Source: an uncultured Clostridia bacterium (GTDB lineage Bacteria; Bacillota; Clostridia; Christensenellales; UBA1242). From it: 64,000 nucleotides of DNA. The stretch is taken from assembly GCA_947627545.1 (NCBI GenBank), contig CANQWK010000004.1, positions 20,818-84,817 on the forward strand, given 5' to 3'. The notes under the pieces were generated by a model. The model was not told the DNA's origin. It was given only the letters and a program-made list of their open reading frames with translations, and made no database searches. Below are positions 1-64,000 of this stretch, one piece after another (within the stretch, counting starts at the first letter, position 1; each line of letters starts with the position of its first letter). The position numbers and the translations under genes were made by a program.

Positions 1-1
1 T

Positions 2-1135
2 GTTTATGTGGTAAACTCATGTGCAGTTACAAACATTGCCGAACGCAAATCACGGCAGGTTTTAACAAAAATTTTAAAATTAAACCCTAATGCAAAAATC
101 ATAGTGTGCGGCTGTGCAGTTCAAAATAACCCAGCACAATTTTTAAAAAATAAAAATGTTTACGCTTTAACAGGCAATGCAGGTAAAGATAGAATAATTG
201 ACTTTATAAAAAAACAAAACAAAACTTTGCCAGACATCATTCATAATAAATATACAAACACACCAAGGCCAATAGAAACTCGCACTCGCCAGTTCATAAA
301 AATTCAAGACGGCTGCAATTATTTTTGCACATATTGTTTAATTCCTTATGTTAGAGGGCGTAGCCGTAGCCGAGATTTAGCCGATATTTTAGATGAAATA
401 TCTCACACAAAAGCACCAGAAATTGTTTTAACCGGCATAAATATGAGTGATTATCAAATAAACGGCAAACTAGCATTAAAAACTTTGGTTGAAGAAGTGG
501 ACAAACTTAACAAAAGGTTTAGGCTTTCTTCACTAGAATGTAACGTGCTAGACGATGAAATGCTAAAAACTTTAAAACAATGCAAAAACTTTTGTCCACA
601 CTTTCATTTAAGTTTGCAATCTGCTTGTAATGAAACTTTAAAACGAATGAACAGGCGTTACACAATAGAGCAGTTTATAAACACCACTAAAAAAATAAAA
701 AAAATGTTTCCGCTTGCATCAATTTCAACCGATATAATTGTAGGTTTTAATGGTGAAACCGACCAAGAATTCAACACAACAAAACAAAATCTAAAAAAAA
801 TTGGTTTTAGTTTTATGCATATTTTTCCATATAGCGAACGCACTGGCACAGTTGCCAGCAAAATGGACAACTCGCTAAAACTAGATAAAACAATAAAAAC
901 CGCTCGAGAAAAAGAACTAATTAAGCTAAACAATCAATTTAAAAGTGAGTTTTATAACCAAAATATAAACACAAAACATAAAGTTCTTGTTGAATTAGTT
1001 GACCAAAATTTCAGTTTAGGCTATACTGATAATTATATATATACCTACATAACAGGTAAACATAAGGTTGGCGAAATAATTGAAGTAACTTTAACCGAGC
1101 CTTACCTAGACGGAATGAAAGGGAAAATAAGATAA
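2..1135 (+). CDS. mtaB: tRNA (N6-threonylcarbamoyladenosine) methylthiotransferase MtaB, 5'-truncated by window edge
   Basis: Frame open from base 2 (VYVVNSCAVTNIAERKSRQ); radical-SAM motif CNYFCTYCLIPYVRGRSRSR; C-terminal TRAM-like region. Confidence 0.9.
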   Translation, partial: VYVVNSCAVTNIAERKSRQVLTKILKLNPNAKIIVCGCAVQNNPAQFLKNKNVYALTGNAGKDRIIDFIKKQNKTLPDIIHNKYTNTPRPIETRTRQFIKIQDGCNYFCTYCLIPYVRGRSRSRDLADILDEISHTKAPEIVLTGINMSDYQINGKLALKTLVEEVDKLNKRFRLSSLECNVLDDEMLKTLKQCKNFCPHFHLSLQSACNETLKRMNRRYTIEQFINTTKKIKKMFPLASISTDIIVGFNGETDQEFNTTKQNLKKIGFSFMHIFPYSERTGTVASKMDNSLKLDKTIKTAREKELIKLNNQFKSEFYNQNINTKHKVLVELVDQNFSLGYTDNYIYTYITGKHKVGEIIEVTLTEPYLDGMKGKIR

Positions 1136-1147
1136 TGGGAGTGAAAT

Positions 1148-1528
1148 ATGATAAGTGAAAAATTATTATTAACAATTTGGGGTCGAGAACTTCCTATTAA
1201 AATAGAATATGATTGTTTTGATGGGGAAGAAATTACTCAAATTCAAAAAGAAACGCTGCAAAAATTTTTGAAAAAACAAACTTCAATTTTTAAAGAAGCA
1301 TATAATTTGTTGCAAAAGTTTTGTTTACAAAAATATCCTGAATATTTTTCTGGTCAATTTGATAATATTTTTAAATATATTAAACCAAATATTTTGTATA
1401 TAAAAAAAGCATCTACTAGATTATGTGGTTTATTATGTAATTTCAAATATGAGCAGGAACATGGGCTTGCAATTATAATTGAAAACGAAAAAGTTGTTAA
1501 AGTCGATAATCAAGACGCTTTGTTATAA
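1148..1528 (+). CDS. hypothetical protein (126 aa)
   Basis: ORF with RBS gggagtg upstream, same strand as neighbours. Confidence 0.65.
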   Translation: MISEKLLLTIWGRELPIKIEYDCFDGEEITQIQKETLQKFLKKQTSIFKEAYNLLQKFCLQKYPEYFSGQFDNIFKYIKPNILYIKKASTRLCGLLCNFKYEQEHGLAIIIENEKVVKVDNQDALL

Positions 1529-1551
1529 AAGAGATATAAAAGGAGATTAAA

Positions 1552-1887
1552 ATGGGTAATTGCGTATTTTGTGCTATTAGAAAAGGGGAAATTCCTAGTG
1601 CCAAAGTTTATGAAGATAAGGATTTTATGATTATTAAAGACATTAATCCGCAAGCTAAAATTCATTTGCTTGCAATTCCGCACACTCATGTGCCATATTT
1701 AGATATGATGACCGAAGAGGGTGTAAATTTGCTTGGCAAAATTTTGCATAAAATTTCTAAAATGCAAGACCAATTAGGAATAAGTGATGGTTATCGCATA
1801 ATCATAAATCAAGGCGAAAATGGTGGACAAACTGTAAATCATTTACACATTCACATTATGGGCGGCGAAAAACTTAAAGATATGTAA
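1552..1887 (+). CDS. HIT family (HinT-like) nucleotide hydrolase
   Basis: CVFCAIRKGEIPSAKVYED start and HLHIHIMGG histidine triad; RBS aaaggag. Confidence 0.95.
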   Translation: MGNCVFCAIRKGEIPSAKVYEDKDFMIIKDINPQAKIHLLAIPHTHVPYLDMMTEEGVNLLGKILHKISKMQDQLGISDGYRIIINQGENGGQTVNHLHIHIMGGEKLKDM

Positions 1888-1899
1888 AAGGAGATTTCT

Positions 1900-2745
1900 A
1901 TGAATAAAAATCCAAATAATCAAATGATACAAGATTTATTAACAAATTCAGAACAACTTCTTGCAAAAATAAACCAATTATTTTTGGAAAAGAAGTATGA
2001 TGAAGAATTAGATTTAATAAATAAAGGTTTAGAAATTTACAAAGCAAAAACCAACACAAAATATACATGCTATAATGGTACAGATTCATTATATTTTAAC
2101 GATTACCTAAAAATAAAATCAAAGAATTTATCAATAATAGAGTACAATTTGCTTATTATAAAATGTAATACCTATATTTTATTAAAAGATGTAGGCGAAG
2201 CGGAAAAAGTAATAAAAGAATTAGATAAAAAAGTTCCAAATGCTGCACAAGTTTATTCTTTAAAAGCAAATGTTGTTAAATTAATAAATCGATATATAAA
2301 GCTTGATGATATATTGAATGAACAATATAATTATATATATGATTCCAATTTATTTGCAGAATTTTTGAAAAATAAAGGTATATTCTATATGTGTTTTAAA
2401 AAAGATTATCCTACTGCAATAAATTATTTTTCAGCTTCCTTAAAATATAATAATGGGAAAGATGCTATAGAAGAAATTAATGCCTATATAAATGTAATGA
2501 AAAAGAGTTTTAACTTTAATGGTCAAATAAAAAATTATCAAGACGCTATTAACGAATTGCAAAATAAAAATTTAATTGCACAGCCAGCAGAAAGAAATGT
2601 AGAGTTTAGCAAATATTTATATAAATATGTTTTGTCAACTATAAAAGATAATAAAAATTATGTAAAATTGATACGAGAAAATTGTGTAAAAATGGCAGGA
2701 GAAGAGGCAACTAAAGAAATTGAAAAAAATTTGGGTAATAAATAA
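1900..2745 (+). CDS. hypothetical protein, possibly TPR-like helical repeats
   Basis: 281-aa ORF, RBS aaggag; alternating helical composition. Confidence 0.6.
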   Translation: MNKNPNNQMIQDLLTNSEQLLAKINQLFLEKKYDEELDLINKGLEIYKAKTNTKYTCYNGTDSLYFNDYLKIKSKNLSIIEYNLLIIKCNTYILLKDVGEAEKVIKELDKKVPNAAQVYSLKANVVKLINRYIKLDDILNEQYNYIYDSNLFAEFLKNKGIFYMCFKKDYPTAINYFSASLKYNNGKDAIEEINAYINVMKKSFNFNGQIKNYQDAINELQNKNLIAQPAERNVEFSKYLYKYVLSTIKDNKNYVKLIRENCVKMAGEEATKEIEKNLGNK

Positions 2746-2786
2746 AATAAAAAAATAGTTTTTTTACAAATTTTTTGCAAAACCAG

Positions 2787-2846
2787 TTGACAATTAATTT
2801 AATATGTTGTAAAATAAAAAAGAGTGGTGAAAGGCCACCTTTTTAA
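2787..2846 (+). promoter_or_regulatory. rpsU promoter (TTGACA-N17-TAAAAT) followed at +1 by a terminator-like hairpin
   Basis: TTGACA 2787-2792, TAAAAT 2810-2815; G(A)GTGG-TGAAAGG-CCACC then TTTTT. Confidence 0.6.
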
Positions 2847-2864
2847 ATTTTAAAATAAAAGTGG

Positions 2865-3062
2865 GTGAAGAAGTTGACAACCGTTAAATGTGGCGAAAAT
2901 GAGTCCATTGAAAGTGCATTAAAACGTTTTAAACGTAAATGCCAAAAAGATGGCATAATTGGCGACCTTAAAAAGAACACTGAATACGTTAAACCAAGTG
3001 TTAAGAAAAAGGAAAAACAAAAAGCAGCACGTAAACGAGCTATGAAACGCAGTAAATATTAA
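2865..3062 (+). CDS. rpsU: 30S ribosomal protein S21 (GTG start)
   Basis: Basic C-terminus KKKEKQKAARKRAMKRSKY, S21-like NESIESALKRFKRKCQKDG. Confidence 0.93.
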   Translation: MKKLTTVKCGENESIESALKRFKRKCQKDGIIGDLKKNTEYVKPSVKKKEKQKAARKRAMKRSKY

Positions 3063-3084
3063 AATATTTAATTGCATTGAAAAG

Positions 3085-3115
3085 ATAAGTAAACAAATAT
3101 ATTACTTATTTTTTT
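3085..3115 (+). terminator. rho-independent terminator after rpsU
   Basis: ATAAGTAA-N9-TTACTTAT followed by T run. Confidence 0.8.
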
Positions 3116-3200
3116 ATTGACTTATTTAAAATTAATAACTAAATTTTATAATTTTTTAAGCAATAAAAAATTGATAAAAACAAAACTTTTCTTTTTTTAT

Positions 3201-3238
3201 TTGCTTGTAAAAGGAATTTTTGGTATAATAAATTTATG
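3201..3238 (+). promoter_or_regulatory. pcrA promoter predicting leaderless mRNA
   Basis: TTGCTT-N17-TATAAT (TGG-extended) -N6-ATG; no SD. Confidence 0.65.
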
Positions 3239-5539
3239 GATTATAAGGCACAATTAAATGAAGAACAATATCAGGCAATGTTATGCTCGCAAGGTCCAGT
3301 GCTTGTAAGTGCAGGTGCAGGCAGCGGCAAAACACGCCTTTTAACATATAGAATTGCTTATTTAATAACCGATTGCGGTGTTCCTGCCAACAAAATTTTG
3401 GCAATTACTTTCACAAACAAAGCCGCAAATGAAATGAAAGAGCGTATTCAAAAAATTGTTCCAGACGGTCAACTTGTTACAGTTTGCACCTTTCATAGTT
3501 TTTGTGCCAGAATGCTTCGCACTTATGCTAGTTTTATACCAGGCTACAAAGATAATTTTTCAATTTTTAGCGATGCAGATACCGCCAAAATTCAAAAAGA
3601 TTTATTCAAACAAATGAACATTCAAGACGAAAACACAAAATCTAATTTTAAACATAACATTTCTACAATTAAAAATGACAATATGTCTATTGAAGAATTT
3701 GTTAATATTTATAAATATGAAAGTTCTATTTTAGATTTTGAAAAATTTTATAAATCTTATCAGGCAGAATTAATTAAAAATAATGCAATGGATTTTGACG
3801 ATTTACTTGTAAATTTTTACAATTTAATAAAAACAAACAGCGAAGTTTTGGCAAGCATTCAAAATAAATACACATATTTTAGTGTAGATGAATTTCAAGA
3901 TACAAACAAACTTCAATATGACATTATAAAAATTTTAGCAAGCAAAACTCGCAACATTTTAATTGTAGGAGATGAGGACCAATCAATTTATGGCTGGCGT
4001 GGGGCTAACATTGACAACATCTTTAATTTTACAAAAGATTTTAAAGAGGCAAAAGTTTTTAAATTAGAGCAGAATTATAGAAGCACTAAAAAAATATTAG
4101 AGCGCGCAAACCTTATTATAAAAAACAACAAAAACAGGCTAGACAAAAAGTTATATACTCAGAACGATGAAGGAGCAGATGTATATTATTATCCAGCGCA
4201 AAATGAAAGTGAAGAAGCCGATTTTGTTGTTCATTCAATTATTCAAAAGCATAATCAAGGCGTTGAATATAACGACATTGCAATTCTAATGCGATTAAAC
4301 TCGCTTTCTCGTGCGTTTGAAGAAAAACTTTTAACATATAACATTCCGCATATAATGTATAATGGCTTTAAATTTTTTGAGCGTGCCGAAATAAAAAGCG
4401 TGCTTGCATATTTAACAGCAATTGTAAATCCAAGTGATGATGTTAGTTTTGTTAGAATAATCAATTTTCCAAAACGCGGTATTGGCGAAACAAGCATAGA
4501 TAAATTAACCGAAATTGCAACTTTAACTAAACGCTCAATAAAAGATGTGGTTATGAATTGCGAATATGAAGTTTTGCCAAAAGGCCTTAAAGATAAACTT
4601 AAACCTTTTAAGGAGTTATTGCAAGATTTAGGCGAGCAAATTAACAAACTTGGTCTTTATGAATTTTTTGTTTATCTTGTTAAAGAAAGTAAAATTTTAG
4701 AATCTTTTGATAAAGAAAACGAGCAAGAATATGAACGTCTTTTAAACATAAACTCACTTATAAATTCGGTTAGAGAATTTGAAGAAAATAACCCAGAAGC
4801 AACAATTGTAGATTATTTAGAGAGTGTAACTTTATCTTCAGCCATGGATAGTGATGATGGCAAAGGTGTAGTTATAGCAACGGTGCATAGTGCAAAAGGT
4901 CTAGAATTTAACACTGTTTACGTTGTAGGTTGCGAAGAAAAAATTTTTCCAATTTCACGAGATAATAATGATGACCTTGAAGAAGAACGCCGCTTAATGT
5001 ATGTTGCAGTAACAAGGGCGGAAAAGGAACTTGTTTTAACATCAAGCGAAAGCCGTTTCTTATATGGCAAGCGTGAGTATAGTCCAAAATCAAGATTTTT
5101 GTATGAATTAGATTTGGCAAAAGAACGAAAAATAAAACCAGCACAATTTTCATATAATAATTATAATTCTTACGAAAATTATTATGAAAATAAAAATTCT
5201 TATCAAAGTTCAAACTACGGCAACTCTTTCAATTCAAATTCTTACAATAAATTAAACACATACAATAATTTTAGTTATAAAGGAGATAATATGAACACAA
5301 TTGGTTCAAACAACCAACAATCTTTTAATTATACTTTTAAAAAGGAAACTGTTGAGAAGAAATCGGTAGATTTTTCAAAAATTAAGTTAGGTGCAAAAGT
5401 TACACACCCCAAATTTGGCGATGGCGAAATTGTTGAAATTTCAAATGGTTCAAGCAATCATACAGTTAAAATTAAATTTGCCACCGTTGGCGAAAAAATG
5501 TTGAGCCTAGATTACGCACCTATTGAATTTAAAGATTAA
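3236..5539 (+). CDS. pcrA: UvrD/PcrA-type ATP-dependent DNA helicase
   Basis: Walker A GAGSGKT, DEFQDTN, QNYRST, VHSAKGLEF, VAVTRAEKEL; N/Y/S-rich linker before C-terminal KVTHPKFGDGEI module. Confidence 0.96.
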   Translation: MDYKAQLNEEQYQAMLCSQGPVLVSAGAGSGKTRLLTYRIAYLITDCGVPANKILAITFTNKAANEMKERIQKIVPDGQLVTVCTFHSFCARMLRTYASFIPGYKDNFSIFSDADTAKIQKDLFKQMNIQDENTKSNFKHNISTIKNDNMSIEEFVNIYKYESSILDFEKFYKSYQAELIKNNAMDFDDLLVNFYNLIKTNSEVLASIQNKYTYFSVDEFQDTNKLQYDIIKILASKTRNILIVGDEDQSIYGWRGANIDNIFNFTKDFKEAKVFKLEQNYRSTKKILERANLIIKNNKNRLDKKLYTQNDEGADVYYYPAQNESEEADFVVHSIIQKHNQGVEYNDIAILMRLNSLSRAFEEKLLTYNIPHIMYNGFKFFERAEIKSVLAYLTAIVNPSDDVSFVRIINFPKRGIGETSIDKLTEIATLTKRSIKDVVMNCEYEVLPKGLKDKLKPFKELLQDLGEQINKLGLYEFFVYLVKESKILESFDKENEQEYERLLNINSLINSVREFEENNPEATIVDYLESVTLSSAMDSDDGKGVVIATVHSAKGLEFNTVYVVGCEEKIFPISRDNNDDLEEERRLMYVAVTRAEKELVLTSSESRFLYGKREYSPKSRFLYELDLAKERKIKPAQFSYNNYNSYENYYENKNSYQSSNYGNSFNSNSYNKLNTYNNFSYKGDNMNTIGSNNQQSFNYTFKKETVEKKSVDFSKIKLGAKVTHPKFGDGEIVEISNGSSNHTVKIKFATVGEKMLSLDYAPIEFKD

Positions 5540-5586
5540 TAATTAATAATGAAATATTAAATAATTAATAATTTAAGGAGTAATAA

Positions 5587-7554
5587 ATGGATAAACATCA
5601 GCGTTTAATTTGGTTAACAGAACAAGTAAACAAACATAATAAAAACTATTATGTTTATGACAACCCAACCATTTCGGACGCCGAATATGATGCACTTTAT
5701 TATGAATTAGTTGACCTAGAAAAAGAACTAGGTTATTCTTTGCCATCAAGTCCAACAAATAGAGTAGGCGACGATGTTTTAGAGGGTTTTAAAAAGAAGA
5801 AACACGATATTCCGCTTTACAGCCTAAATAAGGTTAAGGATTTTGACGATTTAAACAAGTGGATTTTAGACATGCAAAAAGCGGCAGGCAAGCAGCAAGA
5901 ATTTACACTTGAATATAAATATGACGGCTTAAAAATAGTTATTGAATATGAAAACGGCTTATATAAATCTGCCACCACGCGCGGCAATGGAATTATTGGA
6001 GAAGATGTTACAGTTCAAGTAAAAACAATAAAAAGCGTGCCACTTACAATTCCGTGCAAATCTCGCATAATTGTTCAGGGCGAGTGTATGATGACAAATA
6101 AATCCTTTATAGAATATAACAAAACAGCCGAAATTCCGCTTAAAAATGCACGAAATGGTGTTGCAGGCGCAGTAAGAAATTTAGACCCCAAAGAAACAGA
6201 AAGACGCAAATTAGATTTCTTCTGTTATGATATTTTGTTAATAGAGGGCAAACAACTAAACACTCAAGAAGAAATGCACAATTTTATAATTGAACAAGGC
6301 TTTAAAACAGGCAATTATTTTAAAATTGTAAAAAACATAACCGAGGCTAAGGAAGAAATTGAACGCATAGACAAAATTAAAGATAACATAGATGTCATGA
6401 TTGATGGAATGGTTATAAAAATAAACAATTGCTCAGTGCGAGAAGATATTGGCTACACAAATAAATTTCCAAAATGGGCAATGGCATTTAAATTTAAACC
6501 GGTTGAACTTTCAACCACACTAAAAGATGTTGTTTGGCAGGTTGGAAGAACAGGTAAAATAACACCAATAGCAATTTTAGACCCCATTGAACTTTCAGGT
6601 GCAACGGTAAGCAGAGCAACATTAAATAATGCACAAGATATTCAGCGAAAAGATGTTTATATAAATAGCCGAGTTTTTGTTAGAAGAAGTAACGAAGTTA
6701 TTCCTGAAGTTATGGGCATTGCCGAACATCAACCAAATGAAAAGGCAATAATTTCACCAACACATTGCCCAAGTTGCAACAACCCATTAAAAACAATTGG
6801 TGCAAATTTGTTTTGCGTAAACCATAAAGGCTGCTTGGAACAAATTATAGATAGATTAACTCATTTTGTTTCACGTGATGCTTTTAACATAGATGGTTTG
6901 CGAGATAAAACCATAAAACTTTTTTATGAAAAGTTTAAAATTGCATATCCTTACGAGCTATTTAAATTGAAAAAAGAGATGTTAGAAGGCTTAGAGGGAT
7001 TTAAAGAAAAGAAAATTAACAATATTATAGAAAGCATAGAAAAAAGTAAAAATGTAGATTGGCAAAACTTTATTTTTGCGTTAGGTATTTTAAATATTGG
7101 CAAAAAAAATGCCTATGTTTTAAGTCAAAAATTTAAAAATTTAGATGAATTAAAACAGGCAGATTTAAACACATTAATTGCTATTGACGATGTTGGCGAA
7201 ATTGTGGCTAACAGCATAATTGAATATTTCAACGATGAGGACAACCTAATAAATATAAACAAATTGTTTGAACTTGGAGTTAAAATTAACCATAATCAAC
7301 AAGAAACAATAAATTCAATTTTCACCAATAAAACAGTGGTTTTAACAGGAACATTGTCTAGTTATACTCGCCCTGATTTAACCAAAATTTTGCAAAAAAT
7401 GGGTGCAAATGTAAGTTCAAGCGTAAGTAAAAACACAAATTATGTTATTGCCGGTGTAGAGGCGGGCAGCAAACTAACAAAAGCACAAGAATTAAACATA
7501 AAAATTATTGAAGAACCCGAACTTTTAAGTATTTTAAAGGATTATAATATTTAA
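5587..7554 (+). CDS. ligA: NAD-dependent DNA ligase
   Basis: EYKYDGLKI adenylation motif, four-Cys zinc finger, C-terminal BRCT. Confidence 0.97.
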   Translation: MDKHQRLIWLTEQVNKHNKNYYVYDNPTISDAEYDALYYELVDLEKELGYSLPSSPTNRVGDDVLEGFKKKKHDIPLYSLNKVKDFDDLNKWILDMQKAAGKQQEFTLEYKYDGLKIVIEYENGLYKSATTRGNGIIGEDVTVQVKTIKSVPLTIPCKSRIIVQGECMMTNKSFIEYNKTAEIPLKNARNGVAGAVRNLDPKETERRKLDFFCYDILLIEGKQLNTQEEMHNFIIEQGFKTGNYFKIVKNITEAKEEIERIDKIKDNIDVMIDGMVIKINNCSVREDIGYTNKFPKWAMAFKFKPVELSTTLKDVVWQVGRTGKITPIAILDPIELSGATVSRATLNNAQDIQRKDVYINSRVFVRRSNEVIPEVMGIAEHQPNEKAIISPTHCPSCNNPLKTIGANLFCVNHKGCLEQIIDRLTHFVSRDAFNIDGLRDKTIKLFYEKFKIAYPYELFKLKKEMLEGLEGFKEKKINNIIESIEKSKNVDWQNFIFALGILNIGKKNAYVLSQKFKNLDELKQADLNTLIAIDDVGEIVANSIIEYFNDEDNLININKLFELGVKINHNQQETINSIFTNKTVVLTGTLSSYTRPDLTKILQKMGANVSSSVSKNTNYVIAGVEAGSKLTKAQELNIKIIEEPELLSILKDYNI

Positions 7555-7586
7555 ACTATACAATGATTTATGTCTATTTTTAACAT

Positions 7587-7614
7587 AAATTCCGCATATT
7601 TACGGAATTTTTTG
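7587..7614 (+). terminator. terminator after ligA
   Basis: AAATTCCG-CATATTTA-CGGAATTT then T run. Confidence 0.8.
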
Positions 7615-7762
7615 CTAATTTTTTACAAATTTAGGTTAAGATATACAATTTTTTTCTCATAAATGAAAATTTTGCTTAAATTGATTTGAGTTTTAAGTTA
7701 ATTTTGCTATAATACAAAATGTAAACTTTTGTTTATTCTATTTCTTACTAGGGGATAAAGTA

Positions 7763-10700
7763 ATGATTAATTTAAAACAAATAAACATGGTAGGTTTTAA
7801 GTCGTTTGCTGATGAAACAAACATTGTTTTTGACGGCAACATAACCGCTATTGTTGGTCCAAACGGTTGCGGAAAATCAAATGTTAGTGATGCAATCCGT
7901 TGGGTAATGGGAGAAACTAGCACAAAAGAACTTCGCGGTCAGTCTATGCAAGATGTTATTTTTTCTGGCAGTGAAAAACGTAAAAAATTAAGTTATTGCG
8001 AAGTATCTTTAATTTTTGATAACTCTAATAAATGGTTTAATTTGGATTTTGAAGAAGTTGTTATAACCAGAAAATTATATCGCAGCGGAATAAGTGAATA
8101 TTACATAAATCGTCAACTTTGCCGCAAAAAAGATATAACCGAAATGTTGCAGGACTGCAACTTAGGTTTGGACGGCTATTCTATAATCAAACAAGGTAGA
8201 GTTGAAAGTATAATATCTTCAAAACCAGAAGATAGGCGTGTAATTTTTGAAGAAGCCGTAGGCATTTCAAAATATAAATCTAGAAAGGAAGAAACTGAAC
8301 GCAGGCTAGAAAAAGTTAGAGATAATTTAAGCCGTGCAACCGACATTATGAGCGAAGTTGAACGCAGGCTTGGCCCATTAAAACGCCAAAGTGAAGATGC
8401 AAAAAAATATTTAGAATTTAGAGATAAATTAAAAGATTTAGAAATAAATGCCTATATTTATCAATTTGACCATGCTAATGAAGTAAAACAATCAATAACC
8501 GACAAATTGGCTGGTTTAAAAGATAATTTAAAGGTTTTAAACACAAGTGTTGAAACAGAACAGGCCAAGTATGATAAATCGCTAAATGAAATAAATCAAC
8601 TAGATAAAAAAGCAAATGATTTGCATGAACAAGTTTTACAATATACGGTAAAACTAGAGAAAAAACAAAGCGACACGCTTTTGCTTAATGAAAAAACAAG
8701 ATATTTAAAAGAGCAATTAGATAATTATAATTCTCAATTAAATGCTTTAAATTTGGATTTAAATCAGCGTCAAGCAATAATAACAAATGCTTCAGCGTTA
8801 AAAGAAGAAGAACAAAAACGCCTTGTTGTTTTGCGTGCAAATTCACAAAAAATAAGTGATGATTATGTTGCTTTGGTTGACGAAATAACTAAAAATGAAG
8901 GTGAAAAAGAAGAAAATCAGCGTGCAATTATAGATAATCTTTCAAAATTAACCGATATTAAAGCTAATTTGTCAGCCTACATTGCAAAAAGGGACACTTT
9001 AAGCGAGAACTTAAAGCAAGACAATGAAAAATTAACGCAAATAGAAGCGGAAAAACAGGGTATAGAAGCCGAGTTTAACAGTTTAAAACAAGAAGTTGAA
9101 AACCTAAAAACCCAAAAACAAAAACATGAAGATAATTTAAACAAAATTATTGAAAAACAAAAACAAGCCGAAGAATCAGTTGTTGCAGCAAACAATAAAA
9201 TTTATGCTTTAAGAACATCAATTTCTAACAACACAAACAGAATGAACATTTTGTCAAATCTTCAAACCGATTTTGAAGGTTATCAATTTGCAGTTAAACG
9301 TTTGTTGCAAGAGGGCAAACAAAATGCAAAATTAAATTCTGCAATTATGGGTGTTGTTGGCAACATTATTAAAGTAGATGAAAAATATCAAACAGCAATT
9401 GAAATTGTTTTAGGCGGAAGCATTCAAAATATAGTAACAAAAAATGAAGAAGATGCAAAAGTTTTAATCAATTATTTAAAAACTGCAAATTTAGGTAGAG
9501 CAACATTTTTGCCTATATCAGCAGTAAAACCAAGAAGTTTAATGTCTAGCGATAGGCAATATTTAAATTCAACCGGTTGCTTTGGCGTTGCAAGTGAATT
9601 GGTTAAGGCCGATGCAGTTTACAAGCCTGTTGTGGAAAGTTTGCTTGGCTCAACCGTTGTTGTAGATAATTTAAATAATGCAACTAACCTTGCAAAACGC
9701 AGTGGTTATTCATTTAGAATTGTAACCTTAGAGGGAGATGTTATTTCGCCTCAGGGCAGTATGTCTGGCGGAAGCAAAAAGAGTAATGATAGTTCACTTT
9801 TAGGCAAGGAAAATGAAATAAACAAACTTAAACAAACAATAAAAGAGCAAACTGCCGAACTTTCAATTTTAGAAGAACAATTTAAATCTTTGCAATCAGC
9901 ACAAGAAAAATTAAAAGTTTTGTATCAGCAGGAAAGTTCAAATTTGCAACAAACAAGCAGCAATTTTTATACAAAAAATTCTAGATTAGAAAATCTTAAT
10001 CAAAATTTATCTAATGTTGATGAACAAATTTTTTCACTTCAAAGCCAAATTAAAGTTGCGTCTAACATTGTAAGTGATTTAAATCAAAAAATTAACTCAA
10101 TAGACCAAACTGAATTAGATTATAATTCCTCTAAATCGCAAGCAAATAGTTTTAATGAAAATAATAAAACAGCCTATGAACAATTAAAGCAAAAAAGGGA
10201 AAGTTATCAAGAAAAAATGATGGCATCTCGCGTTGAAATTGCTTCAGTGGAAGAAAAATTAAATTCATTAACAAAAGATATTGAAAGTCAAACCGCCGAA
10301 GTTGAAAACATAACACAATCTATCGAGCGTTTAAATAAGGACATTTCTAGCCAACAAGCCTTATATAACGAGGCAATTAATTTAAACAAAACAAAAGAGG
10401 ACGATGCCGAATTAAACGAAATTCAGTCAACGCTTGCAAATTTAAATGAAAAACTTTATCAGTTTGATGAATTTAAGCAATCTTTGATGAATGAAGTAAA
10501 GCAATTAGATGAGAAAAAATCTCAACTTACAGATGAAATTTCAAAATTAAACAACCGCATATTTCAAGAAGAAAACAAGTTGCAAAAGGTTGATATAGAC
10601 ATTGAAAATATGCAAGAACGCATAATGGAAGAGTATGAAATGACATATAATGATTGCTTACCATTCAAAAAGCAGGATGAAAACTTTAACATTAAAGATG

Positions 10701-11386
10701 TTATGACCGAAATAAGCCGAACCAAAACTCAAATTAATGCACTTGGCCCAGTTAATATCAACGCACTAGAAGAGTATAAAACGGAAGGTGCAAGATATGA
10801 AGAAATGAATGCTCAAATTGAAGATTTAAAAAAGGCAGAAGAAGACGCAATAACAATCATCCGCGATTTATCAACTGAAATGCTAGAAAAATTTAACACC
10901 GAATTTGCAAAAATTCAAGATAACTTTACAAAGGCCTTTAAAGATTTGTTTGGCGGAGGAAATGCAAGATTAGAAATTCTGCCAAATGAAGACCCTCTTC
11001 AAGCAGGGGTAGAAATAATTGCTCAACCACCAGGGAAAAAATTAGACCACATAACACTTTTAAGTGGTGGCGAAAAAACAATGACAGCAATAGCAATCTT
11101 ATTTGCAATTGTTAAATTAAAACCAATGCCTTTCTGCTTTTTGGACGAAATTGAGGCAGCTTTGGACGATACAAATATTGACCGCTTTACAAATTATTTA
11201 AAATATTTCAGCAATGATACTCAATTTATTGCCATAACTCACAAAAAGGCAACAATGGAGGTTGCAGACTCATTATATGGCGTAACAATGGAAGAAAAAG
11301 GCGTTAGTAAAATTGTTTCTGTAAAACTTAAAGACGCAGTTAAAGTTGCCGAAACAATAGATAAAGCTGAAGATAAAGCATCTTAA
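7763..11386 (+). CDS. smc: chromosome segregation protein SMC
   Basis: [20 protein letters not shown], coiled coils, hinge, [18 protein letters not shown]. Confidence 0.98.
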   Translation: [1207 protein letters not shown]

Positions 11387-11455
11387 CATTTTCAATTTAA
11401 TGTGTAATTAATGTTATAAATACTCAATATGTTGTTATAATTATAAGAGGTAAAA

Positions 11456-12319
11456 ATGGGAATATTTAAAAAGTTTTTTGAAAAATTAAAATATACTTTT
11501 AAGCGAACAGAATTAAATGATGATTTTTATGATGAGTTAGAGGCTCTTCTTGTTTCAAGTGATATGGGTGTTGAAACGGCTTTAGATATCATGGACGAAT
11601 TGCGTGATGTTTGCAAACAAAAACTTATTAAAGATATAGACCATGCTCAAATTCAATTAAAGCAACTTTTAATAGAAAAATTGAATGCGCAAGAAATTAA
11701 ATTTAATTATCCGCTAATAATAACAGTTGTTGGAGTAAATGGCGTAGGTAAAACAACAACAATTGCAAAAATGACAAAATATTTTACTAAAAACAAAAAA
11801 TCGGTTTTGCTTGCAGCAGGGGATACTTTCCGTGCTGCGGCAACCGAACAACTTTCAAATTGGGCAGATAAATTAAAGGTAAAAATTATTAAACAGGGCG
11901 AAGGAGCAGATAGTGCATCGGTTGTTTTCGACGCAATAACAAGCATGAAAGCAAAAAATGTTGATGTGCTTATTGTTGACACAGCGGGCAGGCTTCACAC
12001 AAAAACCAATTTAATGAAAGAACTTGAAAAAATTAATAATGTTGCACGTAGGGAATATTCAAACGCAAACTTTTTAAATTTAATTGTTTTAGATGCGTCA
12101 ATAGGTCAAAATTCAATTGCACAGGTAAAAGCGTTTAAAGATAGCGTTAATATTGACGGCATTGTTTTAACTAAATTAGATGGCACAGCAAAAGGCGGAG
12201 TGGTTTATCCAATAATTAATGACCTAAAAGTTCCAATAATCTTTACTGGTTTTGGTGAAGGAGTAGATGACCTTGCTCCATTTGACGCAAATAGTTTTGT
12301 AGAAAAAATCTTAATGTAA
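11456..12319 (+). CDS. ftsY: signal recognition particle receptor FtsY
   Basis: GVNGVGKTTTIAKM, DTFRAAATEQL, DTAGRLHTKTNLMKEL. Confidence 0.97.
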   Translation: MGIFKKFFEKLKYTFKRTELNDDFYDELEALLVSSDMGVETALDIMDELRDVCKQKLIKDIDHAQIQLKQLLIEKLNAQEIKFNYPLIITVVGVNGVGKTTTIAKMTKYFTKNKKSVLLAAGDTFRAAATEQLSNWADKLKVKIIKQGEGADSASVVFDAITSMKAKNVDVLIVDTAGRLHTKTNLMKELEKINNVARREYSNANFLNLIVLDASIGQNSIAQVKAFKDSVNIDGIVLTKLDGTAKGGVVYPIINDLKVPIIFTGFGEGVDDLAPFDANSFVEKILM

Positions 12320-12340
12320 CTGACAGTTGTCAGTTCTTTT
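12318..12340 (+). terminator. hairpin between ftsY and ylxM (weak terminator/attenuator or RNA stabiliser)
   Basis: AACTGAC-AGTT-GTCAGTT followed by CTTTTG. Confidence 0.5.
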
Positions 12341-12357
12341 GCTTTTTAAAGGATTTT

Positions 12358-12675
12358 ATGAATATTGATGATAGAATAAAAATTGCAGTTTTAACAAAAT
12401 ATTATGGAAATTTGTTAACAGAAAAACAAAAAATGGTTATATCTATGTATGTAGATAATAATCTTTCGCTTGCCGAAACCGGCAAAGAAATGGAAATAAG
12501 CCGCCAAGCGGTTAAGGATTCACTAGATAAAGCGGTGCAAACTTTGCAAGAATATGAAAATAACTTGCATTTTATTGCACGAGATGATAAAATAAAGAAA
12601 TTGCTTGAACAAAAGCCGTTGGCAGAAATATCTTTGTCAACAAAATTGCAAATAATATCTTTATTGGAGGAATAA
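12358..12675 (+). CDS. ylxM: YlxM-type SRP-associated HTH protein
   Basis: LTEKQKMVISMYVDNNLSLAETGKEMEISRQAVKDSL; located between ftsY and ffh. Confidence 0.92.
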   Translation: MNIDDRIKIAVLTKYYGNLLTEKQKMVISMYVDNNLSLAETGKEMEISRQAVKDSLDKAVQTLQEYENNLHFIARDDKIKKLLEQKPLAEISLSTKLQIISLLEE

Positions 12676-14022
12676 ATGGCACTATTTTCAAATTTAGGCG
12701 AAAGATTAAATCATATTTTTAGCAAAATGACAAAGCATGGCAAACTAACCTCATTAGAAATTAAAGAAGCAATGCGTGAAATTCGTGTTGCACTTTTAGA
12801 AGCCGATGTAAACTATGTTGTTGCTAAGGATTTTATTAATAAAGTTAGCGAACTTGCCTTAGGGGAAGATATTTTAAAAAGTTTAACACCAACACAGCAA
12901 GTTATTAAAATTGTAAGGGACCAACTTACCGAATTAATGGGCGGAGAAAATCAAAAACTTAATGTAAGTCCAAAACCACCAACAATAATTATGATGTGCG
13001 GCTTACAAGGTAGCGGTAAAACAACATTATGCGGCAAACTAGCATTAAAATTAAAAAAAGAAGGCAAAAAACCAATCCTTGTTGCGTGCGATATTTATCG
13101 ACCAGCGGCAATTGACCAATTAAAAGTTTTAGGAAAATCAATTCAAATAGAAGTTTTTGAGCGAGGAACAAACAATCCGGTTAAAACATGTAAAGAAGCA
13201 ATTGATTATGCAAATAAATTTGCACTAGACACACTAATAATAGATACAGCAGGACGCTTGCAAATAGACGAAAAGTTAATGGACGAATTAAAAGACATAA
13301 AAAAGGCCATTAATCCAACTGAAATTTTGCTAGTTATTGATGCAATGATAGGGCAGGAAGCGGTATCTGTTTCAAAGGCGTTTAACGATGCTCTTGATGT
13401 TTCTGGTGTAGTTTTAACAAAAATTGATGGTGACACACGCGGTGGCGCAGCTCTTTCAATTCGTTCGGTAATAGGCAAACCTATAAAGTTTGTTGGCGTG
13501 GGAGAAAAACTAACCGACCTAGAACCTTTTTATCCAGATAGAATGGCATCTAGAATTTTAGGTATGGGAGATGTTTTAACACTTATAGATAAAGCTCAAG
13601 AAGCAGTAGATGAAAAAACTGCTAAAGAAATGGAACGAAAATTTAGGGAAAACAGCTTCGACCTAAATGATTATATTGAACAAGTTAATTCATTAAAGAA
13701 AATGGGTGGATTAAAATCTGTTTTATCAATGATGCCAGGCATTGGCGGAAAAATGAAACAACTTGAAAACATGATAGATGAAAAGGCATTAGAGAAAAAT
13801 AAGGCAATCATTCAATCAATGACTGCCAAAGAACGTCAAAATCCAGATATAATAAACGGTAGCAGACGCCAAAGAATAGCAAAGGGTGCAGGTGTTCAGG
13901 TTAGCGATGTAAACAATTTGTTAAAACAATTTAATCAAAGCAAAGAGTTGATGAAAATGATGAAAAACCCTAAGGCGTATGGCGGAAAAATGGCAATGAT
14001 AAAGAAATTAATGGGCGGCTAA
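12676..14022 (+). CDS. ffh: signal recognition particle protein Ffh
   Basis: GLQGSGKTTLCGKLA, DTAGRLQIDE, Met-rich M domain. Confidence 0.98.
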   Translation: MALFSNLGERLNHIFSKMTKHGKLTSLEIKEAMREIRVALLEADVNYVVAKDFINKVSELALGEDILKSLTPTQQVIKIVRDQLTELMGGENQKLNVSPKPPTIIMMCGLQGSGKTTLCGKLALKLKKEGKKPILVACDIYRPAAIDQLKVLGKSIQIEVFERGTNNPVKTCKEAIDYANKFALDTLIIDTAGRLQIDEKLMDELKDIKKAINPTEILLVIDAMIGQEAVSVSKAFNDALDVSGVVLTKIDGDTRGGAALSIRSVIGKPIKFVGVGEKLTDLEPFYPDRMASRILGMGDVLTLIDKAQEAVDEKTAKEMERKFRENSFDLNDYIEQVNSLKKMGGLKSVLSMMPGIGGKMKQLENMIDEKALEKNKAIIQSMTAKERQNPDIINGSRRQRIAKGAGVQVSDVNNLLKQFNQSKELMKMMKNPKAYGGKMAMIKKLMGG

Positions 14023-14040
14023 ATAAAAAACTAAGGTTTA

Positions 14041-14586
14041 TCAAATATTATCATCACTTTTTAAGTAAGAATTTTGATATGCTATAAACATTTTGTTTGA
14101 ATATGTTTTAGAATAATCTTCTTTAAAAATTTTATATATAGGTTTTAAAATTTTTTTCTTAAATTCTTTTTGTTCTTTTTTGTTATTTACAAAATGGTTA
14201 GAAAGATTATTATAAGATATAAAACCATATAAAATAATAGTTTTTACATCAATATTTGTTTGCTTGCTTAAATTCTGAGCATATTTTATAGCTTCCAGTG
14301 AACATAAACGAAAGCATTCTAGGTCAATCAAATCAAGTTCAATAATAGCGCTTTCATTTTTATCTCTTAAATAAGAGTCTATTGTTCTACATTGTAAAAT
14401 GCTGATACGCAAAAAAATAGAATTTTCATCTGATTCAAGCAAATCAAAAAAATTTAAGGATTGATTATTTTGTTCCTCTGTTAAATTTAAAAGTGGATTG
14501 TTATTCAATTCTTCAAAAACATCATCTCTTTCTTCAAAAAAGGATAAAAAATATTTATATAATTCTTTTGATATTAAATTTTCCAT
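14041..14586 (-). CDS. hypothetical protein (181 aa)
   Basis: Minus-strand ORF in a gap between + strand genes, with RBS aaaggg upstream of its ATG. Confidence 0.6.
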   Translation of the reverse strand: MENLISKELYKYFLSFFEERDDVFEELNNNPLLNLTEEQNNQSLNFFDLLESDENSIFLRISILQCRTIDSYLRDKNESAIIELDLIDLECFRLCSLEAIKYAQNLSKQTNIDVKTIILYGFISYNNLSNHFVNNKKEQKEFKKKILKPIYKIFKEDYSKTYSNKMFIAYQNSYLKSDDNI

Positions 14587-14789
14587 AATAACCCTTTATT
14601 TTGTAAATTGCTTTGTACATTGCATCTAGTATATTTATGTTAAGTATATCAATAAATATTAAAATTGTCAATATCTAAATAAATTTTAAAATTTATTAAA
14701 ATTTTTTGCAAAACCCTTTACAAATAAAATTTTATATGCTATAATGTAAAGGTAAATTACTTTACAACTTAAAAATAAAAGGAGAAATT

Positions 14790-15086
14790 ATGGCAGTTAA
14801 AATTAGGTTAACTCGTTTAGGAGATAAAAAATCTCCATTCTATCGTGTTGTTGTGGCTGATGCTCGTGTTGCAAGAGATGGCAAATACATTGAACAATTA
14901 GGCACATACAATCCGCTAAAAAACCCAGCTGAAATTAACATTAACAAAGAGTTGGCAGAAAAATGGTTAAAAAATGGTGCTCAACCAACCGAAACAACCA
15001 AAGCTTTGTTGCAAACAATTGGCGTTTTGGAAGTTAAAGGCAACAGCGTACCTAAAACAAATAATAAGAAAAAGAAAAAAGCATAA
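14790..15086 (+). CDS. rpsP: 30S ribosomal protein S16
   Basis: [26 protein letters not shown]. Confidence 0.98.
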
Positions 15087-15097
15087 GGAGTTAGTTT

Positions 15098-15328
15098 ATG
15101 CAAAAAATGTTAGAGTACATTGTTAAAAATCTTGTTTCTAACCCTGATGCTGTTGAAATTGAAGAAACAAATCAAGGCAAAAACAAAGTTTTTAAAGTAA
15201 GGGTAGAAAAGAAAGACGTAGGCAATGTTATAGGCAAGGGCGGAAACATTGCAAATGCAATTCGCACACTTGTAAAATCGGTAGGCAATTCTAAGGAAAG
15301 GCTAATTATAAAGTTTGAAGAAAAATAA
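15098..15328 (+). CDS. khpA: KH-domain RNA-binding protein KhpA (YlqC)
   Basis: VGNVIGKGGNIANAIRTLVKS KH motif; between rpsP and rimM. Confidence 0.93.
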   Translation: MQKMLEYIVKNLVSNPDAVEIEETNQGKNKVFKVRVEKKDVGNVIGKGGNIANAIRTLVKSVGNSKERLIIKFEEK

Positions 15329-15349
15329 TTTTTGTTTCAAAAGGTAAAG

Positions 15350-15850
15350 ATGCAAAATTTATTAGAAATAGGCAAAATTGTGCGTACTCACGGCATTAAA
15401 GGTGCGGTAAAAGTTATAAGTTACCTTGATGGCGTGAATTTTTCTATATTTAAAAATGTTTTTATTGGCGAAAAACAACTTCCAGCAAAAATAACAAAAG
15501 TTCAACCACTAAATAATGACGCATTTTCAGTTCAAATTGATGTAATTCCTAATGTAGAAACGGCAGAAAAATTTAAAAATAATTCTGTGTTTATTAATAG
15601 AGAGATGTACCCAGATTTAAAAAATAAAATATATTTAAGCGACCTTATAAATAAGCCTGTTTTAAACGAAAAGGGTAAAGAAATTGGCACTGTGGTTGAT
15701 TATGACGATTACGGTGCAAGCATTGTTTTAACAATTAGGTGCGAAGCAGTTAGTTACCAAATTCCTTTTGTAGAAGAAATTATAACCTATAACGAAGAAT
15801 TAGAAGCATTTATAATTAACCAACAAAAATTTGAAGATTTAAGAATTTAA
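15350..15850 (+). CDS. rimM: ribosome maturation factor RimM (start at 15350 preferred over 15332)
   Basis: IGKIVRTHGIKGAVKV; RBS aaaggtaaag precedes ATG 15350. Confidence 0.93.
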   Translation: MQNLLEIGKIVRTHGIKGAVKVISYLDGVNFSIFKNVFIGEKQLPAKITKVQPLNNDAFSVQIDVIPNVETAEKFKNNSVFINREMYPDLKNKIYLSDLINKPVLNEKGKEIGTVVDYDDYGASIVLTIRCEAVSYQIPFVEEIITYNEELEAFIINQQKFEDLRI

Positions 15851-15970
15851 CAATTATTATTATGGTGTTTTAAATTAGTTATGTTTTAATTAGTTTATAT
15901 TTACTTTTTGCTATTTATATGTTTATATGTTGACGAAGTTATTGCAAAGTTGTCAAAATAAAAGGAAATT

Positions 15971-16654
15971 ATGAAAATTGACATTTTAACTTTATTTCCA
16001 GAAATGTTTGCTCCCTTAAAAGAGAGCATTATTAAACGTGCAGTTGACAGCGGCAAAGTTGAAATCAACATAATTAACATAAGAGATTTTGCAAATCCAC
16101 CACACTATAAATGCGATGACGAACCTTTTGGCGGCGGTGCAGGAATGATTATGATGTGCGAGCCGCTTTTTAAAGCAATTGAAAGCGTAAATCAAGCAAA
16201 TTCTTCAATTTTTTATATGTCGCCACGTGGTAAAGTTTTTAATCAAAATTGTGCCGTAGAGTTATCAAAATTAGAACATATAATTTTAATTTGCGGACAT
16301 TATGAAGGCATTGACCAACGTGTATTAGACTATTTTAAAATTAGCGAACTTTCAATTGGCGATTATGTTTTAACAGGCGGAGAGTTACCTGCGATGGTGG
16401 TTGCCGATGCAGTAATTCGCCTTTTGCCAAATGTAATAACCGCCGAAAGTACAATTGAAGAAAGTTTTTCAAACAACCTTTTAGAGTATAATCAATACAC
16501 TCGCCCAGCCGTGTTTAGAGAAATGTCAGTTCCAGAAGTTTTGTTAAATGGAAATCATAAAAAAATTAAGGAATTTAGAGAACAACAATCAATTGAAATA
16601 ACCAAACGCAACCGCCCAGACTTGTTAAGGAAAAATTCAAAAAACAAAAATTAA
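15971..16654 (+). CDS. trmD: tRNA (guanine37-N1)-methyltransferase
   Basis: MKIDILTLFPEMF, PFGGGAGMIM, SIGDYVLTGGELPAM. Confidence 0.98.
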   Translation: MKIDILTLFPEMFAPLKESIIKRAVDSGKVEINIINIRDFANPPHYKCDDEPFGGGAGMIMMCEPLFKAIESVNQANSSIFYMSPRGKVFNQNCAVELSKLEHIILICGHYEGIDQRVLDYFKISELSIGDYVLTGGELPAMVVADAVIRLLPNVITAESTIEESFSNNLLEYNQYTRPAVFREMSVPEVLLNGNHKKIKEFREQQSIEITKRNRPDLLRKNSKNKN

Positions 16655-16667
16655 ATTAAAACTAAAA

Positions 16668-16711
16668 TTTTAAATAAAAAACTGCAAATTAAAGCAGTTT
16701 TTTATTTAAAA
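16668..16711 (+). terminator. long rho-independent terminator after trmD
   Basis: About 18-bp perfect stem TTTTAAATAAAAAACTGC / GCAGTTTTTTATTTAAAA. Confidence 0.85.
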
Positions 16712-16713
16712 AT

Positions 16714-16751
16714 TTGACAATTATTAGTGTTTATGATATATTTTTAATATG
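16714..16751 (+). promoter_or_regulatory. promoter predicting leaderless mRNA
   Basis: TTGACA-N17-TATATT-N6-ATG; no SD. Confidence 0.6.
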
Positions 16752-17639
16752 AAAGAAGAAATCATTGCCGAAATTTTGAAATATTGGAATACATTTGACA
16801 CCAAAGAAAAAATTGCTCACTTGCAAATGTATGAAAAGATTAATGCAAAACTTCATAATCGCTTAGAAAGGGAAGTTGTTTTTGTTGAACCAAAGAAAAA
16901 AGGAGATTTGTTGACTTTCGGGCAGTATAAAAAAGATGAGCCTGCTTTATTGCGTATAGCCAAAGTTAAAATAGACAAATATGATGCAATCCGCATGCTC
17001 GACACTACTTATCATGAAGGTTACCATGCTTTTGTTCACGATTTCTTAGATAATATAAACGATTTAAAAACTTTTTCAAATTTAACAAAAAATGAGTTTT
17101 TTACAGAATTTAAGCAAAACATACTTATGCTTTTAACTATGTCATGTAAGTATCGAGATTCTAAAGATAAAATTTCTCAATATTTTAAAGATTATTATTA
17201 CGAAGAACAGCTAGTTTATAAAGAAAGTTTAATTTTTATGTTGTATAACATATTAAAATTGAGCAGTAATAAATCGGATATAGAAATATTGTACAAAAAT
17301 TTTAAAATCCTAATTTCACAATATTTTGAACATGAAAAACGAATATCAAAACCCCCAATCTTAATAACAAAAGAAGATATTGAAAGGTCTAAACAAATGT
17401 TGAATGAAGTCGGCGAATTGTTTAGGTTAAATTTAGTTATCAATCTTGATGATAAAAATAATAAAAGACTAATTAAAAGATTTAAAACTGAACAATCACC
17501 AGAAGTTTCAGCAATAAAATATGATGTAATTATTGAATTAATAGAAAATGCGTTGAATAATTTAAAATATCATAAAGATGATAACAAATTCTTGAAATTT
17601 GAATTTGAAAAAACTGCAGAATTAATAAATTTAAAATAG
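16749..17639 (+). CDS. uncharacterised protein with HExxH (putative zincin-like metallopeptidase)
   Basis: TTYHEGYHAFVHDF contains HExxH; no other family recognised. Confidence 0.6.
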   Translation: MKEEIIAEILKYWNTFDTKEKIAHLQMYEKINAKLHNRLEREVVFVEPKKKGDLLTFGQYKKDEPALLRIAKVKIDKYDAIRMLDTTYHEGYHAFVHDFLDNINDLKTFSNLTKNEFFTEFKQNILMLLTMSCKYRDSKDKISQYFKDYYYEEQLVYKESLIFMLYNILKLSSNKSDIEILYKNFKILISQYFEHEKRISKPPILITKEDIERSKQMLNEVGELFRLNLVINLDDKNNKRLIKRFKTEQSPEVSAIKYDVIIELIENALNNLKYHKDDNKFLKFEFEKTAELINLK

Positions 17640-17646
17640 GAGATTT

Positions 17647-18486
17647 ATGATAAATTGGTTTCCAGGGCATATGAACAAAACATTAAAGCAAATGCAAAGT
17701 GATAGCAAACTTTGCGATTGTTTCATTTATGTTTTAGATGCTCGCTGCCCATTAAGTTGCATTAACCCTGAATTTATAAAGGTGGTTAAAGATAAACCCA
17801 TAATTTATGTTTTAAATAAGGCAGATTTAGTAGAAAGAACTGACTTGGTAATTTTTAAGAAATATTTCAATGCACAGGGTAGCGAATGCATTAGCCTTAA
17901 TGCAACAGTTAGTGGTAACTCTAAAATTTTAATTGACACTATAAATAAAATTTTTAAACAACGCATAGAAGCCAACAAACAAAAAGGCGTAAATTTTATA
18001 ACTCGTGCAATGATATTGGGTGTGCCAAATTCAGGCAAATCAACAATTGTTAATAACCTTTGCAATAAAGCAAGGGCAGTAACAGGTAATAAGGCAGGTG
18101 TAACAAAAAGCAAGCAATGGGTTAAGGTTAGCAACAATATTGAATTTATGGATACTCCAGGCGTACTTTTGCCGAATTTTGATGATGAACAAAAGGCATA
18201 TAATCTTGCAATTGTAGGCTCGGTAAAAGACGAAGTTTTAAATTTGGTTGATATTTCTATTCAACTTATTAATCGCCTAAATAATTTAAATGAAAATATT
18301 TTAAAATCTAAATATGGTGTAGAATATAACGAAAATACACAACTAATAAACATGTTACAACAAATTGGGAAAAAGCGTGGTTGCGTTATAAAAGGCGGAG
18401 AAATTGATTTAGAACGCACTTCAAAAATTTTGCTTACAGATTTTAGGTCTGGTAAACTTGGCAAAATTTGTTTAGAAAAAATATAA
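17647..18486 (+). CDS. rbgA: ribosome biogenesis GTPase YlqF/RbgA (circularly permuted)
   Basis: INWFPGHMNKTLKQM, NKADL, GVPNSGKSTIVN, DTPGVLLP. Confidence 0.96.
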   Translation: MINWFPGHMNKTLKQMQSDSKLCDCFIYVLDARCPLSCINPEFIKVVKDKPIIYVLNKADLVERTDLVIFKKYFNAQGSECISLNATVSGNSKILIDTINKIFKQRIEANKQKGVNFITRAMILGVPNSGKSTIVNNLCNKARAVTGNKAGVTKSKQWVKVSNNIEFMDTPGVLLPNFDDEQKAYNLAIVGSVKDEVLNLVDISIQLINRLNNLNENILKSKYGVEYNENTQLINMLQQIGKKRGCVIKGGEIDLERTSKILLTDFRSGKLGKICLEKI

Positions 18487-18631
18487 ATTCACTTTAAAAT
18501 TTTTAGCTATTAAAAAACTTTTTGTTATAGAAATTATAAAAATTTTAATAACAAAAATAATAAACAAAATTTAAAATTTTTAAAAATTAATTTTACAAAT
18601 ATTAAAAAATTAAAAGATTAAAAAGGTAATT

Positions 18632-19321
18632 ATGAACACAAAAACAAAAGCAGAAAAAAGCATAGCAAAATCTAAAATTGACACACAAGCAATTTTTGAA
18701 TATGATAAAAATTTGTTATCTAATAATATAAAAACAATTGCGGGCGTTGATGAAGTTGGGCGAGGTCCGCTAGCAGGTCCGGTTGTAACGGCGTGCGTTA
18801 TTATGCCTTACGATGAAATGATTAATGGAGTTTTTGATAGCAAGCAATTAAGTAAAAAGAAAAGGGAAGAATTAAATCAACAAATTTTAAACAAAGCCCT
18901 TGCAGTATCAATTTCAATGCGAGATAACAACCGAATAGACGAAATTAATATTTTGCAAGCAACCATTGAAAGCATGAAGGAAAGTTTTGAAAAATTAGTT
19001 TTAAAACCTGACCTTTTGCTTATAGATGCAGTTAAATTAAATGTGTGCAAAAATGAAAAATCAATAATTAAAGGCGATGCAACAAGTTATGCAATTGCTT
19101 GTGCGTCAATTGTTGCAAAAGTGTTTAGAGATAAATTAATGGCAGATTATTCAATACAATTTCCGCAATACGATTTTAAAAACAATGTTGGTTATGGCAC
19201 AGCAAAACATTATCAGGTAATTAAAAATTATGGCATAACGCCAATTCATCGCCTTTCATTTTTAAAAGGAATAGTTAACCAAACAGATAAAAACATGCAA
19301 ACAAATATCAATAATAAATAA
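18632..19321 (+). CDS. rnhB: ribonuclease HII
   Basis: IAGVDEVGRGPLAGPVV, DSKQLS, YAIACASIVAKVFRD. Confidence 0.97.
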   Translation: MNTKTKAEKSIAKSKIDTQAIFEYDKNLLSNNIKTIAGVDEVGRGPLAGPVVTACVIMPYDEMINGVFDSKQLSKKKREELNQQILNKALAVSISMRDNNRIDEINILQATIESMKESFEKLVLKPDLLLIDAVKLNVCKNEKSIIKGDATSYAIACASIVAKVFRDKLMADYSIQFPQYDFKNNVGYGTAKHYQVIKNYGITPIHRLSFLKGIVNQTDKNMQTNINNK

Positions 19322-19405
19322 AATCTGCAACTAAAAAATCTTAAAGGAATTCTAAAAAACGCAATATATATTTTAAAATTTAACAAATATTTAAAAGGAT
19401 GTTAA

Positions 19406-19753
19406 ATGGAACACATATTATTTGGTAAAAAGGGCGAAGCGCTGGCAACTACTTATCTTAAAAATAAAGGTTATAAAATAATAGCAAACAATTATAAAAC
19501 AAAAATAGGCGAAATTGATATAATTGCCCAAATTGATAACACTATTGTTTTTGTTGAAGTTAAAACTAGAACATCTAGTGCATTTGGCGACCCACTAGAA
19601 GCTATAAATTATCAAAAACAGCGAAAAATAAGAAATGTTGCAACATATTATTTAAAAAGCAAAGGCTTGCTAGATACAAATTGTCGCTTTGATGCAATTG
19701 CCGTTTTAGGTGATGACGAAGCCAGCATTCGCCATATAGAAAACGCCTTTTAG
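19406..19753 (+). CDS. yraN: YraN family (UPF0102) endonuclease-like protein
   Basis: GKKGEALATTYLKNKGYKI, IGEIDIIAQ, FVEVKTR. Confidence 0.95.
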   Translation: MEHILFGKKGEALATTYLKNKGYKIIANNYKTKIGEIDIIAQIDNTIVFVEVKTRTSSAFGDPLEAINYQKQRKIRNVATYYLKSKGLLDTNCRFDAIAVLGDDEASIRHIENAF

Positions 19754-19884
19754 TTTTAATTTATGATTTTATATTGCCTTTATCAACTATCTTAAGTTTA
19801 AAACTATTTTATTTTTGTAAAATTTTTAACAAATTTTTTAAAAACACTTGCAAATTGTAAAAATATGTGTTAATATAATTAAGT

Positions 19885-19942
19885 TGAATATTGGCGGTCC
19901 GCTGTGGTCCAATCATAAGAACGCTAATTTAGGAGGTATGAA
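19885..19942 (+). ncRNA. candidate L19 leader (ribosomal protein leader upstream of rplS)
   Basis: Structured GC-richer segment attggcggtccgctgtggtccaat...aagaacgctaatttaggagg directly upstream of rplS; ATTGG/CCAAT stem. Confidence 0.55.
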
Positions 19943-20284
19943 ATGACTATTATCGACCAAATCGAGAAAGAGCAAGTTAGAACAGACATCACTCCTTTTA
20001 ATATTGGAGACACTGTGCGTGTTATGTACAAGGTTAAGGAAGGAGATAAAGAGCGTGTTCAAGCCTACGAAGGCGTTGTAATTGCAAAAAAAGGTGCGGG
20101 AGTTAGAGAAAACTTTACTGTTAGACGCATTTCTTTTGGTGTTGGCGTGGAAAGAACATTCCCAATCAACAGCCCAAGAATAGATAAAGTTGTTGTAACA
20201 AGAAAGGGTGCTGTTCGCCGTGCTAAAATTTATTACATTCGCAATCTTTCAGGTAAGGCTGCAAAAGTTAAAGAAGTTAAATAA
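19943..20284 (+). CDS. rplS: 50S ribosomal protein L19
   Basis: [48 protein letters not shown]. Confidence 0.98.
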
Positions 20285-20304
20285 GTGGCAAAAGCCACTT
20301 TTTT
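20283..20304 (+). terminator. terminator after rplS
   Basis: AAGTGGC-AAAA-GCCACTT-TTTT. Confidence 0.9.
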
Positions 20305-20431
20305 CTTTTAAATGATAAAAATAATAAAATTTTAAAAAGGTGTAACATCATAAATGATTAATTTATTAAATTTATAAAAAATAATGAAATAAACTGATTT
20401 ATAAGCTAGTTTAATTTAAAATATAAAAAAT

Positions 20432-20457
20432 GAAACTGTTAACTCGGTTTCTTTTTT
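20432..20457 (+). terminator. second terminator-like hairpin between rplS and yifB
   Basis: GAAACTG-TTAACT-CGGTTTC-TTTTTT. Confidence 0.65.
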
Positions 20458-20483
20458 GTTTTGTTAATTGCATTATTATTTAC

Positions 20484-20521
20484 TTGACAAAATTTGCCAA
20501 TTTTTGTAGTCTTTTTTTATG
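20484..20521 (+). promoter_or_regulatory. yifB/comM promoter predicting leaderless mRNA
   Basis: TTGACA-N17-TAGTCT-N6-ATG; no SD. Confidence 0.5.
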
Positions 20522-22051
20522 TTAGCAAAAATTTTATCTTTTGGTTTAAATGGAATAACTGGCTATCCGGTTACAATAGAAGTAGATATAAATGCAGGTT
20601 TGCCTGGCTATGATGTCGTTGGCTTAGCAGATGTCGCTATTAAAGAAAGCAAAAGCAGGGTTAAGGCCGCAATTAAAAATAGCGGATATAGCTATCCAAT
20701 TAATAAAGTTGTAATTAATTTAGCGCCGGCGGATACAAAAAAAGAAGGTAGTATGTACGACCTTCCTATTGCACTAGGCATATTGCTTTGTGAAGGAAAA
20801 TTGAAACAGGAAAAGTTAAATAATTACATAATTTTGGGCGAGTTGAGTTTAGATGGTCAGGTGCGAAAACTTAATGGAATAATGCCAATGATTATAAGTG
20901 CTAAACAAATAGGTTTTAGCAAATTTATAATTCCACAACAGAATGCAACTGAAGCCTCGTTCGTAGACGGAATTGAAGTTTATGCAGTTGAAAATTTAAA
21001 ACAAGTTGTAGATTATTTTAACGGAGAAATTGAAATAAATAAGTTAGATAACAAAAGCTTTGAAACTGTTGTAAAGGAACATAATTTTAAGCACGATTTT
21101 GCTTATGTAAAAGGTCAAGCAAGTGCGAAAAGGGCAATGGAAATAGCCGCAGCAGGTGGTCATAACATTTTATTAATAGGTCCACCAGGAGCAGGTAAAA
21201 CCATGCTTGCAAAATGTTTTTCATCTATATTGCCAGACCTAACGTTTGAAGAAAGCTTAGAAGTAACAAAAATTCATAGCGTTGCCGGAATTTTAGATTC
21301 TAAACAAGGTATAGTTGTTGAACGCCCATTTAGAAGTCCACATCATAGCTCATCGCTAGTTGCTTTAACAGGTGGAGGTCAAAAAGCAAAGCCAGGTGAA
21401 GTAAGTTTAGCACATAACGGCGTTTTATTTTTAGACGAAATGCCTGAATATGCTCGTAGCACAATTGAAACCTTGCGTCAACCAATGGAAGATGGTTATA
21501 TAACCGTTGCACGCAACGCACAAACAATTCAATATCCTGCCAATTTTATATTAGTTGCCAGCATGAACCCTTGTCCATGCGGATATTACGGCAGTTCAAC
21601 ACACGAATGTAAATGTTCACCAACGGCTATACATAAATATCTTTCAAAAATAAGTGGTCCATTATTAGACCGCATAGATTTGCATATTGAAGTTGATAGT
21701 GTCCAATTTGAAGATTTAAATGATTTAAAAATGGAAGAACCTAGTGCAAAAATAAAGGAAAGGGTTAACCACGCTAGAGATATTCAATTAAAAAGATTTA
21801 AAGGCTCAGGAATATATTCTAACTCAAAAATGGATGAAAAGGAATTTAAAAAATATTGCGTGCTAGATAAAACATGTACCGATTTAATAGAATATGCTTT
21901 TAAAAAATTTAATTTATCGGCTCGAGCATATAATAGAATTTTAAAGGTTGCTCGCACAATTGCAGATTTAGACGGCAAAGAAAACATAGAGAAACAGCAT
22001 ATATTAGAGGCAATACAATACAGAACATTAGATAAAAAATACACAGTATAA
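20519..22051 (+). CDS. comM: YifB/ComM-family Mg-chelatase-like ATPase
   Basis: GLPGYDVVGLADVAIKESKSRVKAAIKNSG, GPPGAGKTMLAK, MNPCPCGYYG. Confidence 0.96.
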   Translation: MLAKILSFGLNGITGYPVTIEVDINAGLPGYDVVGLADVAIKESKSRVKAAIKNSGYSYPINKVVINLAPADTKKEGSMYDLPIALGILLCEGKLKQEKLNNYIILGELSLDGQVRKLNGIMPMIISAKQIGFSKFIIPQQNATEASFVDGIEVYAVENLKQVVDYFNGEIEINKLDNKSFETVVKEHNFKHDFAYVKGQASAKRAMEIAAAGGHNILLIGPPGAGKTMLAKCFSSILPDLTFEESLEVTKIHSVAGILDSKQGIVVERPFRSPHHSSSLVALTGGGQKAKPGEVSLAHNGVLFLDEMPEYARSTIETLRQPMEDGYITVARNAQTIQYPANFILVASMNPCPCGYYGSSTHECKCSPTAIHKYLSKISGPLLDRIDLHIEVDSVQFEDLNDLKMEEPSAKIKERVNHARDIQLKRFKGSGIYSNSKMDEKEFKKYCVLDKTCTDLIEYAFKKFNLSARAYNRILKVARTIADLDGKENIEKQHILEAIQYRTLDKKYTV

Positions 22052-22103
22052 AGTAGTGGTAATATTTATTTGCTTATAAAATAAAAATAAAAAAAGGTTA
22101 ATT

Positions 22104-23183
22104 ATGACAATTGAAGAAAGAAACATAATTTGGCTAGATTTATTTAGCTTTTTAGGTTATCAAAAGAAAATAAAAATTTTAAGTTTATTTGATAAAAATC
22201 AAGATATCAAAAAGTATTTTTTATCTAACATTAAACTAAAAGAAATTTTAACTGACAGTGAATTTATTCAAATGTCTAATTTTTTAGATGATAATTATCT
22301 TGATGCCCAAATAGAAAAATTTATTAAAAATGGCATTTCTATGATAACTTTATCTAACCCTAATTACCCTGCACTATTAAAGGAAATAGACACTCCGCCG
22401 CTGTGCTTATATTGTAAAGGAAACCTTCAACTTTTAAATTCAATTTGCATAGGAATTGTTGGAACAAGAAAACCAAGTGATTATGGTATAGTGGTAACAA
22501 AGCAGTTTTCAAAAGAACTTGCTTCGTGCGGAGTTACAATAGTATCAGGCTTGGCGGTTGGTGTTGACACAATTGCACATAAAGCAGCGTTAGATGAAAA
22601 CGGCAGCACAATAGCAGTTTTGGCAGGTGGGCTTTTTCATATCTATCCATCAATAAATATTGGTTTAGCAAGAAAGTTGGAAGAAAACAATTTAATTATA
22701 AGTGAAAACACCCCTGATGCAATGCCACAAACATATTATTTCCCAATGAGAAACCGCATAATAGCAGGCTTATCAAAAGGCGTGTTAATAACCGAAGCAG
22801 GTGAGAAAAGTGGTTCTTTAATAACAGCAAACTATGCGTTAGATTATAACCGAGAAATCTTTGTTGTTCCAGGTAGAATAAATTCTCCAACTTCGGCAGG
22901 AACAAATAATTTTATTAATGAATATTTAACATCTTTTACCTTAAACAGCCAAAAAATTCTTGATTTTTTGCATTTAACAAAAGAAAACCAAAAAAATTCA
23001 GCCGTTCAACTTGACATTCGTGAGCAAATTATTATAAATTATATAGCGGCAGAACAAAGAACATTTCAAGAGATTTGCGACTATACTCATCTTCCTGTAA
23101 ATGAACTAAATGCAACATTGCTTAATCTTGAAATGGAAGGTTTAATAACCAAACTTGCCAATAATAGTTATATAAAATCTTAG
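22104..23183 (+). CDS. dprA: DNA-processing protein DprA
   Basis: GIVGTRKPSDYG, SGLAVGVDTIAHKAAL, C-terminal winged-helix-like region. Confidence 0.97.
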   Translation: MTIEERNIIWLDLFSFLGYQKKIKILSLFDKNQDIKKYFLSNIKLKEILTDSEFIQMSNFLDDNYLDAQIEKFIKNGISMITLSNPNYPALLKEIDTPPLCLYCKGNLQLLNSICIGIVGTRKPSDYGIVVTKQFSKELASCGVTIVSGLAVGVDTIAHKAALDENGSTIAVLAGGLFHIYPSINIGLARKLEENNLIISENTPDAMPQTYYFPMRNRIIAGLSKGVLITEAGEKSGSLITANYALDYNREIFVVPGRINSPTSAGTNNFINEYLTSFTLNSQKILDFLHLTKENQKNSAVQLDIREQIIINYIAAEQRTFQEICDYTHLPVNELNATLLNLEMEGLITKLANNSYIKS

Positions 23184-23191
23184 GAGAAAAA

Positions 23192-23839
23192 ATGACAAAG
23201 GTTGTAATTTTTGATTTTGACGGCACATTAACAATAGACAATAATGTTTGGTATAAAATTTGGAAAGAATTAAATATGTTAGACATTGACGATTATCTTT
23301 ACAGAAAATATAAAAGCAATGAATTTTCTTATGATGAGTGGGTAGAACAAGCATTTAATTATTTTATAAAAGGCAAATTGAATATTAAAACAATAAATAA
23401 AGTTGCAAAAGAAACAAAATTAATAAATAATTTAAATGAAACATTTAACATTTTAAAATCGAAAAATATAAAGATTTATATTTTATCTGGCGGAATAAAA
23501 AATGTTATAGATTTAGTTTTAAAACAATCTAAAAATTGCATTGAAAAAATAGAAGCACATAAGTTAATTTTTAACAATTTTGGCAATCTTACAAATTTTG
23601 AAAACCCTGACCACAATTTGCGAGATAAACAGGAATATATTAAAAGAGTAATAAATCAATTAAACATTAAAGCAAATGAACTTTTATTTGTTGGAAATGA
23701 TTGGAACGATGAAACCGCTTGTAAAACAGGTTGCCGAACATTATGTATAAATGCGGAGGAAACAGACGAAAACAACACAACTATTTGGCATAATCATTTA
23801 AAAACAAACAATTTGTTAGATATAATGCAATATGTTTAA
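23192..23839 (+). CDS. HAD-superfamily phosphatase (PSPase/HAD-IB-like)
   Basis: FDFDGTLT, LSGG, GNDWNDETACKTG. Confidence 0.9.
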   Translation: MTKVVIFDFDGTLTIDNNVWYKIWKELNMLDIDDYLYRKYKSNEFSYDEWVEQAFNYFIKGKLNIKTINKVAKETKLINNLNETFNILKSKNIKIYILSGGIKNVIDLVLKQSKNCIEKIEAHKLIFNNFGNLTNFENPDHNLRDKQEYIKRVINQLNIKANELLFVGNDWNDETACKTGCRTLCINAEETDENNTTIWHNHLKTNNLLDIMQYV

Positions 23840-23951
23840 TTTAAAGAGGTCTAAAATTAATAAATGTTTGCGTTATAGGTATTTGCGTAAATTAAAAGTT
23901 AATATTATGTAAAAAATTATTAAAATAAAAAATACAAAGTTAAAGGAAATT

Positions 23952-26030
23952 ATGAAATTAGTTTTTATAGAAGGACCAGGTAAAAAAGATTCAATAAAAA
24001 AATATTTAGGTGCAGAATATATTGTTTTTCCAACAAAAGGCCATGTTAGAGATTTGCCTCAAAAATCATTTGCAATAGATTTAAACAATAATTATGAGCC
24101 TACCTATGAAATAATACCAAATAAAAAATCAACGGTAGCCGAACTTAAAAAATTAGCGGAAAAGGCTGATGCAATTTATTTGGCAAGCGACCCAGATAGA
24201 GAAGGAGAGGCTATTGCATGGCATTTGGCAACAATCTTAAATTTAGATAAAGATGCCTTGGTACGTACCGCTTTTAATGAAATTAGTAAAAAAGCAGTTA
24301 ATGAAAGTATCAAAAATCCAAAACCTATCAATTTAGATTTAGTTAATGCTCAACAAGGCAGGCGAGTGTTAGATAGAATTATGGGCTATAAATTAAGCCC
24401 ACTTCTTTCAAAAAAAATTCATGCCAATTTAAGTGCTGGTAGAGTTCAATCCGTAACTCTAAAACTTGTTGTAGATAGAGAAAAAGCAATTAAATCTTTT
24501 GTGCCACAAGAATATTGGAATGTTACAGCCGAACTAGAAAAAGATAAACAAAAATTTAAGGCGGATTTAATTCAGTTTAAAGATAAAAAACTAGAAATTC
24601 ACTCTAAAGCAGAAGTTGATGAAGCCCTAAAAGTAATAGAAAATGCCGAATATAAAGTAAGTTCAGTTAAAAGGCAAATTGCCTATTCTAAACCGCCTGC
24701 ACCTTACATTACAAGTAGTTTGCAGCAAGATGCACTTTCAAAATTAAAATTTTCTTTGGCAACCTACACAAAAACTGCACAGTCTCTTTATGAAGGTGTT
24801 ATGATAGCTGGCGAAGGTAAAACTGCGCTTGTAACTTATATTCGTACCGATAGTACTCGCGTTAGTGTAGATGCACAATTTATGGCAAAAGAATATATTG
24901 TAGAAAAATTTGGCAGCCAATATCATCCAGGCAAATTTAACGAATTTAGCACAAAGCAGAATGCTCAGGACGCGCACGAAGCCATAAGGCCAATTAGTTT
25001 AAAATATACTCCTGAATATTTAAACGGAAAAATAGACGAGCAATATTTAAAACTTTACACATTAATTTTTAACCGATTTGTTGCTAGTCAAATGAGCTGG
25101 GCACAATATGATAGTTTGCAAGTTGACATATTAGCAAACGATTATAAATTTCGTTCGTCTGGCAAAGCCTTGATATTTGATGGCTATACAAAATTAATAA
25201 AGCCGCAAGAAGAAGATAAAAACGGAATAAATATTCCATCGCTTGCCGAAAACGATGTTGTAACAAAAAACAAAATTAAAACCGAACAAAAATTTACTAA
25301 ACCGCCAACTCGATTTACTGCTGCTACATTAACTCATGAAATGGAAGTGCAAGGCATTGGCAGACCTTCAACTTATGCAAACACAATAAGCACTTTATTT
25401 AATAGAGAATATATAAAAACTGAAAAAAATTATTTAATTCCAACCGATTTAGGCGTGCAAGTAACCGATTATCTAGAAGAATATTTTAAGCAGGCAATGG
25501 ATATAAAATTTACTGCCGATATGGAAAAAGAACTAGATGATGTGGAACTTGGCAAAGTAAAGTGGCAAGATATTGTAGATAGGTTTTATAAAGATTTTAG
25601 CCAACAACTTGAATTTGCAAGTAAACAATCTGGCATAATTTTGCAAAAATCTGAACCTGAATTAAGCGACATTACATGCGATAAATGTGGGGCAATGATG
25701 GTTTATAGAGAAGGCAAATTTGGACGTTTTCTTGCTTGTTCAAATTATCCAAAATGTAAAAACACAAAAAATTTAAATGAAGTAAAAAATCAAGTGCAAG
25801 AAAAAGGTATATGTCCAAAATGCGGTGGAGTTGTAAGTGCAAAATATTCCAAAAAGGGCAAATTGTTCTTTGGTTGCGAAAATTATCCTAAATGCGATTA
25901 TGTTTCTTGGAATTTACCACTAACTGAAAAATGCCCAAAATGTAACGCTAATTTATTTAAACGCTTTACACCAAAAACTCAAACAATATTTTGCCAAACA
26001 AAAGGTTGCAATTATGTTAAAAAAGATTAA
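23952..26030 (+). CDS. topA: DNA topoisomerase I
   Basis: Toprim DPDREGEAIAWHL, TYIRTDSTRVS, QDAHEAIRPI, C-terminal zinc fingers. Confidence 0.97.
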   Translation: MKLVFIEGPGKKDSIKKYLGAEYIVFPTKGHVRDLPQKSFAIDLNNNYEPTYEIIPNKKSTVAELKKLAEKADAIYLASDPDREGEAIAWHLATILNLDKDALVRTAFNEISKKAVNESIKNPKPINLDLVNAQQGRRVLDRIMGYKLSPLLSKKIHANLSAGRVQSVTLKLVVDREKAIKSFVPQEYWNVTAELEKDKQKFKADLIQFKDKKLEIHSKAEVDEALKVIENAEYKVSSVKRQIAYSKPPAPYITSSLQQDALSKLKFSLATYTKTAQSLYEGVMIAGEGKTALVTYIRTDSTRVSVDAQFMAKEYIVEKFGSQYHPGKFNEFSTKQNAQDAHEAIRPISLKYTPEYLNGKIDEQYLKLYTLIFNRFVASQMSWAQYDSLQVDILANDYKFRSSGKALIFDGYTKLIKPQEEDKNGINIPSLAENDVVTKNKIKTEQKFTKPPTRFTAATLTHEMEVQGIGRPSTYANTISTLFNREYIKTEKNYLIPTDLGVQVTDYLEEYFKQAMDIKFTADMEKELDDVELGKVKWQDIVDRFYKDFSQQLEFASKQSGIILQKSEPELSDITCDKCGAMMVYREGKFGRFLACSNYPKCKNTKNLNEVKNQVQEKGICPKCGGVVSAKYSKKGKLFFGCENYPKCDYVSWNLPLTEKCPKCNANLFKRFTPKTQTIFCQTKGCNYVKKD

Positions 26031-27318
26031 CGTTATAGGCGCAGGTTTAGCAGGTAGTGAATGTGCGTTATATTTGGCAAACAAGGGTTATATTGTAAAT
26101 TTATACGATATAAAATCCAAGCAATTTACACCTGCTCATCATAACCCTAATTACGCAGAAATTGTTTGCAGTAATTCTTTTAAAAGTAATGATAATACCA
26201 CAGCATCCGGTGTATTTAAACAGGAACTTACTCTACTAAAAAGCATTTTGCTAAAAACTGCCTATGAGAATAGCGTTCCGGCTGGACAGGCTTTAGCAGT
26301 TGATAGAGATGCATTTTCGGCTGAAATTACACAAAAAATAAAACAAAATAAAAACATTGTTTTGCATACTGAAAATGTTCAAAATTTTGAACCAGATGCC
26401 ATAACGGTTGTTGCAACAGGCCCATTAACAACACCGGAAATGTGTAAGGCTTTAAAAGAAAAAATAGGCGAAAATTTTTTATATTTTTACGATGCCGCTT
26501 CTCCAATTATATCTGCCGAAAGCATAAATATGAACATATCATTTTTAGGTTCACGATATAACAAAGGCGATGCCGATTACATCAATTGTCCTATGAATAA
26601 AGAGCAATATTTAAACTTTTACAATGAATTAATAAATGCTAAAAGGGTACAATTGCATAATTTTGAAAAGAAAAACATTTTTGAAAGTTGCATGCCAATA
26701 GAAATTTTGGCAGAACGAGGCGTAGATGCTATAAGATTTGGTCCATTAAAGCCAGTGGGAATAGAAAATCCTAATAATTTTAAACCTTATGCCGTTGTTC
26801 AGTTGAGAAAAGAAAATAAATATGCTACAATGTATAATATGGTTGGGTTTCAAACAAACTTAACTTTTGCAGAACAAAAGCGTGTTTTTAGCCTAATTCC
26901 AGGGCTAGAAAATGCCGAATTCTTGCGTTACGGCGTTATGCACACAAACAATTTTATAAACTTTCCTAAATGTCTAGATGTTTATTCAAGGCTAAAAATT
27001 GACAATAATATATTTATAGCTGGTCAATTAAGTGGAGTTGAAGGTTATGTAGAAAGCATTGCAAGTGGGCTATATTGTGGAATAAATGTTGCAAGAATGT
27101 TAGAAAATAAACCTCTTGTAAGTTTTAGTGCAGACACAATAATTGGTGGAATGTATAATTATCTTGTAAATGCAAATCAGGCATATTTTCAGCCAATTAA
27201 CGCAAATTTTGGGGTGTTAAATCCAATTGAAGAGAAAAACAAAGCTGAAAGATATAACAAATTTAGGCTTCGTTCAATTGAAAGCATTAAGGAAACATTA
27301 AAATTAATAGAAAGTTAG
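26014..27318 (+). CDS. trmFO: methylenetetrahydrofolate-tRNA-(uracil54-C5)-methyltransferase TrmFO
   Basis: NVIGAGLAGSECALYLA, CSNSFKSN, FIAGQLSGVEGYVES. Confidence 0.97.
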   Translation: MLKKINVIGAGLAGSECALYLANKGYIVNLYDIKSKQFTPAHHNPNYAEIVCSNSFKSNDNTTASGVFKQELTLLKSILLKTAYENSVPAGQALAVDRDAFSAEITQKIKQNKNIVLHTENVQNFEPDAITVVATGPLTTPEMCKALKEKIGENFLYFYDAASPIISAESINMNISFLGSRYNKGDADYINCPMNKEQYLNFYNELINAKRVQLHNFEKKNIFESCMPIEILAERGVDAIRFGPLKPVGIENPNNFKPYAVVQLRKENKYATMYNMVGFQTNLTFAEQKRVFSLIPGLENAEFLRYGVMHTNNFINFPKCLDVYSRLKIDNNIFIAGQLSGVEGYVESIASGLYCGINVARMLENKPLVSFSADTIIGGMYNYLVNANQAYFQPINANFGVLNPIEEKNKAERYNKFRLRSIESIKETLKLIES

Positions 27319-27336
27319 ATAGTTAAAGGAGAAAAA

Positions 27337-27870
27337 ATGGAACAATTTAAAGGAACAACCATTGTGGCTGTAAAAAAAGACGGAAAAACTGTTATTGCAG
27401 GCGATGGTCAAGTAACAATGGGTCAAAGTGTTATTTTTAAAAGTAAAACACATAAAGTTCGCCGCTTGTTTAACGATAAAGTTGTTGTAGGTTTTGCTGG
27501 CGGAACTGCCGATGCATTCTTTATGTGCGAAGAATTTGAAAAAATGCTAAACAAATACAGCGGAAGTTTAATGCGTAGTGCAGTTGAATATGCTAAAAAC
27601 ATTCGTAGCGCGGGGCATAATAACGCCGAAGCGTTGATGATTGTTGCAGATAAAACAACTTTGTTAATTTTGTCTTGCATGGGAGATGTTATTGAGCCAG
27701 ATGATGGCGTTTGTGCAATAGGAAGCGGTGGTAATTTTGCACTTTCTGCTGCAAGGGCATTAATTCAAAACACAAATTTATCTGCAAAAGATATAGCAAT
27801 AAAATCGTTAGAAATTGCCAGCGATATATGTGTTTATACAAACAAAAACTTTGTTGTGGAGGAAGTGTAG
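27337..27870 (+). CDS. hslV: HslV-type ATP-dependent protease subunit
   Basis: TTIVAVKKDGKTVIAGDGQVTMG, VGFAGGTADAF, IGSGGNFALSAARAL; adjacent hslU. Confidence 0.96.
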   Translation: MEQFKGTTIVAVKKDGKTVIAGDGQVTMGQSVIFKSKTHKVRRLFNDKVVVGFAGGTADAFFMCEEFEKMLNKYSGSLMRSAVEYAKNIRSAGHNNAEALMIVADKTTLLILSCMGDVIEPDDGVCAIGSGGNFALSAARALIQNTNLSAKDIAIKSLEIASDICVYTNKNFVVEEV

Positions 27871-27871
27871 T

Positions 27872-29179
27872 ATGATGACTTGTAACGAAATTGTTAAAAA
27901 TTTAGATAATTACATTATTGGTCAAGCCGAAGCAAAGCGTGCGGTTGCAATAGCGTTAAGAAATAGATATAGACGCAGCAAACTTCCAAAAGAATTAAAG
28001 GACGAAATTACACCTAAAAACATTATTTTAAAAGGTCCAACAGGCGTAGGCAAAACAGAAATTGCACGAAGGCTAGCAAAACTTGTAAATGCACCATTTA
28101 TAAAAGTTGAAGCTACAAAATATACCGAAGTTGGCTATGTTGGCCGAGATGTTGAAAGCATGGTGCGAGATTTAGTTGAAGCGTCAGTTAGAATTGTTAG
28201 AAACGAACAAACCGAAAAAATAAAAGATAAAGCGAGCGTAGTTGTAGATAAAAAAATAACCGATATTTTATATCCTATAAAAAAAGCCACCAAATCAGAT
28301 GATATGGACACAGAATTGTTTAGGCAACAATTTTATGAAAACTATAAAAAGGGCGTTTATGATAAAGAACCAATAGATATTGATGTAAAAGAGCAGCCAA
28401 AACAAATGAATTTACTTGATGGCGTTGGGGCAGAAATTAACATTGGTCAAATTATGGGCGGTTTTATTAAAACTCCTAGAAAAATGAAGAAAATGACTGT
28501 TGAACGTGCAAGAGAAATTTTGTTAGATGAAGAATGCGAAAAATTAATTGACCCAGACAATCTTAACAAAGAAGCAATTTTTAGAGCCGAGCAAGAAGGC
28601 ATAATTTTCATTGACGAAATAGATAAAATTGCTGCAAAGAAAAACAACGGACAAGACGTTTCACGTGAAGGTGTACAAAGAGATATTTTGCCAATAGTTG
28701 AAGGAAGCGTAGTAAACACAAAATATGGTCCTGTTCATACTGACTATATACTATTTATTGCAGCTGGAGCATTCCACATTTCAAGCGTTAGCGACCTAAT
28801 TCCTGAACTTCAAGGGCGTTTTCCAATTCAAGTTGAGTTGCATAGTTTAGATAAAGAAGATTTTAAAAAGATATTAACCATACCTCAAAACGCAATAACA
28901 ACACAATATGCTGAACTTTTAAAAGTGGACAATATTGAACTTGAATTTACTGAAGAAGCAATAGATACAATTGCTGAACTTGCGGTTGATGAAAATGAAA
29001 CAAATGAAAATATTGGTGCAAGAAGGTTGCAAACTATTATGGAAAGTTTGCTAGAAGATATTTCATTTAACGCTAGCGATAATAATCCGCTAACAAAGGT
29101 TAAAATAGATAAACCTTTTGTAACAAATGCAATGAAAGAGCTTATTCATACTCATGACTTTAAAAAGTATGTTTTATAG
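27872..29179 (+). CDS. hslU: HslU ATPase (start revised from ORF start 27815 to 27872)
   Basis: YIIGQAEAKRAVAIALRNRYRR, GPTGVGKTEIARRLAKL, GYVGRDVESMVRDL; C-terminus HDFKKYVL. Confidence 0.97.
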   Translation: MMTCNEIVKNLDNYIIGQAEAKRAVAIALRNRYRRSKLPKELKDEITPKNIILKGPTGVGKTEIARRLAKLVNAPFIKVEATKYTEVGYVGRDVESMVRDLVEASVRIVRNEQTEKIKDKASVVVDKKITDILYPIKKATKSDDMDTELFRQQFYENYKKGVYDKEPIDIDVKEQPKQMNLLDGVGAEINIGQIMGGFIKTPRKMKKMTVERAREILLDEECEKLIDPDNLNKEAIFRAEQEGIIFIDEIDKIAAKKNNGQDVSREGVQRDILPIVEGSVVNTKYGPVHTDYILFIAAGAFHISSVSDLIPELQGRFPIQVELHSLDKEDFKKILTIPQNAITTQYAELLKVDNIELEFTEEAIDTIAELAVDENETNENIGARRLQTIMESLLEDISFNASDNNPLTKVKIDKPFVTNAMKELIHTHDFKKYVL

Positions 29180-29182
29180 GTT

Positions 29183-29911
29183 ATGAAAACTAAATACGAT
29201 TATTTAAATAGATTTGCTCAAATGTTAACTGAAACTCAGTTAAATAATATTTTTCAATGTAAAATTATTCTATTTGGTGCTGGTGGAGTTGGTGGAGCAG
29301 TTGCTCATTTTTTGGTGCGCTCAGGCATTCAAAATTTAGATGTTGTTGATTTTGATAAAATTGATGTAACTAACATTAATCGCCAACTTATAGCAAATCA
29401 AAATAATGTTGGCAAATTAAAGGTTGACGAGTTAAAAAATCAACTTTTAAGCATTAATCCAAATTTAAACATAAATGTTTTTGCAATAAAATATTCAAAA
29501 GAAAATCAAAATGAAATAAACCTTTCAAATTACGATATTATAATAGATTGTATAGATGATGTTCAGGCAAAAAAATTACTTATAATTAATTCTCAAATGG
29601 CAAATAAATATATTCTTTGTGCAACAGGTGCAGGCAACCGATACAAACAAAATCCGCATTTCGAAGTAACTGACATATTTAAAACAAGTTATGACCCACT
29701 TGCAAAAATTCTTAGAAAATTTTGTACAGAGCAAAGAATAAAAAAATTAGATGTATGCTATACTAAACAAGAGTTAAATTTAAAAAAAATAACTAATTTT
29801 GATAATTTTTCAAAAAAAACTTGCAACACAATCGGCAGTGTGGTATACTATCCTATAAGTATGGCATGTACAATTTGCGCCTATATTATAAATAAAATAA
29901 TTAAGGATTAA
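29183..29911 (+). CDS. tcdA: ThiF/TcdA-like E1-fold protein (candidate t6A dehydratase)
   Basis: ILFGAGGVGGAVAHFLVRSGI, DFDKIDVTNINRQL, DCIDDVQAK. Confidence 0.8.
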   Translation: MKTKYDYLNRFAQMLTETQLNNIFQCKIILFGAGGVGGAVAHFLVRSGIQNLDVVDFDKIDVTNINRQLIANQNNVGKLKVDELKNQLLSINPNLNINVFAIKYSKENQNEINLSNYDIIIDCIDDVQAKKLLIINSQMANKYILCATGAGNRYKQNPHFEVTDIFKTSYDPLAKILRKFCTEQRIKKLDVCYTKQELNLKKITNFDNFSKKTCNTIGSVVYYPISMACTICAYIINKIIKD

Positions 29912-29989
29912 ATTTTGTAAAATGCATAAGTCGTTTTTAGAATAATTTAAAGAATAATTTTGAATAGAGCTTTGAAAGGAGAATTAAAT

Positions 29990-30301
29990 ATGATTGAATT
30001 AAACAATAAAAATTTTGAAGAAACAATTGCTGGTAAAGATTTAATTGTGGTAGATTTTTTTGCAACATGGTGCATGCCTTGCAGAATGTTAAAACCTATA
30101 CTTGAAAAAGTTGAAAAAGCAGTTCCTTCTGCAAAATTTTGCTGTTTAGATATAGATAGAAGTGAAGAAATTGCTAAAAATTATCGTATTTTTAGCGTTC
30201 CAACCTTGGTTTGTTTTAAAGAAGGCAAGGTTGTTGACACTCTTGTTGGTTTAAATTCTTTCGATGAAGTGCTAGAATTTGTAACTCGTTGCGGCGCGTA
30301 A
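29990..30301 (+). CDS. trxA: thioredoxin (start 29990; active site WCMPC)
   Basis: VVDFFATWCMPCRMLKPILE, FSVPTLVCFKEGK; RBS aaaggag before 29990. Confidence 0.93.
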   Translation: MIELNNKNFEETIAGKDLIVVDFFATWCMPCRMLKPILEKVEKAVPSAKFCCLDIDRSEEIAKNYRIFSVPTLVCFKEGKVVDTLVGLNSFDEVLEFVTRCGA

Positions 30302-30334
30302 ATAACATTAAAATTAACCTTAAATCGTTAAAAT

Positions 30335-30365
30335 AAAGTGGCAAAAATAATGCCATTTTTTTATT
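30335..30365 (+). terminator. terminator after trxA
   Basis: AGTGGCA-AAAATAA-TGCCATT then T run. Confidence 0.8.
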
Positions 30366-30445
30366 TTTATAAAAAATGCTCAAAATTTTAAATAGATATT
30401 GACAAATTTTTGCAATTATGTTAAAATAATTATGGAGAGTATTTT

Positions 30446-31633
30446 ATGGAAAGAATTTATTTTGATAATGCTTCAACAACTAGTCTAGGTGGAGAAGTGC
30501 TAAGTGCCATGATGCCTGTACTTACCGATACGTATGGAAATTCAGCATCAGTGCATAGCTTCGGAAGAGATGCCGCTCAGTTGGTTGATAACAGTAGAGA
30601 TTATATTGCTTCAAGCATAAACGCAAAATCTAATGAAATTTATTTTACTTCTGGCGGAAGCGAAGCTAACAGCCTTGCAATTATTGGCATAGCAACCGCA
30701 AATAGAGGCAGAGGTAACCATATTATAACAAGCAAAATTGAACATCCATCAGTTTTAAATGCTTGCAAATACCTTGAAAAAAGTGGTTATGAAGTTACCT
30801 ATTTAGATGTAGATAAAAATGGATTTATTCGCTTTGCAGAATTGTTAGGTGCAATAAAAACAAACACAATTTTAGTTTCAATTATGGCTGCTAACAATGA
30901 ATTAGGCACAATTCAAAACCTTAAAGCTATTGCCAACACCGTGCATGAAAAAGGCGTAATTTTTCACACAGACGCTGTTCAATTATATGGCAATATGTCT
31001 ATTGATGTTGAAGATATTGGAATAGATGCAATGAGCGTTTCTGCTCATAAATTATATGGTCCAAAAGGTGTAGGTTGCCTATATATAAGCAACAAAATCA
31101 AATTTGACCCTATTATTTTTGGCGGTAATCAAGAGCGCAATAAACGCGGCGGAACGTTAAATACAGCCGGAATTGTAGGCTTTGCAAAGGCTTGCGAAAT
31201 TGCTAACCGAGATTTACGAACAAACAACCATAAATTGCGTGAATTAAGCAGTTATTTTGTAAATAAATTAAAAGAATCGGTTGATAATGTGATATTTAAT
31301 GCCGACACAAAACAAAAACTTCCACATATAATTTCAGCAACTTTTGTTGGCGTAGATGGTGAAAGTTTATTAACAAAACTAGACCTTAACGGAATTGCAG
31401 CGTCATTAGGAAGTGCTTGTACAAGTGGAAGTTTGCAAATTTCACATGTAATTCAAGCAATAGGCATTAATAATAATGATGCTAAAAGCACAATTCGTTT
31501 TAGCCTTGGCAAAAATAATTCTTTTGAAGAAATAGATAGTGCAATAAACATCATTAAGCGTTCGGTGGAAGAATTAAGAGCATTTTCTTCAACTTATGGT
31601 GCAAAAACTCGCAAAAGAAAGGGAGATAAATAA
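30446..31633 (+). CDS. cysteine desulfurase (NifS/IscS family)
   Basis: YFDNASTT, SAHKLYGPKGVGCLY, catalytic Cys region GSACTSGSLQISHV. Confidence 0.96.
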   Translation: MERIYFDNASTTSLGGEVLSAMMPVLTDTYGNSASVHSFGRDAAQLVDNSRDYIASSINAKSNEIYFTSGGSEANSLAIIGIATANRGRGNHIITSKIEHPSVLNACKYLEKSGYEVTYLDVDKNGFIRFAELLGAIKTNTILVSIMAANNELGTIQNLKAIANTVHEKGVIFHTDAVQLYGNMSIDVEDIGIDAMSVSAHKLYGPKGVGCLYISNKIKFDPIIFGGNQERNKRGGTLNTAGIVGFAKACEIANRDLRTNNHKLRELSSYFVNKLKESVDNVIFNADTKQKLPHIISATFVGVDGESLLTKLDLNGIAASLGSACTSGSLQISHVIQAIGINNNDAKSTIRFSLGKNNSFEEIDSAINIIKRSVEELRAFSSTYGAKTRKRKGDK

Positions 31634-31635
31634 TT

Positions 31636-31992
31636 ATGTATAGTGATATAGTTTTAAACATATTTAACAACCCTAAGAACGCCGGCAGAATTAGCAAACC
31701 AGATGGTATTGCAGATTTTTATAGCGAAGACGAAACTGAACATGTTGAATTTTCTTTACGTGTTGAAGATGGCGTTATAACTAATTGCAAATTCAGGGCA
31801 CAAGCAAACCCTTACATAATTGCCATTTGCGAAAAAATAACCGAATTAGTTGTAGATAAAAACATTAAAGATGTGTTTTTAGACCCATACACAGTAAAAA
31901 AAGCATTAGGAGATGAAAGTCCAATAAACATTCAATTTTGCATTAATTGCTTAAAATTCGCAATCGACAATTATATTGATAAGCAAGAATAA
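31636..31992 (+). CDS. IscU/NifU-like scaffold-family protein, divergent
   Basis: N-terminus YSDIVLNIFNNPKNAGRISKPDG; adjacent to nifS; only C-terminal Cys position retained. Confidence 0.85.
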   Translation: MYSDIVLNIFNNPKNAGRISKPDGIADFYSEDETEHVEFSLRVEDGVITNCKFRAQANPYIIAICEKITELVVDKNIKDVFLDPYTVKKALGDESPINIQFCINCLKFAIDNYIDKQE

Positions 31993-32162
31993 AGTAAATT
32001 TAATTTTTGTAAGTATTTATTGCTAATTTTTAAGTGTTTTTACAAATTTTAATTGTTAAAAATTATAAATTAATAAAATTTATATGTAAAAAAATGGCAA
32101 TTAACAACAACATTTTACTGCATAATTCGCCACAAATTGCAAACACTAATTTTGGAGGGATT

Positions 32163-32348
32163 ATGAAAGAGTTATTAATTGGCATGGGCATTGGTTTTGT
32201 TGTTGGAGCAATAACTTGCAAAACAAACAAACCTTTGGCAGACACAGTAGAAAAGGGTGTAGAAAAAGGCAAAGAAATTATAGAAGATATCAAAGACGAA
32301 ATTGAAACCCAAGCTAAAAAAAGCAAAAAACAAACCAAAAATAATTAA
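32163..32348 (+). CDS. small YtxH-like membrane-anchored protein (start revised to 32163)
   Basis: RBS ggaggg before ATG; N-terminal TM MKELLIGMGIGFVVGAITC then charged helix. Confidence 0.75.
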   Translation: MKELLIGMGIGFVVGAITCKTNKPLADTVEKGVEKGKEIIEDIKDEIETQAKKSKKQTKNN

Positions 32349-32374
32349 AACGCAGCAAAACTGCGTTTTTTCTT
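32347..32374 (+). terminator. terminator
   Basis: AAAACGCAG-CAAAA-CTGCGTTTTTTC. Confidence 0.85.
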
Positions 32375-32503
32375 TAATTGATTATATAATAAAAAAATTT
32401 CAAAAAATTATTAAAAAATGTTTGACAAATCTCAAAAAAAATGAAATTTTGATATTGACTATTTTAACTTCTTATGGTAAAATACAAACGAACTGAGGTA
32501 AAT

Positions 32504-33277
32504 ATGGGGATAAAAAAACAATATACAGAAACTATTATTAAAAAAATGTACAAGTTTTCTTCCAAATTAGAGGATAAAGACATTTTAAAGCAATATGAAC
32601 AAATTATAGAAAGATGTTTTCCAAACATTAGCAATGTTTCAATGGCGGATTTTGAAACAATTTCGCAAGAAATAAAAACTCAATTAGCAAAAAATGAGCA
32701 GGCAACATCGGTAAACAAGTTGATTAACAAAACTAAAACATATTTAAAAAAATTTGCAAAATTTTATATTAATAATGGTTTAGATATATCCAATTTTGAA
32801 GATGAATTAGATGCGTTGCAATGTGAATTTGTTATAGGCTTAAACAACATAGTTAGCAGAAAAACATGGTTTGCTAATTATAATAGTTTTACTGTAAGAA
32901 TGAACGATATTGTAGATGACTTTATTGTACATCTTTGCATTAATTTAGAAAAAGAAAAAGCAATTGAATTTAAACAATTAGATGGTAAAACAATTAATCT
33001 AATAGGCAATAGGCTATATCAAAAAACTATAAAAGACATCAAAACAGAAGAATTGAGGGCGGAATTACACAAAGTTTTTAACAGTCTTGGTAACCGCGAT
33101 GCAAGCATATTATCTAATTATTTTTTAAGAGAAAGCAAAAATATAAATTGTGTTCAAATTGCAAAAGAACATAATTTGTCGTATCAACGTGTTTCTCAAA
33201 TTATTAATGAATCAATAGAAATTATAAGAGAAACAACAAATCCAATTTTAAAAGAATACTATACAAACTCTGATTAA
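32504..33277 (+). CDS. divergent sigma-70-like protein (degenerate region 2, region-4-like HTH)
   Basis: C-terminal CVQIAKEHNLSYQRVSQIINESIEIIRE resembles sigma region 4; RBS gaggt before ATG 32504. Confidence 0.6.
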   Translation: MGIKKQYTETIIKKMYKFSSKLEDKDILKQYEQIIERCFPNISNVSMADFETISQEIKTQLAKNEQATSVNKLINKTKTYLKKFAKFYINNGLDISNFEDELDALQCEFVIGLNNIVSRKTWFANYNSFTVRMNDIVDDFIVHLCINLEKEKAIEFKQLDGKTINLIGNRLYQKTIKDIKTEELRAELHKVFNSLGNRDASILSNYFLRESKNINCVQIAKEHNLSYQRVSQIINESIEIIRETTNPILKEYYTNSD

Positions 33278-33336
33278 TTTACATCTATTAATTTAAAAAA
33301 AATAATAATTAAATTTTGGTTAATAAAGGATGACTT

Positions 33337-33909
33337 ATGAAAAAATCATTAGAATATTATATTAATTTAATAAAAACATCTTACCCTGAAATTGTAGATA
33401 ATGACAAACGCAAAAGTGAATATAAAACCGCTATTAATTTGGCAGAATTTTATGTAAAGTATCATCTAAACCCTGAAACATTTATTGATAATTTAACAGA
33501 TATGTTTTTAAAAACTTCTACTTTTAAATATAAGCATTCGTTGCGTGAAAAAAGTTTTTTACATGCTATAATAAACAAAAAGCAAAAAGAACAGAATAAA
33601 GATAAATTTATTTGCCAATCAGTTGTAAATGATATTTATTCTCAATCTATTTATGAAAAAGAACTTGAGGAAATGGAAATTGCTGAATTAAAATCTCATT
33701 TTGATGAAATTTTTAAAATTTTAACTCCAATAGAACAATCTGTTTTAATTGATTATTATAATTTAAATTACGAGGGTAGAAAAACACAAGAACAAATAGC
33801 AAAAAAATACAATATATCGGATTGGCGAGTAAGTCAAATTATTCATAAAGCATTGTTAAAATTAAGGCATCCAAAATGTTCAAGAAAAATTCATGATTTT
33901 TTATGGTAA
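33337..33909 (+). CDS. sigma-70 region-4-containing protein, RpoD-like C-terminus
   Basis: ILTPIEQSVLIDYY...TQEQIAKKYNISDWRVSQIIHKALLKLRHPKCSRKIHDFLW. Confidence 0.75.
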   Translation: MKKSLEYYINLIKTSYPEIVDNDKRKSEYKTAINLAEFYVKYHLNPETFIDNLTDMFLKTSTFKYKHSLREKSFLHAIINKKQKEQNKDKFICQSVVNDIYSQSIYEKELEEMEIAELKSHFDEIFKILTPIEQSVLIDYYNLNYEGRKTQEQIAKKYNISDWRVSQIIHKALLKLRHPKCSRKIHDFLW

Positions 33910-33914
33910 TTTGT

Positions 33915-33953
33915 TTGCTTAATAAATAAAAGTGAGTTATTATATTAACAATG
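33915..33953 (+). promoter_or_regulatory. ruvX promoter predicting leaderless mRNA
   Basis: TTGCTT-N17-TATTAT-N7-ATG; no SD at usual spacing. Confidence 0.5.
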
Positions 33954-34364
33954 AAAGCAATGGGCATAGATTTTGGTTTAAAACGTATAGGCGTTGCGTT
34001 TAGTGATGAAACTAAATTTTTAGCAACGCCTTTTGCTGTTTATCATAGAAAAGACTTGCAAAGCGATTTGCTTTATTTAAAAAATTTAACCGAAACAAAT
34101 AAAGTAGATGAAATAGTGTGTGGGCTGCCGCTAAATCCAAAAGGAGAAGAAGGTCCAATTGCTCAAGAAACTCGAGCTTTTATGCAAGAATTAACTAAAT
34201 TAACCAAAATAGAGCCAATTTTTGTTGATGAACGCTTATCAAGTTCCTTAGCAGAACAATTTTTAGCAGAACGTGAAAAAGATTGGCGTAAAAGAAAGGA
34301 AAAATTAGATAGCGTTGCCGCTTCAATAATTTTGCAAGACTATTTAGATGGCAGAAAAAATTAA
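33951..34364 (+). CDS. ruvX: Holliday junction resolvase-like RuvX/YqgF
   Basis: MGIDFGLKRIGVAFSD, GLPLNPKGEEG, FVDERLSS, DSVAASIILQDYLD. Confidence 0.96.
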   Translation: MKAMGIDFGLKRIGVAFSDETKFLATPFAVYHRKDLQSDLLYLKNLTETNKVDEIVCGLPLNPKGEEGPIAQETRAFMQELTKLTKIEPIFVDERLSSSLAEQFLAEREKDWRKRKEKLDSVAASIILQDYLDGRKN

Positions 34365-34430
34365 TTTATAAAAACAAACTTAATAATTATACAATTAAAC
34401 TTAAATTATTAAAATAAAAAGGAGAGAATT

Positions 34431-34808
34431 ATGAAAGATTTAAGGGAAGAAATTAAACAAAAAAAAGTTGCTCGAAAACAAAACTCAAATTACGATGCAA
34501 TATCGCAAATTTTAGACGAACATAACAGCGATAATGTAACATTATATGACGCACAAAACAAGCCAATTGAATTTGAACAAATTGCATTAATTCCTCGCAG
34601 AAATAAATTAACAAGGTTAGATGAATTGTTTACAATTATGATACCTATAACTCCTATGCAAGGCGTTAATGAAGGGGAAGGCGTTGTGTTTAAAATAGAC
34701 GAAAAAAGCCGAGATATAGAAGTTGTTAATGACCAAGAAATTATAGATGATATTTTAGATATTTATCAAAAACTTATAGAAAACGGCGAGGGCGAAAACG
34801 AAGAATAA
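34431..34808 (+). CDS. DUF1292-family (YrzB-like) protein
   Basis: Acidic small protein NVTLYDAQNKPIEFEQIALIP...VVFKIDEKSRDIEVVND downstream of ruvX. Confidence 0.75.
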   Translation: MKDLREEIKQKKVARKQNSNYDAISQILDEHNSDNVTLYDAQNKPIEFEQIALIPRRNKLTRLDELFTIMIPITPMQGVNEGEGVVFKIDEKSRDIEVVNDQEIIDDILDIYQKLIENGEGENEE

Positions 34809-34873
34809 CAATTTTTGTAAATTAAACCTTAATTTCACATAAAAAATTGTTAAATTAATTAACAACTTTTAAA

Positions 34874-34913
34874 TGGTATCTTGACAATTTTATATAATTA
34901 TATTAAAATACCA
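34874..34913 (+). promoter_or_regulatory. promoter bracketed by a TGGTAT/ATACCA inverted repeat
   Basis: TTGACA 34881-34886, N17, TAAAAT 34904-34909; TGGTAT 34874-34879 and ATACCA 34908-34913. Confidence 0.5.
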
Positions 34914-34927
34914 AACAAGGAGTTGTT

Positions 34928-35935
34928 ATGATTACATCATTTGCCAGCATTGAAAAAATATATACAAAATATGGTTTTAACAGCAAACAATTTTCCAAAA
35001 TAATTAAAAAAAGTTATTTACCAAATGTTGTGCAGTTTTTATTGTCTTTAAACTTAACAGATAAACCAGAAATAGTTGAATATTTGCAAACAATAAAGCA
35101 GCCAATTTTAATTTTAACTCTTAACAACTTAGAAAATTTACCTATTCAAACTCAAAAAACAATATATTTAAATTTAATAAATATAAATTCAAATTTAACC
35201 GAATACATTTTCAAAAAAATATATGATGGAAGAGGAATTAATCATTGTGATTTAAGAAAAAATAGTGTAGTTTTTTCATTTAAAGAATTAAGCAATTTTA
35301 ATTTATCTCAACTGAACACAACAGATATGGCTTTTTTGCTTGTAGATTTAGTAATGGACAAAAGAGAAATTGAAGAATTACCTGTTCAAAACATTGAAAA
35401 AACTTATTCTTTTAAATATTTAAAATTAGTTATAAATAAAATAAAACCTATGGTTAATTTTTCAGTTTTAGAATTAGTTTGTTCAATAATTAACAACTCG
35501 CAATTAAGCAATAGTTACTTTGTAATAGTCCTAAATTTATTAGGTTATAGTAAACAAGAAATTAAAACTATGTATATTCAGGCATATAACAATAAATCTT
35601 ATATTCTTATGGAAATGTTAGTTGAATTTTATGATTATTTGCCAAAATCTTTATTTGCCGATTTTGTTATAAAATATAAAAAAGATAAAGCGTTTATAAC
35701 ATTTATGAGATTTTCACACTATTTAAGCGAAGATAAGAATAAAGAATTGCTAGCAATAATAAAAAACAATCATAAACATAGTCAAATTAGTCAAATAAAA
35801 GAGATTATAACAAAAAATAATCTTTTTGATAAAGAAACAACTTTAAAAATTTTTGAAGATTTTAATATTCATCAATTTGATGATGCGAAAATAACTAAAA
35901 CTAAGCCAATTAAAACATTAAAAAAAACCAACTAA
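34928..35935 (+). CDS. hypothetical protein (335 aa)
   Basis: ORF with RBS aaggag, promoter and terminator flanking. Confidence 0.7.
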   Translation: MITSFASIEKIYTKYGFNSKQFSKIIKKSYLPNVVQFLLSLNLTDKPEIVEYLQTIKQPILILTLNNLENLPIQTQKTIYLNLININSNLTEYIFKKIYDGRGINHCDLRKNSVVFSFKELSNFNLSQLNTTDMAFLLVDLVMDKREIEELPVQNIEKTYSFKYLKLVINKIKPMVNFSVLELVCSIINNSQLSNSYFVIVLNLLGYSKQEIKTMYIQAYNNKSYILMEMLVEFYDYLPKSLFADFVIKYKKDKAFITFMRFSHYLSEDKNKELLAIIKNNHKHSQISQIKEIITKNNLFDKETTLKIFEDFNIHQFDDAKITKTKPIKTLKKTN

Positions 35936-35952
35936 ATTAGGTTGGTTTTTTT
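35921..35952 (+). terminator. terminator
   Basis: AAAAAAACCAAC-TAAATTAG-GTTGGTTTTTTT. Confidence 0.9.
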
Positions 35953-36037
35953 CATTTTAAAAAAATTGCTGAAAATCACTTTACCTTTTTAATAATAAGA
36001 AACGTTTTAGAAATCTCAAAAAAATTTTAAAAATCTA

Positions 36038-36227
36038 TTGACTTTAATAATCAAATTTGATAGTATTAAAAAGTTCAAAGAAAAATAGCACCCAATTTGA
36101 TTGCTTTGTCTGTTCCGTAATTTATTTTATAATTTATAATCGTAAATTTATAAATCATTTCAAATTATAATTTAATGCGGTTAAAAGCAAAATGATGGTT
36201 GGGGAAGGACAAACAGGAGGTTAATTT
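36038..36227 (+). promoter_or_regulatory. rpsB promoter plus long structured 5' leader
   Basis: TTGACT-N17-TAGTAT; complementary segments CCCAA/TTGGG and TTTGTC/GACAAA between +1 and rpsB. Confidence 0.5.
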
Positions 36228-37082
36228 ATGTCAGTTATTTCTATGAAACAATTATTGGAGGCTGGTTGTCATTTCGGCCACCAAACTAGGAAATGGAATC
36301 CTAAAATGAAAAAGTATATCTTCACAGATAGAAACGATATTCACATATTAAATCTTGAAGATACTGCTAAAAAAATTGATGAAGCGTATGTTTTCATTAA
36401 AGAAAAAGTGCTTGCAGGTGCAAATGTATTGTTCATTGGCACTAAAAAACAAGCTAGCGAAACTGTTAAGCAAGAAGCTGAACGCTGCGGAATGTATTAT
36501 GTAAACACTCGTTGGTTAGGTGGCACATTAACTAATTTCACAACCATTCGCAAACGTATTGACAGAATGAACAAATTAAATAATATGGAAACTCTAGGAG
36601 ATTTTGACCTTCTTCCTAAAAAAGAAGTTATAAAGTTAAAAGCGGAAAGAGATAAACTTGCTAACAATTTAAGCGGCATTAAAGATATGGCAACAATTCC
36701 AGGCCTTATAGTGTTAGTTGACCCACACATAGAGCATATTGCAGTTAGAGAAGCAAAAAGGTTAAATATTCCTACAATAGGCATTGCAGATACTAACAGC
36801 GACCCAGACGATGTTACAATTTGCATTCCAGCAAATGATGATGCTTTTGGTTCTGTTAAATTAATTTTATCAGCTTTGGCAGATGCTGTATTAGAAGCAA
36901 AGGGCGGAGTTATTTTACATGACTTAAACGCAAAAGATGAAGATGTTTCTATGGAAGCAATTGTTACAGGCGATATTAAAATTCAATTAGATAATCAACC
37001 AGAAGAAGATGAAATTGTTGAAAAGAAAAAACATCCATCAAAATCTAAAAAAGAAAAGAAAGAAGAACAAGTTGAAGAATAA
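36228..37082 (+). CDS. rpsB: 30S ribosomal protein S2
   Basis: [38 protein letters not shown]. Confidence 0.98.
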
Positions 37083-37215
37083 TTATTAAAAGTTTAAAAC
37101 ATTTTTTAACAAATTAATTTAATAATATCTCAACTTAAAGAAATTCAAGTTTAAAAATTCATTATATATATTGTGTAATTAGTTTAAATAATACACTAAA
37201 TAAAAGGAGAATAAA

Positions 37216-38103
37216 ATGATTAGTGCTAAAGATGTAGCTAATTTAAGAGATATGACTGGTGCAGGCATGATGGACTGCAAACGTGCTTTAGAAGAAGCAA
37301 ATGGCAACACTGAAAAAGCAATTGAAATATTGCGTGAAAAGGGTGTAGCAAAAGCAGCTAAAAAACAAAGCAGAATAGCGGCTGAAGGTGTTGTTGGTGC
37401 ATATATTTCAGGCAAAACTGGTGTTTTGCTAGAAATTAACTGCGAAAGCGACTTTGTTTCTAAGGGAGATATATTCCACAACCTTGTTCAAACAGTTGCA
37501 AAAGTTGTTGCAGAAAATAAACCTAAAACTGTAGAAGAATTAAACAACTGCAAATGCGAAGGTTCAACTGTTGCAGAATATATTACAAATCAAACAGTTA
37601 AAATTGGCGAAAAAATTTCAATTCGCCGCTTCGAAATTTATGAAACAAGCGGAAAAATTGAAACATATATTCACATGGGCGGAAAAGTTGGCGTTATGGT
37701 AGAAGCAACCGATTTTGTAAGTGGAGAAGATGTTTTACATGATGTTGCTTTGCAAATCGCAGCAAGCAAGCCAGACTATGTTAGTGAAAAAGATGTTCCT
37801 AATGAGGTTGTAGAAAAAGAAAAAGAAATTATGCTTGTTCAAATGCAAAATGACGAAAAGAATGCCAATAAACCAAAAGAAATTTTACAAAAAATTGTAT
37901 TAGGAAAAATTAGCAAATTCTATGAAGAAGCTTGTTTACTAAATCAACCATTTATTAAAGATGATAGCAAAAAAGTAAAAGATGTAATCGGCAATAAATT
38001 TAAAGTTAAACGCTTTGTTCGTTGGAACATGGGCGAGGGCTTGGAAAAGAAAGTTGAAGATTTTGCAGCCGAAGTTGCCGCACAAACAGGCAAAAAGAAC
38101 TAA
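37216..38103 (+). CDS. tsf: elongation factor Ts
   Basis: VANLRDMTGAGMMDCKRALEEANGN, NCESDFVSK. Confidence 0.98.
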   Translation: MISAKDVANLRDMTGAGMMDCKRALEEANGNTEKAIEILREKGVAKAAKKQSRIAAEGVVGAYISGKTGVLLEINCESDFVSKGDIFHNLVQTVAKVVAENKPKTVEELNNCKCEGSTVAEYITNQTVKIGEKISIRRFEIYETSGKIETYIHMGGKVGVMVEATDFVSGEDVLHDVALQIAASKPDYVSEKDVPNEVVEKEKEIMLVQMQNDEKNANKPKEILQKIVLGKISKFYEEACLLNQPFIKDDSKKVKDVIGNKFKVKRFVRWNMGEGLEKKVEDFAAEVAAQTGKKN

Positions 38104-38150
38104 AAACTAATAAAAATAAAAGCACTTTTATGCTGTGCTATGTAAAGAAC

Positions 38151-38180
38151 AAAAAAATGAGCAATTGCTCATTTTTTATT
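38151..38180 (+). terminator. terminator after tsf
   Basis: AAAAAAATGAGC-AATT-GCTCATTTTTT. Confidence 0.88.
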
Positions 38181-38409
38181 TTTTAGTTTAATTTTTAAAT
38201 TCAATTAAATTAACTTTTAATTTAAACCTTTTCAAAATTATGGTAAAATTTGTTTTTTTGTCAAGTTAATTTTAAATTTAGTTGCTATTTTTTTTCAAAT
38301 TTATTATTATATTCCTATCAATAATATAATTTTAATTCTACTGCCTAAACAAATTAAAATAATATATACAAATTTTACATGATTAATAAAATTATTAAAA
38401 GGAGAAATT

Positions 38410-38976
38410 ATGAACGAAAATTGCGAAATGGAAATGATGGAATATGACGATAAGTTAAAAAAAGCATTCGACCATTTAGTAGATGAATATATGCTTATTA
38501 GAGTGGGGCGTGCCAACCCCAAAATGCTTGAAAACATTATGGTTGATTATTATGGAACTCGCACTCCACTAAAACAAACCTGCAACATAACAGTACAAGA
38601 TGCTAGAATGATTATTGTTTCACCTTGGGATGTTTCAACATTAAAAAATTTGCGTTCGGGCATTGAGGCAGCAAACTTAGGTGTTTCTGTGGGCGATGAC
38701 GGTAAAATTATTCGAGTGGGCTTTCCTATGCTAACAGAAGAGCGAAGAAAAGAATTTTCAAAGGACGCAAAAAAACTTCTAGAAGAATGTAAAATTGCAA
38801 TGCGTAATTTAAGAAGAGATGTTTTAGAAAGTTTTAAAACTATGAAGAAAAATGCTGAAATAAGTGAAGATGAATACAATTCGCTTGAAAAAGATGTTCA
38901 AAAAGCATTAGATTCTTACACTTTAAAGGCAGACAATGCCTGCGACAAAAAAGTTGCAGAAATAATGGAGGTATAG
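38410..38976 (+). CDS. frr: ribosome recycling factor
   Basis: RVGRANPKMLENIMVDYYGTRTPL, LTEERRKEFSK. Confidence 0.97.
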   Translation: MNENCEMEMMEYDDKLKKAFDHLVDEYMLIRVGRANPKMLENIMVDYYGTRTPLKQTCNITVQDARMIIVSPWDVSTLKNLRSGIEAANLGVSVGDDGKIIRVGFPMLTEERRKEFSKDAKKLLEECKIAMRNLRRDVLESFKTMKKNAEISEDEYNSLEKDVQKALDSYTLKADNACDKKVAEIMEV

Positions 38977-38977
38977 C

Positions 38978-39697
38978 GTGAATATTGAAAAATTTAAACA
39001 AGACCCTAGAATGCCTAAACATATTGCATTTATTGTTGATGGCAATGGAAGGTGGGCAACAAAACGAAATTTAACGCGCTCAATGGGGCATGAAGCAGGG
39101 TTTGAAAATTTAAAAAAACAAATAGAATTTGTTCAAGAATTAGGTATAAAAAATTTGTCTATGTATTGTTTTTCTTGCGAAAATTGGAAGCGAAGCAAGC
39201 AAGAAGTTGACTTTTTAATGGAATTATTTAACCGAATGTTGGACGAATTTAAACAAAAATATATTAACAAAGATATTCGGTTTATTATTTCTGGGAATAT
39301 GAATGATGAAAGATTACCTTTAATTGTGCGCAATAAAGCCAAAGAACTTATGGAACTAACCAAAGATAAAAATGGTTTTGTTATAAATGCGTGCATTAAT
39401 TATGGCGGTAGGCAAGAAATTTTAAAGGTTGTTAATGAACTAATTGAATCTGGTGTTAAAATTGTTGATGAAAAACTTTTTGAAAAACATCTTTATACAG
39501 CTGAAATGTTGCCGCTAGATTTTGTTATCCGCACAAGTGGAGAAAAGCGACTAAGCAACTTTTTAACCTGGCAATCAACTTATAGCGAATGGTATTTTCC
39601 AAAAAAATTATGGCCTAGTTTTAATAAAAAGGACTTAATAAAAGCCTTAAAATCTTATATGAAAAGAGATAGGCGTTTTGGAGCGGTAAAAGCTTAA
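38978..39697 (+). CDS. uppS: polyprenyl diphosphate synthase (UppS family), GTG start
   Basis: HIAFIVDGNGRWATKRN, FVIRTSGEKRLSNF, YSEWYF. Confidence 0.96.
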   Translation: MNIEKFKQDPRMPKHIAFIVDGNGRWATKRNLTRSMGHEAGFENLKKQIEFVQELGIKNLSMYCFSCENWKRSKQEVDFLMELFNRMLDEFKQKYINKDIRFIISGNMNDERLPLIVRNKAKELMELTKDKNGFVINACINYGGRQEILKVVNELIESGVKIVDEKLFEKHLYTAEMLPLDFVIRTSGEKRLSNFLTWQSTYSEWYFPKKLWPSFNKKDLIKALKSYMKRDRRFGAVKA

Positions 39698-40593
39698 TGA
39701 AAAAAAGATTTATAACAAGCATTTATATTGTTTTAGCGGTTGCACTTGCAATAGGGTGCAAGTTTTTGCCTTTGAATATAGGTGATTATTTATTTGATAT
39801 CTTTATATTATGCTTAACATTTGTTGCGGCATTTGAGATGTGCAATTTAATTGAAAAATGTGGCAAAACTGTAAATAGATTATTTGCTGTTTTTTATTCA
39901 ATTTTTAATTATATTGTGCTTTTAATAAGTATAAATTTTGTAAAATATCAGTTTGTTGCTTTAATTCAAGTTTTTGCATTAATTGTTTATTTTGGAATAG
40001 TTCTTATTGCCGAAAGTGTAAGAAACAAAGGCTTTAAATTTGTTTCAAATTTAAAATCTAGTTTATATACATTGCTTGCTTGCGTTTATCCTGGCCTATT
40101 ATTTACTCTTTATTTAAACATAAACCATATAGACCAATTTGCAGGAATTAATCATTTATCTGTAATTTTAATTTTAATGGTAATTGCAATTACATTTTTA
40201 ACTGATACCTTTGCTTATCTTGTTGGCAGAACGCTAAAAGGACCAAAACTTGCACCTAAAATTAGTCCTAACAAAACCATAAGCGGTTCAATTGGCGGTT
40301 TAATTGGCGGAATAGCAGGGTCAATGTTGGTGTTTGCCTTAGTTTATAATGTAAAAAGTTTGGCAATAATTTTAGAAACATTTAACCTTGCTTGGTGGCA
40401 TTTTTTACTTATTGGATTGTTTGCTTCGGTGCTAGGTCAAATTGGAGATTTAGTTGAAAGCAAAATTAAACGCCAGGCACAAACAAAAGATAGTGGCAAC
40501 ATTTTTCCGGGGCATGGCGGAATGTTGGATAGAATAGATGCCATGATTTTTGTTGTTACATTTATTTTTGTTATTACGCTTGTTATAATTTAA
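39697..40593 (+). CDS. cdsA: phosphatidate cytidylyltransferase
   Basis: LTDTFAYLVGRTLKGPKLAPKISPNKTISGSIGG, KDSGNIFPGHGGMLDRID. Confidence 0.96.
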   Translation: MKKRFITSIYIVLAVALAIGCKFLPLNIGDYLFDIFILCLTFVAAFEMCNLIEKCGKTVNRLFAVFYSIFNYIVLLISINFVKYQFVALIQVFALIVYFGIVLIAESVRNKGFKFVSNLKSSLYTLLACVYPGLLFTLYLNINHIDQFAGINHLSVILILMVIAITFLTDTFAYLVGRTLKGPKLAPKISPNKTISGSIGGLIGGIAGSMLVFALVYNVKSLAIILETFNLAWWHFLLIGLFASVLGQIGDLVESKIKRQAQTKDSGNIFPGHGGMLDRIDAMIFVVTFIFVITLVII

Positions 40594-40652
40594 TATAACT
40601 ACTCTTTAATTATGAATATTTGTAACATAATTTTAATAAGTTAAAAGGAAGT

Positions 40653-41831
40653 ATGTCTAATTTAATTAGTGTATCAAGTGTTTTTTCTTATATTGGCTAT
40701 ATTGCAATAGCCATTATCGTTTTGTTATTTATGGTGCTTATACATGAATTAGGGCATTACACTGCTGGCAAGCTTTTAAAATTTAAAATTAACGAATTTA
40801 GCGTTGGTTTTGGACCAAAAATTTTGCAGAAAAAAAAGAAAAATGGCGAACTTTTATCTTTGCGAGCATTCCCTCTTGGCGGATATTGTGCTTTTGAGGG
40901 CGAAGATGAAGACGGTGTAGAAAATCCAGCGGCTTTTAACAATCAAAAACCTTGGAAAAGAATTATAGTTTTACTTGCTGGTGCGTTATTTAATTTTTTA
41001 AGCGGCATTATTTTTTCATTCATTCTTTTGTTAAGCCATGGCTATGATTTAGTTCAAGTTAACAATATAACGCCCGAGTCAATAAATTATGAATATATTA
41101 AGCAGGGCGATGTAATTCTTGGCATTGAAAACAATAAAATAGACTTTGTAAAAGATAAATATTTTAACACATTAATTAGTAATAAAGTAACAAAAGATTA
41201 CGCCACATATTCTGGAAGTTTGGAAGAACTTGAACAAGAAAATTTTTATGTAATTGATAACAAAGCATACTATTTTGTAGAATGTCCGCTTTTATACAAT
41301 GTTAAGCGAGATGGCAAAAAAATTGATGTTAATGGCAAAATAAATGTTGTTTACAATTCAAAAGGCGAATTAGAAGGTTGGTCGCTTTTAACAAGCAATA
41401 ATGCAGAGAGCAGAGAGTTTTCTATAACAACATATAAATATTCATTTTTAGAAAGCCTATCACAAGCCGTTCCATTTGCTTTTAAATGGGCGTGGAAAGT
41501 TCTTGTTGTGTTCTTTCAACTTATTACAGGGCAACTCTCAATTAAGGCGGTTGGTGGACCAGTAACAACAATTAACATGATTGCATCATCAACATCGCAA
41601 GTTGGTTTTGAATATATTTTAATTTTAATGCCTGCTCTTGCTGTTAACCTTGCCGTGTTTAACCTGTTGCCAATTCCTGCACTTGATGGTTTTCAAGCCA
41701 TATTTGTTGCCATTGAAGGAATTAGAAAAAAGCCAATAAAACGCAAAATTATAAATACAATAAATAATATAGGCTTGCTGGTTTTGCTTGGCTTTGTAAT
41801 TATTGTAGATATATTGCAGTTTGTTCTATAA
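40653..41831 (+). CDS. rseP: RIP metalloprotease RseP (site-2 protease)
   Basis: LIHELGHYTAGKLLKFKINEFSVGFGP, NLLPIPALDG. Confidence 0.95.
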   Translation: MSNLISVSSVFSYIGYIAIAIIVLLFMVLIHELGHYTAGKLLKFKINEFSVGFGPKILQKKKKNGELLSLRAFPLGGYCAFEGEDEDGVENPAAFNNQKPWKRIIVLLAGALFNFLSGIIFSFILLLSHGYDLVQVNNITPESINYEYIKQGDVILGIENNKIDFVKDKYFNTLISNKVTKDYATYSGSLEELEQENFYVIDNKAYYFVECPLLYNVKRDGKKIDVNGKINVVYNSKGELEGWSLLTSNNAESREFSITTYKYSFLESLSQAVPFAFKWAWKVLVVFFQLITGQLSIKAVGGPVTTINMIASSTSQVGFEYILILMPALAVNLAVFNLLPIPALDGFQAIFVAIEGIRKKPIKRKIINTINNIGLLVLLGFVIIVDILQFVL

Positions 41832-41974
41832 CTGCAATTTTTTTATCTATTTGTGATATTTACATTTCATTTACAAAAGAATATTATTTTAAAAAACCTA
41901 ATATGAAAAGATTAATATTTTTTAACCTTTGTAATGTTATCATAAATTAGTTAAATTAAGAACAAACCTTTTTC

Positions 41975-42012
41975 TTGACAAAAATGTCGGTGTTTGATAT
42001 AATAATTCTATG
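41975..42012 (+). promoter_or_regulatory. promoter predicting leaderless mRNA for the PolC-like exonuclease gene
   Basis: Perfect TTGACA-N17-TATAAT-N6-ATG; no SD. Confidence 0.7.
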
Positions 42013-43530
42013 GAAGGTCAGTTAGAACTTTTAGATAAATTATTTCCTGGGCTAAAATTGAAAGACGCCGTTTATACAGAAAAAACCAACACTTGTATGG
42101 TTAATTTTTTGTATAATCCAGAATGTTTTAAACCTGACAATTCTAATAAATCCATTTTACTTCAAAAACTTAAAGAAATTATTGGCGACTATGTAAATAT
42201 TGATATCAATTTTGTAAATTGCCCATTAGATAAAAGGGCAATAGCAAATCATACATATTCAACAATTATTAACACATTTCCTGCGCTAAACAAAAACTTT
42301 ACATTTGATGATGTCGGCGTGGAAATTGAAGATATAACAGTTAAAATAAAATTAAAACTTTCGCCCAGCATTTTTGACTACGCAACCAGCTTAAACAGGG
42401 AGAAATTAATTGCGGAAAAATTAAAGGAAAGTTTTTTAGCCGACTTTATTGTTGAATTTGTAAAAAAGGACATTACAACTCAACAAACCGATGCAATAAA
42501 AAATAACCTTGAATTTATGGCAAGCATAAAATCGGCAGAAGATAAAACAGTATATGAATTGTTTGATATTGCGGATATTATTGGTAAAAATGAATATACT
42601 TTGGCATCGGATTTTAGCAAAATAAAAACGCCGGTTGAGAACATAGTTATATGCGGAGAAGTAACAAATGTTCAACGAAAAACTTATACAAAATCGTTTA
42701 CCAAAAATGGCGAGAAAAAGGACATTGAACATGCATTTTATAATTTTACAATAAAAAATGATGGCAAATTTTTATATTGCAGCATTTTTCCTAGGCAGGC
42801 GGACGAAATTAAAGGCGATTTAATTGAAGTAGGCATGAAAGTTTGTTGCTTTGGCTCGTTTAGACTATTCAACAATAAACTTAATTTTACAGCAACAAGC
42901 ATAGCGAGATGCGACTATAAAAGGGAAGATATAAAATCAAAAATAAAAACTGTGAACGAAAATTATCATACAGTTTTTCCGCAAAAATATGTAGATTACG
43001 AACAAAGCGGACTATTTGATGAACAAGAAAAGGAATTAAAAGGCAGTTATGTTGTTTTTGACCTTGAAACAACGGGCATTGAAAGCAGCAAAGATGATAT
43101 TATTGAAATTGGTGCGTGCAAAATAGTTGACGGGCAAATTAAAGAAACCTTTTCAACATTTGTTAACCCTGAGCGGCACATTCCAGCCGATGCATCAAAA
43201 GTGAACAACATTTACGATAATATGGTGGCGGATGCACCAACAATTAATTATGTATTGCCAGATTTCTATAAATTTTGTTACGGCAGCACATTAGTAGGAC
43301 AAAACGTGGCTTTTGATATAGGCTTTATTTATAATGTTTCTAAAAAATTATCTTATAACTTCGATAATCCGCTTGAAGATACTTTGCAAATGGCACGTGA
43401 AAAATTGCCAGGATTAAAAAATTATAAACTAGGCACAATTGTTGAAAAACTTAACATTGTGCTAGAAAATGCTCATCGTGCATTAAATGATGCCATAGCC
43501 ACTGCCAAAGTGTTTATAAAATTGAAATAG
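42010..43530 (+). CDS. PolC-type N-terminal/OB plus DnaQ-type 3'-5' exonuclease, lacking PHP and polymerase domains
   Basis: ExoI FDLETTG, ExoII GQNVAFDIGF, ExoIII HRALNDA; N-terminal PolC-like and OB-like regions; position between rseP and rimP; ends with terminator. Confidence 0.85.
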   Translation: MEGQLELLDKLFPGLKLKDAVYTEKTNTCMVNFLYNPECFKPDNSNKSILLQKLKEIIGDYVNIDINFVNCPLDKRAIANHTYSTIINTFPALNKNFTFDDVGVEIEDITVKIKLKLSPSIFDYATSLNREKLIAEKLKESFLADFIVEFVKKDITTQQTDAIKNNLEFMASIKSAEDKTVYELFDIADIIGKNEYTLASDFSKIKTPVENIVICGEVTNVQRKTYTKSFTKNGEKKDIEHAFYNFTIKNDGKFLYCSIFPRQADEIKGDLIEVGMKVCCFGSFRLFNNKLNFTATSIARCDYKREDIKSKIKTVNENYHTVFPQKYVDYEQSGLFDEQEKELKGSYVVFDLETTGIESSKDDIIEIGACKIVDGQIKETFSTFVNPERHIPADASKVNNIYDNMVADAPTINYVLPDFYKFCYGSTLVGQNVAFDIGFIYNVSKKLSYNFDNPLEDTLQMAREKLPGLKNYKLGTIVEKLNIVLENAHRALNDAIATAKVFIKLK

Positions 43531-43550
43531 TGGCACTCTCGCCACTTTTT
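43529..43550 (+). terminator. terminator after PolC-like exonuclease
   Basis: AGTGGC-ACTCTC-GCCACT-TTTT. Confidence 0.9.
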
Positions 43551-43552
43551 AT

Positions 43553-43590
43553 TTGCAGTTAATTGTAAAATTTATTATAATTTAAATATG
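43553..43590 (+). promoter_or_regulatory. promoter predicting leaderless mRNA for HD protein
   Basis: TTGCAG-N17-TATAAT-N6-ATG; no SD. Confidence 0.6.
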
Positions 43591-44220
43591 TTTAACTATA
43601 AAGATACAATTCATGATAAAGAAATTATCAATATCTATAATGAAATTGAAAAGAAAACTAACTATGTTTTATCTCACGGCTTAAAGCATATAAATAATGT
43701 TATAACTCACTGCAAAAATATAGCAAAGGAAATAAGCTTAAATAGTGAAGAAACAAAATTGCTTTTAATTGCTGCCTCGTTGCACGATGTAGGCCGTAAT
43801 TTTGCCGAACAAGACCATCATATAGCAGGTTTGCAATTTATTAAAAATTATTTAAAAGGCAAATTAAACCCAGAAGAAATAGACATTGTTTGCTCGGCAA
43901 TTTTTTATCATGATACAAAATCATGTAATTTTGAAAAAATGGATAACATTGCATTTTGCCTAATTTTAGCGGATAAATTGGACTATGAAAAATCACGCTT
44001 AATTCCAGAGTTAATAGACAATAATCCAAAATTAAATTTTTATTTAAACATAAAAAAAATAGATGTAAAATGCACAAATTTAAAATTAGAAATAAGGTTT
44101 TTTGTTAAAAATAAAAACTTTGAAAACGAAATTTATCTTTTTATAGATAAAATGAAAGATATTTTAGATAATTTTACAAGTCATTTCAATTTAAGCGGTT
44201 GGGAATTAAAAATGTTATAG
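43588..44220 (+). CDS. HD-domain phosphohydrolase
   Basis: LSHGLKHINNVITHC...LLIAASLHDVGRNF...DHHIAG. Confidence 0.88.
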   Translation: MFNYKDTIHDKEIINIYNEIEKKTNYVLSHGLKHINNVITHCKNIAKEISLNSEETKLLLIAASLHDVGRNFAEQDHHIAGLQFIKNYLKGKLNPEEIDIVCSAIFYHDTKSCNFEKMDNIAFCLILADKLDYEKSRLIPELIDNNPKLNFYLNIKKIDVKCTNLKLEIRFFVKNKNFENEIYLFIDKMKDILDNFTSHFNLSGWELKML

Positions 44221-44246
44221 ATTTTTTAAAAAATTTGCAAAATCTA

Positions 44247-44329
44247 TTGATTTTTAAAAATCTTTGTACTATAATATAAGTAATGTAGGAGTGGGCAACC
44301 ACTCCTAACTTACTTTTTAAGGGAGTTAT
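44247..44329 (+). promoter_or_regulatory. rimP-nusA-infB operon promoter with terminator-like hairpin at +1
   Basis: TTGATT-N17-TATAAT; hairpin 44278-44315 (AAGTAA..GGAGTGG-GCAA-CCACTCC..TTACTT) followed by T run, then SD. Confidence 0.7.
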
Positions 44330-44782
44330 ATGAAAGTTGCAGATTTAGTTTTTGAAAACATTAAACCGCTTTTTAAAGGCGATATTAGGCTAGTGGAAGT
44401 GGAATATGTAAAACGCAACGATGGAATGCACCTTGTAGTTTACATTGATAAAGACGGCGGAGTTTCTATTGACGATTGCGTTGAAATTAACAATTTAATA
44501 GACCCTATTATTGAAGATTTAAACCCAACATATGACGAACGCTACTGTTTAGATGTATCTTCTTATGGGCTAGATAAACCTTTAAAATATGATTGGCAAT
44601 TTAAAAAATATACAAATGAAAAGGTTGATGTTAAACTTTATAAAAAGGTTGACGGCAAAAAAGAATTTGTTGCAACACTTTTAGGCAAGGACGAACAAAA
44701 AGCATATTTTAATTTAGATAATCAAAACCTTTCATTTAATTTAAGCGACATTGCATATATAATTCCACATATAGATTTTTAA
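44330..44782 (+). CDS. rimP: ribosome maturation factor RimP
   Basis: LVEVEYVKRNDGMHLVVYIDKDGGVSIDDCVEINNLI, YCLDVSSYGLDKPL. Confidence 0.95.
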   Translation: MKVADLVFENIKPLFKGDIRLVEVEYVKRNDGMHLVVYIDKDGGVSIDDCVEINNLIDPIIEDLNPTYDERYCLDVSSYGLDKPLKYDWQFKKYTNEKVDVKLYKKVDGKKEFVATLLGKDEQKAYFNLDNQNLSFNLSDIAYIIPHIDF

Positions 44783-44802
44783 GGAGAAATTAGGAGTAAT
44801 TT

Positions 44803-45933
44803 ATGATTAATAAAGATTTTTTTGAAGCGTTAAAAGACCTAGAAGCCGAAAAAGGAATTAATGAAGAGGCTTTTATTCAAGATTTAGAACAAGCATTAAC
44901 TGCTGCTTACAAAAAGAACAGCGGCATGGCAAAAAACGCACAAGTTAGGTTGTTTCCAGATAAAAACACAATAAAAATATATTCATATCGCACAGTTGTT
45001 GCAGAAGTGGAAGATGAAGAAAAGGAAATCAGCTTAGAAGACGCTAAACAAATTAAACATTCATACAAAATTGGCGACCAAGTTATGCAAGAAGAAAGCA
45101 CTAAGGAATTTAGCCGAATAGCTGTTCAAACTGCAAAACAAGTTATAACTCAAAAAATTAAAGAAAGAGAAAAACAATCTAACCTAAAAGATTTTGCCGA
45201 AAAAGAAGGCAAACTAATTGTTGCCAATGTAAAAAGAATTGATTTAGACAATGTTTTCCTTGAACTTGGCGGAACATCGTTAGAAGGTTTGCTAACTAAA
45301 AAAGATATGTTGCCTTCCGACCATTTAAAACAAGGCGATAGAGTAAAAGTATATGTTCGCCATATCAAAGACGATTTTAGAGGCACAGTTGTTCAAGTAA
45401 CAAGAACTCATCCTAATTTTGTTAAAATGTTGTTAGAAATGGAAGTTCCAGAATTAAATAATGGCGATGTAAAAATTGTTGGCTTAGTTAGAGAAGCAGG
45501 TTTAAGAACAAAAATTGCCGTTTCAACAACCGTTCCAAACCTTGACGCAGTTGGTGCTTGCGTAGGCAATAAAGGGGCAAGAATAAATTCTGTAATAAAC
45601 GAACTTAATGGCGAAAAAATAGACATTATAAATTATAGCGAAAACCCTGCCAACTATATTGTTGCAGCATTAAGCCCTGCCGAAGTAAGCGAAATTACTG
45701 TAGATACCGCCGCAGGCATAGCAAATGTGCTTGTTCCTGAAAACAAATTATCTTTGGCAATTGGCAAAGGTGGGCATAATGTAAGGTTAGCCGCAAAATT
45801 AACAGGGTACAAAATAGATGTTAAAGCGGCTCAACAACAATCACAAACTTCAAAACAAAATGATGTTGTAAGCACATCAAGTGCAAACATAATTTTAGAT
45901 GACGATTTCTTTAATGATATTGATGATGAATAG
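44803..45933 (+). CDS. nusA: transcription termination/antitermination protein NusA
   Basis: S1 and KH domains; GACVGNKGARINSVINELNGEKIDII. Confidence 0.98.
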   Translation: MINKDFFEALKDLEAEKGINEEAFIQDLEQALTAAYKKNSGMAKNAQVRLFPDKNTIKIYSYRTVVAEVEDEEKEISLEDAKQIKHSYKIGDQVMQEESTKEFSRIAVQTAKQVITQKIKEREKQSNLKDFAEKEGKLIVANVKRIDLDNVFLELGGTSLEGLLTKKDMLPSDHLKQGDRVKVYVRHIKDDFRGTVVQVTRTHPNFVKMLLEMEVPELNNGDVKIVGLVREAGLRTKIAVSTTVPNLDAVGACVGNKGARINSVINELNGEKIDIINYSENPANYIVAALSPAEVSEITVDTAAGIANVLVPENKLSLAIGKGGHNVRLAAKLTGYKIDVKAAQQQSQTSKQNDVVSTSSANIILDDDFFNDIDDE

Positions 45934-45942
45934 GAGAAATTA

Positions 45943-46200
45943 ATGCACATTAAAGGTGAGCGTAAATGTATTGCCTGCAAACAAAACAAGCCACAAAGCG
46001 AAATGTTACGAATTGCAAAAATTAACAATCAATTTGTGCTAGATAAAGAAAACAAACTTGGAGGGCGAGGTGCATACATTTGCAAAACAAAGGATTGCAT
46101 TAGCCTTACAATCAAAAAAAAAGCTCTTAACCGAGCATTTAAAATGAATGTAGGCAACGAAATTTATAACATATTAGGGGAGTATGAACAAAATAATTAG
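45943..46200 (+). CDS. rnpM: YlxR/RnpM family protein
   Basis: RKCIACKQNKPQSEMLRIAK, GGRGAYICK. Confidence 0.95.
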   Translation: MHIKGERKCIACKQNKPQSEMLRIAKINNQFVLDKENKLGGRGAYICKTKDCISLTIKKKALNRAFKMNVGNEIYNILGEYEQNN

Positions 46201-46483
46201 TTACATTGGCTTTGCAATTAAAGCAAAAAAAATAATAATAGGTCAAGGCAAACTTAAATCGGCAACACAAAAAGTTTATTTAATTTTAGTTTCAAATTCA
46301 GCAACTAAAAATTTAAAGGATTTAGCTCTAAATGTTGCAAATAAACAGGGCTGTCAAATTATTATTACTAACTGCGAACTTTCAATGTTAACTAATTTAA
46401 ACGATATAAAAATTATTGGAATAACCGACCAAAATTTAGCAAACGCAATTTTAAAAGAGAAGGAGAAAATTAATATTGGCTAA
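46184..46483 (+). CDS. ylxQ: L7Ae/YlxQ-family RNA-binding protein
   Basis: ISYIGFAIKAKKIIIGQGK; between rnpM and infB. Confidence 0.9.
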   Translation: MNKIISYIGFAIKAKKIIIGQGKLKSATQKVYLILVSNSATKNLKDLALNVANKQGCQIIITNCELSMLTNLNDIKIIGITDQNLANAILKEKEKINIG

Positions 46484-48938
46484 CGAAAAAAATCAAGATT
46501 TTAACAAATCAATTAAAGCTTTACAAGCAATGGTAACCGACAAGATGTTTATTTCACTTGGCGAAAAATTTTTCAATTTAAAGCAAGAACTTTCAAGTTT
46601 AACACGAGCTTTAAAAGAAAAAGAAAATGCACTATTGTTAAGTGAAAATAAACCTCAAATTCAGGAAGTTAAAGAAGAACCTAAGCCTATTGTTAGCGAA
46701 GTTCCTTCAACTAAAATTGAAGAAAGGCCTACTGCTCAATCTGAAAGTAAGCCAAAATATGATAATCAAAAATTTAAGAATAAAGAATTTAATTCTAAAC
46801 GTCCATTTAACCAACCATTTAACCAAAATAACTCCAACTCTAATTTCAATAATGCAAACGCTAATTTTAACAAAAATAAAAACCCTAATTTTAAACAAAA
46901 TAAACCTAATTTAAATAAAACATTACAAAAACCACCTTTTAATAAAGAACAAAAGCGTCCAAGCATAAATTATGCACAACCAGTTATTACTTCAACTCCT
47001 AACCGCACTTTTGCTAACAAGAAAAAGGACTCTCATTTTGAAGAAAAACGTCAATATACTAAACGTGATTTATTAAAGCGTGGTATGATTTCCGAGGGCA
47101 ATGATGAAGAAAGACTATCAATTGTCCGTAAGGCAAAAACCAAAAAGAAAGAGGTTGAAACTCAAACAATAACCAAACCACAGGGCCCAGTTATTATTAA
47201 CACTGAAAACATTACAGTTAAATTATTGTCGGAATTAAGTGGCAAACCTGTAAGCGAAATTATTAAAAAATTTATGGTTCTTGGCATGATGGTTACCATA
47301 AATTCGGTAATTGAATTTTCAACAGCCGAGTTAATCATGTCCGATATGGGCATTGAAATTATTCAAAAATTAGATAAAACCAGCGAAGACAAACTAAAAG
47401 AAGTTCAACAAAACATTAAATCTTATAATGAGGCAGAAGCAGTTGTTCGCCCTCCAATTGTTACAGTTATGGGACATGTTGACCACGGCAAAACAAGTTT
47501 GCTAGATTATATTCGCAAATCAAAAGTAGCATTAGGCGAAGCGGGCGGAATTACACAGGCAATTGGTGCGTATAGAGTAAAATTAAATGATAAATATATT
47601 ACATTTATTGATACTCCAGGGCATGAAGCATTTACCGCAATGCGTGCAAGGGGAGCTTCGGTTACCGATATTGCAATTTTAATTGTAGCGGCAGATGATG
47701 GCGTAATGCCTCAAACAGTAGAGGCAATAAATCAAATTAAAGTTGCCAAAATTCCTATGATTGTGGCAATAAATAAAATAGATAAACCGCACGCCGACCC
47801 AGACAGAATTTTACAACAACTTGCCGAACATGATGTTTTGCCAGAAGCGTGGGGTGGCGATGCAATTATTTGTAAAATTTCAGCACATACCGGTGAGGGT
47901 ATAGACAAATTGTTAGAAACAATTTTGTTAGTTGCAGAAATGCAAAATTTAAAAGCAAATCCTAACATGCCTGCAATAGGAACAATTATGGAAGCTCGCC
48001 TAGACAAAGGCAAAGGAGCAATTGCATCATTAATAGTTAAAGATGGCTCGTTAAAAGTTGGCGACACAATAGTTTCAGGCACAAGTTTATGTAAAGTTAA
48101 AGCAATGATAGATGAAAATAATAGGCAAGTAAAAGTTGCTGAACCGTCAATGCCTGTTACCGTGCTAGGCTTTAATGAAGTGCCAGATGCAGGAGAAGTA
48201 TTTACTGCCGTAGATGAAAAACTTTCTAAACAAATTGTAGAAGAACGCAAAGCGAAAAAGAAAGAAGAATTAATTAAAAACAGCGGCGGTAACACATTGG
48301 AAGATTTAATTCAAAAAACCAGCGAAAAAGATATAAAAATCTTAAATATAGTGCTAAAAACCGATGTAAATGGCTCACTAGAAGCAATAAAAGCGTCTGT
48401 AATGAAATTTGTTAATGACGAAGTTAAAATTAACATTTTGCATAGCGGTGTTGGTGCGGTTAATGAAAGTGATTTAATTCTTGCCAACGCATCAAACGCA
48501 ATGATAATAGCATTTAATGTAGGTCAAGATAGTAAGGTAAAAGCAACTGCCGAACGCATGAAAATTAAAATATATTCATATAAAATTATTTATGAATTGT
48601 TAGACGAAATTGAACGTGTTGTTAAAGGCATGAAAGCCCCTAAATATGAGGAAGAATATCTAGGTAAAGCCGAAGTTTTGGCTGTGTTTAAACTTTCAAA
48701 TTCTGGCATAGTTGCCGGTTGCATGGTTAGAGATGGAAAATTGGTACGAGGCGAACACGTTCGCATTTATAGAGGAGATAAAGTTATTGCCGAAACTGAA
48801 ATAAAATCTTTAAAAATTGTTAAAGACGATGTTAAAGAAGCCGGCAAAGATAGAGAATGCGGCGTAAAAACTAACTTTGATGAAGTTCAAGTTGGAGATA
48901 GAATTGAATGCTTTACACTTAAAAGGATTGAAGAATGA
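46476..48938 (+). CDS. infB: translation initiation factor IF-2 (TTG start)
   Basis: [34 protein letters not shown]; Asn/Lys/Phe-rich N-terminal extension. Confidence 0.98.
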
Positions 48939-49303
48939 AAAGTGTAAGACTAGAAAGAATTAACAGCGAACTTCAAAAAGCCATTTCAAACATAATAGAC
49001 AATGATTTGCGAGACCCTCAGATTAATGCAATAATTAGTGTTACACAAGTTAGCGTTACACCAGATTTAGCTTATGCCAAGGTATATTTGACTTCAATAG
49101 GTAAAACTCAGCCAGAAGAAGTTGTAAATCGAATTAAAGGTGCAGGCGGTTTTATTAGAGGTCAACTTTCTAAAAAAGTTAAACTAAGAATAACTCCAAG
49201 GCTAGAATTTATTTTAGATACTTCGGAAGAATATTCTAACAAAATTGAAAACATTTTAAAAAATATAAAATATACAACTGCACCAGACGAAAGCGAAAAA
49301 TAA
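48935..49303 (+). CDS. rbfA: ribosome-binding factor A
   Basis: RLERINSELQKAISNIIDNDLRDPQ. Confidence 0.96.
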   Translation: MKSVRLERINSELQKAISNIIDNDLRDPQINAIISVTQVSVTPDLAYAKVYLTSIGKTQPEEVVNRIKGAGGFIRGQLSKKVKLRITPRLEFILDTSEEYSNKIENILKNIKYTTAPDESEK

Positions 49304-49327
49304 AAAATAAAACACAATAAGGAATTT

Positions 49328-50200
49328 ATGTTAAACATAAATACAAACAAAACCATAAAAAACGGCTTTTTGCCAATAAATAAACCATCAGGTTGGACAA
49401 GCTTTGATGTGGTAAACAAACTTAAACATTTGCTAAAAATTAGCAAAGTGGGGCATTTAGGTACGCTTGACCCAATGGCAACAGGCGTTTTGCTTGTAAC
49501 AATAGGCAAAGCAACAAAATTATTTGACCTAATGCAAGAAAAACGCAAAACCTATCTAGCTAAATTTGAATTTGGATATTCAACTGATACACTAGATTCT
49601 AGCGGAACAATAATAGAAAAATGCAACAAAATACCAACACTTAAAGAAATTAACAATGTTTTGCCAAAATTTATTGGTAAAATAATGCAAATTCCACCAA
49701 AATATAGTGCAAAAAATGTTAATGGCAAAAGAGCTTACGAATTAGCACGAAACAACATTGATTTCAATTTAAAACCAAAACAAGTAGAAATTTACAATTT
49801 AAAAATAATAAACTACGAGAACAATGTGTTAACCATTGAAATTTGTTGCGGTTCAGGAACTTATATTCGTTCGCTTGCACGAGATTTTGGCATAGAACTA
49901 AAATCTCTTGCCACAATGACCGAGTTAACTCGAACGCAAGTTGGAGCATTTTCTTTAAAAAATTGCGTTGAAATATCTAATTTAAACGAGCAAAACGTTT
50001 ATGAAGCGATTATGCCAATTAATAAATTGTTAAATATTCCAGAAATTGAGTTAAATAGCAATAATTCTGTACTTTTAAATGGCAGAACAATTACTTTATT
50101 TAAAAATGACGGACTTTATTTGTTAAAAGATAAAGAAAATGACTTGGCGATAATTGAAATTAACGATAATTTGGCAAAAATGAAGATATTTTTAGGCTAA
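49328..50200 (+). CDS. truB: tRNA pseudouridine55 synthase
   Basis: NGFLPINKPSGWTSFDVV, VGHLGTLDPMATGVL, GTYIRSLARDFG. Confidence 0.98.
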   Translation: MLNINTNKTIKNGFLPINKPSGWTSFDVVNKLKHLLKISKVGHLGTLDPMATGVLLVTIGKATKLFDLMQEKRKTYLAKFEFGYSTDTLDSSGTIIEKCNKIPTLKEINNVLPKFIGKIMQIPPKYSAKNVNGKRAYELARNNIDFNLKPKQVEIYNLKIINYENNVLTIEICCGSGTYIRSLARDFGIELKSLATMTELTRTQVGAFSLKNCVEISNLNEQNVYEAIMPINKLLNIPEIELNSNNSVLLNGRTITLFKNDGLYLLKDKENDLAIIEINDNLAKMKIFLG

Positions 50201-50257
50201 ACTGTTGCCAAAAATAAAAAAATATGATAGAATAAAATATATTTAAGGAGAAATTTT

Positions 50258-50836
50258 ATGATTTATGCAGGAGATGTAAGAAAAGGCATTATTTTTGATG
50301 ATGGAAAATCAACTGACCCTAAACGCCCAAGTTTACAACAGGTTATAGACTTTCAACATGTTAAACCTGGCAAGGGTGCTGCATTTGTTAGAATAACTAA
50401 AAAGGATTTAATTACAGGCAAAGTATTGGAAGAAACATATAATCCTTCTTTAAAACTTAACGATGTAACAATTGAACGTAAAGAAATGATGTACCTTTAC
50501 AATGATGGTTCATTATATTATTTTATGGATAACAATACTTACGAACAAATTCCATTTAACTATGATAGCGTTAAAGATGCTCTTAATTTTGTTGTAGAAA
50601 ACACAAATTGTAACATTCAATTTTACAATAATGTGCCAATAAGCGTTGAACCACCTATTTTTGTAGAATTAACCGTTACAAAAACCGAACCAGGTGTAAA
50701 AGGCGACACTGTAAAAACAGGCGGCAAACCAGCAACTCTTGAAACAGGCTTTGTGCTAACTGTTCCATTATTTATAAATGAAGGGGACAAAATTAGGGTA
50801 GACACACGCACTGGCGAATATATGGAAAGATTGTAA
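50258..50836 (+). CDS. efp: elongation factor P
   Basis: [35 protein letters not shown]. Confidence 0.98.
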
Positions 50837-50941
50837 AATATTATAATAATATTAACATTTGCCTAACAAAAAAAATTTGCTAATATGTTGTTATATATAG
50901 TTGCAAAAAAATAACTATTTAAACATAAAAAGTCGAAAAAA

Positions 50942-50970
50942 CAATACTCTTGCAGTATTGGTTTTTTTTT
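50942..50970 (+). terminator. terminator after efp
   Basis: CAATAC-TCTTGCA-GTATTG followed by T9-10. Confidence 0.85.
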
Positions 50971-51005
50971 ATCATTTTTAAAATTTTATATTAATAATTT
51001 TAACT

Positions 51006-51908
51006 ATGTTAAAAGATTATTTGCCAAGAGATATTTATAATTTAATAATAAAAAATTTCAGTTTTAACGACATAACTGAAATAAGAATGCGTGTTAACGA
51101 AAATTTAATTATCGCAATAAAGAACAAAAAATATTATTTAAAAGACGAAAATCAAAATTTTATAAAAGTAAATTCAACATTAATTGAAAATTTTATAAGA
51201 CGCATTAGCGAAAACTCAATTTATGCTTATAACGACAACATCATTAACGGCTATTTAACCCTGCCAAAAGGCATACGAGTAGGGTTGTGCGGCAACATAG
51301 TTACAGACGGAAACAAAATTGTAACAATAAAGGAATTTCAAGCGGTTAATATTCGTATTCCGCATTTAATAAAAAATTGTAGCCTTCCTGCCTTTGATTT
51401 TATAGTTGATGATGAGGTTAAAAACACGCTAATAATTTCTTCGCCTGGCAATGGGAAAACCACATTTTTAAGGGATTTTATATATCAACTTTATGCACAT
51501 AATATTTCAAAAAATGTTTTAATTGCAGATGAAAGAAACGAAATTTGTTCGGTTGTAAATGGCGAGCCAGCAGTTAATTTAGGCGGTTTTTGCGATATTT
51601 ACACAAATTGTTCTAAAAGTTTTGCCTTTAAAAACGGAATAAGAAGCATGCGGCCAGATATAATTGTAACCGATGAATTGGATTTAGAAAAAGACCTACC
51701 ATCAATTTTAGAAGCAATAAATTCTGGTGTGTCGGTAATAGCCACAATTCACGCAAAAGACTTAAATCAATTAAAAAAGAAAAGCAATTTTGACAAAATT
51801 TTAAATGAAAAATATTTTACAAGATTTGTAGTTCTTTCGGGAGATGAAGGTCCAGGAACATTAACAGGAATTTACGATGAAAAACTTAATTGTTTATATT
51901 GTAGGTGA
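51006..51908 (+). CDS. spoIIIAA: stage III sporulation protein AA (ATPase)
   Basis: SSPGNGKTTFLRDF, ADERNEI, SMRPDIIVTDEL; first gene of spoIIIA block. Confidence 0.95.
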   Translation: MLKDYLPRDIYNLIIKNFSFNDITEIRMRVNENLIIAIKNKKYYLKDENQNFIKVNSTLIENFIRRISENSIYAYNDNIINGYLTLPKGIRVGLCGNIVTDGNKIVTIKEFQAVNIRIPHLIKNCSLPAFDFIVDDEVKNTLIISSPGNGKTTFLRDFIYQLYAHNISKNVLIADERNEICSVVNGEPAVNLGGFCDIYTNCSKSFAFKNGIRSMRPDIIVTDELDLEKDLPSILEAINSGVSVIATIHAKDLNQLKKKSNFDKILNEKYFTRFVVLSGDEGPGTLTGIYDEKLNCLYCR

Positions 51909-52384
51909 ATATGAAATGGTTTTTAATTATAGTTTTAATTTGTGTAATAATGTTAATTGCATATTCCGTTAGCGAGCAGTATAAAGATAAATTTGATTTT
52001 TACAATAATTTAAAACTTTTTTTGCAACAATTTAAAATAAATGTTTCTTTTAGACAAGCCAAAATTAACGAATTTTTAAAAGAAATTAAACCTAAAAAGC
52101 AATTTAAAATTTTTGTTGATGAATATCAAATATATTTAAAATCTGGCAACTTGAACTTAACAAATTTAAAACTTTTAGATGAAGAAGAAAAGGAAGAACT
52201 TTCGTCATTGGTGTTTAACATTGGCAAGTTTGACGCAAAAACAGAAATTAACCAATTAGAAAATTTTTTAGCGTCATTAGAATTAAAGTTAACAAAAGCC
52301 AGCGAAGATAAAAACAAAATTTGTCCAATGATTTTAAAACTTTCACTTTTGTTTGCCATAGGCTTGTCAATATTGTTAATTTAA
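51905..52384 (+). CDS. spoIIIAB: stage III sporulation protein AB
   Basis: N- and C-terminal TM segments; position. Confidence 0.88.
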   Translation: MNMKWFLIIVLICVIMLIAYSVSEQYKDKFDFYNNLKLFLQQFKINVSFRQAKINEFLKEIKPKKQFKIFVDEYQIYLKSGNLNLTNLKLLDEEEKEELSSLVFNIGKFDAKTEINQLENFLASLELKLTKASEDKNKICPMILKLSLLFAIGLSILLI

Positions 52385-52439
52385 TTTTTTAACATATTTT
52401 CTAAAATTCAAATTAAAAAATTTAAAAATAGGAGGGAAA

Positions 52440-52628
52440 ATGGAAATTATTTTTAAACTTGCAGGAATAGGGCTTATTACATCAATTGTGAACCAAATTT
52501 TAAAGCACTGTGGCAAGGAAGAAATTGCTTCTATAACCACACTTGCAGCATTAATAATTAGCTTATTAATGGTGCTAGATTTGGTTAAAAATTTGTTTAC
52601 AACCGTACAATCTCTTTTTGTTTTTTAG
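52440..52628 (+). CDS. spoIIIAC: stage III sporulation protein AC
   Basis: 62 aa, two TM helices; FKLAGIGLITSIVNQILKHCGKEEIA. Confidence 0.93.
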   Translation: MEIIFKLAGIGLITSIVNQILKHCGKEEIASITTLAALIISLLMVLDLVKNLFTTVQSLFVF

Positions 52629-53021
52629 GTGATTATGACAGAACTTTTAAAAATTTTGGCTATTGCCTTAATAACGGTAATTGCACACTTAATTGTAAGG
52701 CAAACTAAGCCAGAAATAGCAATGATAATTTCAATTGCTGGCAGTGTAATTATAATAACTTTGGCAGTTAATTCGTTTAGTTCTGTCATAAATTCTTTTT
52801 ATCACATTTTTAATGTTACAGGTGTAAACACTTCGCTTTTAACTCCGCTTATAAAAATAATTGCCATAGGTTACATAGCGGAATTTGGTGCAAACATTTG
52901 CTTAGACGCAGGGGTAGCCAGCATTGCAGATAAAGTGCTATTTGCAGGGAAATTAATAATTTTATTATTATCTCTTCCAATTGTTACAACTGTTGTTGAT
53001 ATGGTTGTGGGTTTATTATGA
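52629..53021 (+). CDS. spoIIIAD: stage III sporulation protein AD
   Basis: ALITVIAHLIVRQTKPEIAMIISIAG; position. Confidence 0.93.
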   Translation: MIMTELLKILAIALITVIAHLIVRQTKPEIAMIISIAGSVIIITLAVNSFSSVINSFYHIFNVTGVNTSLLTPLIKIIAIGYIAEFGANICLDAGVASIADKVLFAGKLIILLLSLPIVTTVVDMVVGLL

Positions 53022-54256
53022 AATATTTAATTAATCAAAAAAAGCAGAAAAAGCAGAACAAATCTAGCAAAATAACTATTATTGCAATGGTTATTTTAAT
53101 TTTTATTTTAAGCACAATTTCGCCATTGCAAGCATTTTGTGCTAGCGAAACTCCAACAAATTTAAGCGAAGATTTAAATAAATCGGTTATAGAAGAATTA
53201 AAGGAAATTGATTTTTCTGGCTTTAATGAAACAATTGCAGAATTTAAACAAAACGATACAAATTTTTTTTCAATAGATAATGTAAAAAGCAAGGTATATT
53301 CAATAATTTCAGGTGAAAATGCTATTAACTATACTTCATTTTTTGCAAGTATTTTTTCAATTATAATAGATATAATTTTAAAATATTTGCCAATGCTGTC
53401 GCTAATAATTGGCATAGGCGTTATTAGTAATTTGTTAGGCGGAATAAAAAGTAAGTTTAATGAAAAATCAACGTCTAACTTAATCCATTTAGTGTGTTTC
53501 TTGGCAGTTGTGGTTTTAACAATAACTATGATAACAAATCTTTCATCTCAGGCAGGCAAAGCAATATCAAACATGGTGGGGCAGATGAACATTTTGTTTC
53601 CTATTTTGCTAACATTAATGGTTGGCATTGGAGCAACCGCATCCGTAGGAGTTTATCAGCCAATTGTGGCAATTATTTCCACTTATATTGCCGATTTCTT
53701 TAATTTCTTTATTTTGCCTTTGTTTTTAGCTAGTTTTGTTTTTAACATAATAAATAACCTTTCCGATAGCATAAAATTAGATAAATTTAACTCGTTTATA
53801 TCAAGCCTTTTTAAATGGTGTGTTGGGCTTGTGTTCACTTTGTTTTTTGCAATAATGACAATTCAAGGTATATCTGCTGGCAGTTTTGATAGCCTTAGCA
53901 TTCGCACAACAAAATATACAATAAAAAGTTATATTCCAATAATGGGCGGTTATTTAAGCGAAGGTATGGACCTTATTTTAGCAAGTTCTATTTTAATTAA
54001 AAATGCAGTGGGCTTAGTTGGAATTTTAATTATAGTTAGCAGCATAATTTCGCCATTATTTGAAATTGTTGTGTTTAGCCTTTTATTAAAATTGGTATCT
54101 GCAATTTTGCAACCATTAGGAAACAATAAAACATCTAATTTCTTAATGTCAACTTCTAAATCAATTGTTATGTTATCAACTTGCATAATTGCGGTTGGAT
54201 TTATGTATTTAATTTCAATAGGTTTGGTTATGACAACCTCTAATATGGTGATGTAA
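53018..54256 (+). CDS. spoIIIAE: stage III sporulation protein AE
   Basis: Multi-TM protein with GIGATASVGVYQPIVA; position. Confidence 0.93.
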   Translation: MKYLINQKKQKKQNKSSKITIIAMVILIFILSTISPLQAFCASETPTNLSEDLNKSVIEELKEIDFSGFNETIAEFKQNDTNFFSIDNVKSKVYSIISGENAINYTSFFASIFSIIIDIILKYLPMLSLIIGIGVISNLLGGIKSKFNEKSTSNLIHLVCFLAVVVLTITMITNLSSQAGKAISNMVGQMNILFPILLTLMVGIGATASVGVYQPIVAIISTYIADFFNFFILPLFLASFVFNIINNLSDSIKLDKFNSFISSLFKWCVGLVFTLFFAIMTIQGISAGSFDSLSIRTTKYTIKSYIPIMGGYLSEGMDLILASSILIKNAVGLVGILIIVSSIISPLFEIVVFSLLLKLVSAILQPLGNNKTSNFLMSTSKSIVMLSTCIIAVGFMYLISIGLVMTTSNMVM

Positions 54257-54729
54257 TGGCAAGATATATTTTAAGCATTTTAGGCATAGTTGTTGCCGGC
54301 ATTTTTATAGATATAATTGTGCCTAATGGCAACATTAATAAATACATTAAAAGTATCTATTCTATTTTTGTTGTTGCCGTTTTAATAACGCCAATTGTAA
54401 AATTTATTTCTAAAAAAGACATTTACACTTTGCAATATGAAGATTATCAAATAAACGAAAAATTAATGAATTACATAAACAATCAAACAGTGAAAGGCAT
54501 GCAAGATAGAATTGTAAATAAACTTGAACAAGAAGGATTTTCAGGTATCGACATAAAAATTAATTTTTCGCTAAATAACAACGAAATAACTTTAAATTCT
54601 TGCGAAGTAAATTTAAAAAATTTATCAATATCTGCGGACAAGCAGAATATAAATAAATATGAATTCATTAGTGGTGTTATTAAGGAGAACACAAATTTGG
54701 CAGATGAGGTGATACTGTTCTATGAATGA
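54256..54729 (+). CDS. spoIIIAF: stage III sporulation protein AF
   Basis: N-terminal TM pair; position. Confidence 0.85.
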   Translation: MARYILSILGIVVAGIFIDIIVPNGNINKYIKSIYSIFVVAVLITPIVKFISKKDIYTLQYEDYQINEKLMNYINNQTVKGMQDRIVNKLEQEGFSGIDIKINFSLNNNEITLNSCEVNLKNLSISADKQNINKYEFISGVIKENTNLADEVILFYE

Positions 54730-55171
54730 AAAAAAAACAGGCTTTAAATGGCTGGAAAAACTAAAAAAGGTTAAGCATATCGAAATTTATGTTGCAATAA
54801 TTTTTGTGGTTATAATATTGCTAATTTATATGTCAAATTTTAGTTCAAAATCTAGCAATAAAACCACGAACAAAACCATTTCTAGCGACCAATCAATTGC
54901 CGCATACATTGAGAATATGGAAAATAGCCTAGAAGAAATTTTAACAAACATAGGAGGTGTTTCAAATGTGAAAGTTATGATAACCTTAGATATGGCTAAG
55001 GCAGATGTAAGCGATTCTCAAATAACTTTAAACTCATTTCCGCCAATTAAAGGAATTATTGTTACAGCAAAAGGAGTTTCTAGCTTAGCAAACAAGCAAA
55101 AAGTTTTGCAAGCAATAGAAGCAGTATTAGACATCACAAATGGAAACATCGAAATTTTGTCAAGTGATTAG
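54722..55171 (+). CDS. spoIIIAG: stage III sporulation protein AG
   Basis: Single TM then IGGVSNVKVMITLD, GIIVTAKG; position. Confidence 0.88.
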   Translation: MNEKKTGFKWLEKLKKVKHIEIYVAIIFVVIILLIYMSNFSSKSSNKTTNKTISSDQSIAAYIENMENSLEEILTNIGGVSNVKVMITLDMAKADVSDSQITLNSFPPIKGIIVTAKGVSSLANKQKVLQAIEAVLDITNGNIEILSSD

Positions 55172-55179
55172 GAGGTTAT

Positions 55180-55668
55180 ATGAAAAACTTGTCTAAAAGA
55201 AAAAAAATAATTATTTTATCAGTCATGATAGCATTGTTGTTAGTTACAGGTTATGTTAATGTTGCATTAAACAGCTCACTTTCTGCAAATGCTAATTCTG
55301 TACAAACATCGGCCACATCTGCAAATTTTTACACTACATATAGGGCAGAACGTCAAAACACACGCACACAAGAAATTCAGTTTTACGATTCAATTTTAGC
55401 AAGTGCATCGGCAAGCAGCGAATCAAAGGTTGAGGCAGAGGCAAACAAATTGGCTTTAATTGCTCAAATTGAAAAAGAACTTGTAACCGAAGGCATGATT
55501 AAAGGCAAAGGTTTTGAAGACGCAATAATAACAACATCAAGCGCAAATGTTAATGTTTTTGTAAAGTCGGCAGAGTTAAACGAATTAGAAGTTGCTCAAA
55601 TTGCATCAATAGTTATGTCACAATTAAATGTTGAATTAGATAAAATTATTATAATACCGTCAGAATAA
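55180..55668 (+). CDS. spoIIIAH: stage III sporulation protein AH
   Basis: N-terminal TM, YRAERQNTRTQEIQFYDSILA, position. Confidence 0.93.
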   Translation: MKNLSKRKKIIILSVMIALLLVTGYVNVALNSSLSANANSVQTSATSANFYTTYRAERQNTRTQEIQFYDSILASASASSESKVEAEANKLALIAQIEKELVTEGMIKGKGFEDAIITTSSANVNVFVKSAELNELEVAQIASIVMSQLNVELDKIIIIPSE

Positions 55669-55712
55669 TTGCTAAATAAAAATATTTGTGTTATAATATA
55701 GGCGAGGTTTAT

Positions 55713-56069
55713 ATGGCACAATTTAAACATAATGGAGAAAATAACACATATATTAATAAAACAATGGTGGTTTCTATTGTTAGTTTAGCTACAAAAGAAA
55801 TAGACGGAGTACTAGACGTTTATCAGCCCAAAAGGTTAACATTTAAACGCTTATTCAATAGAAATGTTGGCAAAGGCGTAAAAGTAAAATATACCGATTT
55901 AGGCGTTGTTATAGACATTTATGTTGAGGTTTCTGTTAATGCCGAAGTTAGCGACTTAGTTTATAGAATTCAACAAAATGTAAAAAACAGCATAGCATCG
56001 GTTTTGCCAATAAAAATAAAAGCCATTAATGTTCATATAATGGACGCTGCTATTAAAGATTCTCTCTAA
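55713..56069 (+). CDS. Asp23/Gls24 family protein (start revised to 55713)
   Basis: INKTMVVSIVSLATKEIDGVLDVYQPKR, VVIDIYVEVSVNAEVSDLVYRIQQNVK. Confidence 0.92.
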   Translation: MAQFKHNGENNTYINKTMVVSIVSLATKEIDGVLDVYQPKRLTFKRLFNRNVGKGVKVKYTDLGVVIDIYVEVSVNAEVSDLVYRIQQNVKNSIASVLPIKIKAINVHIMDAAIKDSL

Positions 56070-56084
56070 AATAGAGAGAGTTTT
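56061..56084 (+). terminator. terminator overlapping stop codon of Asp23 gene
   Basis: TCTCTCTA-AAA-TAGAGAGA-G-TTTTT. Confidence 0.8.
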
Positions 56085-56111
56085 TGCATTTAAACTAGCA
56101 TAGGAGATATT

Positions 56112-56489
56112 ATGAAACGAACAGAATCGAGAGAACTAGCTTTTAAAACTATATATTCAAAGTTTTTTAATTCCGCAGCTACAACAGAAGATATTTTTGA
56201 AAATGCCGATGCTCAAAATTTAGAATTTGTAAAAAAAATTTTAAATAATTTTGCCGCTCATTATACTGAAATTAACGAATGTATAACAAGTCATTTAAAA
56301 AATTACACGTTAGACAGGCTTAACAAAATAGATTTAGCAATAATTGTTGTTGCTGTAATTGAGCTAAATTATATAAAGGAAAATCCAAAAGAAGTTGTTA
56401 TAAATGAAGCCGTTGAATTAGCGAAAAAATATTCAACTGAAAAAAGCCACAAATTTATAAATGGACTTTTAGCCGACATTATCAAATAA
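56112..56489 (+). CDS. nusB: transcription antitermination factor NusB
   Basis: SRELAFKTIYSKFF, NEAVELAKKYSTEKSHKFINGLL. Confidence 0.95.
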   Translation: MKRTESRELAFKTIYSKFFNSAATTEDIFENADAQNLEFVKKILNNFAAHYTEINECITSHLKNYTLDRLNKIDLAIIVVAVIELNYIKENPKEVVINEAVELAKKYSTEKSHKFINGLLADIIK

Positions 56490-57667
56490 TGAAAGTTTAT
56501 ACTGTTTCAACCATAAATAGAATAATTCAAAACATTATAGACAATGAGGTTATGTTTGAAGATATTATAGTAACCGGAGAATTGTCTAGTTTTTCAGTAA
56601 CTCGCAACATAGCATATTTCACCTTAAAAGAAAATGATTGTTTGCTATCATGCGTTCAATTTAAATCGAAACAGAACTTTAATGTTGGCGATATGGTTGA
56701 AGTTAGAGGAAACATTAAATATTATTCAAAAGGTGGCAAACTAAGCCTTAATGCCTTATCTATAAAACTTTGCGGACAAGGAGAACTATATCAGCAATTT
56801 TTACAACTTAAATCAAAATTGCAACTAGAAGGCCTTTTTGATGAAAGCCACAAAATTCCAATTCCTCGTTTTATTAATTCAATAGGCGTTGTAACAAGCG
56901 AAACTGGTGCGGTACTACAAGATATAAAAAATGTAACAAGCAGACGAAATCCTAACTTAGAAATATATGTTTATGATGCACAAGTGCAGGGAAGAACAGC
57001 CGTTCAAGATATAATTCAAGGAATAACATACTTTGATAATTTAACCGATGTTGACGTAATTATAGTTGCAAGAGGTGGCGGCAGTTTAGAAGATTTGTCT
57101 GCATTTAATGATGAAGAATTAGCGCGTATAGCTTATATTTGCAACAAACCGATTATAAGTGCAGTAGGGCATGAAACCGATTTTAGCATATTAGATTTTG
57201 TTGCAGATTTGCGAGCGCCAACACCAAGTGCAGCCGCCGAACTTGTTACCTTTGATTGTTTAGAATTAAAACGTTACATTAAAGAACTTCAAAGCAACAT
57301 AACAACAAACTTAAACAATTTTGTTACCGACTTATCTAACAATGTTAATATGTCAATTTTATCAATAGAAAAGGACTTAACTAACATTATAAATGATGAA
57401 AGTTTATATATAACAAATTTAATAAATTCTATTGAACAAAACACTCAAACAAAATTAGACGATACAAAATACAGTGTAAATATTGCATTGAATACACTAG
57501 AAAAGCTAAATCCTATAAAATTATTAAAAAGCGGATATTCTTACGCAACAATAAACAATGAACCTATTAATTACAAAAATGTATCAGTTGGAGATAGCAT
57601 AAAAATAATTTCAAAAGATGTATCATTAACAGCAGAAATTAAAAGTAAGGAGAAATTTAAATGTTAG
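56489..57667 (+). CDS. xseA: exodeoxyribonuclease VII large subunit
   Basis: VTGELSSF, VVTSETGAVLQDI, VARGGGSLEDLSAFNDEELARIAY. Confidence 0.97.
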   Translation: MKVYTVSTINRIIQNIIDNEVMFEDIIVTGELSSFSVTRNIAYFTLKENDCLLSCVQFKSKQNFNVGDMVEVRGNIKYYSKGGKLSLNALSIKLCGQGELYQQFLQLKSKLQLEGLFDESHKIPIPRFINSIGVVTSETGAVLQDIKNVTSRRNPNLEIYVYDAQVQGRTAVQDIIQGITYFDNLTDVDVIIVARGGGSLEDLSAFNDEELARIAYICNKPIISAVGHETDFSILDFVADLRAPTPSAAAELVTFDCLELKRYIKELQSNITTNLNNFVTDLSNNVNMSILSIEKDLTNIINDESLYITNLINSIEQNTQTKLDDTKYSVNIALNTLEKLNPIKLLKSGYSYATINNEPINYKNVSVGDSIKIISKDVSLTAEIKSKEKFKC

Positions 57668-57864
57668 AACAGGACATTAAAAGATTAGAAGAAATTGCAA
57701 AAATTATAGAGCAAGGCACAAGTTTAGACGAAAGTTTAAAACTTTATGAAGAGGGCTGTAAACTTGCAAAAAAATGTTTAAATGAATTAGAAAAAGCAAA
57801 AGGCAAAATTGTAATGGTAAAAAAAGAATTTAACAAAAAATCAACGGAGGATAAAGATGAATAA
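57661..57864 (+). CDS. xseB: exodeoxyribonuclease VII small subunit
   Basis: IKRLEEIAKIIEQGTSLDESLKLYEEGCKL; overlaps xseA. Confidence 0.95.
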   Translation: MLEQDIKRLEEIAKIIEQGTSLDESLKLYEEGCKLAKKCLNELEKAKGKIVMVKKEFNKKSTEDKDE

Positions 57865-59281
57865 AGATTTTGTTAGTGAAATTACCGATATTAATAAAGA
57901 TTTTCCGCAGTGGTACACCGATGTTGTGCTTAAAACTGAAATGGTAGATTACGGCCCAGTTAAAGGTACAATGGTAATTCGCCCTTATGGATACGCAATA
58001 TGGGAGAACATTCAGCATTATTTAGACGCCGAATTTAAAAAACAAGGCGTTCAAAATGCTTATTTTCCTATGTTTATTCCAGAAAGTTTTTTAAAGCGAG
58101 AGGCAGAACATGTTGAAGGTTTTGCTCCCGAAGTTGCCGTTGTAACTTTCGCAGGCGGACAAGAATTAGCCGAAAAATTAATAGTACGACCAACAAGTGA
58201 GACAATAATAGGCGAAATGTTTTCAAAATGGATAAAATCTTATAGAGATTTGCCATACAAAATAAATCAATGGTGTAATGTTGTTAGGTGGGAAAAAACC
58301 ACCCGTCCTTTTTTACGTACAAGCGAATTTTTATGGCAAGAAGGGCATACTGTTCAAGCGTCAATTGAAGATGCAAATAAAGATGCACTAACAATGTTAG
58401 ACGTTTATTCAAATTGTTTAAAAAACTTGCTAGCAATACCAACACTAACCGGCAAAAAAACCGAAAACGAAAAATTTGCTGGTGCTGTTGCAACCTATTC
58501 AATGGAAGCAATTATGAAGGACGGAAAATGTTTGCAGGCAGGCACAACTCACAATTTAGGTCAAAATTTTGCCAAAGCAAGTAACATAAAATTCTTAAAT
58601 CAAAATGAAAAACTAGAATATGCTTATACTTCAAGTTGGGGCGTTTCAACACGTTTAATTGGTGCGTTGGTTATGGTTCATGGAGATGAACGCGGCTTAC
58701 GTTTGCCTCCAAAGGTTGCTCCAATCCAAGTAGTTTTAATTCCAATTGCAAGCAAAAAAGAGGGCGTACTAGAAAAATGCAACGAAGTTAAAACTTTATT
58801 AGAAAATCATGGTATTAGGGTAAAATTAGACGATTCAAACAACACTCCTGGCTGGAAATTTAATGAATATGAAATGCGTGGTGTTCCTCTTCGCTTAGAA
58901 ATTGGTCCAAGAGATATAGAAAATGGGCTAGCAACCGCCGTTAGAAGAGATACTCATGAAAAATTGCAATTAAACTTAAACAATTTGCCAAATGAAGTTG
59001 AAAAAACGCTTAATTTAATACAAAATAACATGTATAAACAAGCAGAAATTAACCTTAAAAATTCAATTGTTGAAACAGATAATTTTGATGAAATGGTGAA
59101 TGAAATTAACTCTGGCAAAGTTGCTTTAACATATCATTGCGGCAACAGCAACTGTGAAACCGAAATAAAAAACAAAACCACAATAAAAACTCGTGTTATT
59201 ATTGCAGATGACAATAAACACACTTGCATCTATTGTGGTAAACCAAGTAAATATAAACTATATTTTGGTAAACAATATTAA
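57857..59281 (+). CDS. proS: prolyl-tRNA synthetase (short archaeal/eukaryal-like type)
   Basis: DFPQWYTDVVLKTEMVDYGPVKGTMVIRPYGYAIWENIQ, FLRTSEFLWQEGHT. Confidence 0.96.
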   Translation: MNKDFVSEITDINKDFPQWYTDVVLKTEMVDYGPVKGTMVIRPYGYAIWENIQHYLDAEFKKQGVQNAYFPMFIPESFLKREAEHVEGFAPEVAVVTFAGGQELAEKLIVRPTSETIIGEMFSKWIKSYRDLPYKINQWCNVVRWEKTTRPFLRTSEFLWQEGHTVQASIEDANKDALTMLDVYSNCLKNLLAIPTLTGKKTENEKFAGAVATYSMEAIMKDGKCLQAGTTHNLGQNFAKASNIKFLNQNEKLEYAYTSSWGVSTRLIGALVMVHGDERGLRLPPKVAPIQVVLIPIASKKEGVLEKCNEVKTLLENHGIRVKLDDSNNTPGWKFNEYEMRGVPLRLEIGPRDIENGLATAVRRDTHEKLQLNLNNLPNEVEKTLNLIQNNMYKQAEINLKNSIVETDNFDEMVNEINSGKVALTYHCGNSNCETEIKNKTTIKTRVIIADDNKHTCIYCGKPSKYKLYFGKQY

Positions 59282-59387
59282 AAATTCAACAAATTTAGGC
59301 AAATTTGTAATAATTTTTTAAATATCTATTTACAAATAATTAAAAATTTGTTAATCTTAATATGTATTTTTTCATATTTTAATATAA

Positions 59388-60062
59388 ATGAATTGGATAA
59401 AACGATACCGCAGCATTCCTGAAAGGAAAAAAATAATATGGTACGGCAAGTTGGCGTTTATAAAAAACTTGTTTTATTTTTCATTTAAAATAACGGTAGG
59501 AATTTATTATAAATCTTGGTTTTTGGTTGCCATAGCAATTTATTCGCTTTTTATAGGATATGTAAAAAACAACTGTTCACGTGGGTTAGATTATAACAAA
59601 GAAAATGTGCGAGAAATTAACACATATATTCGTGGTGGTGTAGTGTTAGCCCTTTCAAGTATATTTTATATAATATATTCAATTATTCAAATGTTTTATC
59701 CGTCTAGTGCAAATTATAATATGATAATTGCAATAGCAATTGCCGCCTTTGCAACATATAGCATTGCAATGTCTATTTATGGAGTTGTTAAAACAAAAGG
59801 CAAAACAATGCTAATTAAAGAATATAAATTAACCAATTTTGCAACTGCCTTTAACAATATTGTGCTTGCACAAATTGCTATTTTCTCGTTCACAACAACA
59901 GATAATATGGCTATTTATAACGGAGCAATAGGCATTGCAGTTGGTTTAATTGTTACAATAATTGGCGTTTATTTAATTGCAGACGGCATAATAAAAAAGC
60001 GTAAATATTATCAACTTTTAAAACAATATCCCGACTTCTTTAAATATATTCCAGATAAATAA
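59388..60062 (+). CDS. hypothetical multi-spanning membrane protein
   Basis: 224 aa with several hydrophobic segments. Confidence 0.65.
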   Translation: MNWIKRYRSIPERKKIIWYGKLAFIKNLFYFSFKITVGIYYKSWFLVAIAIYSLFIGYVKNNCSRGLDYNKENVREINTYIRGGVVLALSSIFYIIYSIIQMFYPSSANYNMIIAIAIAAFATYSIAMSIYGVVKTKGKTMLIKEYKLTNFATAFNNIVLAQIAIFSFTTTDNMAIYNGAIGIAVGLIVTIIGVYLIADGIIKKRKYYQLLKQYPDFFKYIPDK

Positions 60063-60124
60063 GATATTAAAAAATTCTTAATCGTATATTTGACTAATTT
60101 AATTTTTAATTATAACTTTTAAAT

Positions 60125-60158
60125 AAAAAGGCTTAAACAAATTGTTTAAACCTTTAAA
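60125..60158 (-). terminator. terminator for minus-strand tRNA-Glu
   Basis: Minus strand AGGTTTAAACA-ATT-TGTTTAAGCCT then TTTTT. Confidence 0.75.
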
Positions 60159-60167
60159 ATTTTTAAT

Positions 60168-60242
60168 TGGTAGCCCTATGGGGAATCGAACCCCAGTCCC
60201 AACCGTGAGAGGGTCGTGTCCTAACCGCTAGACTATAGAGCC
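60168..60242 (-). tRNA. tRNA-Glu (anticodon CTC), CCA encoded
   Basis: Minus strand GGCTCTA...CGACC-CTCTCAC-GGTTG...TGGGG-TTCGATT-CCCCA-TAGGGCT-ACCA cloverleaf. Confidence 0.93.
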
Positions 60243-60306
60243 ATAATGTTATATTATCATAATTCTTTGTTAAATTCAATAGTTTTTACTTAATTTCTTT
60301 GAAAAA

Positions 60307-60327
60307 TGTGCTATAATTTTACAAATG
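60307..60327 (+). promoter_or_regulatory. extended -10 promoter predicting leaderless comEC mRNA
   Basis: TGCTATAAT-N7-ATG; no SD. Confidence 0.55.
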
Positions 60328-61839
60328 AAATCAAGATGGTTTAATTTTCGCCCACTATGTGTTGTTTTCGTTTTCCTTTTGTTAGGAAGCCTTTTTGCTT
60401 TCTATATTTCCAAAACATTGGCAATAACCATAATTGTTTCACTAATTTTTGTTGGATTAATTCTATTTACCGCCATAACAAGAAAGAAAATTATTTATGC
60501 CATTTTGCCAATTATTGCGTTTTGTTTAGGTTTAGGCCTTTATAATTTATCCGTTCATAATTTTAACAAAACCACATTAGAAACTCCGTCAATTATTGAG
60601 GCTAGAATTTATAACATGAAAAGGGCAGAAGACAACAGTTTGGCAGTTTCTGCCGACAGCGTTAAATTTGACAATAAAAAAGTAAACACAAACCTTTCAA
60701 TTTATATTTATGATAACAGCGAACTATTTGAAAATTTACAAATTGGTAGCGTAATAAAATTTACACCTACAAATTTATATAAAAGCGATTTATTTTACAA
60801 TGAAATACCTAATTCTACAAGATATAGCGAAAATTTAAAATACACAGCAATTGCTAATATAGAAAATTTAACTTATTTAAAAACAGATAAAACATTTGCC
60901 GAAACAATAAAATCATACATAAAAAATAACTTAGGCAAAGGGTTGACAAATGAAAATGTAGAAATTGCATATTCCGCTTTATTTGGAGAAAAAGAGATGC
61001 TGCCAGAAGGTCAATATAATGCTTTTCAACTTTCTGGTGTGGCACATATACTAGCGGTTTCTGGCTTACACGTAAGCATAATTGTTGCAATTTTATACAA
61101 ATTGTTAGACTTGCTAAAAATAAAACGCTGGTGGAAAGTGGTTCTAGTTTTCATTGCAATTTTGTTTTATGCCTATGTTTGTAATTTTTCATATTCAGTA
61201 ATTAGGGCAGGAATAATGAGTTTGTTAATGTTAATTGCACCGCTGGTATATAGAGAGTATGACAGCCTGGCAGCGTTATCATTTGCCGGAATTGTAATTT
61301 ATTTAATTAATCCGCTTTGCGTATTTGATATTAGTTTTCTTATGAGTTTTGCTTGCTCAATAGGAATAATTATGCTATATAAACCAATAAAATCCGCACT
61401 AAACCACACAAAAATGCCTGCTTGGTTAGTGAATAGTTTAGCCCTTTCTTTGTCAGTTGAAATCTCTCTTTTGTTCATAATGGCATTCTTCTTTAAAAGG
61501 TTTAATTTAATAGCAATAGTGTCTAATATTGTTATAATTCCGCTTTTTACAATTGCTTTTGCTGTAATTTTTGTATGTGCAATGTTATCGCTTATCATGC
61601 CTTTTATTGCTCATGCTTTAGTTATAATAAATCCTTTGCTTAATTTAATAAGTGTAATTGCAATTATGTTTGCAAACACGCCAATTTCAAACTTTTCAAC
61701 AATTCACATGAATTATATAAGCATTATGCTGTATTTTGTAGTTATATTTTTGCTAGGTAGAATTTGTATAGCAAAAAAAGAATATAAATGTGCATTATGC
61801 TTGCCAATAGTTGCAATTTTAATAATGATTATGATATAA
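60325..61839 (+). CDS. comEC: ComEC/Rec2-family DNA-uptake membrane protein lacking the metallo-beta-lactamase domain
   Basis: ALFGEKEMLPEGQYNAFQLSGVAHILAVSGLHVSIIVAI; ends after the TM competence domain. Confidence 0.9.
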   Translation: MKSRWFNFRPLCVVFVFLLLGSLFAFYISKTLAITIIVSLIFVGLILFTAITRKKIIYAILPIIAFCLGLGLYNLSVHNFNKTTLETPSIIEARIYNMKRAEDNSLAVSADSVKFDNKKVNTNLSIYIYDNSELFENLQIGSVIKFTPTNLYKSDLFYNEIPNSTRYSENLKYTAIANIENLTYLKTDKTFAETIKSYIKNNLGKGLTNENVEIAYSALFGEKEMLPEGQYNAFQLSGVAHILAVSGLHVSIIVAILYKLLDLLKIKRWWKVVLVFIAILFYAYVCNFSYSVIRAGIMSLLMLIAPLVYREYDSLAALSFAGIVIYLINPLCVFDISFLMSFACSIGIIMLYKPIKSALNHTKMPAWLVNSLALSLSVEISLLFIMAFFFKRFNLIAIVSNIVIIPLFTIAFAVIFVCAMLSLIMPFIAHALVIINPLLNLISVIAIMFANTPISNFSTIHMNYISIMLYFVVIFLLGRICIAKKEYKCALCLPIVAILIMIMI

Positions 61840-61850
61840 TATAAACAATG
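61811..61850 (+). promoter_or_regulatory. holA promoter predicting leaderless mRNA
   Basis: TTGCAA-N18-TATAAT-N7-ATG; no SD. Confidence 0.55.
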
Positions 61851-62765
61851 AAATTTATGGAACTAAACAAAAGTTTAAAAGAAAAAGTTTATAACCTTTA
61901 CAACCTAAAAGGCGAAGATTCTTTTTTAATTAAACACGCTATATTGAACATAAAAAATGCAGTAGTGGCGGATTTTGACGAGTTTAACTTTATAAAAATT
62001 GATGCAGAAAAGAGCAAAATAAGCGAAATTGATGCTCAACTTTCAACCCTTCCAATAGGTAGCGAATATCGAATGGTTGTTATTTCAAATCCAAATGCGG
62101 AAATTGTTAAATTTATTAATAAATATGATTTTTCGTCTAGCAGCACTGTTGCCGTTTGCGTTGGTGCAGACAAACTTACAGCAGGAGAAATAGTAGATTG
62201 TTCAAAGTTAGATAAAATAGATATTCAAAAATATGCTTTAAATTATTTAGCAAAAAGCAATTTGTCTATTGAAGAACAAGCATTAGATTATTTAATAGAT
62301 GCAACATCTGGAAGTATGCCCAATTTGGTTAATGAATTAAATAAATTATCATCTTATGCTTGTTGCGAAAATTCAATAATTAACATGGAAATGGTTACAA
62401 ATTTGGTTGCTAACACCACTGAATATGTTATTTATATGCTAACCGCAGCAATAGACGAAAAAAACTTTACAAAATTTCAAACAATTTTAAACACAATGTC
62501 AAAATCTCAGTCTTTTGCCGAAATTTTCGCGTATATGGGCAAATATTTTAAACGTATGCAATACATATCAATAAACAAAAATGACGAAGAATTATCTAAA
62601 ATTTTAAACATAAAACCTTATGCAATTAAAATGTCTAGGCAATTTATAAGCAAAAATGGGGTAAATTACTACATTAACCTTTATAAAAAATATGTTGACT
62701 TAGATTATAAAATAAAATCTGGCAAAATATCAGTTTTTAATGCTTTATATGAATTATTGTTTTAA
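61848..62765 (+). CDS. holA: DNA polymerase III delta subunit (HolA)
   Basis: LYNLKGEDSFLIKHAILNI, LIDATSGSMPNLVNELNKLSSYA. Confidence 0.88.
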   Translation: MKFMELNKSLKEKVYNLYNLKGEDSFLIKHAILNIKNAVVADFDEFNFIKIDAEKSKISEIDAQLSTLPIGSEYRMVVISNPNAEIVKFINKYDFSSSSTVAVCVGADKLTAGEIVDCSKLDKIDIQKYALNYLAKSNLSIEEQALDYLIDATSGSMPNLVNELNKLSSYACCENSIINMEMVTNLVANTTEYVIYMLTAAIDEKNFTKFQTILNTMSKSQSFAEIFAYMGKYFKRMQYISINKNDEELSKILNIKPYAIKMSRQFISKNGVNYYINLYKKYVDLDYKIKSGKISVFNALYELLF

Positions 62766-62769
62766 ACAT

Positions 62770-62807
62770 TTGATTTAATTTTTATTTTATTTTAATATAT
62801 AATTATG
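62770..62807 (+). promoter_or_regulatory. promoter predicting leaderless mRNA for the YgjP-like gene
   Basis: TTGATT-N17-TAATAT-N6-ATG; no SD. Confidence 0.5.
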
Positions 62808-63473
62808 ACTGAAAAAAATTTGCTAACACCAACACAAATTGTTCGTTCAAAACGCCGTACTATTTCTTTAACCATCGATAGAGATGGTGCTTTTGTTGTT
62901 AGAGCGCCAATAAATGCTAAAGATGTTGATATTTATGACTTTATAAACAAAAAATCCAAATGGATAAAAGCAAAACGGCTTGCAGCAATAAATTCAGCCT
63001 ATAAGCCCTTAAAATTTAAAGATGGCGAAAAGGTTTTAATTTTAGGCAAAGAATATGAAATTGTTTTAATAGATGCTAAAAAAGTTAAGGTGGTAGATAA
63101 CCAAATATTTATTCCTTTAAATAATAGTGAAACTTATTTAAAAAACTATTTTGTAGGTCTTTGTAAAAAACTTTTGCCTAAAAGGGTAGAAAGGTTTTGT
63201 GCAGCATATGGCTACAAGTATAAGGGTATAAGTATAACCTCTGCAACTACTCGTTGGGGTTCATGTTCTTATAACAATCACTTAAATTTTACATATAAAT
63301 TAATAATGTGTCCAAGAGATGTAATTGATTATTTGGTTGTGCATGAACTAACTCACACAAAGGTTAAAAATCATAGTGCAAAATTTTGGCAAAAGGTTGA
63401 AGAGGTTTTACCTAACTATAAACTACAAGAAAAATGGCTTAAAGAAAACCGCAAAATTATTGATGTTATATAA
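62805..63473 (+). CDS. YgjP-like M48-family metallopeptidase (DUF45)
   Basis: SATTRWGSCSYNNHLNFTYKLIMCPRDVIDYLVVHELTHTKVKNHSAKFW. Confidence 0.95.
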   Translation: MTEKNLLTPTQIVRSKRRTISLTIDRDGAFVVRAPINAKDVDIYDFINKKSKWIKAKRLAAINSAYKPLKFKDGEKVLILGKEYEIVLIDAKKVKVVDNQIFIPLNNSETYLKNYFVGLCKKLLPKRVERFCAAYGYKYKGISITSATTRWGSCSYNNHLNFTYKLIMCPRDVIDYLVVHELTHTKVKNHSAKFWQKVEEVLPNYKLQEKWLKENRKIIDVI

Positions 63474-63579
63474 AAAACATTATTTATAAAAATTTTTATT
63501 TAAATATTCATTAAAAGTTCATAAAAAGATAGTTTAAAAGTTAATTTAAAAATTCATTTCAAAAAAAATCGTAATAAAA

Positions 63580-63607
63580 AAACACCCATAAGGGTGATTT
63601 TTTATTT
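63580..63607. terminator. bidirectional terminator between the convergent YgjP-like gene and rpsT
   Basis: AAAAAACACCC-ATAA-GGGTGATTTTTT; T runs on both strands. Confidence 0.88.
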
Positions 63608-63614
63608 TATAAAT

Positions 63615-63875
63615 TTATTTACTGCTTGTATATTGGCTAAGTCTAGATTTCTTTCTGTTAGCAGTTGCTTTTTGCATAATACCCTTTGAAACAGCGGAAT
63701 CAACTAACGAAAAGACTTCACTCAATAATTTTTGAGCATTTTCAGTTTCTTTATTGTCAACAGCCAATTTATATTTTTTAACATAAGTTGCAATCTTAGA
63801 TTTATAAGATTTGTTTTCACCTGTCTGCCTTTCAATAACATTGATGCGTTTCTTGGCGGATTTAATATTTGCCAT
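63615..63875 (-). CDS. rpsT: 30S ribosomal protein S20 (start revised to 63875)
   Basis: MANIKSAKKRINVIERQTGENKSYKSKIATYVKKYK. Confidence 0.97.
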   Translation of the reverse strand: MANIKSAKKRINVIERQTGENKSYKSKIATYVKKYKLAVDNKETENAQKLLSEVFSLVDSAVSKGIMQKATANRKKSRLSQYTSSK

Positions 63876-64000
63876 TTGTAAAACCTCCATATAAAGCACA
63901 TTATAGCAAACTTTTTTTTAAATTGCAAGTGCTTTTAACAATATTTTTTTAAAATCATAAATTATATTATGTTAAACAAATTAAAACCCACCATTGCAAT

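Follow-up and report, generated by a model that had tools for sequence, protein, structure and literature searches.

Compared to other regulators, sigma factors are normally rather well conserved. Members of group IV (ECF) are defined by having regions 2 and 4 only, with a linker of under 50 residues (PMC8103513). In SigO-RsoA, region 4 belongs to one protein and region 2 to another, and the two have to work together (PMC8103513, PMC10028694); the group V factors of Clostridia (TcdR/BotR type) have two recognizable, very diverged sigma domains (PMC8103513).

Here, we analyzed a window of 64,000 nucleotides, the whole stretch of DNA under study, from a genome of 1.10 Mb in 20 contigs whose near relatives are metagenome bins, one of them from sheep rectum. 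The window carries two adjacent genes, SIG1 and SIG2, that a first-pass annotation had described as diverged and sigma-70-like. That observation is confirmed, and the peptides quoted for it are found letter for letter in the two proteins. Moreover, a generic helix-turn-helix (HTH) without likeness to sigma regions 2 and 4 does not describe them: SIG2 region 4 is over the profile cut-offs, a profile of the family's N-terminal halves picks out region 1.2-2.4, and the family stands beside canonical sigma factors in a tree. We give about an even chance to the reading that SIG1 and SIG2 are genus-restricted, fast-evolving, two-domain alternative sigma factors whose promoter specificity is particular to the lineage. 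Two domains, a retained region 4 core, an acidic residue at the region 2.2 position, and the lack of region 3 fit a group IV-like factor of this kind.

Like group IV factors, SIG1 and SIG2 have only regions 2 (by family profile) and 4 and a short linker (a helix gap of about 20-30 residues in weak AF2 models), an acidic motif at region 2.2, and an SF...LY-like region 2.3. They differ from that group in their RpoD-like region 4 with a C-terminal tail, their N-terminal YP-I segment, their restriction to one genus, their extreme divergence, and the lack of an adjacent anti-sigma gene, which is common but not obligatory in group IV. With RpoD/SigA (group I), SIG2 shares region 4 and an ALxKLRHP....hDF tail, whereas both proteins lack regions 1.1 and 3 and the -10 Trp dyad and have a degenerate region 2; region 3, which marks groups I and II (RpoD, RpoS), thus sets them apart from both groups. 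The likeness to SigO-RsoA is that of nonstandard sigma factors with domains unevenly kept in neighboring proteins, although the SigO-RsoA domains are fully split while both are represented in the alignments of SIG1 and of SIG2, in SIG2 with a shortened region 2. Group V resembles them by description, having two very diverged sigma domains in Clostridia; no such family is among the matches, and the SIG1-SIG2 neighborhood is housekeeping.

The SIG1-SIG2 locus

SIG1 (32504-33277, plus strand; 257 aa) and SIG2 (33337-33909, plus strand; 190 aa) each run from ATG to stop. SIG1 joins a region 1.2/2-like N-terminal half to region 4, and SIG2 is shortened at region 1.2 and the start of region 2.1. An alternative SIG1 open reading frame from 32474 is longer, but its start is worse than the ATG at 32504. 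Both frames are supported by codon usage, scoring highest of six at 0.27 (SIG1) and 0.22 (SIG2) bits per codon.

The constant left neighbor of this slot is a 61-aa ytxH-like gene (32163-32348, plus strand), which comes after iscS-iscU, and the constant right neighbor is ruvX (yqgF; 33951-34364, plus strand), 41 nt downstream of SIG2. A terminator-like hairpin 3' of ytxH (32347-32369, plus strand) sets SIG1-SIG2 apart from the upstream unit. Before SIG1, a consensus scan picks out a possible housekeeping promoter, TTGACT-17-TAAAAT with an extended TG (32455-32483, plus strand), which is weak because consensus matches in the region are at chance level (19 versus 16.4). With ytxH and ruvX as neighbors, no anti-sigma gene adjoins SIG1-SIG2; ytxH itself was ruled out as an anti-sigma gene, since it is kept in genomes without the sigma-like gene.

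Farther along, a 125-aa protein with no Pfam or NCBIfam match (34431-34808) adjoins ruvX throughout the genus, and a 335-aa protein of unknown family (34928-35935) lies past the ruvX unit and before rpsB; only in G010 was a relative of this protein seen, which is shorter and 32% identical. In G018, a 558-aa repeat protein is inserted between iscU and ytxH (L100:3066-4742, minus strand). Membership of SIG1 and SIG2 in YlxM/UPF0122 was rejected, with one weak UPF0122 match among 12 family members; the presumed YlxM of the window is a separate open reading frame at 12358-12675, beside a 448-aa frame that we take to be ffh.

Region 4 and the region 2-like halves

The RpoD-like region 4 and RpoD-type C-terminal tail of SIG2 (aa 115-189; 33679-33903, plus strand; recognition helix SDWRVSQII) emerge from profiles, AF2, and Foldseek. 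Pfam Sigma70_r4 matches at 48.9 bits (E 4.7e-13), above its cut-off of 24.1 bits, and NCBIfam sigma70-ECF (TIGR02937) matches at 44.4 bits, above its cut-off of 42.9. The alignment to TIGR02393 (RpoD_Cterm) reaches profile position 237 of 238, bearing out the RpoD-type C-terminus that the first-pass annotation had read in the second protein. Region 4 of SIG1 (about aa 177-256; 33032-33271, plus strand; recognition helix SYQRVSQII), seen by the same three approaches, stays under both cut-offs (18.3 bits with Sigma70_r4 and 32 bits with TIGR02937) and is backed by its relatives: TIGR02937 is matched at E <0.001 by 12 of the 12 family members in alignment A1, and Sigma70_r4 at E <0.01 by 11 of 12. 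The view of two adjacent genes with C-terminal region 4-like HTHs therefore stands, for SIG1 with the support of its relatives. So does their description as diverged paralogues, since direct comparison finds SIG1 and SIG2 homologous (E 1.1e-6), as copies of one family with long branches in the tree.

AF2 models built from four sequences only are weak, with a mean pLDDT of 67.6 for SIG2 and 58.6 for SIG1; the region 4 core of SIG2 reaches 75-91. In Foldseek, region 4 of SIG2 fits domain 4 of Staphylococcus aureus sigmaA at 1.2 A (TM by target, 0.90), and that of SIG1 fits sigmaA domain 4 with a TM by target of 0.79. Sigma factors, either free or as part of an RNA polymerase complex, make up nearly all of the best 50 listed matches of both models, none of which has E <0.001.

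Because the recognition-helix core RVSQII is common to both proteins, SIG1 and SIG2 probably read similar -35 sites. Across the family, both domains keep their structural residues, whereas the positions at which the region 4.2 helix contacts bases vary, and the recognition helix of most members no longer has the RpoD sequence. That the region 4 HTH is the sole domain detectable in most single sequences would suit a sigma-derived DNA-binding regulator that no longer contacts RNA polymerase, but we think such a regulator quite unlikely, since the conserved columns extend beyond the HTH to region 4.1 and core positions of region 2.

Before region 4, the first-pass annotation had traced by eye a stretch with the spacing of region 2 in the first protein and a comparable one in the second. 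This claim holds at the level of family profiles and fails at that of single sequences, where Pfam region 2 matches no family member, SIG1 and SIG2 included; one relative, that of G010, does match TIGR02937 over region 2 (E 0.003). A profile built from the N-terminal halves of family members aligns by hhalign to region 1.2-2.2 in the sigma factors of the host genome itself; it scores 36, whereas 40 shuffles of its columns reach at most 11.6 and reversed controls 13.2. Searched against the whole PDB, it finds RpoD as the top match over region 1.2-2.4 (E 0.016), with two further sigma factors in the first four and unrelated helical proteins close behind. The full family profile matches SigA/RpoD with E down to 7e-20, several alignments spanning region 2 to the C-terminus.

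In SIG1, the region 1.2-2.4-like part covers about aa 45-158 (32636-32977, plus strand), as placed by hhalign of family N-termini, the PDB profile search, and AF2 helices (51-60, 64-90, 95-118, and 126-158 in a low-confidence model); its region 2.2 position is occupied by an acidic FED motif, and that of region 2.3 by NYNSF. The stretch in SIG2 is region 2-like by alignments A1 and A4 (about aa 23-90; 33403-33606, plus strand; AF2 helices 23-41, 46-58, and 73-85); it is shortened, without region 1.2 and the beginning of region 2.1, and has low model confidence. Region 3 has no match in either protein, and neither the lengths of the proteins nor the profile alignment allows for it, which gives SIG1 and SIG2 a group IV (ECF)-like architecture. 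Both lack the Trp-Trp dyad that sigma70 has in region 2.3, in keeping with the remark that the first protein lacks the usual -10-recognition aromatics, but this says little alone because ECF sigma factors are not known to have the dyad either.

In sigma70, Gln and Glu of region 2.2 contact beta-prime. At these positions, the SIG1/SIG2 family has Ser, Thr, Asp, or Asn and then a variable residue, and the region 2.2 position is acidic (D or E) in 13 of the 13 sequences having that column. As alternative sigma factors, the proteins would dock region 2.2, through its retained acidic motif, on the beta-prime clamp helices and region 4 on the beta flap; the region 4.2 helix would read a -35 element differing from species to species, and each species' protein would take RNA polymerase to a small lineage-specific promoter set. 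No shared target promoter was found, and the sigma-promoter scan is at chance level.

The altered core-contact residues of a degenerate region 2 also keep alive a decoy or antagonist role, as do the RpoD-like region 4 with its RpoD tail in SIG2 and the fast evolution described below. Such a protein would bind RNA polymerase or region-4-targeting proteins without starting transcription and would either modulate RpoD or sequester phage or host factors directed at its region 4. We hold this role to be rather unlikely, because region 2 is kept at family-profile level, which is needless for a pure region 4 decoy, and because the recognition helix has departed from the RpoD sequence in most members.

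Distribution, losses, and rate of change within the genus

Genus-wide distribution, two slots, repeated losses, and fast protein evolution add to what the first-pass annotation had observed. Its proposed check of co-occurrence in related genomes found the family in 13 genomes of the genus, at a ruvX or a der-plsY slot. In our sample of 34 genomes, ruvX was found in 31, and 10 of these carry one or two family members directly before it (the window, G013, G048, G010, G008, G045, G002, G020, G041, and G017, the last assigned to this slot through a contig end beside iscU). In 15 other genomes, the ruvX slot contains either no gene or other genes, and the contig ends before it in three. In G012, G018, and G019, the family member lies between der and plsY instead; as the species tree groups these three in one clade (support, 97/89), one move explains the second slot. 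The family has been lost repeatedly within the genus and is therefore dispensable: the ruvX-slot label requires 7 changes on the species tree, at least 4 of them forced by well-supported branches.

Outside the genus, 139 genomes from 41 further genera of the GTDB family yielded no full-length family member, and at 29 loci from the GTDB family and order, ruvX has none next to it. The SIG1/SIG2 family is thus restricted to one genus; the G019 member scores only 1.8e-8 against the family profile, so more distant copies could hide among canonical sigma matches.

Most members are 20-25% identical pairwise, the level of shuffled sequences in global alignment, and homology therefore rests on profiles, synteny, and the tree, where the family forms one long-branched group apart from RpoD and the same genome's sporulation sigma factors (support, 99/98). 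Between G020 and G045, the family member is 41% identical and its neighbors 86-97%; between G013 and G010, the values are 35% and 71-98%. The dN of the family member is 0.54-0.72, compared to 0.01-0.29 for the neighbors, with synonymous sites near saturation in both. The family member thus evolves at roughly two to forty times the pace of the neighbors compared; with dN below a saturated dS, it looks constrained, although much less than they are. High dN and repeated losses are what remnants of a sigma gene that decays under relaxed selection would give, but this is extremely unlikely in our view, since open frames at two slots are kept in 13 genomes, SIG1 and SIG2 have a coding signal, and dN is below dS in the compared pairs.

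Very fast evolution and repeated loss also fit a role in conflict, and to that extent favor the decoy or antagonist. A specific form of it is a rapidly evolving decoy, with an RpoD-like region 4 and a crippled region 2, that baits or competes for proteins by which phages or mobile elements take hold of RpoD region 4; if true, which we consider very unlikely, such an arms race would explain why, in a gut genus with small genomes, the family changes so fast and has been lost repeatedly. More broadly, a two-domain sigma-like gene that stays at a fixed slot in a genus, changes faster than all neighbors compared, and is repeatedly lost would offer a natural experiment on the evolution of promoter specificity or sigma antagonism, or else evidence of conflict centered on RNA polymerase. 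Nothing matching was found in the literature on fast-evolving sigma factors.

Links examined and other sigma-like genes in the genus

A phage origin was rejected: the phage matches of SIG2 span region 4 only and come from unannotated fecal records, probably RpoD fragments; SIG1 has no match to phage sequences, and PHROGs matches, also set aside, are to general sigma families. A defense link through MzaA matches (PADLOC, NCBIfam) was discarded too, as these were taken to be to region 4 only, like the NCBIfam match of SIG2. ComEC occurs in 32 of 34 genomes whether the family is present or not, making a competence link uninformative.

The uneven quality of the domains keeps alive a co-sigma role, with SIG1 and SIG2 as a pair of the SigO-RsoA type, itself such a split pair (PMC8103513, PMC10028694). 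SIG1, whose region 2-like part is complete, would then supply the better region 2, and SIG2, with a shortened region 2 and a far stronger region 4, the better region 4; G045 also has two tandem copies, as in the window. Alternatively, either protein could act with a region-2-only protein encoded near rpoD. In the window's genome, this protein of about 171 aa (contig C12, L001:2535-3050, minus strand) matches Sigma70_r2 at 2.7e-9 and has no region 4. It is present in 33 of 34 genomes of the genus, abutting or overlapping rpoD immediately upstream wherever the flank was read, and occurs in this and one other of the 42 genera of the GTDB family. We judge a co-sigma arrangement unlikely all the same, because most carrier genomes have just one copy, which has both domains, and because the region-2-only protein is also present where the SIG1/SIG2 family is missing. 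In its own right, the region-2-only protein is possibly an RsoA-like co-sigma factor or a modulator of RpoD.

Two further sets of sigma-like sequences were seen in the genus. In G003, contig C50 has several region 4-like HTH matches (about 1600-2170 and 3074-3271), two of them within one 470-aa frame. Contig C11 of the window's genome carries tandem SigK-like sporulation sigma genes of 233 and 239 aa (L008:991-2698), and similar tandem pairs are found in several genomes of the genus.
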